The position numbers and the translations under genes are program-made. From assembly GCA_019115765.1 (NCBI GenBank), contig DXCZ01000062.1, positions 1 through 35,128 on the forward strand: a stretch of 35,128 nucleotides of DNA, written 5' to 3'. The notes under the pieces were generated by a model. It saw nothing but the letters and a program-made list of their open reading frames with translations, did not search any database and was not told the DNA's origin. This stretch comes from Candidatus Mediterraneibacter stercoripullorum (GTDB taxonomy: Bacteria; Bacillota; Clostridia; Lachnospirales; Lachnospiraceae). Shown piece by piece: positions 1 to 35,128 of the stretch. Position 1 is the first letter of the stretch; every line of letters starts with the position of its first letter.

Positions 1-35
1 AACTTTAAAATAGTAATACTAAGTGCGTTGTGCAG

Positions 36-64
36 GCGACAACAAAATGCAAATATGATAGAAT
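36..64 (+). promoter_or_regulatory. possible promoter of the defence-like operon
   Basis: A GCGACA box (36–41) and a TAGAAT box (59–64) are separated by 17 bp and lie 39 bp upstream of the first start codon. The -10 box is a fair sigma-A match and the -35 is poor. The window starts here, so longer upstream control cannot be judged. Confidence 0.35.
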
Positions 65-102
65 AGAACATATATTAAACAATCTACGGCAGGGGTGACC
101 AT

Positions 103-2010
103 ATGCTGATTTATGAAGGAACAAAAGACAATTTCTTAACAAGCGTAGAACAGGATACGATTGCTTTGGAAATTGAAAACAATATTTATGAAAGAATGCA
201 CCGGCACACAGCAAAAAATGAATTTCATGCCTGGGAAAACTCTATGGAATATATGTATAAGGTCCTGAATGATCAGGATATTCCGTCGGATGCAGGGATT
301 GCTATTGAATACAATATTCCTCAGACATCGAAACGTGTTGATTTTTTGATTTCTGGTTATGGTAAACATGAAGATGCCAATGTTGTTCTGATTGAACTGA
401 AGCAGTGGGATGAACTGGAAGCGGTTTCGGGGAGGGACGGCCTGGTACAGACTTATACCGGAAATGCTGTGAGGCAGGTTGTTCATCCTTCATATCAGGC
501 ATGGTCATACGCTATGCTGATCAGCGATTACAATGCTTCTGTACAAGAAGGCATGATTTCGATTTTTCCATGTGCTTATTTACATAATTACAGACGGCAT
601 GAGCATGATCCGATTGATGCCGAGCAGTATGATATATATCTGGAAGATGCACCGGCATTTACTCGCGGTGAAGTTACAAAGCTTAGAGATTTTATTAAGA
701 AGAGTATCAGAATCGGTGACAATAAAGAATTGATTTATAAGATTGATTCGGGACGTATTAAGCCATCGAAAAGTTTACAGGATTCTATTGCAAAAATGAT
801 GAAAGGCAATCGCGAATTTATTATGCTGGATGAACAAAAGGTTGTTTATGAGGAAATTCTGGATGAAGCAAGACTTTCTGTTGCGGACGGCAATAAGCGC
901 GTTGTGATTGTAAAAGGTGGCCCTGGAACGGGAAAGAGTGTAGTGGCAGTGAATCTGCTTGCCGAATTGACGAAAGAGGATCAGTTCTGTCAATATGTAT
1001 CCAAAAATTCCGCTCCAAGAAATGTGTATCGAAAAAAGCTGAAGGGCAGTATAAGAAAAAGCAGTGTCGATAATATGTTTAAAGGTTCAGGAATTTATAC
1101 TGAAACAGAAAATAATATGGTTGATACAGTTCTTGTCGACGAAGCACATAGACTGAATGAAAAATCAGGAATGTTCCATAACATGGGTGAAAACCAGATT
1201 AAAGAAATCATTCATGCAGCGAAATGCAGCGTGTTTTTTATCGATGAAAGCCAGAGAGTCACATTACAGGATATAGGAAGTGTAGGAGAGATAAGAAAAT
1301 GGGCTGAAGAGGAAAATGCTCAGATTACAGAAATGGAACTAGTGTCTCAATTCAGATGTAACGGGTCAGACGGATATCTGGCATGGCTGGATCATACTTT
1401 GGAAATTCGTGATACTGCCAATTTTGATATGGCAGATATCGATTATGACATCAGGATACTTGATTCACCTGTTAAAATGCAGGAGATGATTATTGAAAGA
1501 AACCGTACATCGCATAATAGAGCAAGGATTCTGGCAGGATACTGTTGGGATTGGAAGAAAGAAGGAGTGAACGATCCATCTGTATATGATATAAAAATCG
1601 GAGATTTTGAAATCAGCTGGAATTTGAAAAATACAACTACTTATGCTATTGATGAAGATTCCGTCCAGGAAGCCGGATGTATACATACCTCTCAGGGATT
1701 GGAATTTGATTATGTCGGAGTCATCATTGGAGATGATATGCGATATGAAAACGGAAGGATTGTTACAGACTTTACCAAACGAGCCAGGACGGACCAGTCA
1801 CTGAAGGGGATTAAAAAGTTGTATAAAGAAAATCCGGATCGGGCGGAGAAAGAAGCAGATGAAATTATAAAAAATACTTACCGGACATTGATGACTCGGG
1901 GCATGAAAGGCTGTTATGTCTATTGTACAGATCAACGGCTGTCTACTTATCTGAAAAAATGTCTGGGCATACAAAAAGCGAGGGTTAAAGATGAAAAAGG
2001 AAACGATTGA
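103..2010 (+). CDS. PD-(D/E)xK nuclease–DUF2075 (Schlafen group 3-like) helicase
   Basis: Predicted 635-residue nuclease-helicase. The N-terminal third shows a PD-(D/E)xK pattern: Asp80 in KRVDFLISG, then Glu98-x-Lys100 in VLIELKQW. The helicase part has Walker A GGPGTGKS (272–279), Walker B VLVDEAHR (Asp346/Glu347), a SQFRCNG motif, and late motifs IHTSQGLEFDYVGV and LMTRGMKGCYVYC typical of DUF2075. Proteins of this class process DNA or RNA, and nuclease-DUF2075 proteins have been linked to phage immunity; the staphylococcal Nhi nuclease-helicase is a possible analogue from memory. The start at ATG 103 follows AGGGGTG at 91–97. The end overlaps the MazG gene by 20 bp, which implies co-translation. 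The domain call is strong; the role in defence is inferred from context. Confidence 0.88.
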   Translation: MLIYEGTKDNFLTSVEQDTIALEIENNIYERMHRHTAKNEFHAWENSMEYMYKVLNDQDIPSDAGIAIEYNIPQTSKRVDFLISGYGKHEDANVVLIELKQWDELEAVSGRDGLVQTYTGNAVRQVVHPSYQAWSYAMLISDYNASVQEGMISIFPCAYLHNYRRHEHDPIDAEQYDIYLEDAPAFTRGEVTKLRDFIKKSIRIGDNKELIYKIDSGRIKPSKSLQDSIAKMMKGNREFIMLDEQKVVYEEILDEARLSVADGNKRVVIVKGGPGTGKSVVAVNLLAELTKEDQFCQYVSKNSAPRNVYRKKLKGSIRKSSVDNMFKGSGIYTETENNMVDTVLVDEAHRLNEKSGMFHNMGENQIKEIIHAAKCSVFFIDESQRVTLQDIGSVGEIRKWAEEENAQITEMELVSQFRCNGSDGYLAWLDHTLEIRDTANFDMADIDYDIRILDSPVKMQEMIIERNRTSHNRARILAGYCWDWKKEGVNDPSVYDIKIGDFEISWNLKNTTTYAIDEDSVQEAGCIHTSQGLEFDYVGVIIGDDMRYENGRIVTDFTKRARTDQSLKGIKKLYKENPDRAEKEADEIIKNTYRTLMTRGMKGCYVYCTDQRLSTYLKKCLGIQKARVKDEKGND

Positions 2011-2329
2011 ACAGGTATTAAAATTTAGAGATGAACGGAACTGGAAGCAATTTCACAATCCGAAGGATCTGGCAATCTCCATCAGTCTGGAGGCTGCGGA
2101 GCTGCTGGAGGTTTTTCAGTGGAGTGCAGAAGACGTCTGGTGTGAGAAGAAAAAAGAAAAAATCAGGGAAGAACTTGCAGATGTATTGAATTACTGTATT
2201 TTAATGGCGGATACCTGTGGGCTGGATATGGATGAAATTATTCAAGAAAAAGTCAGGAAGAATGCAGAGAAGTATCCGGTGGAAAAAGCGTACGGGCATA
2301 AGGAAAAGTATACTGAGCTTGGAGAATAA
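1991..2329 (+). CDS. MazG-like nucleotide pyrophosphohydrolase
   Basis: A 112-residue all-alpha NTP pyrophosphohydrolase of the MazG/RS21-C6 superfamily, which hydrolyses (d)NTPs to (d)NMP and pyrophosphate with Mg2+. The family signature is visible: Glu34-x-x-Glu37 in SLEAAELLEVFQW and Glu61-x-x-Asp64 in REELADVLNYCILMAD, the acidic metal ligands. The length fits the single-domain dCTPase-like subgroup rather than full MazG. It starts inside the upstream nuclease-helicase gene and ends 1 bp before the next gene, so it is in the middle of an operon. In this setting it may tune nucleotide pools or remove modified nucleotides; the substrate cannot be read from sequence. Confidence 0.85.
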   Translation: MKKETIEQVLKFRDERNWKQFHNPKDLAISISLEAAELLEVFQWSAEDVWCEKKKEKIREELADVLNYCILMADTCGLDMDEIIQEKVRKNAEKYPVEKAYGHKEKYTELGE

Positions 2330-2330
2330 T

Positions 2331-3434
2331 ATGCAGTTACCATATTCTGATATTCTGGATATAGCCCATTTTTCCAGATTGTTTGACAATAAAAGCGAGT
2401 GCTATAAATTATTCTGGTTTCAGGCAATTGCACGGAAAATTAAAGAGGGGCACAAAATAATTACATTCGAAGCATTGATTGATGAAATGATTGCAGATGC
2501 ATGGTATATGGTTTCGGAGTATCATTTAAATCTTGGCCCTAATGATGCTCTGGAGAGAGTGGTTCATCGACTGAGTGAGATCAGTCATATGAAATCCAGT
2601 GAGAAAAAGGAAGTGATTCTGGAGTATTTAGCGGCTTGCGAGGATAAGGAAGTTACCGCCATGAAGCGTACTTTATCGCAGAACGTGCCTTATCGATTAC
2701 AGGCACCTTTTATGGAGTCTATGAAAGGAAAAGAGTGGAACAGATCTGGGAAAAATCTTGCGGCAAGAATTAATCAGGAAAAAAGACTGATATATTATTT
2801 TTTACAATTCTGCGGTCTGAACACCCAGATTCAAATCCAGACAGAATGGGCGGATTATATCGAACGCAATTACGAAATCATACAGGGCTGGATTGAATTA
2901 AACCTGATTCAATATCTTCAGAGAAGGAATCCCAGTGTCCCGGGAATTGTGGACAAGCTATCTCCGCCAAAAGAGCGGAATCTGGAAAAAGTAAAAAAAT
3001 ATTGGAAAATGATTGTTGCCATAAAACCTGTTTACGAAATCTATGGAGAAAAACCGCTGAACGAAAAAAATATATCTATTGATCATTTTGTGCCCTGGTC
3101 CTATGTGGCGCATGATGAACTGTGGAATCTGACACCTACAACTCGAAGCATTAACAGTAGTAAAAGCAATAGCCTTCCGGATTGGAATTCCTATTTCCCG
3201 ATGTTATGTAAAAGTGAATACTTATCCTATAAATTAATGTGGGAATATCCGGAAATCCATACGGCTTTTGAAAAATGTGCCAGGGAGCATCTGAATAATC
3301 AAGAGATCAGACACAAACTTTATCAGCAAGGCCTGTCGGAAAGAGAGTTTTCAGAGCGTCTGGAAGAGGTTATTCTTCCGGTCTATAAGTCGGCCAAAAG
3401 TATGGGATTTTCTAATTGGAGACTGAAGGTGTAA
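2331..3434 (+). CDS. HNH endonuclease-domain protein
   Basis: A 367-residue protein when started at ATG 2331, which follows GGAG (2321–2324) by 6 bp and lies 1 bp after the MazG stop. An upstream in-frame start at 2217 would overlap the MazG gene by 113 bp and is unlikely. The first ~240 residues are helical and not recognised. The HNH module is near residues 246–285: ISIDHFVPWS with Asp251-His252, Asn266 in LWNLTP, and Asn275 with Lys278 in the family's N..KS.SLP pattern. The fold predicts a metal-dependent nicking or cutting nuclease. The four tightly packed genes from 103 to 4017 indicate one transcript. The target specificity is unknown. Confidence 0.8.
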   Translation: MQLPYSDILDIAHFSRLFDNKSECYKLFWFQAIARKIKEGHKIITFEALIDEMIADAWYMVSEYHLNLGPNDALERVVHRLSEISHMKSSEKKEVILEYLAACEDKEVTAMKRTLSQNVPYRLQAPFMESMKGKEWNRSGKNLAARINQEKRLIYYFLQFCGLNTQIQIQTEWADYIERNYEIIQGWIELNLIQYLQRRNPSVPGIVDKLSPPKERNLEKVKKYWKMIVAIKPVYEIYGEKPLNEKNISIDHFVPWSYVAHDELWNLTPTTRSINSSKSNSLPDWNSYFPMLCKSEYLSYKLMWEYPEIHTAFEKCAREHLNNQEIRHKLYQQGLSEREFSERLEEVILPVYKSAKSMGFSNWRLKV

Positions 3435-3438
3435 GGTT

Positions 3439-4017
3439 ATGTGCGAGTATTATGAAATCAATGCAAAGCAATATGCCAAAGAAACATTTTCTGCTGATAT
3501 GTCGGAACAATATAAGAGATTTCTCCCTCTACTGAGAGAAAGGGCAAGGATTCTAGATTTGGGAAGTGGCAGCGGGCGTGATGCGTGTTATTTTCAAAAT
3601 CATGGATATCAGGTGACTGCATTGGAACCATCAAAAAATCTTTGCAGAGAGATTCGGAAAGTTTTCTCAGGGGAAATTGTATGTTCTGATATTCAGAGTT
3701 ATCAGCCGGATCAACGATTTGATTGCATTTGGGCTTGTGCGTCATTGATTCATTTACAAGAAAAAGAAATCCTTCACTTTTTTGAAAAAATTGATCTGTT
3801 TTTAAATGATAATGGGATTGTATATCTTTCCGGGAAAAATGGAATTTCTACGGGAGAAGCGGCGGATGGGCGTTATTTTCTTGAATTTACGGACCAATTA
3901 GTGGAAAAGATTCTATTGGCCAACAGACATATATATCTTAAAGAGCTGTGGTATACGGAGGATGCGAGTGGAAGAAAAGGATTTCGATGGATGAATGTGA
4001 TACTCAGGACGGGATAG
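3439..4017 (+). CDS. class I SAM-dependent methyltransferase
   Basis: A 192-residue Rossmann-fold methyltransferase. Motif I is ILDLGSGSGRD (about residues 38–48), followed by the acidic end of strand 2 (VTALEPS) and a motif-IV-like region FDCIWACASLIHL. The last sequence has no N/D-PP-Y/F motif, so this is not a classical DNA adenine or N4-cytosine methylase; the pattern resembles TehB/UbiE-like small-molecule enzymes. It starts 4 bp after the HNH stop, with GTAAGG as a short ribosome site. No target-recognition domain is visible, so pairing with the HNH gene as a restriction-modification system is not supported. The substrate is unknown. Confidence 0.78.
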   Translation: MCEYYEINAKQYAKETFSADMSEQYKRFLPLLRERARILDLGSGSGRDACYFQNHGYQVTALEPSKNLCREIRKVFSGEIVCSDIQSYQPDQRFDCIWACASLIHLQEKEILHFFEKIDLFLNDNGIVYLSGKNGISTGEAADGRYFLEFTDQLVEKILLANRHIYLKELWYTEDASGRKGFRWMNVILRTG

Positions 4018-4093
4018 AAAGATAGTGACTACTAGCAGAATTTCTATCATTAGTGGGAAAAGATAAATTGTGATACAATATTTACGATTACAA

Positions 4094-4108
4094 AACCTCG
4101 GGGAGGTT
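4094..4108 (+). promoter_or_regulatory. hairpin occluding the Shine-Dalgarno of the helicase gene
   Basis: AACCTC (4094–4099) and GAGGTT (4103–4108) form a perfect 6-bp stem with a GGG loop. The GGGAGG ribosome site at 4101–4106 lies within it. If formed in the mRNA it would hide the Shine-Dalgarno of the gene starting at 4116. A possible -10 (TACAAT, 4074–4079) lies just upstream, so the hairpin could sit near the 5' end of a separate transcript. Confidence 0.45.
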
Positions 4109-4115
4109 ACTGGTG

Positions 4116-7055
4116 ATGCAGTTGCAGAATGATAAAATAACAACATTACAGACAGCGATCCAGACAGCATATCTGGATCATACTATAAATTCTAATCTGG
4201 CATATCGACCAGAATTTGTTTCAAATAATTATAAGCTCGGGAAAAAAGTTCTTGTTTCAATTGAAGAAGAATTACAAAGATGTGAAGAATTTTGTATCAG
4301 TGTTGCTTTTATTACCAAAAGCGGAATTACGCCACTTCTTCAGACTTTAAAAGATCTGGAACAAAAAAATATTCCGGGGAAAATCCTGACGACAAATTAT
4401 CTTATGTTCACTGAGCCAGAGGCCCTGGAAAAGCTGGCAGGATTAAAAAATATCGAATTGAAAATGTTTCTTACGAGTGCAGAAACCGGCGGATTTCATA
4501 CAAAGGGATATATCTTTCGTAAAGAGGAAATTTATCGGATTATTATCGGAAGTTCGAATGTAACACTCAGTGCTATCACAAAGAACAAAGAGTGGAATAC
4601 CAAAATTGTTTCTACAGAACAGGGGGAGTTGACTCAGGCAGTTTTACAGGAATTTGATGAGCTATGGCGGGATAAGCATACCTTAGCTTTTGAAGATTTT
4701 ATTGATTCTTACCGTCAAGAGTATCTGAATGAGAAAATGATCCGTAAGCAGAAACAGCAGGCGGTATCAGAGCAGGTAGTAGAGCTTGAAAATTATCTGT
4801 TAAAGCCTAATAAGATGCAGATCGCTTTTGTGAAAAATGTAATGGAAATGAGAGCACAGCATATAGATAGAGCTCTTCTTTTAAGTAGTACGGGGACAGG
4901 AAAATCTCTGGCTTCTGCGTTTATGCTACGGGAGATGGGAACAAAAAGAGCGCTTTTTGTTGTACATAGAGAACAGATTGCAAAACAGACGATGAAAAGT
5001 TATAAAAGAGTTTTTGGTTCGTCAAGAACTTATGGGCTTTTGTCGGGAAATAGCAGAGAGCTTGAGGCAGATTTCTTATTTGCTACTATGCAAATGTTGT
5101 CGAAAGAAGAGATTTTATCCCATTATATCCCCGAAGAGTTTGATGTGATTATTTTGGATGAATGTCATCATGCGGGTGCAGAGAGCTACCAGAAGATTAT
5201 GAGGTATTTTAAGCCAAAGTTCTGGCTGGGTATGACTGCCAGTCCAGATACTAATCAGTATGATATCTACTCGATTTTTGATCATCATATTGCCTATGAA
5301 ATACGTCTTCAGCAAGCTCTTGAGGAAGATTTACTATGCCCTTTCCATTATTTTGGAATTACAGACTTGGAGATAAATGGAGAAGTATTTGATGACAATG
5401 CGGGTGTAAAGAACTTTTCGAATTTGATTTCTGGTGCCCGAGTCGATTACGTGATTGATAAAGCAAATTACTATGGATTTAGCGGAGATCGAGTAAAAGG
5501 TTTGATTTTCTGCAGCCGAAAAGATGAGGCAAAAGAATTGTCGAAAAAGTTTAATGAACGGGGATTGAGAACGGAGGTCCTGACTGGAGAAGATGATCAG
5601 GAACGACGTGAAAGTGTGATTGCCCGCCTGACAAATGATGAAGATGGTGATGCTCAGCTGGATTACATTTTTACCGTAGACATTTTTAATGAAGGTGTCG
5701 ATATCCCGGAAATTAATCAGGTTATTATGCTGAGACCGACTCAATCTCCGGTAGTGTTCATTCAGCAGTTAGGGCGAGGACTCAGAAAATATGAAGGAAA
5801 AGAATATGTAGTGATTCTTGATTTTATTGGGAATTATATGAACAACTTTATGATTCCTATCGCTTTGTCTGGGGACAGAAGCTATAACAAAGATGCAATG
5901 CGCCGTTACATTCGGGAAGGAGCCAGAGTTATTCCGGGAAGTTCTACTATTCACTTTGATGAAATATCAAAAAAGAGAATCTATGCGTCTATTGATACAG
6001 CAAGAACCAATGATATGAAGTTGCTTAGAGAATCTTATAGAGCTTTGAAATATAAGTTGGGAAGAATTCCGACTATACAGGATTTTAAGAAATTTGGATC
6101 TGTGGACGTGACGAAAATTTTCGAAAAGTGTGGATCTTATCATAACTTTTTGAAAAAATACGAAATAGAATATCATGCGCATCTGACGAATCAGGAAGAA
6201 ATTATAATAGAATATTTTTCAAAGAAACTGATAGCTTACAAAAGAATTCATGAACTGGAAATGCTGAAAATGTTGATCTGCCGGGGAAATCGGCTTCTGC
6301 AATATCGGAAACGCTTACAAGAAAAATATCATGTGAGCATGAATGAACAGGTAGAGAGATCGGTGATCAGCAATTTGAAAAATGAATTCCCGAAAGAAGA
6401 AGAGCGCCGTAAATATTCGGAATGTGATCTGGTAGAAAAAAATACAGATGGAAGTTATTCTCTTTCCTCAAAATTTCAAAAAGCACTCTTGAATGAAAAC
6501 TTTAAGCAGATGATCTTGGAATTGCTGAATTTTGGTATAGAACAGTGGAAAGAAAAGTATGGGCAAATTTATAGAGATACCAATTTCACGTTATATCAAA
6601 AATACACATATGAAGATGTATGCCGTTTGCTTAACTGGAAGAAAAATTTGAATGCTCAGAATATCGGAGGCTATTATTATGACAGTGATACAAAGACGCT
6701 TCCTGTATTTATTAATTACCACAAAGCAGAAGATGCAATTGCGTATGAAGATCGGTTTGTTTCGGAGGGGCATTTAATAGCGCTTTCCAAACATCCTAGA
6801 AAAATTACATCCAGCGATGCCGTCCATATTTACAAGCAATCCGAAGAGGATAAAAATAATCGGATTTTCTTGTTTGTTAGAAAAAATAAAGATGATAACG
6901 AAGCAAAAGAGTTCTATTTTCTGGGGGAAATCTTTGCAGAGGGAAAGCCGAGACAGATTTATATGGAAAAAACACACGACAATGCCTTTGAGATAGACTA
7001 TCGATTAGATGTGCCGGTAAGAAGTGATATCTATGATTATATTGTGAGTGATTGA
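4116..7055 (+). CDS. PLD-like nuclease–DEAD/DEAH helicase–DUF3427 protein
   Basis: A 979-residue three-part enzyme. Numbering here is from the alternative GTG at 4113; subtract one for ATG 4116. The N-terminus carries a single phospholipase-D-type half-motif: His129-x-Lys131 (GGFHTKGYIF) and GSSN at 146–149. An SF2 helicase core follows: Walker A SSTGTGKS (258–265), DECHH (349–353), TAS (375–377), a motif V region with FNEGVDIPE, and motif VI QQLGRGLRK (551–559). The C-terminal ~350 residues match the DUF3427 style (IGGYYYDSDTKTLPVFINYH). Such proteins are predicted DNA or RNA translocases with a nuclease head. A 98-bp gap, a weak promoter and an SD hairpin separate it from the upstream operon. 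The catalytic PLD residues seem incomplete for a monomer; the family dimerises. Confidence 0.88.
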   Translation: MQLQNDKITTLQTAIQTAYLDHTINSNLAYRPEFVSNNYKLGKKVLVSIEEELQRCEEFCISVAFITKSGITPLLQTLKDLEQKNIPGKILTTNYLMFTEPEALEKLAGLKNIELKMFLTSAETGGFHTKGYIFRKEEIYRIIIGSSNVTLSAITKNKEWNTKIVSTEQGELTQAVLQEFDELWRDKHTLAFEDFIDSYRQEYLNEKMIRKQKQQAVSEQVVELENYLLKPNKMQIAFVKNVMEMRAQHIDRALLLSSTGTGKSLASAFMLREMGTKRALFVVHREQIAKQTMKSYKRVFGSSRTYGLLSGNSRELEADFLFATMQMLSKEEILSHYIPEEFDVIILDECHHAGAESYQKIMRYFKPKFWLGMTASPDTNQYDIYSIFDHHIAYEIRLQQALEEDLLCPFHYFGITDLEINGEVFDDNAGVKNFSNLISGARVDYVIDKANYYGFSGDRVKGLIFCSRKDEAKELSKKFNERGLRTEVLTGEDDQERRESVIARLTNDEDGDAQLDYIFTVDIFNEGVDIPEINQVIMLRPTQSPVVFIQQLGRGLRKYEGKEYVVILDFIGNYMNNFMIPIALSGDRSYNKDAMRRYIREGARVIPGSSTIHFDEISKKRIYASIDTARTNDMKLLRESYRALKYKLGRIPTIQDFKKFGSVDVTKIFEKCGSYHNFLKKYEIEYHAHLTNQEEIIIEYFSKKLIAYKRIHELEMLKMLICRGNRLLQYRKRLQEKYHVSMNEQVERSVISNLKNEFPKEEERRKYSECDLVEKNTDGSYSLSSKFQKALLNENFKQMILELLNFGIEQWKEKYGQIYRDTNFTLYQKYTYEDVCRLLNWKKNLNAQNIGGYYYDSDTKTLPVFINYHKAEDAIAYEDRFVSEGHLIALSKHPRKITSSDAVHIYKQSEEDKNNRIFLFVRKNKDDNEAKEFYFLGEIFAEGKPRQIYMEKTHDNAFEIDYRLDVPVRSDIYDYIVSD

Positions 7056-7102
7056 TGCAAAAGGCATAAGAGAAAATACAAGAAAAAGAATGGAGAAATG
7101 TG

Positions 7103-7489
7103 ATGAAGACCGTACGTGTAGTAGCAGCAGTAATTAGAAAAGATAATAAAATTTTTGCCACACAAAGAGGATATGGAGAGTTTAAAGATGGCTGGGAATT
7201 TCCCGGTGGCAAGATTGAAGAGGGGGAAACACCTGAACAGGCACTTGCGAGAGAAATTAAAGAAGAATTGGATACCGATATCAATGTGGGAGAATTGATT
7301 GATACGATTGAATTTGATTATCCGAATTTTCACCTGTCTATGGACTGCTTTTGGTGTGAAATTGTGCAGGGAGAATTGGAACTGAGGGAGCATGAATCTG
7401 CAAAATGGTTGTCGAAAGAGAAATTATACACTGTGGATTGGCTTCCGGCAGATGTTGGATTGATTGAAAAGATACAGGAAAAATTGTGA
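7103..7489 (+). CDS. Nudix (MutT-type) nucleoside triphosphate pyrophosphohydrolase
   Basis: A 128-residue Nudix hydrolase with the full box: GGKIEEGE, then nine residues, then REIKEELD, matching G-x5-E-x7-R-E-U-x-E-E-x-G-U except for Asp/Thr near the end. The fold and the short length fit MutT-like (d)NTP sanitisers such as 8-oxo-dGTPases. I chose ATG 7103, six bases after GGAGA (7092–7096); GTG 7100 is in frame immediately before it. It lies 47 bp after the DUF3427 helicase and likely shares its transcript. It is the second nucleotide pyrophosphohydrolase in the island, beside the MazG-like protein, which suggests that the island works on nucleotide pools as well as nucleic acid. Confidence 0.88.
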   Translation: MKTVRVVAAVIRKDNKIFATQRGYGEFKDGWEFPGGKIEEGETPEQALAREIKEELDTDINVGELIDTIEFDYPNFHLSMDCFWCEIVQGELELREHESAKWLSKEKLYTVDWLPADVGLIEKIQEKL

Positions 7490-7704
7490 GAATCATGAAA
7501 AAATTCGATTTTTCTGCTTTTGATGGTGTAGTAAATTACCTCAGAATTCCTTGAATTTACAGGGAATTTTGGAGGTCCCAGATTCTGAAATTGGTATAAA
7601 AATAGTGTAGTAAGCCATTTTTTGAAAAAATCAAAAAATTGGAAAGCCCGAAAAAGCCCATAAAATCAAGCTTTTCTCAGGCTTTCTAAAAAAATCTCAA
7701 AAAA
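7490..7704. other. AT-rich intergenic stretch with a terminator-like inverted repeat
   Basis: No gene is visible between the Nudix gene and the CIRCE operator. GAAAGCC (7642–7648) pairs with GGCTTTC (7680–7686), with an inner AAAAGC/GCTTTT pair. The A/T runs on both sides are on the wrong strand for a clean plus-strand terminator but give a U-rich tail for minus-strand transcription. It probably insulates the accessory block from hsp20. The stretch marks the change from the accessory block to core genes. Confidence 0.4.
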
Positions 7705-7731
7705 TTAGCACTCACCTCTTGACAGTGCTAA
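7705..7731 (+). promoter_or_regulatory. CIRCE operator (HrcA binding site)
   Basis: TTAGCACTC (7705–7713), a 9-bp spacer and CAGTGCTAA (7723–7731) match the CIRCE consensus TTAGCACTC-N9-GAGTGCTAA with one mismatch. HrcA binds this operator and represses heat-shock operons until unfolded protein titrates the GroEL-assisted repressor. The right arm overlaps the -35 box of the hsp20 promoter. Confidence 0.93.
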
Positions 7732-7748
7732 TAAATAAGTGCTATAGT
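7719..7748 (+). promoter_or_regulatory. sigma-A promoter of hsp20
   Basis: A perfect TTGACA (7719–7724) and TATAGT (7743–7748) are 18 bp apart. The -35 lies inside the CIRCE element, so HrcA binding would exclude polymerase. The predicted 5' leader is about 170 nt and contains the direct repeat AAAGTTCCG (7791–7799 and 7810–7818), a third AGTTCC between them (7804–7809), and a GGCTG/CAGCC hairpin near 7865–7880. No clear RNA-thermometer pairing with the SD was found. Confidence 0.85.
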
Positions 7749-7924
7749 ACAGCTAGAACAAAGGAAGAGGGACAAAAAGGAATGAGATATAAAGTTCCGA
7801 AGCAGTTCCAAAGTTCCGGTTCCCTGAAACCAACATCCGAGATCATATCAAGGGTGCTGATAAGGCTGTGTAAGCAGCCCATAGATTATTTCAGAGATTC
7901 AAACAATGGAAGGAGAAATGACTT

Positions 7925-8377
7925 ATGTTGATGCCTAGTATTTTTGGAGAGAACTTATTTGATGATGATTGGATGGATTTCCCGTTTGACAGAGATTTCT
8001 GGGGAAAGAAGAATCCACTGTATGGTAAAAATGCAAAGAACATGATGAAGACAGATATCCGTGAGCATGATACGGGATATGAACTTGATATCGATCTGCC
8101 GGGATTCAAGAAAGATGAGATTAATGTAGAGCTTGAGAATGGTTATCTTACCATTTCAGCTTCCAAGGGTCTTGACAAAGACGAGCAGGATAAGAAAGGT
8201 AAATACATCCGCAGAGAGCGTTATGCAGGCGCTATGCAGAGAAGCTTCTATGTTGGCGATGATATTACCCATGAAGATATCAAAGCGAAATTTGAGGATG
8301 GTATCCTGAAGCTGAGTATTCCGAAAAAGGATGCGCAGGCTGTGGAGACGAAGAAGACCATTTCCATTGAGGGATGA
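7925..8377 (+). CDS. hsp20: Hsp20/alpha-crystallin small heat-shock protein
   Basis: A 150-residue ATP-independent chaperone that holds unfolding proteins for refolding. The alpha-crystallin domain spans about residues 40–145, with the typical ELDIDLPGFKKDEI and GILKLSIPK segments; the latter holds the core-strand consensus. The start ATG 7925 follows AGGAGA (7911–7916) by 8 bp; ATG 7931 is an alternative. Its own promoter with a CIRCE operator indicates HrcA-controlled heat induction, and a terminator closes the unit. It is monocistronic. In clostridia this gene is often called hsp18 or hsp20. Confidence 0.95.
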   Translation: MLMPSIFGENLFDDDWMDFPFDRDFWGKKNPLYGKNAKNMMKTDIREHDTGYELDIDLPGFKKDEINVELENGYLTISASKGLDKDEQDKKGKYIRRERYAGAMQRSFYVGDDITHEDIKAKFEDGILKLSIPKKDAQAVETKKTISIEG

Positions 8378-8430
8378 TCACAGGCAGAAAGATAAGATTC
8401 CTATGTGAGGGTTAATATATAGATTTATTC

Positions 8431-8466
8431 AGGCGGCTTCTGAAAAACAGAGGCCGTCTTTTTTTG
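8431..8466 (+). terminator. rho-independent terminator after hsp20
   Basis: AGGCGGCTTCTG pairs with CAGAGGCCGTCT (with G·U pairs) around an AAAAA loop and runs into seven T residues. It ends the hsp20 transcript. Confidence 0.88.
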
Positions 8467-8549
8467 ATTTTTTTCCTTGCAGAAACCTCTTCCATCTTAC
8501 GGTATATCTGCTATAATGGTGGCGGTATGTAAGATGGGGGATAATCAAG

Positions 8550-9923
8550 ATGAAGAAAACAAATGATTACGGCAAGGATCCGATTCCCGTCCTTGTCTTA
8601 AAAACATCCGTTCCTTTTATGTTGGCTCAGCTTGTTAATGTGCTATACAGTATTGTGGACCGGATCTATGTGGGAAATATTCCGGTGATCGGAGCGGATT
8701 CGCTGGCAGGAGCGGGAGTGTGTGCTCCGATCATTACATTACTGTCATCCTTTGGGACGCTGGTGGGGATCGGCGGCTCTGTGCTGTTTTCCGTAAGGCT
8801 GGGAGCAGGAGATGAGAAAATGGCGCACCGGATCCTGGCGAACAGTTTTTCTTTGCTGCTGATTTTGTCTGCGGCGCTGACGGTTGCTTTTCTGCTGACA
8901 AAAGATCAGCTGTTGAACTGGTTTGGAGCCAGTGAGGTGACGTTCCCATATGCGGATACTTATCTGACGATTTATACGATGGGGACATTTTTTGCGCTGT
9001 TATCCATGGGAATGAACTATTTCATTACTGCTCAGGGATATCCGGGGCTGGGGATGATGACAACGCTGATCGGAGCTGTTGTGAACATTGTGCTGGATCC
9101 GGTATTTATCTTCTTGTTCCATATGAACATCGCAGGGGCGGCTGTGGCTACTGTGATCGCGCAGATGTCTTCCTGTGTATTTGTGCTCGCCACGCTGCGG
9201 ACGAAGAAGATGAGGATACCGCTGGGGATTGTCAAGCCGGAGGCAGATATAGGGAAGCGGATCGTGAAGATCGGATTTTCCCCATTTCTGATCCTGGCTA
9301 CAGACAGCGTGATCATTATTGCCATGAATGCCGTACTGCAGCACTATGGAGGAAAGGAATACGGAGATACTCTGATTACGGCGGTCACTATTGTTCAGAG
9401 TTATATGTTGCTGATCACTTCGCCTATGCTTGGGATCACAGGTGGTTCCCAGCCGCTGATCAGCTATAATTACGGGGCAAACCGTCCGGACAGGATCCGC
9501 GGGACAATCTTCTGGGCGCTGATGCTCTGCCTGTGTTTTACCACTCTGATGTTTGTGCTTTCCAGAACAGCTGCCCATATCTTTGTAAGGATATTTACCG
9601 ACAATGCAGAATATACGGATCTGGCAATATGGGGAATCCGTGCGTTTACTCTGATGATCATTCCGCTCAGCTTTCAGTATGTATTTGTAGATGGGCTTAC
9701 TGCCCTGGGAATGACGAAGACATCTTTGACTCTGTCACTGATCAGGAAGTCCATTTATCTTGGAGCAACCTGTATACTTCCGCTGCTGGCTGCAGCGGAG
9801 TCAGCATTCTACGCAGAGCCTCTGGCAGATGGGAGTGCGGCGGTTCTCAGCTGTATTGTCTTTTTCTTCATATACCGAAAATATCTGAAAGGCAGCGGGC
9901 GGTTATCTGAGATACGGATCTGA
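8550..9923 (+). CDS. MATE family efflux transporter
   Basis: A 457-residue multidrug and toxic-compound extrusion transporter in the cytoplasmic membrane, about 12 hydrophobic spans, exporting organic cations or drugs with Na+ or H+. The N-terminal pattern SVPFMLAQLVNVLYSIVDRI and the repeated half with GGSQPLISYNYGA are typical of the DinF/NorM-like bacterial group. The length is normal. ATG 8550 is preceded by GGGGGAT as a weak ribosome site, and a TATAAT box lies at 8512–8517 with no good -35. It is followed 54 bp later by the broken aminotransferase. The substrate is not predictable. Confidence 0.93.
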   Translation: MKKTNDYGKDPIPVLVLKTSVPFMLAQLVNVLYSIVDRIYVGNIPVIGADSLAGAGVCAPIITLLSSFGTLVGIGGSVLFSVRLGAGDEKMAHRILANSFSLLLILSAALTVAFLLTKDQLLNWFGASEVTFPYADTYLTIYTMGTFFALLSMGMNYFITAQGYPGLGMMTTLIGAVVNIVLDPVFIFLFHMNIAGAAVATVIAQMSSCVFVLATLRTKKMRIPLGIVKPEADIGKRIVKIGFSPFLILATDSVIIIAMNAVLQHYGGKEYGDTLITAVTIVQSYMLLITSPMLGITGGSQPLISYNYGANRPDRIRGTIFWALMLCLCFTTLMFVLSRTAAHIFVRIFTDNAEYTDLAIWGIRAFTLMIIPLSFQYVFVDGLTALGMTKTSLTLSLIRKSIYLGATCILPLLAAAESAFYAEPLADGSAAVLSCIVFFFIYRKYLKGSGRLSEIRI

Positions 9924-9977
9924 GGCGTAGAGAATGTATTATAAATTAAAGATAGAATGAAAGAGAAGGAAAAGAAC

Positions 9978-11204
9978 ATGCAGTACGATTTTACAAGTAT
10001 CCTGGACAGAAGAGGGAAAGACGCCATTGCGGTGGATGCTCCGGAGAGGGCCGACTGCTTTGGGGCGGAATATTTTTCAAAAGCGAAACTGAGGCCGGGA
10101 TTCGACCGGATCCCCATGTAGGTGGCGGATATGAACTTCCCGACAGTGCCGACGATTCCGGAGGCCATTATCGAGCGGGCGAAGCATCCGGCATATGGAT
10201 ATTTTGCTCCCAGAGATGAGTACTACAGCGAAATCATCCGCTGGCAGGAGACGCGAAACGGCGTCACAGGCCTGATAAAAGAAAATATCGGGTATGAGAA
10301 CGGAGTTCTGGGAGGTGTGGTAAGTGCTCTGAATGTGATCTGCTCAAAAGGCGATTCAGTCCTGCTCCATTCCCCTACGTATATCGGTTTTACCGGAGCA
10401 CTTTCAAACAATGGATATAACATGGTGCTCAGTCCGCTTGTGCCGGATGATAAGGGAATCTGGCGGATGGACCTGGCGGATATGGAGAAGAAGATCGTGG
10501 AGAACAAGATCCATGCGGCAATCCTCTGTTCACCCCACAATCCTACAGGAAGAGTCTGGGAGAGAGAAGAGCTGGAGGAGATGATGGAGCTTTACCGGAA
10601 GTATGACGTCTATGTGGTCTCTGACGAGATCTGGTCGGATCTGATCCTGAATGGACATAAGCATATCCCGGCACAGAGCATTTCCGAGGATGCAAGGCAG
10701 AGGACAGTGGCGCTGTATGCACCGTCCAAGACATTTAACCTTGCCGGTCTGGTCGGAAGCTATCACATCATCTATAATAGCTGGCTGAGGGACCGGATCA
10801 ATAAGGAATCATCCCTTTCGCATTACAATGACATGAACGTGCTGTCCATGTATGCACTGATCGGCGCCTATAAGCCGGAGGGATATGAATGGACGGACCA
10901 GCTCTGCCAGGTGCTTACGGGAAATGTAAACTATGCATGTGACTTTATCAATGAGCATTTCGAAGGAGTAAAAGTCCTAAAGCCACAGGGAACATATATG
11001 CTTCTTCTTGACTGTGAAGAGTGGTGCAGGAAGAACGGAAAGACTATGGATGAGCTCCAGATCGCCGGCCTCGAAGTGGGCGTACTCTGGCAGGATGGCA
11101 GACCATTCCACAGCCCTTACGGGATCCGGATGAATCTGGCACTGCCGTTGTCCAGAGTGAAGGAAGCATTTGAACGTCTGGACAGATATGTATTCCATAA
11201 CTGA
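9978..11204 (+). pseudogene. MalY/PatB-type PLP aminotransferase (cystathionine beta-lyase) with internal amber stop
   Basis: The reading frame from ATG 9978 (ribosome site AAGGA just upstream) encodes a 408-residue fold-type I PLP enzyme of the MalY/PatB C-S lyase family. Family marks include LHSPTYIGF, SPHNPTGRVW, SDEIWSDL and the PLP-lysine region APSKTFNLAGL. Codon 48 is TAG (10119–10121) between IPM and VADMNFP. The family consensus there is PMWVADMDF, so TGG has become TAG by one G-to-A change and all downstream sequence stays in frame and well conserved. A GTG follows at 10122, but without a Shine-Dalgarno, and a product from it would lack the first 48 residues. I read this as a recent nonsense mutation; sequencing error or amber read-through are alternatives. 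Confidence 0.85.
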
Positions 11205-11248
11205 TGATCATAAAGAGAGAGTAGTTTCTGAAGAGAGGAGAAAAGACG

Positions 11249-12079
11249 ATGAATAACGGAAAATGGGGAAGATATTTATCTTTCGCAGCGGCTGCATTTC
11301 TGGCTTTTACAGCAGGAGGCTGCGCGTCAGAACCGGCAGCTGAGGAAGAACCGAAGGCAGAGGTTGAGAATCTGGCAATGTACGTTCCATACGGCGGGGA
11401 GGACGGATATATCATGGTGGATCAGGATACAGGGGCGGTATTCACCGTGACGATGCCGGACGAGATCTATGATGCAGAAGGCAATTCCATCAGTCAGGAA
11501 GATCTGGAGAAAGGAAATATCCTGAGGATCCTGGGAGACGGCATCATGCTGGAGAGTTATCCGGGACAGTATCCCGGTGTGGAGAGCATTCAGGTAGAAG
11601 AAGAGGGAAATCCGTCAGACGCGGATCAGTATCAGGCAATCGTGGACGAGATTTATCAGGAGCCGGATCCCTCAGAGGTTCCTTTCATGAATGTGGAGTA
11701 TACGACTTCACTGGCACAGGTGACTGCGTCTGCCACAACAGGTGGATATGAGTGGTCTTATGAGGAGAAAAATGGAGAGACACGGTCTGAGATCGCGGAT
11801 ACCGCTCATATCACAGCGTGGACGGAGATCAATGAGATCAATATAGAAGAGCCGACAGATGTGACGCTGTTCTTCTCGAAAGCCCCGGAAAAAGTGACAG
11901 CCCTGCGCTGGCCGGATAATCCGGAGGAAGCGGAAAGTTCTGATGGAGAGAATGTGGAGACTGCGCCTGATGAACAGGGACAGTTTACTATAGAGAGCGT
12001 GGAGGCAGGATACCGTTACCTTATACATGCAGAATGGGAAAACGGCTATGTGGAATATGGGTTCCGTACGGCGGCGTGA
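11249..12079 (+). CDS. uncharacterised secreted lipoprotein
   Basis: 276 residues with a lipoprotein signal peptide: a hydrophobic stretch at about residues 9–22, then AGGC with Cys25 as the lipidation site. An acidic linker (EPAAEEEPKAE) follows, so the protein should be anchored on the outer face of the membrane. The body is Glu/Asp-rich and predicted to be beta-rich; a segment near residues 60–110 resembles small OB-like or DUF3221-type domains only loosely. No catalytic motif is recognised. AGAGGAG just before ATG 11249 is a strong ribosome site, and a good terminator follows. It is 44 bp after the aminotransferase and could be co-transcribed with it. Confidence 0.75.
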   Translation: MNNGKWGRYLSFAAAAFLAFTAGGCASEPAAEEEPKAEVENLAMYVPYGGEDGYIMVDQDTGAVFTVTMPDEIYDAEGNSISQEDLEKGNILRILGDGIMLESYPGQYPGVESIQVEEEGNPSDADQYQAIVDEIYQEPDPSEVPFMNVEYTTSLAQVTASATTGGYEWSYEEKNGETRSEIADTAHITAWTEINEINIEEPTDVTLFFSKAPEKVTALRWPDNPEEAESSDGENVETAPDEQGQFTIESVEAGYRYLIHAEWENGYVEYGFRTAA

Positions 12080-12101
12080 TCCGGGGAGACATTTGAAGAG
12101 G

Positions 12102-12144
12102 GGCGGAATGGTCATCTGAGTAATGATCATTCCGCCAGTTTTTT
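12102..12144 (+). terminator. rho-independent terminator after the lipoprotein
   Basis: GGCGGAATG (12102–12110) pairs with CATTCCGCC (12128–12136), the stem extends inward through GTCAT/ATGAT, and a T run follows (AGTTTTTT, to 12144). The right side of this hairpin abuts the truncated minus-strand gene start described at 12135–12167. Confidence 0.85.
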
Positions 12145-12167
12145 ACTGCTGTATCTGCTTTTCCCAT
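12135..12167 (-). pseudogene. 5' remnant of a probable Rpn-family (recombination-promoting nuclease) gene
   Basis: On the minus strand, ATG (12167–12165) follows AAGGAG (12180–12175) by 7 bp and encodes MGKADTAVKNW before running into the lipoprotein terminator hairpin. That N-terminus resembles, from memory, the start of Rpn/PD-(D/E)xK transposase-like proteins common in Lachnospiraceae, which begin MGKxDxxxKxW and continue into an FADLFN segment absent here. The frame continues without family similarity to a stop. A good promoter lies upstream at 12317–12345. This is a truncated relic or a transcription start left after deletion; the family call is tentative. Confidence 0.4.
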
Positions 12168-12316
12168 AGGCATTCTCCTTTATATCATGATTCATCAAAA
12201 TATGGTATCTCTGGCTGAAGCAGCCATGAAAAATAAGATATGCTGTTCCCATGAACAACAATACGGAATAAAGATCTTCAGAACTTGAACTATTTCCGTG
12301 ATTTTGATGTATCCAC

Positions 12317-12345
12317 ATTATAACATGTGTAACTATAAAAAACAA
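12317..12345 (-). promoter_or_regulatory. minus-strand sigma-A promoter with no intact gene downstream
   Basis: On the minus strand, TTGTTT (12345–12340) and a perfect TATAAT (12322–12317) are 17 bp apart. Transcription from about 12310 would give a ~140-nt leader, then the truncated reading frame at 12167, and would run into the palindromic terminator at 12102–12136. Confidence 0.6.
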
Positions 12346-12410
12346 TATATATTTATTGAGACAACTATTTTGCGTCGAGGAGTTACTGTCACCCATCCTG
12401 CGGTATCTAG

Positions 12411-12547
12411 CCATGAAGGGGGCGCATTGTCACGAAGGCCCGTAGTGGAGCGCCGGCATTTGGGCCGCGTCCTTTGCGGCCCTATGTGCCGCTGCGCTCC
12501 ACTCCGAGCGAAAGCGTGGCCGCCGTGACAATGCGCCCCCTTCATGG
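12411..12547. repeat. long GC-rich foldback element
   Basis: A 24-bp arm (12411–12434, beginning CCATGAAGGGGG) is repeated perfectly in inverted orientation at 12524–12547. Further inverted pairs lie inside: AGTGGAGCG/CGCTCCACT (12444–12452 and 12495–12503), GGCA/TGCC (12455–12458 and 12487–12490) and GGGCCGC/GCGGCCC (12462–12468 and 12476–12482) around a 7-nt loop. The whole 137 bp can fold as one hairpin. It is much richer in GC than the AT-rich sequence to its left, contains no convincing gene and sits between converging genes. Confidence 0.88.
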
Positions 12548-12604
12548 CGGATGTCTGAGAATAGGTGAACAGTAATCCTCCACGTCCGGAAAATCACTGT
12601 CCGC

Positions 12605-14347
12605 TCACCTCTGCATCCTTTCAATCTGCCGCTGGATCAGCAGCCCTACTGCATCCGACAGATTTTCAATCCGCTCGATCCGAGTGAAATCATCTCCGTA
12701 AATCTTCCTTGCGGCCTCTGCAGCGCCGTCTTCTCCGTTGAGGACGGCCATTACCCGGACGCCGTCTTTCCTCAGCTGCCGTACTTCTGCGGCGGTATCC
12801 TCTATCCCGGCTTCTCCGGAGTAGTCTCTGCCGGTGAGTCGGCCGTCTGTCCTGTCCGGCGGGATCCGCCGGTCATCGTTGGGGCTGGCGTCGGTCAGGA
12901 TGATGAGAATCCGGTTCCTGGCGGGGGAGCGTTCCATGAGACGGGAAGCGCCACGGAGAGCCAGCCCGTCCCGGTTCCATCCGGCGGCGAAGTAGTCGAA
13001 GATATTTTCCGCCTTTTCTTTTCCATGATATCCGCAGAACAGCCGCATGACTGTATGTCCCCGGAGGCTCAGGAAGGAGTAGATCTGTGCGGGAATATGG
13101 CACAGGCGGAGACTTTCTGCGATCACATAGCCCTGGGCGGCGATGGTTTCCTGACTCTGGAGCCGGGAGGCGGATGCGTCCAGCATGATATCGACGGAGA
13201 AGTCCGGCTGTTCCTCTTCATATGTATCGCTGAAGATCCGGTCGTCATTCAGGTACAGTGCCCTCCACACCCGGGATGGCATGAGGCGTCCGGAGCGGGC
13301 GGGTACCTTCAGGGGCTGAGGGTAGACAAGAAGGGCATTTTCTATCTGGCGGGCAAGGCGGATGATGCTGTTTCTGTAGATCCGCCCGCGGTCTCTGAAG
13401 TGTTCCAGATTCTTATCCCGCTGAGCTTCCGCGTCCCGCAGTGTCTTCCGGATCAGTGGATCGGAAGCGGGAGCGCCCTGTCTTCCATCGGTAAAGTAGA
13501 TATGGCATCCCAGATGCCGGCCTGTGCAGAGAGCTTCATCAATCTCGGCAGCAGTTTCCCGGTCAAAGAGCGGGAGTCCGAAGCAATTCTCGATATAAAG
13601 ACGGTCTCGTTCCTCCTGGGCGGCTGAAATGGGCCCGAGATCTTTTCCCTTTCGTGCAGTGACAGTCCCTCCGGTAGAAGAGGAGCCGAAACTGAGATCT
13701 TCCGACCGGGTGAACCGGACCGGAAGTGCTTTTCGGGCCATATTTCCCAGAATTCGGCGCATCCGGTTCAGGGGCAGGCGTCCGGAGACTCCGTCAAAAT
13801 GAAAATATCTCCGGAAGATGTCCAGTGTCCGCTCCATAATATCCCGGGCGTCCATGTCTCCGCTGTAGTCCAGCTCTTCGAAAAGCCGTTTCTCCCAGGG
13901 ATTTTTCAAACCCGACGCCCGGCCAAGGACTGTGCGCCAGCGGGCCTCCTGGAGCGCGTAGACCAGGCTGTTCTGAGCCATCCACTGCTGCCGGGAACGG
14001 GTGAGCTGCTGAGCGAAAAAACTTTCCGCACAGGCGGCACGCATTTCCGCCAGCACAGGACGGCAGGCAGATTCCCGTGCGAAGGCGCAGTTCTCCAGCC
14101 CGATCCAGAGGAGCCCGTCAAAGGTCTCCTTCAGGAGCGCGCCGTCAATGATGTCGTACAACTGATGCAGGATATCCTGATCATACCATTTGTGTACATA
14201 TCCGATGATGGAATTCAGATAAAAATCAGGGCTGCCGTCCTGGAGGAAAGCCATGAATTCCGGTTCAAAGCCATATTCTCCGGCGGCGGTCCAGATCATG
14301 TTCAGCGCCCGTCTGCGGGCGGAGGAAGCATTGTCAGAGTGTGCCAT
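12605..14347 (-). CDS. VWA-domain protein of the MoxR/NorD-CobT type
   Basis: A 580-residue cytoplasmic protein. The N-terminal ~370 residues are helical and without a recognised domain. The C-terminal ~200 residues form a von Willebrand A domain with a metal-ion-dependent adhesion site: DASAS (MIDAS start), a Thr/Gly-containing middle (GWNRDGLALRGA) and the ILTDASPND aspartate. This type partners with MoxR-class AAA+ ATPases, as NorD with NorQ or CobT with CobS, in remodelling or metal-insertion complexes. The adjacent upstream gene on the same strand is such an ATPase, 114 bp away. The client protein is unknown. ATG 14347 has only a weak AGGA ribosome site. Confidence 0.83.
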   Translation of the reverse strand: MAHSDNASSARRRALNMIWTAAGEYGFEPEFMAFLQDGSPDFYLNSIIGYVHKWYDQDILHQLYDIIDGALLKETFDGLLWIGLENCAFARESACRPVLAEMRAACAESFFAQQLTRSRQQWMAQNSLVYALQEARWRTVLGRASGLKNPWEKRLFEELDYSGDMDARDIMERTLDIFRRYFHFDGVSGRLPLNRMRRILGNMARKALPVRFTRSEDLSFGSSSTGGTVTARKGKDLGPISAAQEERDRLYIENCFGLPLFDRETAAEIDEALCTGRHLGCHIYFTDGRQGAPASDPLIRKTLRDAEAQRDKNLEHFRDRGRIYRNSIIRLARQIENALLVYPQPLKVPARSGRLMPSRVWRALYLNDDRIFSDTYEEEQPDFSVDIMLDASASRLQSQETIAAQGYVIAESLRLCHIPAQIYSFLSLRGHTVMRLFCGYHGKEKAENIFDYFAAGWNRDGLALRGASRLMERSPARNRILIILTDASPNDDRRIPPDRTDGRLTGRDYSGEAGIEDTAAEVRQLRKDGVRVMAVLNGEDGAAEAARKIYGDDFTRIERIENLSDAVGLLIQRQIERMQR

Positions 14348-14461
14348 GTCTTTTTGTCCTGTCTATATGAAAATATCATCTGATGCAGCAAGTCTGATAC
14401 TGGGAATAGTCTTACTGTGCTGTCGATAGCCAGCAGGCAGCCTGTTGATTCGGAAAGCAGA

Positions 14462-15373
14462 TTACAAATCAAACACGGAGTGCCGGTCAGCTTTTTTCGA
14501 TATCCGGGATGCGATGATATCCCGGACCAGCGACTGCTCATAGGTGTCAAATGTCTTGTTTGTGAGCCCCATATCCAGGGCCAGCAGCGGGGAGAGCCCT
14601 CTGTGCATCAGGCGGATCGAGTCCAGCAGTCCTCTCAGATCCAGTACCCGGGCCGTCAGCTCGCCGCTTCTGCATTTCTTTCCGATATCTGTGAACAGAC
14701 CGGCAAACTGCTGAGTATATTCCTTTTTCATATCAGGAAATTCCCGGTGGAGGAGCTTCACCAGATTTTCTTCCGTGATCTCCGGCATATGGATCACCAT
14801 AAACCGGGAAGCCAGCGCCTCGTTCAGCTCTCTTGTCCCCGCATATCCGTAGTTCATGGTGGCAATGAACCTTGCCGCGCCGTGGACCTGGATGCTGTCG
14901 TATCCGGGGACATTGATGACCCGGCGGAAGTCCAGGACGGAGTGGAGCACAGCCAGAGCTTCGTTGCGGGCCATGTTGATCTCATCCAGGATACAGAATC
15001 CGCCCCGGGCAGCAGACTCATATACCGGGCCCGGACGGAAGACGACCTGCCCGTCCCGGAACGTATCAGATCCGATCATGAAGGATGCATCCATATTAAT
15101 ATGGAAAGAGACATTATAGGACGGCCTGCCGAAGAGGGCAGCCAGATTTTCGGCCAGCACGTTCTTGCCCGTGGCCTTGGAACCTGCCAGCAGCAGGTTC
15201 TCTCCGCAGAGCAGCGCTGACAGAGCCTGCTCCCAGACCTCTCTGCCGTAGTATACATATCGCGGATGGCCTCCGGGAGAGGACGTCCCCTCCGGCGGAA
15301 ACTGCCGACGGAAGTCCTCGATTCCCTTCAGAAGTTCCGGGTCGATCTGTTCGTCCTTTAAAAAATCAAGCAT
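14462..15373 (-). CDS. MoxR-type AAA+ ATPase
   Basis: A 303-residue AAA+ ATPase of the MoxR/NorQ/dynein-related group. Walker A is GSKATGKN (64–71); the usual Ser/Thr after the Lys is Asn71. Walker B is CILDEIN (Asp130, Glu131), a sensor-1-like Asn174 is in ATMNYG, and an arginine-finger candidate is Arg190 in EALASRF. It should form a hexamer that works with the downstream VWA protein. The start ATG 15373 follows GAGGTG. It diverges from the HAD phosphatase gene across a 244-bp gap. Confidence 0.88.
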   Translation of the reverse strand: MLDFLKDEQIDPELLKGIEDFRRQFPPEGTSSPGGHPRYVYYGREVWEQALSALLCGENLLLAGSKATGKNVLAENLAALFGRPSYNVSFHINMDASFMIGSDTFRDGQVVFRPGPVYESAARGGFCILDEINMARNEALAVLHSVLDFRRVINVPGYDSIQVHGAARFIATMNYGYAGTRELNEALASRFMVIHMPEITEENLVKLLHREFPDMKKEYTQQFAGLFTDIGKKCRSGELTARVLDLRGLLDSIRLMHRGLSPLLALDMGLTNKTFDTYEQSLVRDIIASRISKKADRHSVFDL

Positions 15374-15617
15374 GGAAATACACCTCGTCTATTTATAATG
15401 AGTCAGATTTTTGTTCTGAAATATCAGCCACTATTATTTTAGCAATGTAATGGATGAAATACAATGGTTGCAGGACCAGATGAAAATCTTTATAATGGAG
15501 ATGTTCTCGGAAGGGGCAAGATGCGACACATTCTGTTCATCCGGGAATCATAGACAGAATAGAAATACAGGTTACTGTTATAAGATAGACCAGACAGAAG
15601 AAAGCGGGAGAAAAATA

Positions 15618-16496
15618 ATGATAAAAGTAATCGCAAGCGACATGGACGGCACACTTCTGAACAGTGAGCACAAGGTGGCGCCGGAGACAATTGCCGCTGT
15701 AAAGGAGGCCTGCGATGCGGGGATCCGTTTTATGATCGCTACGGGCCGGAATTTCCCCGGAGCCATGACAGAGCTGGAGGGGTGCGGGTTTGTCTGTGAC
15801 TACATCGTAGGGAGCGGTGCAGAAGTGCGGGATCCAGAGAAGAGAGTCGTGCAGTCCAAAGCGGTAAGCCCGAAGCTGTGCCGGGAGATATATGATCAGG
15901 TGAAGGATTTCCCCATATCTATTATATTTACCACAGACGGAGCAGATTACCGGGTGGGAAAACAGGAAGAGGTAGAGGAGAGTCTGATCCGTCAGATACA
16001 GGAGTTCCATATGAACCTTAGCCGGGATGAGATAATTGAGACGCCTCTTTATAAACGAATGAAGGAAAAGACAAAGATTGTGCCGGATCTGGATGCCCTG
16101 GAGAGAGACGGGGCGCCGGTGTACAAGGTGTTCCTGTTCAACGGAGATCTGGACATGCTGGACAGGATCCGCCGGCGGCTGGAAGAGAATCCGGACATCG
16201 CAATTGCCTCATCCTTTATATCCAATCTGGAGATCACGGATGTAAAGGCACAGAAGGGTCCGGTGCTGAAGAAATACATTGAATCTCTTGGATACAACAT
16301 GGATGAGGTCATGGTGTTCGGGGACAGCCTGAACGATCTTTCTATGCTTTCCATGGATTTCGGAGCGACTGTAGCTATGGAGAATGCGGTCCCGGAAGTG
16401 AAGCGGGCGGCAAAATATATAACAAAGTCAAATGATGAAAACGGCGTTGCATATGCGATCCGTGAACTGCTGCGTTATCAGAAGAAAGAAGGATGA
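15618..16496 (+). CDS. Cof-type HAD phosphatase
   Basis: A 292-residue haloacid dehalogenase-family hydrolase (Cof/YidA subgroup) that dephosphorylates sugar phosphates, FMN or similar small metabolites. Motif I is ASDMDGTLLN (nucleophile Asp8, acid Asp10), motif II is MIATGR, and motifs III/IV are LKKYIESLGY and VFGDSLNDLSML. A C2-type cap lies between. I start at ATG 15618, eight bases after GGGAG (15605–15609); the in-frame ATG at 15450 adds 56 residues with no family similarity. The stop is 4 bp before the metallophosphoesterase, so the two are one operon. The natural substrate is unknown. Confidence 0.92.
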   Translation: MIKVIASDMDGTLLNSEHKVAPETIAAVKEACDAGIRFMIATGRNFPGAMTELEGCGFVCDYIVGSGAEVRDPEKRVVQSKAVSPKLCREIYDQVKDFPISIIFTTDGADYRVGKQEEVEESLIRQIQEFHMNLSRDEIIETPLYKRMKEKTKIVPDLDALERDGAPVYKVFLFNGDLDMLDRIRRRLEENPDIAIASSFISNLEITDVKAQKGPVLKKYIESLGYNMDEVMVFGDSLNDLSMLSMDFGATVAMENAVPEVKRAAKYITKSNDENGVAYAIRELLRYQKKEG

Positions 16497-16500
16497 TGAC

Positions 16501-17190
16501 ATGGGGCATACCTATGTGATGTCGGATATACATGGAATGGGAAGCCTGTTGGAAGAGATGCTGGATAAGATCGCATTTTCCCGGTCGGATCATCTGTATA
16601 TCCTGGGAGATATGATCGACCGGGGGACAGAGCCTGTGAAGGTGCTGGACCTTGTCATGTCTTCCCGGAATATCACTGCACTCAGGGGAAATCATGAGGA
16701 TTCCTTCGTGGACTGGTATGAGAACGAGGCGGATAAGAGGAAGAACAGGTATTACTATAATACATGGGATATCCTGACAGACAGTCCGAAGACCATGGAG
16801 AAACTACCGGATTATGTGAATTTTATGAGGCGGCTTCCTCTGTATAAAAAGCTGAAGATGAACGGGAACTGCTATCTGATGGCCCACGCGTCTACAGAGG
16901 GGATCCTGCAGATGTGGAAGCGCAAGGATATGTTCCTGTGGGATTCGTCCATGGTGGACAGAGGGAGAGGAATTCCCGGGTATATTTCTGTTGTTGGGCA
17001 TGTACCTACGCTGATCATCAAAGACGCCCCCGCTAATCCGGCCCGTATCTGGCATTCTTCTGACGGGAGGCTCATCGATGTGGACTGCGGAGCTGCTTTT
17101 GGCGTTATGGGCGGACGTCTGGGATGCCTCTGCCTGGACACTGGAGAGGAATATTATGTGCAGGATACGGGAAGACAGGACCGGGAATGA
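16501..17190 (+). CDS. calcineurin-like metallophosphoesterase (PPP-type)
   Basis: A 229-residue phosphatase. The order MSDIHG (Asp9, His11), LGDMIDRG and LRGNHED gives the dinuclear-metal core of the PPP family, and a late GHVPT supplies another His. The size fits bacterial bis(5'-nucleosyl)-tetraphosphatase or protein-phosphatase relatives (PrpA/ApaH-like). The start ATG 16501 overlaps the upstream ribosome context AAGGATGATGAC; the longer in-frame start at 16432 would lie inside the HAD gene. It may hydrolyse a phosphoprotein or a dinucleotide, which sequence does not settle. Confidence 0.9.
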   Translation: MGHTYVMSDIHGMGSLLEEMLDKIAFSRSDHLYILGDMIDRGTEPVKVLDLVMSSRNITALRGNHEDSFVDWYENEADKRKNRYYYNTWDILTDSPKTMEKLPDYVNFMRRLPLYKKLKMNGNCYLMAHASTEGILQMWKRKDMFLWDSSMVDRGRGIPGYISVVGHVPTLIIKDAPANPARIWHSSDGRLIDVDCGAAFGVMGGRLGCLCLDTGEEYYVQDTGRQDRE

Positions 17191-17290
17191 CAGGACCGGG
17201 CTGACCTGCCGGTATCTGCCTGAAAACAGGGCCGCAGCAGCACCTGAATGCTGAGTCTGCTGCATATGAAATGGAGTTGACAGACATACG

Positions 17291-18274
17291 ATGAAAATCC
17301 AATACAAAGTTACTGAGAAGGGCGTGGAAATCGTCCGCTGCTTCGGCACGGATCCGGTCATCGTGCTCCCGGAAATGATAGAGGGGAAGCCGGTAGTCCG
17401 GGCAGCGGCCTACACATTCTCCGCCCGGAAGTCGAAGGAAGAGGACGATGTATTCATCTTCGAGACGGAAGACCACGGTCTGTTCCGGGAGCAGGAGCGG
17501 CTGCTTGCAGGAGAAGATGTGGAGAGGGTAGATTTCCCGGATACGATGGAGGAGATCGGGAACTATATTTTCTACGGCTGCAGGAACCTGCGGCAGATAT
17601 CCTTTTCCGACCGGCTGATGGGCGTGGGCAGCGGAGCATTTACCGGATGCCGTTCGCTGAGCCGGCTGGAGGTCCGTCTGACACAGGGGGAGCGGTCCTG
17701 TGTGAAGGAGATACTTGGTGATCTGTGGCAGAGGATCGATGTCCGGTTCCTCCGGGCAGATTCCGGTGAAGAGGCATTGGGGGATTTTCCGGCGGAAGTG
17801 AGACTGGTATTTCCGGAGCACTATGAGGAGGCAGTGGAGAACACACCTGCCCGGATCCTGTTCACTCAGCATCACGGTTCCGGCAACAATTACCGGCAGT
17901 GCTTTTATAATAAAGAAGTAGATTACAGGAAATATGACGAATTGTTTTACGTGGCCCGGGTCCATGACCAGGTGGATGTACTGTGCGATCTGGTCTTTTC
18001 CCGGCTCATGTATCCGTACCGTCTGGAAAAGGATGGGGAAACGGCCTATGAGGACTACGTCAGAGACAGTGAGAAGGAAGTGGCAGAGTACCTGACGGAC
18101 CGGGAAGATCTGGAAGCTCTGCGTCAGATATCTGCCCGGGGGATGTGGCAGGAGAAAGATCTTGACCAGGCTGCAGACTATGCTGCCAGAACGAAGAAGA
18201 GCGAAATCCTTGCCTTCCTTATGGAGGAAAAGCACAGGCTGTTCCCGGTGCGGAAGAAGAAGTTCGAACTGTGA
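17291..18274 (+). CDS. BspA-like leucine-rich-repeat protein linked to the VWA/AAA+ module
   Basis: 327 residues with no signal peptide. Residues about 1–130 fit the LRR_5/BspA repeat style: VTEKGVEIVRCFG, VDFPDTMEEIGNYIFYGCRNLRQISFSDRLMGVGSGAFTGC; one or two full repeats are evident. The C-terminal half is helical, with a repeat-like end (DLDQAADYAARTKKSEILAFLMEEK) that resembles ankyrin or helical-repeat endings. ATG 17291 is preceded by a GGAG ribosome site. It ends 7 bp before the VWA protein, so it is the first gene of the LRR–VWA–MoxR operon; a substrate-recognition role for that ATPase complex is an inference. Confidence 0.78.
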   Translation: MKIQYKVTEKGVEIVRCFGTDPVIVLPEMIEGKPVVRAAAYTFSARKSKEEDDVFIFETEDHGLFREQERLLAGEDVERVDFPDTMEEIGNYIFYGCRNLRQISFSDRLMGVGSGAFTGCRSLSRLEVRLTQGERSCVKEILGDLWQRIDVRFLRADSGEEALGDFPAEVRLVFPEHYEEAVENTPARILFTQHHGSGNNYRQCFYNKEVDYRKYDELFYVARVHDQVDVLCDLVFSRLMYPYRLEKDGETAYEDYVRDSEKEVAEYLTDREDLEALRQISARGMWQEKDLDQAADYAARTKKSEILAFLMEEKHRLFPVRKKKFEL

Positions 18275-18281
18275 GGAAAAC

Positions 18282-19697
18282 ATGACAGAGATACAGAACA
18301 GATCAAAGCATTATACTGATAATAAGCGATTTGTGAAAGGCGGATTCCCGGAAGGTGATTCCGTGGAGAGCGGATCCGGGAGTGAGGATTCCCGGGACAG
18401 GGAAGCTGCCCGGATCCTGGACAGTATCGGCAGACAGATCCTGCGCACTGCGAGGGATGAGCTGTACTTTTCCATGCGTTTTCTGGATGTGGCGCTCAGC
18501 AGTCTGGGATATGAGATGGAACCTGAGATCTCTCCGGCCGGGACAGACGGGCGGAATATTTATTTCCACCCTCGGCAGCTGGGAGGACTGTACAAGGAGA
18601 ACCGGATCCTGGTGAACCGGCTGTACCTGCATATGGTGCTCCACTGCATTTTCCGTCATATAACGAAACGGACAGATGACCTGCGGTACTGGAACTTAAG
18701 CTGCGATATCGCGGCGGAGCATATCATCGACGGATGCGACCTGCGGCCGGTCCGCTTCTCCAGAAGCCTGCTGCGCCGGGAGACTTACCGGAAGCTGGAG
18801 GCAGAGCAGCACGTGCTGAACGCGGAGCGGGTGTTCCGTATATTAAGGGGCTGGGAGCTGTCGGAGAAAGAACTGGCGGCTCTGGAGGAAGAGTTCCGGG
18901 TGGATGACCACCGTTACTGGGAGGATCAGGATCCGAAGCGAAAGCCGGATCCTGATATGAACCGGAAATGGCAGGAGATCAGTGAGAAGATGGAGACTGA
19001 CATGGAGACATTTTCCAAAGAGGCTGCGGAGCATGACGGAGAACTTCTGGGAGAACTGAAGGTGGAGAACCGGGAGAGATATGATTACCGGGAGTTCCTG
19101 CGGAAGTTTTCCGTGATCCACGAGGAAATGCAGGTGGATCCGGATACTTTTGACTATGGATTCTACAGCTACGGCCTGTCGCTGTACGGCAATATGCCGC
19201 TGATCGAGCCTCAGGAGACGAGAGAGGTGAGGAAGATCGCGGAGTTTGTAATCGTGATCGACACCTCCATGTCCTGTTCCGGAGAGCTGGTCCGCCGGTT
19301 CCTGGAGGAGACATACAGCGTGCTCCGGGAGCGGGAGAGCTATTTCCGCAAGGTAAATGTACACATTATCCAGTGTGATGAAAAGGTCCACTCGGATGTG
19401 AAGATCACTTCCGGGGAGGAACTGAAGAAATATATGGAACATTTTCAGCTGTACGGACAGGGAGGAACAGACTTCCGTCCTGCCTTTGCATATGTGGAAC
19501 AGCTCCGCCAGAAAGGGGAGTTCGACGATCTGAAGGGGCTGATCTATTTTACAGACGGATACGGGATCTATCCGGAGAGGATGCCCGGATACCGGACTGC
19601 ATTTGTGTTTTTTGAAGATGATTACAGGGATGTGGATGTGCCTGCCTGGGCCATCCGGCTGATTCTGAGAGAGAAAGATATATCAGGCGGGAGATGA
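18282..19697 (+). CDS. DUF2201-type VWA protein with metallopeptidase-like N-domain
   Basis: 471 residues from ATG 18282, which follows GTGAGGAAAAC; the in-frame ATG at 18162 lies inside the upstream gene. The N-terminal half matches the DUF2201 putative metallopeptidase domain: HMVLHCIFRH (His117, His121, His126) in the position of an HExxH motif, but Glu is replaced by Met, so peptidase activity is doubtful. The C-terminal half is a VWA-like domain with IDTSMSCSGEL as MIDAS. Partner of the MoxR ATPase that starts 77 bp downstream. It resembles YehP/CobT-like co-factors of MoxR proteins in role rather than in sequence. Confidence 0.83.
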   Translation: MTEIQNRSKHYTDNKRFVKGGFPEGDSVESGSGSEDSRDREAARILDSIGRQILRTARDELYFSMRFLDVALSSLGYEMEPEISPAGTDGRNIYFHPRQLGGLYKENRILVNRLYLHMVLHCIFRHITKRTDDLRYWNLSCDIAAEHIIDGCDLRPVRFSRSLLRRETYRKLEAEQHVLNAERVFRILRGWELSEKELAALEEEFRVDDHRYWEDQDPKRKPDPDMNRKWQEISEKMETDMETFSKEAAEHDGELLGELKVENRERYDYREFLRKFSVIHEEMQVDPDTFDYGFYSYGLSLYGNMPLIEPQETREVRKIAEFVIVIDTSMSCSGELVRRFLEETYSVLRERESYFRKVNVHIIQCDEKVHSDVKITSGEELKKYMEHFQLYGQGGTDFRPAFAYVEQLRQKGEFDDLKGLIYFTDGYGIYPERMPGYRTAFVFFEDDYRDVDVPAWAIRLILREKDISGGR

Positions 19698-19774
19698 CTT
19701 GTGTCCGGGGTCCGGCAAGATGATGGCAGAATCCCGGTGAGTTTTGAACGGAGGAAAACGAAAGGAGAAAACAT

Positions 19775-21292
19775 TTGGATATTAAGCGAGCAAAACAGGA
19801 GATAAAGGATACCGTTGAAGCATATCTTATGAAGGATGACCTGGGAGATTACAGGATCCCGGCCATCCGGCAGCGGCCGGTGCTGCTCATGGGGCCTCCG
19901 GGTATCGGTAAGACCCAGATCATGGAGCAGATCGCGAAGGAGATGAAGATCGGCCTTGTAGCTTATACTATTACCCACCACACGAGACAGAGTGCCGTGG
20001 GACTGCCCTTTATCCGGGAAAAGGAATATGGCGGCAGTACTTATTCTGTGACAGAATATACCATGAGCGAGATCATTGCGTCCGTGTATGAGAAGATGGA
20101 GAAGACAGGCGTGAAGGAGGGAATCCTCTTTATCGATGAGATTAACTGCGTATCCGAGACGCTGGCCCCCACCATGCTCCAGTTCCTGCAGAACAAGACC
20201 TTCGGTAATCAGAAGGTGCCCCGGGGGTGGATCATCGTGGCGGCAGGCAATCCGCCAGAGTACAACAAGTCAGTCCGCGAGTTCGATGTGGTCACTCTGG
20301 ACCGTGTAAGAGAGATCGATGTGGAAGCGGATTTCCCGGTGTGGAAAGAGTATGCCTACCTGCAGGAGATCCACCCCGCCGTTATTTCCTATCTGGAACT
20401 GCGGAAGGGAAACTTCTACCGGATCGAGACGACCGTGGACGGCAAGGCATTTGTGACTGCACGGGGATGGGAAGATCTCTCAGAGCTGATCCGTGTCTAT
20501 GAGGCTCTTGGTAAGACTGTGGACCGGGATGTGGTGTACCAGTTCATCAGGCAGCGTTCCGTGGCAAAGGATTTCGCAAATTATCTGGAGCTCTATTATA
20601 AATACAAGAAGGACTACAGCGTGGAAGATATCCTGAACGGAAAGTGGGACGAGGCTACGCTGAAGAAGATCCGTGCGGCTGCCTTTGACGAACACCTGAG
20701 TATTGTCAGCCTGATCAACGGCAGACTGGATGAGATGTTCGTCCAGAGCTGCCGGGCGGAGGAATATATCTCCAGGCTGTATGAATATCTGATCTATTAC
20801 CGGGATAACAAGGCTGTCATGATGCTGGATGACGTAAGGCTCATGGCGGAAAAGGATCTGGAGGAACAGAGAAAGGCAGAAAGCCTGACCCGGGAGCAGG
20901 AACAGATCCTGATCCGGACAGCAGAGACACTTGGAAGATTCACCTCAGAGCTGAAAGGCGAGATGTTCCTGGGGGATGCGGCTTTCGATGAAGTGAAGGC
21001 CATGTTCGACCGGGAAAATGCCGCCCGGGAACAGATCACGGATCATACAGGCGAGATGCTGGAAAATGCATTCCGCTTCCTGGAGGACGCCTTTGGAGAG
21101 AGCCAGGAGATGGTGGCATTCGTTACAGAGCTGAACGCCAATTACTACAGCACGAAGTTTATCCGGGAAAATGGAAGCGAGATGTATTACAGATATAACA
21201 AAGGACTGCTGTTTGACGAGAGACAGCAGGAAATTGTCAGACAGATGGACGAAGTAGAAGATATACTGAACAGAGGTCTTTCAGGAAACTAG
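19775..21292 (+). CDS. MoxR-type AAA+ ATPase (second copy)
   Basis: A 505-residue AAA+ ATPase. Walker A GPPGIGKT (40–47), Walker B ILFIDEIN (Asp121, Glu122), a sensor segment VAAGNPPEYN, and an arginine finger in TLDRVRE. The ~250-residue C-terminal helical extension carries several Glu/Arg-rich stretches. It begins with TTG at 19775, seven bases after AGGAG (19763–19767); no ATG is available at the right place. It is the third gene of the LRR–VWA–ATPase operon and is unlike the ATPase at 14462–15373 in Walker A and length, so the two pairs are not recent duplicates. Confidence 0.9.
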   Translation: MDIKRAKQEIKDTVEAYLMKDDLGDYRIPAIRQRPVLLMGPPGIGKTQIMEQIAKEMKIGLVAYTITHHTRQSAVGLPFIREKEYGGSTYSVTEYTMSEIIASVYEKMEKTGVKEGILFIDEINCVSETLAPTMLQFLQNKTFGNQKVPRGWIIVAAGNPPEYNKSVREFDVVTLDRVREIDVEADFPVWKEYAYLQEIHPAVISYLELRKGNFYRIETTVDGKAFVTARGWEDLSELIRVYEALGKTVDRDVVYQFIRQRSVAKDFANYLELYYKYKKDYSVEDILNGKWDEATLKKIRAAAFDEHLSIVSLINGRLDEMFVQSCRAEEYISRLYEYLIYYRDNKAVMMLDDVRLMAEKDLEEQRKAESLTREQEQILIRTAETLGRFTSELKGEMFLGDAAFDEVKAMFDRENAAREQITDHTGEMLENAFRFLEDAFGESQEMVAFVTELNANYYSTKFIRENGSEMYYRYNKGLLFDERQQEIVRQMDEVEDILNRGLSGN

Positions 21293-21307
21293 TGACCATG
21301 GTATAAT

Positions 21308-21409
21308 AATTATGCTTTGCATAATTCAGACCGATTTTATCGGTCTGCCCGGCCTTGCCGGGATTATACCGGCAATCCACGGCTTGAAAAGTAAATGCCG
21401 CTGCGCGGC
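21308..21409. repeat. train of perfect triloop hairpins
   Basis: Three perfect inverted repeats are placed end to end with no spacer: AATTATGC/GCATAATT (21308–21326, loop TTT), CAGACCGAT/ATCGGTCTG (21327–21347, loop TTT) and CCCGGC/GCCGGG (21348–21362, loop CTT). A fourth, GCCGC/GCGGC, has a TGC loop at 21397–21409. A nine-base TGGTATAAT occurs just before the first hairpin (21299–21307) and again after the last (21429–21437). None is followed by a T run long enough to be a simple terminator. Confidence 0.85.
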
Positions 21410-21431
21410 GCTTCCTTTTCTGCGCACGTGG

Positions 21432-21437
21432 TATAAT
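21432..21437 (+). promoter_or_regulatory. -10 box of the LUD gene promoter
   Basis: TATAAT at 21432–21437 lies 39 bp before the start codon. No good -35 is present at 17±1 bp (CTTCCT region), so an extended or activated promoter is possible. Confidence 0.5.
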
Positions 21438-21476
21438 GTAAACTGTGTCGGAGATTTTTGAAAAGAGGTTTTGAAC

Positions 21477-22112
21477 ATGGATGTAAGAAAAATGAGGAAT
21501 GAAGCGTTGGGACAGCGGGTTGTGAAGGCTCTGGAGTCCCGCAATATGGAAGCGTACTATGCGGATACAAAAGAGGAAGCTCTGAAAAAAGCCCTGGAGC
21601 TGATCCCCAAGGGGAGTACTATCAACATGGGCGGGTCAGCTTCTGTACGCGAGATCGGACTGACAGATGCCATCAGTTCTGACGAGTATGTCTTCTACGA
21701 CAGAGATCAGGCGAAGACGCCTGAGGAGAGGAATGAGATCGCGCTGAAAGCATTTACCTGCGACTGGTTCCTCGGAAGTGTTAATGCCATAAGCGAGGAT
21801 GGCGTTATGGTCAACATCGATGGAAATGCCAACCGTGTGGCGGCCTATGCCTTCGGCCCGAAGAATGTGCTTCTTATCGTCGGTATGAATAAGATGGTCA
21901 AGACAGAGGAAGACGCCATGCACCGGGCGAGAAATGAAGCTGCCCCCATCAATAATCAGAGATTCGGCGGCAACAATCCATGTGTGAAGAATGGGAGCTG
22001 CTTTGACTGCAAGAGTACAGACTGCATCTGCTGTCAGATCATGATCACCAGATTCAGCCGTATACCAAAGAGATTTAAGGTCATTCTCGTAGGAGAAGAA
22101 CTGGGATTTTAG
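21477..22112 (+). CDS. LUD-domain (DUF162) protein
   Basis: A 211-residue single LUD-domain protein related to LutC and the lactate-utilisation proteins of anaerobes. The conserved early block is KKALELIPKGSTINMGGSASVREIG and the later part runs AYAFGPKNVLLIVGMNK. The C-terminus has a cysteine cluster (CVKNGSCFDCKSTDCICCQ) not in all LutC proteins, which could bind Fe–S or be structural. I chose ATG 21477, with AAAGAGG 8 bp upstream, over the TTG at 21471. LutA and LutB partners are absent here. It precedes sortase B by 15 bp, but that may be only read-through. Confidence 0.88.
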   Translation: MDVRKMRNEALGQRVVKALESRNMEAYYADTKEEALKKALELIPKGSTINMGGSASVREIGLTDAISSDEYVFYDRDQAKTPEERNEIALKAFTCDWFLGSVNAISEDGVMVNIDGNANRVAAYAFGPKNVLLIVGMNKMVKTEEDAMHRARNEAAPINNQRFGGNNPCVKNGSCFDCKSTDCICCQIMITRFSRIPKRFKVILVGEELGF

Positions 22113-22127
22113 AGAGGATTTGTCACA

Positions 22128-23156
22128 ATGGCCAGAGAAGAATTGAAAAGCGCAGACAGGAAAGCGGCGGCGCGCAGAGCACAGCAGAGAAAGCGCCGCC
22201 GGACTTCCTCAGCAGAGAGAGAGACAAGGGAGACGGAGAAAAAAAGAAAAAGCAGCAGCCGTTCAGGCGAGAGGCGTAAGTCCCGTCCGGATGATGGTCT
22301 GGAAATGTATTCCGGAAACGGCGGGGAAGCTGCCGGACGTTCTGCTGGAAGCAGAACGGGGAAGGCAAAGAATACAGGAAAAGGTACGGGCAAGAGCACA
22401 GGAAACAGAAAGAGCAAAAGAAAAGCATTTGATGCGGTATCTACGACAATCCTGATCGCGGCAGTATGTGTGTTTGTATTCTCCCTGTATCAGCTCGTAA
22501 TGATGCTGGTGCCTTATTATACAGGCAGTCAGGAATATGATGAGATCCAGGATGTGGCAATCACAGCAGACGAAGACGGATCAGGATTCCACATTGATTT
22601 TGACACGCTGCTGGAGATGAATCCGGATACCGTGGCCTGGATCCGTTTTGATGAGCCGTCCAGCATCAGCTACCCGGTAGTCAAGAGTGCGGATAATAAT
22701 GAATATCTGACGAAGTCCTTCTCGGAAAATGATAATAAAATGGGAACCATATTTGTGGATATGAACTGCAGCTCCGATTTTTCAGACAGAAATACACTGA
22801 TTTACGGACATAACCTGAGACTGACCGGGAGAATGTTCTCCCAGCTGCTGGAATATGAGGATGAGTCATTCTACAAAGATCATCCCTATTTCTATATTTA
22901 TACTCCAGATGGAAAGGTGCGTACATATACGATCTTTGCGGCGTCTGTTGTGCAGGATACATCGGATAACTATACGATTTCATATGATACAGATGCGGAT
23001 TATGAATCCTATCTGGAGCTGTGCAGGAATTCATCTCTCTATGATACAGGTGTAGAGGTTAATGCCCAGTCACAGATCGTAAGCCTATCTACCTGTACCA
23101 ACGGAGCGGACACGGAGCGGTTCCTCCTCCAGGGTGTGCTGACAGCGGTAGACTGA
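22128..23156 (+). CDS. srtB: class B sortase
   Basis: A 342-residue membrane-anchored transpeptidase of the sortase B family, which joins surface proteins to the cell wall. Residues about 1–102 are a basic, Ser/Gly/Lys-rich, low-complexity cytoplasmic tail, longer than usual. A transmembrane helix follows (104–131), then the catalytic domain with His228 (LIYGHN), Cys323 (SLSTCTN) and Arg331 (ERFLLQG). No substrate with a visible NPxTN-type sorting signal lies in the window, so its clients are elsewhere. The ribosome site is GAGAGG, about 11 bp before ATG 22128. Confidence 0.95.
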   Translation: MAREELKSADRKAAARRAQQRKRRRTSSAERETRETEKKRKSSSRSGERRKSRPDDGLEMYSGNGGEAAGRSAGSRTGKAKNTGKGTGKSTGNRKSKRKAFDAVSTTILIAAVCVFVFSLYQLVMMLVPYYTGSQEYDEIQDVAITADEDGSGFHIDFDTLLEMNPDTVAWIRFDEPSSISYPVVKSADNNEYLTKSFSENDNKMGTIFVDMNCSSDFSDRNTLIYGHNLRLTGRMFSQLLEYEDESFYKDHPYFYIYTPDGKVRTYTIFAASVVQDTSDNYTISYDTDADYESYLELCRNSSLYDTGVEVNAQSQIVSLSTCTNGADTERFLLQGVLTAVD

Positions 23157-23204
23157 CAGGAGGCTGGAGAACTCCGGATTCCGGCAGCGGAGAAAGGAGG
23201 AAAC

Positions 23205-23393
23205 ATGGCGGACAGATTTGATATCGGCGATATTATAACAATGAAGAAACCTCATCCCTGCGGCAGCAAAGAATGGGAAATCCTCCGGGTGGGGGCAGAT
23301 TTTCGGCTGAAGTGTATGGGATGCGGCCATCAGATCATGGTGCCGAGAAAACTGGTGGAAAAAAATACGAGGCAAATTAAGAAAAAAACTTGA
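23205..23393 (+). CDS. DUF951 family protein
   Basis: A 62-residue protein typical of Firmicutes, usually encoded just before rpsF–ssb–rpsR. It shows DIGDIITMKKPHPCGSKEW and RLKCMGCGHQIMV, with Cys residues (CGS, CMGC) that look like a small zinc-ribbon or beta-barrel. Its function is unknown; the constant genomic position suggests a link to translation or mechanosensitive-channel loci in other genomes. ATG 23205 follows AGGAGG. The rpsF promoter overlaps its last codons. Confidence 0.9.
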   Translation: MADRFDIGDIITMKKPHPCGSKEWEILRVGADFRLKCMGCGHQIMVPRKLVEKNTRQIKKKT

Positions 23394-23418
23394 ATTTCAG
23401 AGAACCTTATGGTATTAT
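23390..23418 (+). promoter_or_regulatory. promoter of the rpsF–ssb–rpsR operon
   Basis: TTGAAT (23390–23395) and TATTAT (23413–23418) with an exact 17-bp spacer. Transcription would begin near 23425, leaving a ~95-nt leader before rpsF. Confidence 0.75.
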
Positions 23419-23424
23419 GAATAA

Positions 23425-23520
23425 CCGTGACATACTTCCGGATTTATTCTGGAAATGATCAAAATTCCTTGTTCCCGGACTGATACCGGGGGCCAGAGAC
23501 CATAAGGAGGTGCAGAACAC
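23425..23520 (+). ncRNA. probable S6:S18-type autoregulatory leader of rpsF
   Basis: Two hairpins lie in the predicted leader: TTCCGGA/TCTGGAA (23436–23454) and CCCGG/CCGGG (23474–23490). Leaders of rpsF in many bacteria fold to bind an S6:S18 complex and repress the operon through a conserved CCG loop; the presence of rpsF and rpsR in this operon fits that model. Exact match to the known consensus was not tested. An 8-bp inverted pair (23405–23412 with 23500–23507) has its left arm inside the promoter, so it cannot be part of the RNA. Confidence 0.4.
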
Positions 23521-23808
23521 ATGAATAAGTATGAATTAGCTGTTGTTGTGAGCGCAAAACTCGAAGACGAAGCGAGAGCGGACGTGATCGAGAAAGTTAA
23601 AGCACTTGTTACACGTTTCGGCGGCAACGTTACAGACGTAGACGAGTGGGGAAAGAGAAGATTCGCTTACGAGATTCAGAAAATGAAAGAAGGATATTAC
23701 TACTTCGTTCACTTCGAGGCTGACAGTACAGTTCCTGGAGAAGTGGAACAGCGTATCCGCATTATGGACAACGTACTCAGATATTTATGCGTGAAACAGG
23801 AAGCATAA
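23521..23808 (+). CDS. rpsF: 30S ribosomal protein S6
   Basis: A 95-residue ribosomal protein that pairs with S18 on the platform of the small subunit. The N-terminus MNKYELAVVVSAK, the central GGNVTDVDEWGKRRFAYEIQK and VEQRIRIMDNVLRYLCVK are family hallmarks. AAGGAGG precedes the ATG. It heads the conserved rpsF–ssb–rpsR operon, with 16 bp to ssb. Confidence 0.99.
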   Translation: MNKYELAVVVSAKLEDEARADVIEKVKALVTRFGGNVTDVDEWGKRRFAYEIQKMKEGYYYFVHFEADSTVPGEVEQRIRIMDNVLRYLCVKQEA

Positions 23809-23824
23809 GCGGAAAGAGGTATAT

Positions 23825-24271
23825 ATGAATAAAGCTATATTAGTAGGACGTTTGACAAGAGATCCGGAAGTAAGGTATTCCCAGGGAGATAACGCTACTG
23901 CAGTTGCAAGATATACAGTTGCCGTTGACAGGAGATTCAAGAGGGACGGAGAGCCGACAGCGGATTTTATTCCCTGTGTTGTGTTCGGTCGTTCCGCTGA
24001 ATTTGCGGAGAAGTATTTCCGACAGGGAATGCGGGTTTCCATTTCCGGCCGTATTCAGACCGGAAGCTACACGAACAGAGATGGCGTAAAGGTTTACACC
24101 ACCGAAGTGATCGTGGAGGAGCAGGAATTCGCGGAGAGCAGAGCTGAGAGCGAGGCGAACAGATCCTCATACCAGCGTCAGGCAGCTCCGGCGCCGTCGC
24201 CCAGCGTTGACGCAGGCGACGGATTTATGAACATCCCGGATGGCATTGATGAGGAGTTACCGTTTAACTAA
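23825..24271 (+). CDS. ssb: single-stranded DNA-binding protein
   Basis: A 148-residue OB-fold protein, tetrameric in solution, that protects ssDNA in replication and repair. It starts MNKAILVGRLTRDPEVRY and has the FIPCVVFGRSAEFAEKYF core. A flexible linker (PAPSPSV) leads to the acidic tip DEELPFN, which recruits partner proteins; the tip ends with an extra Asn after the usual Phe. Middle gene of the ribosomal operon, AAGAGG upstream. Confidence 0.98.
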   Translation: MNKAILVGRLTRDPEVRYSQGDNATAVARYTVAVDRRFKRDGEPTADFIPCVVFGRSAEFAEKYFRQGMRVSISGRIQTGSYTNRDGVKVYTTEVIVEEQEFAESRAESEANRSSYQRQAAPAPSPSVDAGDGFMNIPDGIDEELPFN

Positions 24272-24310
24272 GTCCTATAGCGCTTCATTTTGAAGAAAGG
24301 AGAAACCATC

Positions 24311-24577
24311 ATGGCTTACGAGAAGGGAAGCAAACCAGAAGGCGGCTTCAAGAGAAGAGGCCCGGCGCGCAGAAGAAAAAAAGTGTGCGTATTCTGTGGA
24401 AAAGAAAATAACGAAATCGATTACAAGGACGTTGCAAAGCTGAAGAAGTATATTTCCGAGAGAGGAAAGATCCTTCCGAGAAGAATCACAGGCAACTGTG
24501 CAAAACATCAGAGAGCTCTTACAGTAGCAATCAAGAGAGCAAGACACATCGCTCTGATGCCGTACGTTCAGGATTAA
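24311..24577 (+). CDS. rpsR: 30S ribosomal protein S18
   Basis: An 88-residue ribosomal protein from ATG 24311, which has AAGGAG (24297–24302) upstream; an in-frame ATG at 24290 would add seven residues and lacks a good site. The [19 protein letters not shown] segment and the end [11 protein letters not shown] are typical. The Cys-x-x-Cys pair is partly the zinc-type (C+) signature. It closes the rpsF–ssb–rpsR operon, followed by a strong terminator. Confidence 0.98.
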
Positions 24578-24596
24578 TCAGGATAATAAAATGTAT

Positions 24597-24638
24597 AAAG
24601 GCTGATTTTCGGGTGCGAACCTGAGAATCAGCCTTTTT
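24597..24638 (+). terminator. rho-independent terminator after rpsR
   Basis: AAAGGCTGATT (from 24597) pairs with AATCAGCCTTT (to 24637), with further inner pairing around a GCGAA-like loop, and ends in a T run. It ends the ribosomal operon. Confidence 0.93.
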
Positions 24639-24758
24639 CTGCATATCGAAATGAAACTGATAATTTGGATCAAGCTGCAGAATATCCATAAGGAAACATC
24701 TGAAAAGGGTTGAAGAAATCTGTGAAAATCATTGCAGTGATGCTGTGCCTGCATGAAA

Positions 24759-24783
24759 AAACTCTATTATAACAATAGAGTTT
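24759..24783. promoter_or_regulatory. perfect 10-bp inverted repeat upstream of the MerR gene
   Basis: AAACTCTATT (24759–24768) and AATAGAGTTT (24774–24783) are a perfect inverted repeat around a 5-nt centre. The half-site ACTCTAT recurs in the MerR-type promoter at 25749–25779. It could be an operator or a weak bidirectional terminator. The rest of the 24639–24868 gap shows nothing else that can be supported. Confidence 0.5.
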
Positions 24784-24868
24784 CTGTTAATATATAGACA
24801 AAAAGAATATTTTCTGACAAAATAAAACTCGGAAGAATAAAGATCGGAAAAACAGGCAGGTGGTCTAT

Positions 24869-25723
24869 ATGGAAAAACTCAGTATAGGGAAAATGGCAAA
24901 GTTAAACCAGACAAGCATACAGGCGCTGCGTCTTTACGACCGCATGGGGATCCTGCGGCCGGCCGAGGTGAATGAGGAGACCGGCTATCGGTACTATGAT
25001 GTGAAGCAGAGTGCAGCTCTGGATATGATCCATTACATGCAGTCTACTGGTATGACGCTGAAAGAGATTAAAAATGTATTTGAGAAAAAGGATCTGGCAG
25101 TTTTGAACAAGGCCCTTCATCAGCATCTGAAAGATGTGGACAGGCAGATCCTGGAGCTGACCCAGCAGAAGAAAGCGGTCCGGAGAATGATGGACAGTTA
25201 TGACCGATATCTTAAATCTCCGGCAGACGGGACGATTACAATGGAATACATCGGAGAGCGAAAGATTTATTCCCGCCGGACAGCTGTGAACTTCTATGTA
25301 CATGGAATAGAAGCTTATGAAAGTATTCTAAAGGACCTGAAAAAAGAAATGGTAGGGCAGGGCGTATCGCAATATTATTACTACAATGCCGGTACTACGA
25401 TAGCAAGGGCGGATTTTGTTGAAGGAAAATGCGTTTCGGATAAGATCTTTGTTTTTGTGGATCAGGAGTGTGGAAGCGGTCATCTTCAGACTCTTTCTGC
25501 GGATATGTATGCCTGCATCTACTGTGACGACTTTGACAAGGAACAGGAATATATTGTAAAACTGAGGGGGGTTATAGAAGAGCAAGAGCTGCATGTTACC
25601 GGAGATTACATATGTGAAGTGCTGACAGAGCTTCCGTTTCCTGACTCCGGGAAACGGGAAATGTTCCTGAGACTTCAGGTTCCGGTCCGCTTCAAAGAAA
25701 AGTTGGAAAATAAAGCGATTTAA
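24869..25723 (+). CDS. MerR-family transcriptional activator with GyrI-like effector domain
   Basis: 284 residues. An N-terminal winged helix (LSIGKMAKLNQTSIQALRLYDRMGILRP, then ETGYRYYDVKQ) is followed by a long dimerisation coiled coil (about 75–125) and a GyrI-like ligand-binding domain, as in BmrR-type multidrug sensors. I start at ATG 24869, seven bases after AGGTGG; GTG 24860 overlaps that site. MerR proteins untwist promoters with long spacers. The downstream gene has such a promoter with a 19-bp spacer, so it is the likely target. The ligand is unknown. Confidence 0.92.
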   Translation: MEKLSIGKMAKLNQTSIQALRLYDRMGILRPAEVNEETGYRYYDVKQSAALDMIHYMQSTGMTLKEIKNVFEKKDLAVLNKALHQHLKDVDRQILELTQQKKAVRRMMDSYDRYLKSPADGTITMEYIGERKIYSRRTAVNFYVHGIEAYESILKDLKKEMVGQGVSQYYYYNAGTTIARADFVEGKCVSDKIFVFVDQECGSGHLQTLSADMYACIYCDDFDKEQEYIVKLRGVIEEQELHVTGDYICEVLTELPFPDSGKREMFLRLQVPVRFKEKLENKAI

Positions 25724-25748
25724 AATAAATAAACTGAAAATATGAGTA

Positions 25749-25779
25749 TTGACTCTATAATTGCGGCATGCTTTATGAT
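25749..25779 (+). promoter_or_regulatory. MerR-type promoter with 19-bp spacer
   Basis: TTGACT (25749–25754) and TATGAT (25774–25779) are separated by 19 bp instead of 17. This spacing is the signature of promoters activated by MerR proteins bound in the spacer. It lies 25 bp after the stop of the MerR gene and 63 bp before the dehydrogenase start. Confidence 0.75.
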
Positions 25780-25842
25780 GAAGATATATAAAAGACCAAC
25801 ATATCACCCAATATAAGGGGAAAAGCAAGGAGGCATGAAGCT

Positions 25843-26877
25843 ATGGAAAAAGAAAAGATCAGAGTCGTTCAGTATGGATGTGGAAAGATGGCGAAATATA
25901 CCCTTCGTTATCTCTATGAAAATGGTGCGGAGATTGTTGGGGCAATCGATGTGAATCCGGCGGTTGTAGGTATGGACGTGGGCGATTATGCCGGCCTGGG
26001 AGTGAAGACCGGTGTGATTATTTCCGATAATGCAGACCAGGTTCTGGACAACTGTGATGCGGATGTGGCTGTTGTGACTTTGTTCAGTTTTGTAGAAGAC
26101 TGCTTCAAGATGTTCGAGGACTGTGTAAAACGCGGCATCAATGTGATTACCACATGTGAAGAGGCAATCTATCCCTGGACGACAAACTCAAGAGCAACCA
26201 ATTATCTTGACAAGCTGGCGAAGGAAAATGGCTGCACCATCGCTGGAAGCGGAATGCAGGATATATTCTGGATCAATATGGTTGCCCAGATTGCAGCAGG
26301 ATGCCATAAGATTACGAAGATTGAAGGCGCCGTAAGTTACAATGTAGAGGATTACGGTCTTGCGCTGGCGAAAGCTCACGGAGCAGGATTTACACCGGAG
26401 CAGTTCGAGGCGGAAGTTGCACATCCGGAAGAAATCGTTCCGTCCTATGTATGGAATTCCAATGAATCTCTGGCGAACAAGCTTGGATTAAGCGTAAAGT
26501 CAAGTACCCAGAAATGTGTGCCGTATTTCTATGATACGGATCTGTATTCTGAGACGCTGGGAGAGACGATCCCGAAAGGAAACTGTATCGGTATGAGTGC
26601 CGTGGTAACAACAGAGACCAATCAGGGAATCATCCTTGAGACTCAGTGTATCGGTAAAGTGTACGGACCGGACGATGGCGATATGTGTGACTGGAAGATC
26701 ATCGGCGAGCCGGATACAGAGTTCCATGTAGTGAAACCGGCTACCGTAGAGCATACCTGTGCGACGATCGTAAACCGGATCCCCAGCCTCCTCAGGGCGC
26801 CGGCAGGATATGTGACAGTAGATAAGCTGGAGCCAGTGGAGTATATGGCTTATCCGATGCAGCTGTATCTGGATTGA
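25843..26877 (+). CDS. NAD(P)-dependent amine dehydrogenase, 2,4-diaminopentanoate dehydrogenase-like
   Basis: 344 residues with an N-terminal Rossmann motif ([17 protein letters not shown]) and a C-terminal catalytic domain with DAPB-like topology ([26 protein letters not shown]). The family includes the dehydrogenase that oxidatively deaminates 2,4-diaminopentanoate in clostridial ornithine fermentation. None of the other ornithine-pathway genes (ord, or-2 to or-5) is in the window, so the exact substrate is open. It begins with ATG 25843 after AAGGAGG, has its own MerR-type promoter and its own terminator, and so forms a single-gene regulon with the MerR protein. Confidence 0.8.
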
Positions 26878-26893
26878 TGGAAGATGATATAGG

Positions 26894-26920
26894 CGGGCGC
26901 CGAATGGCGCCCGTTATTTT
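26894..26920 (+). terminator. rho-independent terminator after the dehydrogenase
   Basis: CGGGCGCC (26894–26901) and GGCGCCCG (26906–26913) form a perfect 8-bp stem with a GAAT loop, followed by TTATTTTT. Confidence 0.93.
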
Positions 26921-26931
26921 TGATGTGATTA

Positions 26932-26959
26932 TTGACATATGTTCATAATGGTGTATACT
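26932..26959 (+). promoter_or_regulatory. promoter of the DUF134–CoA-disulfide reductase unit
   Basis: A perfect TTGACA (26932–26937) and TATACT (26954–26959) with a 16-bp spacer lie 55 bp before the GTG start of the DUF134 gene. AGGAGG (27001–27006) is the ribosome site. Confidence 0.85.
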
Positions 26960-27014
26960 GAGATTAGAGTTTCAGTTACGAAAGCTGAATAATGACAGAA
27001 AGGAGGATCATATT

Positions 27015-27401
27015 GTGGCGAGACCTCAGAAAAGGAGATGCATCTGTTCCGTTCCGGAGGTTACCGGATTCCGGCCCAGAGGGTGCGGGCAGAACGGGTC
27101 CGTTAACCTTACATATGATGAATATGAAGTCATCCGCCTACTGGATCATCTTCAGATGAACCAGGAAGAGTGTGCCAGGAGAATGGATATTTCCCGGCCT
27201 ACTGTGACCCGGATTTATAATGAAGCCCGGCGGAAGATGGCAGACATGCTGGTGAATGGAAGAGAGCTGACCATCGGGGGCGGTGACGTGACTGTCTGCA
27301 GGGAGATGAAGCCGGAATGTGCCGGAGAGCCCCACTGCTGTCACAGGCGATCCGGACTGTCAGCGGGCTGGAGAGAGACGGAAACGGAAATTACGGATTG
27401 A
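27015..27401 (+). CDS. DUF134 family HTH regulator
   Basis: 128 residues starting with GTG, 8 bp after AGGAGG. The family signature is present: MARPQKRRCICSVPEVTGFRP, LTYDEYEVIRLLDHLQMNQEECARRMDISRPTVTRIYNEARRKMAD. The centre is a sigma-70-region-4-like helix-turn-helix. These small proteins often sit beside redox or metal-cofactor genes (for instance NifB/NifX-type proteins) in anaerobes. The C-terminal Cys/His-rich end (CAGEPHCCHRR) might bind metal. It precedes the disulfide reductase by 28 bp and probably regulates it; autoregulation is likely but not shown. Confidence 0.9.
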   Translation: MARPQKRRCICSVPEVTGFRPRGCGQNGSVNLTYDEYEVIRLLDHLQMNQEECARRMDISRPTVTRIYNEARRKMADMLVNGRELTIGGGDVTVCREMKPECAGEPHCCHRRSGLSAGWRETETEITD

Positions 27402-27429
27402 GCCGGAAGTGCTCAGGAAGGAGAGAGCG

Positions 27430-30012
27430 ATGAAAGTATTGATCATCGGCGGAGTAGCAGCCGGTACAAAGACGGCTGCAAAGCTGAAAAGAGAGGACAG
27501 AAGCGCAGAAGTAACAGTAATTACAAAGGATCAGGACATTTCCTATGCGGGATGCGGACTTCCTTATTATGTAGGAGGGCTGATCGAGGGAAGAGATGAG
27601 CTGATCGTCAACACGCCGCAGAAGTATTCCGGGCTGACTGGAGTGGAGGTACGGACAGGCAAAGAGGCAGTGGCGCTGGATCCGGCAAAGAAAGAGGTCA
27701 CGGTGAAAGACGTGCTTACAGGCAATCAGGAAGTCTGTTCTTATGACAAACTGGTGATCGCCGTAGGCGCGTCCGCATCGGAGCTTCCCATTCCGGGAAA
27801 GGATCTGGCAGGCGTGTTCAAGATGCGTACGCCGGATGACGCGGATGCTATCCGCACATATATTGATGAAAAAGGTGTGAAGAGAGCGGTCGTCGTTGGA
27901 GCCGGCTTTATCGGCCTGGAGGCGGCAGAGAATCTGAAGGCAAAAGGCGTCAATGTGACAGTGATAGATTTCGCCACACAGATCCTGCCAAATATTCTGG
28001 ATCCGGAGATGGCAGCCTATGCCAAGAAGCATCTGATGAACGCAGGTATCCGTGTGATCACAGGCACCAGCGCTCAGGAGATCCTGGGAGCCAATCAGGT
28101 GACCGGCGTGAAGACATCTGCGGGAACCTTTCCCTGTGAGATGCTGATCATGGCCGCTGGAATCCGCCCGAATACAGATTTCCTGAAGGATACAGGAATT
28201 GAGATGTTCAAGGGAACGATCCTGGTAGACAATACAATGAAGACCAGCCTGGATGACATTTACGCCGCAGGAGACTGTGCTATGGTGACAAACCGGATCA
28301 CGGGAGAGCGTCAGTGGTCTCCAATGGGATCTTCCGCAAATATGGAGGGACGTACCCTTGCCCAGGTGCTGACCGGTACCCAGAAGTCCTATCCGGGCGT
28401 GCTGGGAACAGGCGTGGTGAAGCTGCCCGGGCTGAATATCGGCCGGACCGGCCTGACCGAGGCACAGGCAAAAGCTGCCGGATACGATGTAGAGACCGTA
28501 CTCGTTCCCACGGATGACAAGGCACATTATTATCCGGATGCAGCATTTTTCATCACAAAACTGATCGCAGACAAGAAGACGCGAAAGCTGCTGGGAGCCC
28601 AGGTATTTGGGCCGGGAGCGGTGGACAAGATGATTGATATCGCGGTAATGGGAATCAATATGGGAGCTGTTCTGGAAGACTTTGAGAATGCGGACTTCTC
28701 CTATGCGCCGCCGTTCTCCACCGCCATCCATCCTTTTGTGCAGGCGGTCTATGTGTTGATGAACAAGATGGACGGCAGTCTGGTCAGCATGACTCCGGCA
28801 GAGTACGCGGCAGGAGCGGCAGAGGGCTACACGGTTGTAGACGTTGCTCCGGAGCCGAATATCCGGGGCGCGCATTTCGTTAACCTGGCCTCTGTAAAGG
28901 GCGAGATCGAAGGACTGGATAAAGATGAGAAGATCCTGCTCGTATGCGCAAGAGGAAAACGGGCTTATTTCCTTCAGAACCGGATGCGCTATTACGGATA
29001 TAAGAATACAGTGGTGCTGGAAGGCGCTACCTTCTTCAACGATGTAAAGGTGAAGAATACAGATGTGGCTGTTTCCAAGGAAGAGGAGACCAGAGTGAAG
29101 GCTCTCGGTTTCCTGAAGGATAAGAGGACGCCGGATAAGTTCAATGGCCGGGTTATTACAAGAAATGGAAAGATCACAGCAGACGAAGCGAGAGTGATCG
29201 CAGAAGCAGCAGAGAAGTTCGGCAGCGGAGAAGTGACTATGACTTCCCGTCTCACAATGGAGATCCAGGGCGTGCCCTTTGATAACATTGAGCCACTGAG
29301 GGAATATCTGATGCAGGCAGGACTGGAGACCGGCGGAACCGGATCCAAAGTCCGGCCGGTGGTATCCTGCAAGGGAACCACATGTCAGTACGGACTGATC
29401 GATACCTTCGCACTCTCAGAAGAGATCCACGAGAGATTCTACCATGGATACCGGGAAGTGAAGCTGCCTCACAAGTTCAAGATCGCAGTAGGCGGATGCC
29501 CCAACAACTGCGTGAAGCCGGATCTGAATGACCTGGGCATCATCGGTCAGAGAGTACCTCAGATCGATCTGGAGAAATGCCGTGGCTGCAAGGTCTGCCA
29601 GGTAGAGAACAACTGCCCTATCAAGGTAGCCAGACTGGTAGATGGCAAGATCACTATCAACGACAGCGACTGCAACCACTGCGGACGCTGTATCGGAAAA
29701 TGTCCGTTCCATGCAGTAGAGAACTACACCAACGGATACCGCATCTACATCGGCGGCCGCTGGGGCAAGAAAGTAGCTCAGGGCAGATATCTGGACAAAG
29801 TATTTACAGATAAAGAAGAGGTACTTAATATTGTAGAGAAAGCCATCCTCCTCTTCCGTGAGCAGGGTATCACAGGCGAGCGCTTCGCAGACACCGTAGC
29901 ACGGCTTGGATTCGAAAACGTACAGGAGCAGCTGCTCGCAGACGACCTTCTGGCAAGAAAAGAAGAAAACATCAAGGCGCAGAAGCATCTCGTTGGCGGA
30001 GCAACGTGCTAA
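27430..30012 (+). CDS. CoA-disulfide reductase–rhodanese–sulfite/nitrite-reductase-like–ferredoxin fusion
   Basis: 860 residues from ATG 27430 (AAGGAGAG upstream). Domain 1 (~1–450) is an FAD/NAD(P) disulfide reductase: IIGGVAAGT, the redox Cys42 in YAGCGLPYY, NAD-site VVVGAGFIGLEAA and AAGDCA. Domain 2 (~460–545) is a rhodanese with Cys506 in LLVCARGKRAY. Domain 3 (~570–705) resembles the NirA/AsrC siroheme fold: Cys647 and Cys652 (SCKGTTCQYG), Cys690 and Cys694 (GGCPNNCVKP). Domain 4 is a 2×[4Fe-4S] ferredoxin (Cys717/720/723/729 and 748/751/754/758). The order suggests transfer of NAD(P)H electrons to sulfane or sulfite sulfur. The fusion is long for this enzyme family but is met in clostridia. 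Regulated with the DUF134 gene. Confidence 0.88.
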   Translation: MKVLIIGGVAAGTKTAAKLKREDRSAEVTVITKDQDISYAGCGLPYYVGGLIEGRDELIVNTPQKYSGLTGVEVRTGKEAVALDPAKKEVTVKDVLTGNQEVCSYDKLVIAVGASASELPIPGKDLAGVFKMRTPDDADAIRTYIDEKGVKRAVVVGAGFIGLEAAENLKAKGVNVTVIDFATQILPNILDPEMAAYAKKHLMNAGIRVITGTSAQEILGANQVTGVKTSAGTFPCEMLIMAAGIRPNTDFLKDTGIEMFKGTILVDNTMKTSLDDIYAAGDCAMVTNRITGERQWSPMGSSANMEGRTLAQVLTGTQKSYPGVLGTGVVKLPGLNIGRTGLTEAQAKAAGYDVETVLVPTDDKAHYYPDAAFFITKLIADKKTRKLLGAQVFGPGAVDKMIDIAVMGINMGAVLEDFENADFSYAPPFSTAIHPFVQAVYVLMNKMDGSLVSMTPAEYAAGAAEGYTVVDVAPEPNIRGAHFVNLASVKGEIEGLDKDEKILLVCARGKRAYFLQNRMRYYGYKNTVVLEGATFFNDVKVKNTDVAVSKEEETRVKALGFLKDKRTPDKFNGRVITRNGKITADEARVIAEAAEKFGSGEVTMTSRLTMEIQGVPFDNIEPLREYLMQAGLETGGTGSKVRPVVSCKGTTCQYGLIDTFALSEEIHERFYHGYREVKLPHKFKIAVGGCPNNCVKPDLNDLGIIGQRVPQIDLEKCRGCKVCQVENNCPIKVARLVDGKITINDSDCNHCGRCIGKCPFHAVENYTNGYRIYIGGRWGKKVAQGRYLDKVFTDKEEVLNIVEKAILLFREQGITGERFADTVARLGFENVQEQLLADDLLARKEENIKAQKHLVGGATC

Positions 30013-30112
30013 CGCAGAAAAGGGGACAGGTACTTTTTGGCGGCAAATTCAGAATATTCTGGATACGCAACAGGAAAGTTTCGGAAAATATATTATTGTG
30101 TATTTTTAGGTG

Positions 30113-30151
30113 ACAATTTATCCGCGGCAGGTTTTGCCGCGGATAAATTGT
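30113..30151 (+). terminator. strong hairpin downstream of the CoA-disulfide reductase fusion
   Basis: A perfect 17-bp stem (30113–30129 with 30135–30151; core ATCCGCGGCA) and a 5-nt loop, followed by only a short TTTCTGC tail. It lies 100 bp after the stop codon. It may act as a terminator for either strand or stabilise the mRNA 3' end. In the rest of the 30013–30360 gap a GGGGCG/CGCCCC pair near 30178–30220 and AT-rich DNA are seen, but no gene. Confidence 0.75.
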
Positions 30152-30360
30152 TTCTGCTTATATACAGTTAATCCAAAGGGGCGTATAATTATTTTGAATA
30201 TAGAGCGGACAATCGCCCCATCTTCAGTTATGAAGCCCAAAGTAGGAGCTTTCATGTTTGCATTGCGGAGACGGGGCTTGAAATGAAAGTGAAATCGGGA
30301 TTGAGAGCATATTTCGATAAACAAAAAATACATTGAGCGAAGCGAGAGGAATACTGGATT

Positions 30361-31104
30361 ATGATGGACATTTTTATCTGTGAGGATCATCCGCAGGAAG
30401 CGGCGGAATATGCGGCGATCATCAAGGGAGAATTAAAGACGGCCAAAGACAAGGGGCGTCTTACATATACAAGCGCGGACGCGGAGTCGCTGATGGCATA
30501 TCTGGAGCGGCATCCTGTGAAGAGAGGGCTTTATTTCCTGGATATCTGCATTCAGGGATCGATGAACGGTATTCAGCTTGCCGTGAAGATCCGGGAAATG
30601 GATCCTCTGGGGAGCATCGTCTTTATTACTTCGAAAAGTGAGATGAGCTTCCTGACCTTTCAGTATCAGGTGGAGGCGATGGACTTTATCGTGAAAGATC
30701 AGATTGAAGAGCTGCCGGGGAGAATCCGGAGGTGTATACATAAAGCCGCGGTGAAATATCAGGAAGCCGGAGTGTTGGAAGGAAAGAGGCAGTTCTGCAT
30801 CAAGACAGGAGGAAGCAGCCATTATCTGGAGCCGGGGGATATTCTGTACATCCAGACGTCCCGGACAGCGCCGCATAAGGTCGAGATCTGCCTGTCAAAT
30901 GGAATCGAGAGTCTCTATGGAACGTTAAAAGAATTCGAGTCGGCTCTGTCGGATCATCCTTCTTTCTTTCGATGCCACCAGTCCGTATTGGTCAATCGGG
31001 AGTATATCCGCAGGATCGAACAAAAGGAGAAAGCGATCGTAATGGAGAATGGAGAAAGGCTGCCTGTATCTGTGCGCTATATGAAAAAAATTAAGCTACA
31101 CTGA
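30361..31104 (+). CDS. LytTR-family response regulator (AgrA-like)
   Basis: A 247-residue two-component regulator. The receiver domain (1–125) has the acidic pair in ICEDH, phospho-acceptor Asp61 (LYFLDI), Thr90 (VFIT) and Lys112 (FIVK). The DNA-binding LytTR domain covers about 145–247 (YLEPGDILYIQTS, FFRCHQSVLVNREYI). It is the AgrA/ComE-type regulator that binds short direct repeats upstream of quorum-sensing promoters. ATG 30361 and 30364 are both possible; AGAGGA is at 30345–30350. The gene converges on the kinase with only 10 bp between stops, so the two are not in one operon, unlike classical agr loci. Confidence 0.93.
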   Translation: MMDIFICEDHPQEAAEYAAIIKGELKTAKDKGRLTYTSADAESLMAYLERHPVKRGLYFLDICIQGSMNGIQLAVKIREMDPLGSIVFITSKSEMSFLTFQYQVEAMDFIVKDQIEELPGRIRRCIHKAAVKYQEAGVLEGKRQFCIKTGGSSHYLEPGDILYIQTSRTAPHKVEICLSNGIESLYGTLKEFESALSDHPSFFRCHQSVLVNREYIRRIEQKEKAIVMENGERLPVSVRYMKKIKLH

Positions 31105-31114
31105 CCGTACTCTG

Positions 31115-32422
31115 TCAGCGCGGCTGATCTGCTATCCTGATCTGTACAAGAAAATATGGCGCATCGTAATGAAGTTTCCATTGTATATTCGGATAACTGT
31201 CCAGTATTCTGCGGGCGGTATCGAGACCAAGGCCGCTGTGCCCCTCTTTGGTGCTGACATCTTTTCGCATCAGCTGCTGAACAGAGAGGCTCAGCGGTTT
31301 TGTCGTGTTGCGGATCAGGACAGCGGTCTGATCAGATTCACGGATCATTGCCAGATCAAGCTCTTTTTCTTCAGATCCTTCGGCTGCTTCGATGGCATTG
31401 GTCAGAAATATCCCCAGGACACGGATCAGGTCGATCATTTTGACAGGCATCTCTTGGATATCCTCAGTTATCTCAATATGGACATGGATTCCCTGACTGT
31501 GGGCGGCCATAAGCTTTGCGGCGAGGAGACTTTTGAGAGAGTCGTCCTTGATTCGTGAAAGAAGTCCCAGACGATAGTCAGAAGAAGTCATCTCACTTCC
31601 GGCAGGAAGAATCTCCTGATAAAAATATTCTTTCAGGGAAGTGATGTCATCCCGGTCGATATATCCCTTTAATGTAGTCAGCAGATCGATATAATCATGA
31701 CGAAATGCACGCATATCCTGGTAAAGCTGTTCCACTTCCTTTGTATAAGTGTTCAGATTTTCGTATTGTACAAGCTCCAGCTCCAGCTGATTGTCCTTCT
31801 GCATGGTTTTCCCGGTAAAATAGAGAAGAAGTGTGCTTGAGAGAAAGTACAGGGCAAACAGCACAAAGTTAAAAGAAACTACATTCGGCGGATATCCCAG
31901 CCTGTCTCCGTAAATAATCGCAAAGATAAATATTACAGCACTGACGGAAAGATTCAGAAGAAGCATAATAGTCAGGCGTCCGGGACGCTGTTCCTGGATC
32001 CGAAGCTTCTCGTGCAGGATGTATCGGGCAAGGCGGGTCGTCAGGTAGAGAAAAGGAACATAAATAAGCGACATCGGCAGAAGATAGTCCTTGCGCAGCT
32101 CCACAATAGTCAGACCGGATAGAGTATGCATGCAGGTAGCAAGCAAATAATCACTGCATACCAGGAGAAGATACCCGATTAAAAATGAAATAATAGTCTG
32201 GATTTTATAAGTATTGTGCCATGTAAGCAGAAATATTGTGACAAGAAAGCAGAGTGGTGTTACGAGCTGCCCCCAAAATGGAGAAGTCAGTGACATAATC
32301 AGAAAGAGAGACAGGAACAAAGCTGCTTTCCTTTTTGATGATATATTATTATATTGTGTGTTTATGCCTGCAAGAAAAAATCCTGCTGCGCTCAAAAAAC
32401 AAAAGATCAGATGATACAGCAT
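31115..32422 (-). CDS. AgrC-like sensor histidine kinase (GHKL, HPK10 type)
   Basis: 435 residues: an N-terminal sensor of six or seven membrane spans (~1–205), a coiled-coil DHp region with phospho-acceptor His242 (AFRHDYIDL), and a GHKL ATPase with N-box Asn342 (FLTNAIEAAE) and G-box GHSGLGLDT (394–402). The layout is that of peptide-pheromone receptors of the AgrC/ComD group (HPK10). The gene diverges from agrB across 171 bp and is tail to tail with the response regulator. Its ligand is expected to be the product of the adjacent agrBD pair. Confidence 0.92.
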   Translation of the reverse strand: MLYHLIFCFLSAAGFFLAGINTQYNNISSKRKAALFLSLFLIMSLTSPFWGQLVTPLCFLVTIFLLTWHNTYKIQTIISFLIGYLLLVCSDYLLATCMHTLSGLTIVELRKDYLLPMSLIYVPFLYLTTRLARYILHEKLRIQEQRPGRLTIMLLLNLSVSAVIFIFAIIYGDRLGYPPNVVSFNFVLFALYFLSSTLLLYFTGKTMQKDNQLELELVQYENLNTYTKEVEQLYQDMRAFRHDYIDLLTTLKGYIDRDDITSLKEYFYQEILPAGSEMTSSDYRLGLLSRIKDDSLKSLLAAKLMAAHSQGIHVHIEITEDIQEMPVKMIDLIRVLGIFLTNAIEAAEGSEEKELDLAMIRESDQTAVLIRNTTKPLSLSVQQLMRKDVSTKEGHSGLGLDTARRILDSYPNIQWKLHYDAPYFLVQIRIADQPR

Positions 32423-32465
32423 AAATCAAGCCCCTCTTTTCTATCGTATTTTACGGATTTGATTA

Positions 32466-32505
32466 CAAATTCGTTCCTGAACGTCCTCTAAACCTGACGA
32501 ATTTG
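32466..32505. promoter_or_regulatory. inverted repeat between agrC-like and agrB genes
   Basis: CAAATTCGT (32466–32474) and ACGAATTTG (32497–32505) form a perfect 9-bp inverted repeat. Half-site centres are 31 bp apart (about three helical turns), and CGTTC/GAACG (32472–32483) adds an inner palindrome. The position between two divergent genes suggests an operator for both promoters. Confidence 0.55.
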
Positions 32506-32556
32506 AAAACAATAATGCAACATAAGCAAAAAACATTCACAGTCCAAAATAACTGT

Positions 32557-32562
32557 TATAAT
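32557..32562 (+). promoter_or_regulatory. -10 box of the agrBD promoter
   Basis: TATAAT at 32557–32562 lies 31 bp before agrB. The best -35-like sequence (TTCACA, 32536–32541) is 15 bp away. A weak or mis-spaced -35 is usual for promoters that depend on LytTR activators. Confidence 0.55.
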
Positions 32563-32593
32563 TATAGCAGAAAGAAAAAACGAGGTAAATATC

Positions 32594-33160
32594 ATGCTTC
32601 ATAGGGCGGCACAATGGATAACGGAATGGAGTTTTAAGAAGTCTGAAGACAAAGAAGAATGGGAGGTTGTGGAATATGGTATAGAGATTTTTCTTGAAAC
32701 AATTATTAAATTTGCGGCGCTCATGTGCATCGGAGCTGTAATCGGACGACTTACGGAAACACTGTTAGTTTTAGCCGCTTTTTCAGGGATCAGGATTTCA
32801 GCAGGCGGAATTCATGCCAGGACAAGTGCTGGATGCACGGGGATAATGTTATTGGTTGTAGTGGTTTCGCTTATAGCGGCGGATAACGTGTTAATTCCAA
32901 TCTGGGGTAGCGCGGCGTGTTTTGGAATCAGTGCTTTCATTATCATCAGGTATTCGCCTAACGGCAGCCAGTCGAATGAACTGCTGGATAAAGAAGAAAA
33001 GATAAACAAACGAAAATGGGCGCTCTTGACCGTTCTGTTTTTCTGTATCTTATCGATTCATGCTGAATGCAGAAGTTTGATTTTACCATCGGTTTTTCTG
33101 GAGATGGCGACAATTATAATGGCAGCAGTTAAGGAGGGGAAAAGGAATGTGGAAATTTGA
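32594..33160 (+). CDS. agrB: AgrB-type autoinducer-processing peptidase
   Basis: A 188-residue integral-membrane cysteine peptidase that cleaves the C-terminus of AgrD and closes the (thio)lactone ring. The core FSGIRISAGGIHARTSAGC gives Arg67, His74 and Cys81, with the same seven-residue steps as the essential Arg/His/Cys of staphylococcal AgrB. About four to six membrane spans follow. It overlaps the small agrD frame by 14 bp at its end, so they are translationally coupled. Confidence 0.92.
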   Translation: MLHRAAQWITEWSFKKSEDKEEWEVVEYGIEIFLETIIKFAALMCIGAVIGRLTETLLVLAAFSGIRISAGGIHARTSAGCTGIMLLVVVVSLIAADNVLIPIWGSAACFGISAFIIIRYSPNGSQSNELLDKEEKINKRKWALLTVLFFCILSIHAECRSLILPSVFLEMATIIMAAVKEGKRNVEI

Positions 33161-33299
33161 GAAAGAACTGGCAAAAAAAGTTCAGGAAACTGCAAAGAAC
33201 GTTGTTAAAAATTCTGTAGGGAAATCTATTTTTTTGGGCGCTTATGAAAAGAAAATTCCTGTGGAAGTGAAAAACTGGGTGAAGAGGCAGAAAGACTGA
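33147..33299 (+). CDS. agrD: AgrD-like autoinducer propeptide (cysteine-free)
   Basis: A 50-residue ORF from ATG 33147, preceded by AAGGAGGGGAAAAGG and overlapping agrB by 14 bp, the position of agrD. It has the three parts of AgrD: an amphipathic N-terminal helix (MWKFEKELAKKVQETAKN), a short hydrophobic middle (SVGKSIFLG) and a charged tail with Pro-x-Glu (IPVEVKNWVKRQKD), comparable to the PKEL of staphylococcal AgrD. It has no Cys at all. If it is cyclised, Ser27 is the best ring residue (a ring of S-I-F-L-G, perhaps with A), giving a lactone as in some staphylococci with Ser. The exact ring cannot be fixed from sequence. Confidence 0.75.
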   Translation: MWKFEKELAKKVQETAKNVVKNSVGKSIFLGAYEKKIPVEVKNWVKRQKD

Positions 33300-33343
33300 G
33301 GGGAGGAGATGAGTCCGTTGGAGGATACAAGAGCAATTTAGAG

Positions 33344-33359
33344 TTGTAAGATTTTACAA
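33344..33359. promoter_or_regulatory. short inverted repeat upstream of the secreted protein gene
   Basis: TTGTAA (33344–33349) and TTACAA (33354–33359) form an inverted repeat with a 4-bp centre, in the AT-rich 120 bp between agrD and the secreted protein gene. It could be an operator of the downstream unit. No clear promoter can be assigned, and transcription might instead continue from agrBD. Confidence 0.35.
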
Positions 33360-33419
33360 ATTAAAAATAGTATATTTTATCAAAATGAAATAATGTTGCA
33401 ATGAGGAAGGGGTGGAAGT

Positions 33420-34409
33420 ATGAAAAAAATACTATCTATAATTTTATCGTTAGCTATAATGGTCAGTATGAGTGGAATCGCAATAGCAGCTGATACATCT
33501 AATCAAATAGAAAAAATATATTTCCAATATTATGGAAATGGACAGTATGGAAAAACGATAGAAACCAGGACTGTCAATATAGATTCTCGAATTATTGAAG
33601 CAATTGCCACTGAAAGTGAAGATATCTATTTGGTTGATGGAAATGAATATTTAGTTCAGGTATCGCAGGATATCTATACTTTAGCTGAAAAAATTGAAAT
33701 CGACGAGACGGATTTCAATGCTAATACAAGTATTTTTGAAATGTATTCTATACCAGAAAAATTACGTGATGATATTGAAGAAAATATTGAGAGGGAAGCT
33801 TTAAATGATAATGAAGATTTTTCGATTAGCTTATATGTACCTGCCAATATATCTCTTTTGTCCTCTTCTGCAACGGACTTTACCTATCAAGGGCATAAGT
33901 TAAGAAATTATATTGTCGATTATAATAATTGTAGTGTTGGGCCAGTAAATAAGAATGGCTCTAATGCTAAAAATGCAGCGGCATCACTTACTAATTTTGT
34001 TCTTTCTTGTGTGGGGTGTGTATCAAAGACGGTTACTATCTTCGGGCTTGGAGTAAGTGCATATGACGTATATGCTTCTATACATGGAGAAGTGCAATAC
34101 GGAAGCCAAGGTGATAAAACGTATTCTTTGTTGGTTTATGATAAGAAGACAAAAGATACACATTATTATGATCCGTATGTTCAAACATGGCAAGAGGGCT
34201 GTTTTTCTCAATATGTAAAAATGAAGAGGAATGATACTTATCAATTCTATGGAGCAACTGGGAAATCAGAACTGACTAAGAAAACTCTTTCTACAACCTA
34301 TTGGACAGAACATTATTATGATCCGTTATTCGCAGTTCAGGCAGCTCCAGTTGGATTTGTTGATAATTACATATTTGTTAATCTATATGGGACATCTTGC
34401 CGGCTGTGA
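33420..34409 (+). CDS. secreted protein of unknown function downstream of agrBD
   Basis: 329 residues with a clear signal peptide (MKKILSIILSLAIMVSMSG, likely cut after AIA near residue 23). No known domain was recognised. The middle has a hydrophobic Ala/Gly-rich helix pair (about 186–220: SLTNFVLSCVGC, TIFGLGVSAYDVYASIHG) of the type seen in some secreted toxins or bacteriocin-like proteins. Five Cys occur in the mature part (171, 197, 200, 261, 327), and Tyr/Asp repeats (HYYDPYVQTW, HYYDPLFAV) recur twice. ATG 33420 follows GGAAGGGGTGG. The low GC and the agr position suggest an acquired, quorum-controlled effector; this is an inference. Confidence 0.7.
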   Translation: MKKILSIILSLAIMVSMSGIAIAADTSNQIEKIYFQYYGNGQYGKTIETRTVNIDSRIIEAIATESEDIYLVDGNEYLVQVSQDIYTLAEKIEIDETDFNANTSIFEMYSIPEKLRDDIEENIEREALNDNEDFSISLYVPANISLLSSSATDFTYQGHKLRNYIVDYNNCSVGPVNKNGSNAKNAAASLTNFVLSCVGCVSKTVTIFGLGVSAYDVYASIHGEVQYGSQGDKTYSLLVYDKKTKDTHYYDPYVQTWQEGCFSQYVKMKRNDTYQFYGATGKSELTKKTLSTTYWTEHYYDPLFAVQAAPVGFVDNYIFVNLYGTSCRL

Positions 34410-34837
34410 TGATAAAAAAAAGGATTTTTTTAATTTTGCTTGTGGTGCTGGCCTTTGTAATTGGCTACATTTTAAAAAGTTCGATAACTGATCCAAATTT
34501 GATAATCAAAGATCCAGATAACGCGAACATTATTGAAATAATATATGTATTGAACGCTGATGGTGAATCGATTAATATAGTAGATTACAATGAATCAGTG
34601 ATTGTTGAATATCTTAGCACATGTTACGAAAAAAGAATAGCATCTACAATGCATAATTATCAACTGGGTGATTATATTCTTATTGTTACCTTGGATGATG
34701 GGGAAAAAATTAAGCAGCTACTCCTTGGAAAGGGCGAGGGATATAGTATAGTAGGATATCCTTCTCTTTTGAACAAAATAGTAAATGAAAAAGAGGTTTT
34801 AGCTGAAATGCTGGATATTCTTCAAATTAAAAATTAG
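34409..34837 (+). CDS. small membrane-anchored protein, coupled to the secreted protein
   Basis: 142 residues from ATG 34409, which shares a base with the upstream stop (TGATG), the mark of translational coupling. One transmembrane helix lies near residues 5–22 (FLILLVVLAFVIGYIL); the remaining ~115 residues would be outside the cell, acidic, with a beta-rich look (NIIEIIYVLNADG, YILIVTLDDGEKIKQLLLGKG). No family recognised. The pairing with the secreted protein suggests a self-protection or export partner, which sequence alone does not prove. Confidence 0.72.
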   Translation: MIKKRIFLILLVVLAFVIGYILKSSITDPNLIIKDPDNANIIEIIYVLNADGESINIVDYNESVIVEYLSTCYEKRIASTMHNYQLGDYILIVTLDDGEKIKQLLLGKGEGYSIVGYPSLLNKIVNEKEVLAEMLDILQIKN

Positions 34838-34892
34838 AGGTAATCGGAAGTTTGTGAACTTTATACGCAGGAAAAGAATTCGGTGTGAAAAT

Positions 34893-34939
34893 AAAAAGAA
34901 TCGTCTCTACTTTTTATAGAAGTACAGGCGATTCTTTTT
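34893..34939. terminator. terminator (bidirectional form) after the agr-linked genes
   Basis: AAAAAGAATCG (34893–34903) and CGATTCTTTTT (34929–34939) form an 11-bp stem with an A run on the left and T run on the right, so it can terminate both strands. Confidence 0.85.
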
Positions 34940-35033
34940 AGAAAGGTACAGAAAATGGAAAAGATAGTGGCAATCAGATATCAGAATTATGAGACAGTTC
35001 GTAAGCGCAAAATATTAATGCGGTCGGATACAA

Positions 35034-35115
35034 AATTACTCCAGCCCTTTGCGAGTTGGAGTAATTCACTATAATTCACATGCGATTTTTGATAGATTGG
35101 AGTTTTTCACTCCAA
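35034..35115. repeat. inverted repeats of a TTGGAGT/ACTCCAA motif at the window edge
   Basis: AATTACTCCA (35034–35043) pairs perfectly with TGGAGTAATT (35057–35066). TTGGAGT (35097–35103) pairs with ACTCCAA (35109–35115). The same seven-base word thus occurs four times in both orientations in 82 bp. Between them AATTCAC is repeated at 10-bp spacing (35063–35069, 35073–35079). Nothing coding is visible; the element may continue beyond the window. Confidence 0.7.
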
Positions 35116-35128
35116 GGTGCCAGCTCTG

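Follow-up and report, generated by a model that had tools for sequence, protein, structure and literature searches.

Six adjacent genes at one end of a contig from Candidatus Mediterraneibacter stercoripullorum encode nucleases, helicases, a methyltransferase and two nucleotide pyrophosphohydrolases. They raise the question of whether this is one defense system, as the original prediction had it, or a set of separable units, and of what nucleotide hydrolases do beside nucleases. The window considered here is the entire contig (35,128 nucleotides). The six ORFs, their coordinates, their domain assignments and their placement on one strand were borne out by renewed ORF and Pfam analysis, and it is almost certain that they comprise three two-gene modules, A (g1 and g2), B (g3 and g4) and C (g5 and g6):

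103..2010, + strand: g1, PD-(D/E)xK-type nuclease with Schlafen group 3 helicase, module A (PF09848, 354 bits)
1991..2329, + strand: g2, MazG-like, DCTPP1-like NTP pyrophosphohydrolase, module A (PF12643, 86 bits)
2331..3434, + strand: g3, HNH nuclease, module B (PF13395, HNH_4, 42 bits)
3439..4017, + strand: g4, small class I methyltransferase, TehB-like, module B (PF13649, Methyltransf_25, 48 bits)
4116..7055, + strand: g5, PLD-helicase-DUF3427, SauUSI-type Type IV restriction enzyme, module C (PADLOC mREase_IV, 668 bits)
7103..7489, + strand: g6, Nudix hydrolase, module C (PF00293, 75 bits; PADLOC PDC-S07, 178 bits)

The intergenic gaps, from g1 to g6 in order, are -20, 1, 4, 98 and 47 bp, and GC content is 0.382 in the block versus 0.496 at 7490-32500. 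The start of g3 was taken as the ATG at 2331, within a longer GTG frame beginning at 2217; alternative GTG starts are possible at 4113 for g5 and 7100 for g6. Because the contig ends 102 bp 5' of the start of g1, additional upstream genes may belong to the block. Nmad3, a nucleotide-modification-associated domain, is present in two relatives of the block.

A single six-gene system is extremely improbable. Near-complete sets do recur, with an SLFN helicase and a DUF3427-type gene both in the cluster at 7 of 110 HNH-centered loci (window included; DUF3427 labels include partial matches), but the modules usually lie apart, and joint presence in most loci was not found. Each module pair recurs mostly without the other two, and the order varies. 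HNH, SLFN and MazG genes were absent within 8 kb at 16 further SauUSI-like family loci, a set that excludes loci already fetched for HNH. The modules are nevertheless stacked: pairs within 8 kb were observed 5, 6 and 3 times versus 0.03-0.04 expected, where the expectation is for places spread uniformly over 150 genomes of 3.0 Mb each, the lists of places were cut at scores of our choosing, and the family HMMs were partly trained on the same loci that were counted. The count includes 33 SauUSI-like places (apart from the window), 22 of them fetched with wide flanks. Two control defense families, HsdR and AbiEii, gave 0-2 pairs within 8 kb, with HNH-AbiEii mildly raised (2 versus 0.14 expected). 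The co-occurrence foreseen in the original prediction thus holds as co-location and fails as one fixed six-gene set (7/110). Two of the genes, g5 and g6, already match PADLOC families (mREase_IV and PDC-S07, respectively), and g5 is a member of the known SauUSI family.

In module C, g5 combines on a single chain the PLD nuclease, SF2 helicase and DUF3427 of SauUSI-type enzymes (PLDc_2, 38 bits; ResIII, 124; Helicase_C, 55; DUF3427, 263). It aligns end to end with PDB 7clg, which we take to be SauUSI (653 bits). Nudix genes adjoin SauUSI-like genes in 25/29 family loci and, phylum-wide, in 11 of 13 loci, in three arrangements; the SauUSI-like genes at L136, L272 and L273 lack one. A contig deposited as Staphylococcus phage carries a gene near-identical to SauUSI (2044 bits to 7clg) and, immediately upstream, a Nudix gene (267 bits to PDB 5x1x). 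The adjacency is not new, having been mentioned in passing before: a figure legend places MutT homologues next to SauUSI homologues (PMC7641849, in excerpt), and PDC-S07 and RM type IV are co-located in 23/23 cases in Streptococcus suis (PMC12813430, in excerpt). SauUSI cleaves DNA containing m5C and hm5C, according to the available text of PMC3874153.

Module A has a comparable composition. The PD-(D/E)xK assignment of g1 was upheld by a motif of this type (KRVDFLI at residue 77, IELKQW at 97), of which D80, E98 and K100, together with Walker A, are unchanged across 6 sequences. Its helicase domain, PF09848 (SLFN-g3 helicase), is presumably the former DUF2075. AbiO and Nhi were considered as identities for g1 and rejected, as PADLOC matches (57-61 bits) cover residues 236-420 rather than the full length. 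MazG adjoins the SLFN helicase in 22/29 loci. In alignments, g2 is related to DCTPP1 over its MazG-like domain; its best PDB match is 4qgp (83 bits), which carries only the name "pyrophosphatase"; RS21-C6/DCTPP1 matches at 72 bits.

The Nudix partner is shared with a second nuclease family. Constant pairing of 3GWY-like Nudix genes with DUF3427 was rejected, as 0/13 viral loci showed it, and since DUF3427 was missing there, a search turned up SRA-HNH endonucleases as the partner, with a best PDB match to 6ghc, "5-methylcytosine-specific restriction enzyme A". Nudix genes were present at 13 of 15 viral SRA-HNH loci and MazG, in place of Nudix, at one, although these loci are mostly close kin and 12 of the 15 are contigs of the earlier set of 13. 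In one Paenibacillus protein, HNH and NUDIX are fused. Among plasmids, 5/7 SRA-HNH loci (7 read among 66 records found) lack Nudix or MazG.

Which nucleotides might these hydrolases degrade? The Nudix box of g6 begins at residue 35, and the closest solved relative is PDB 3gwy (104 bits), which ranks first among the 10 PDB sequences with E <= 1e-8, placing g6 nearest to an enzyme measured on 5-Me-dCTP. With family models, g6 scores 97.9 bits against the NCBIfam MutT (8-oxo-dGTP) model TIGR00586, whose cut-off is 97.9, and 91 bits against the pyrimidine model, with a cut-off of 156; against PDB chains, MutT (70.0 bits) and NudG (69.7) tie. At the base-contact position, which we equate with MutT Asn119 and NudG Asp118, Asp was found in 43/43 aligned Nudix copies (36/36 SauUSI-linked, 7/7 others) and, on visual inspection, in PDB chains named MutT. 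Because Asp occurs in all three groups alike, the position does not discriminate, and it was rejected as proof of cytosine specificity. PDC-S07 was likewise rejected as a specific marker, since its profile picks up E. coli MutT (131 bits) and NudG (147) too. For 3GWY, kcat/Km is 4.8e6 on 5-Me-dCTP and 4.4e6 on 5-MeOH-dCTP, with far less activity on canonical NTPs (PMC5158307, in excerpt). Orf135/NudG and RS21-C6/DCTPP1 are both named as 5-methyl-dCTP hydrolases (PMC10742078, in excerpt), and by PDB sequence comparison g6 is related to the first group and g2 to the second. Judging from this kinship, hydrolases of the g2 and g6 types probably act on 5-substituted (d)CTP.

Other defenses that deplete dNTPs exist, and the MazG-like and Nudix enzymes could similarly drain dCTP or other canonical dNTPs at infection while the nucleases cut DNA. 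DCTPP1-type enzymes do use both dCTP and modified dCTP (PMC7162842, in excerpt), but the much weaker activity of 3GWY on canonical NTPs (PMC5158307, in excerpt) and the absence of any sensor or switch seen within the block make starvation highly unlikely. The pairing of nucleic-acid attack with nucleotide hydrolases had been anticipated and is upheld by the 25/29 and 22/29 loci; the whole nucleotide pool as target is not, the modified-cytosine pool being the likeliest.

In module B, residues D251, H252, N266, N275 and K278 of g3 are unchanged across 24 sequences. Among the 110 HNH-centered loci, 58 have the methyltransferase alone as partner and 19 have neither partner, and the neighborhoods hold genes of many sorts. 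Clusters c7 and c10 were rejected as HNH partners: by Pfam they are proteins of the RNA-uracil-methyltransferase and HD-domain types, which we read (by eye, RlmD/YhaM-like) as core genes marking an insertion site. A PADLOC tally for enrichment of defense genes among HNH neighbors (75 near and 75 far proteins, sampled from 227 and 165, members counted per family rather than overall) gave no clear difference among the matches listed, which cover 25 of 58 far families. In phage records the HNH family was found once in 50,697, on an unverified fecal contig that also carries DUF3427, Nudix and MT genes.

Such varied neighborhoods would be expected if house-cleaning genes (for 8-oxo-dGTP and the like) and nucleases merely shared a mobile gene pool with no joint function, and the score of g6 at the MutT cut-off and the breadth of PDC-S07 point the same way. 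We nonetheless consider this decidedly unlikely. Nuclease-hydrolase pairs are kept in both gene orders and several orientations, with one fusion, and stacking far exceeds that of HsdR and AbiEii, even with HNH-AbiEii mildly raised. Nudix or MazG-type hydrolases were found beside HsdR in 0/30 loci, within 1.5 kb flanks of which the HsdR gene itself occupies much of one because loci were centered on its N-terminal domain. The same search beside McrC, whose system we take to be itself 5mC-directed, gave 0/19 and does not share this flank problem.

By modifying cytosine, some phages escape restriction; Type IV enzymes counter this by cleaving modified DNA. The explanation we favor, with reservation, is that the block consists of stacked Type IV-like restriction modules against modified DNA, two of which come with their own pyrophosphohydrolase for breaking down modified cytosine triphosphates. 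The SauUSI-like g5 would cut DNA bearing 5-methyl- or 5-hydroxymethylcytosine, and a phage that dropped the modification would be exposed to ordinary restriction. By this proposal g1 and g2, a nuclease-helicase and a DCTPP1-like pyrophosphatase, would form another unit built in the same way, with g3 and g4 as a third nuclease module, often attached; for g1 and g3, we infer the dependence on modification. That the hydrolases are aimed at the phage nucleotide pool is plausible, if somewhat doubtful. Counting against a Type IV-like explanation are the 0/19 for McrC despite a 5mC-directed system (PMC3874153, in excerpt), the Nudix-less SauUSI-like genes and plasmid SRA-HNH loci (5/7), g6 at the MutT cut-off, the bare name of 4qgp, and the HNH loci with methyltransferase only (58/110) or neither partner (19/110).

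The hydrolases might instead keep modified cytosine out of host DNA, sparing the chromosome from a nuclease directed at modified DNA. The SauUSI, SLFN and SRA-HNH pairings fit this equally, and the HNH-NUDIX fusion would be a nuclease bringing its own safeguard. Self-protection, however, requires that an uninfected host possess a kinase producing the modified triphosphate, whereas the available text of PMC10742078 speaks of kinases from phages and, for mammalian cells, of indirect evidence; such a partner was found beside McrC in 0/19 loci. We regard it as rather unlikely.

A hydrolase of modified precursors would block phage escape one step earlier, or else account for the host's tolerance of a nuclease of this kind. 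More broadly, and tentatively, at least two unrelated families of endonucleases for cytosine-modified DNA may be coupled with both families of 5-methyl-dCTP pyrophosphohydrolases in a general, so far unrecognized layer of modification-directed immunity, with Schlafen-group-3 nuclease-helicases and the g3 HNH family as further such restriction enzymes. Predictions that are concrete and cheap follow from the pairing, both for the Nudix partner of SauUSI-type enzymes and for two nuclease families yet to be characterized.

Several known systems share parts of this arrangement. McrA-like/TagI SRA-HNH enzymes are endonucleases of the 5-methylcytosine type next to or fused with Nudix, but are unrelated to SauUSI and absent from the window. 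DCTPP1/RS21-C6 shares the MazG-like family with g2 (72 bits), although it is a mammalian nucleotide-cleaning enzyme. 3GWY (Q5LBB1_BACFN), nearest to g6, and E. coli NudG (Orf135) are Nudix enzymes with 5-methyl-dCTP activity, but the available text of PMC5158307 and PMC10742078 describes no membership in restriction modules. The PADLOC combination of PDC-S07 and RM type IV is matched through g6 (178 bits), but the portions of PMC12813430 and PMC7641849 available give no mechanism. SauUSI of Staphylococcus aureus has the PLD-helicase-DUF3427 domain order in common with g5; one polypeptide suffices for SauUSI activity (PMC3874153, in excerpt), whereas g5 is stacked with two more modules.

All six genes of the block lie on the + strand in the order of the original prediction, with gaps of -20, 1, 4, 98 and 47 bp between them:

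g1, + strand: PD-(D/E)xK-type nuclease followed by a Schlafen-group-3 (SLFN) helicase (PF09848, 354 bits)
g2, + strand: MazG-like protein (86 bits)
g3, from the ATG at 2331, + strand: predicted HNH_4 nuclease
g4, + strand: small TehB-like methyltransferase (MT)
g5, + strand: SauUSI-type protein bearing DUF3427 (PADLOC mREase_IV, 668 bits)
g6, + strand: Nudix protein (closest PDB entry 3gwy, 104 bits)

Residues D80, E98 and K100 of g1 are invariant among six aligned sequences, as are D251, H252, N266, N275 and K278 of g3 among 24. PDB relatives of g2 include 4qgp (83 bits) and RS21-C6/DCTPP1 (72 bits). The g5 protein matches PDB 7clg end to end (653 bits), an entry that we take to be SauUSI (its PDB title reads 'Putative helicase'). 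The score of g6 is exactly the cut-off of the NCBIfam MutT model; by PDB scores it is equally close to MutT and NudG, and NCBIfam leans towards MutT. The domain order of SauUSI and its activity on m5C and hm5C DNA are described in the accessible part of PMC3874153.

GC content is 0.382 within the block versus 0.496 at 7490-32500. The window is an entire contig (G000:C23), and sequence upstream of the block is missing; downstream are genes for Hsp20 and a MatE transporter. Also present, at 31115-33160, is an agr-like pair (GHKL sensor kinase on the - strand, AgrB on the + strand) beside which the contig ends in another AT-rich stretch.

Gene neighbourhoods were collected from 60 stretches of a 150-genome family sample, from the best 80 of 581 loci of an HNH-seeded genome-wide scan, and from loci in 299 genomes of the phylum. 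The block had been predicted to be one six-gene system, yet only 7 of 110 non-redundant HNH loci contain both an SLFN and a DUF3427-type gene. The arrangement is thus modular rather than a single system; the three modules are the pairs SLFN-MazG, HNH-MT and DUF3427-Nudix. DUF3427 and Nudix genes are paired in 26 of the 30 best family loci (the window's own included), and a Nudix gene lies within 2 kb of DUF3427 in 15/16 wide family loci and 11/13 phylum loci. In the phylum set, 3 Nudix genes follow DUF3427 on its own strand, 4 follow it on the opposite strand and 4 precede it on its own strand. MazG adjoins SLFN in 9/13 and 6/7 loci of two sets, and the helicase-MazG pair also occurs with a different N-terminal region, which has a motif that is GIY-YIG-like by eye and no Pfam match at E <= 0.001.

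The HNH gene is paired with a methyltransferase in 76 of the 110 loci; this is its only partner in 58, and 19 have neither partner type. Pyrophosphohydrolase-type neighbours were identified in 33 loci and form four sequence groups: MazG (17), Nudix (17), a 102-104 aa protein that we named 'LVRDKIP' by eye (9) and MazG proper (3). The 'LVRDKIP' protein adjoins HNH in L189 (this copy without a Pfam match), L207, L229, L104, L108, L097, L120, L194 and L217. Over all loci read, the 492 kb near nucleases contain 88 hydrolases of these kinds, compared with 2 in the 787 kb that lie more than 5 kb away.

Several further features of HNH loci were recorded. In several Lachnospiraceae (L173, L186, L196, L197, L200 and L209) HNH lies after genes for an HD-domain protein and an RNA-uracil-methyltransferase-type protein, which probably marks an insertion site. 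Distant relatives with different neighbours occur on cyanobacterial and other plasmids (L232, L233, L234), two of them beside an AAA ATPase/DUF4276 pair. Two of 75 proteins near HNH match MafB19/deoxycytidylate deaminase families. In a PADLOC tally of defence families, 75 proteins near HNH and 75 distant ones showed no clear difference.

When 1.5 kb on either side was examined in the same family, a Nudix gene lay near 25/29 SauUSI-like genes and a MazG gene near 22/29 SLFN genes. No such hydrolase was found beside HsdR (0/30, the flanks being partly the HsdR gene itself) or McrC (0/19). As McrC belongs to a 5mC-directed system, not every Type IV system shows hydrolase pairing.

The modules can also be stacked. 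From 150 genomes, the window's own left out, 32 HNH, 28 SLFN and 33 SauUSI-like places were taken. Pairs no more than 8 kb apart number 5 (HNH-SLFN), 6 (HNH-SauUSI) and 3 (SLFN-SauUSI), versus 0.03-0.04 expected under uniform placing. The corresponding pairs with HNH, SLFN and SauUSI number 0, 0 and 0 for HsdR (63 places) and 2, 0 and 1 for AbiEii (125 places), with 0.06-0.15 expected. Clustering of the ordinary kind shown by these two defence families therefore does not account for the stacking. The order of genes varies among the loci:

Window: SLFN-MazG-HNH-MT-DUF3427-Nudix
Blautia An81: window's order, with the other SLFN type and the nucleotide-modification-associated domain Nmad3 (PF18754, 180 bits)
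Merdibacter: window's order, with the other SLFN type and Nmad3; genes broken
L104: window's order, a 102-aa protein replacing MT; DUF3427 in pieces
L189: window's order as far as the contig end, a 102-aa protein replacing MT
L215: DUF3427-Nudix-HNH-MT-MazG-SLFN
L207: HNH-102aa-DUF3427-Nudix-MazG-SLFN
G037: DUF3427-Nudix-MazG-SLFN
Lactiplantibacillus plasmid: Nudix-DUF3427-MazG-SLFN

Blautia An81 proteins are 90 (g2), 87 (g3), 75 (g4), 94.5 (g5) and 88% (g6) identical to those of the window. In two loci related to the block, Nmad3 lies between the methyltransferase and the SauUSI-like gene, at L093:10905-11741 and L161:11709-12508 (the latter in pieces).

Hydrolases also accompany other nucleases. 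Viral contigs scanned with the 3GWY sequence yielded 13 loci, none with DUF3427. In 12, Nudix is followed by a 277-aa SRA-HNH family protein (two pieces in L301); the thirteenth contig ends there. This family combines an HNH domain with a weak SRA match below the Pfam cut-off, and its PDB relatives, 6ghc ('5-methylcytosine-specific restriction enzyme A'), 5zmm (McrA) and 6ghs (TagI), match over the HNH part. A viral scan seeded with SRA-HNH gave 15 loci, 12 of them on contigs already counted: 13 have Nudix, one (L316) neither hydrolase, and one (L317:4001-5180) a DCTPP1-like MazG in Nudix's place after SRA-HNH, with ~70 bp between matched stretches. Seven of 66 plasmid SRA-HNH records were examined, and five have neither hydrolase. 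A Priestia plasmid carries a MutT-HNH pair, and a Paenibacillus polymyxa plasmid (L319:2129-3592) encodes a single 487-aa chain with HNH (303-353) and NUDIX (361-477), the residues ahead of NUDIX matching the SRA-HNH model. On the Selenomonas plasmid pSRC2 (L303:5001-8499), four genes in a row encode a Nudix protein, a weak-EVE-match protein, a nucleoside deoxyribosyltransferase and a GmrSD-type protein. In the Hymenobacter canadensis plasmid (Bacteroidota; L262:706-6868), a Nudix-SauUSI pair is preceded, at a distance of ~1.9 kb, by a gene annotated as HNH endonuclease, to which our HNH model gave no match.

PDB 3GWY is Q5LBB1 of B. fragilis. According to the available text of PMC5158307, its measured kcat/Km values (per M per s) are 6.7e6 for 5-Me-CTP, 4.8e6 for 5-Me-dCTP, 4.4e6 for 5-MeOH-dCTP and 8.5e4 for 5-OH-dCTP; on canonical NTPs the enzyme is far less active. 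Specific 5-methyl-dCTP hydrolases named in the accessible part of PMC10742078 are Orf135/NudG and RS21-C6/DCTPP1; g6 is related to the former group and g2 to the latter. Hydrolases of the g2 and g6 types most likely destroy modified dCTP. One purpose that fits is self-protection, in which they would prevent modified cytosine from entering host DNA. The other, which we favour because PMC10742078 (same part) reports phage kinases for each of the two modified monophosphates, is that they attack the phage's pool of modified precursors.

SauUSI and Type IV restriction are already known. A contig deposited as Staphylococcus phage (unverified record) encodes a 2044-bit match to 7clg with a Nudix gene upstream (267 bits to PDB 5x1x); thus, the archetype too seems to have such a neighbour. 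The proposed coupling of nuclease and hydrolase is not stated in the accessible portions of PMC7159879, PMC9146914, PMC7641849 and PMC10742078, within a literature covered mostly in its non-subscription part. SauUSI-MutT adjacency is shown in a figure legend (PMC7641849), the unvalidated candidates of DefensePredictor include MazG and a nucleotide-modification-associated domain (PMC13092281), and in S. suis PDC-S07 is co-located with RM type IV in 23/23 cases (PMC12813430).
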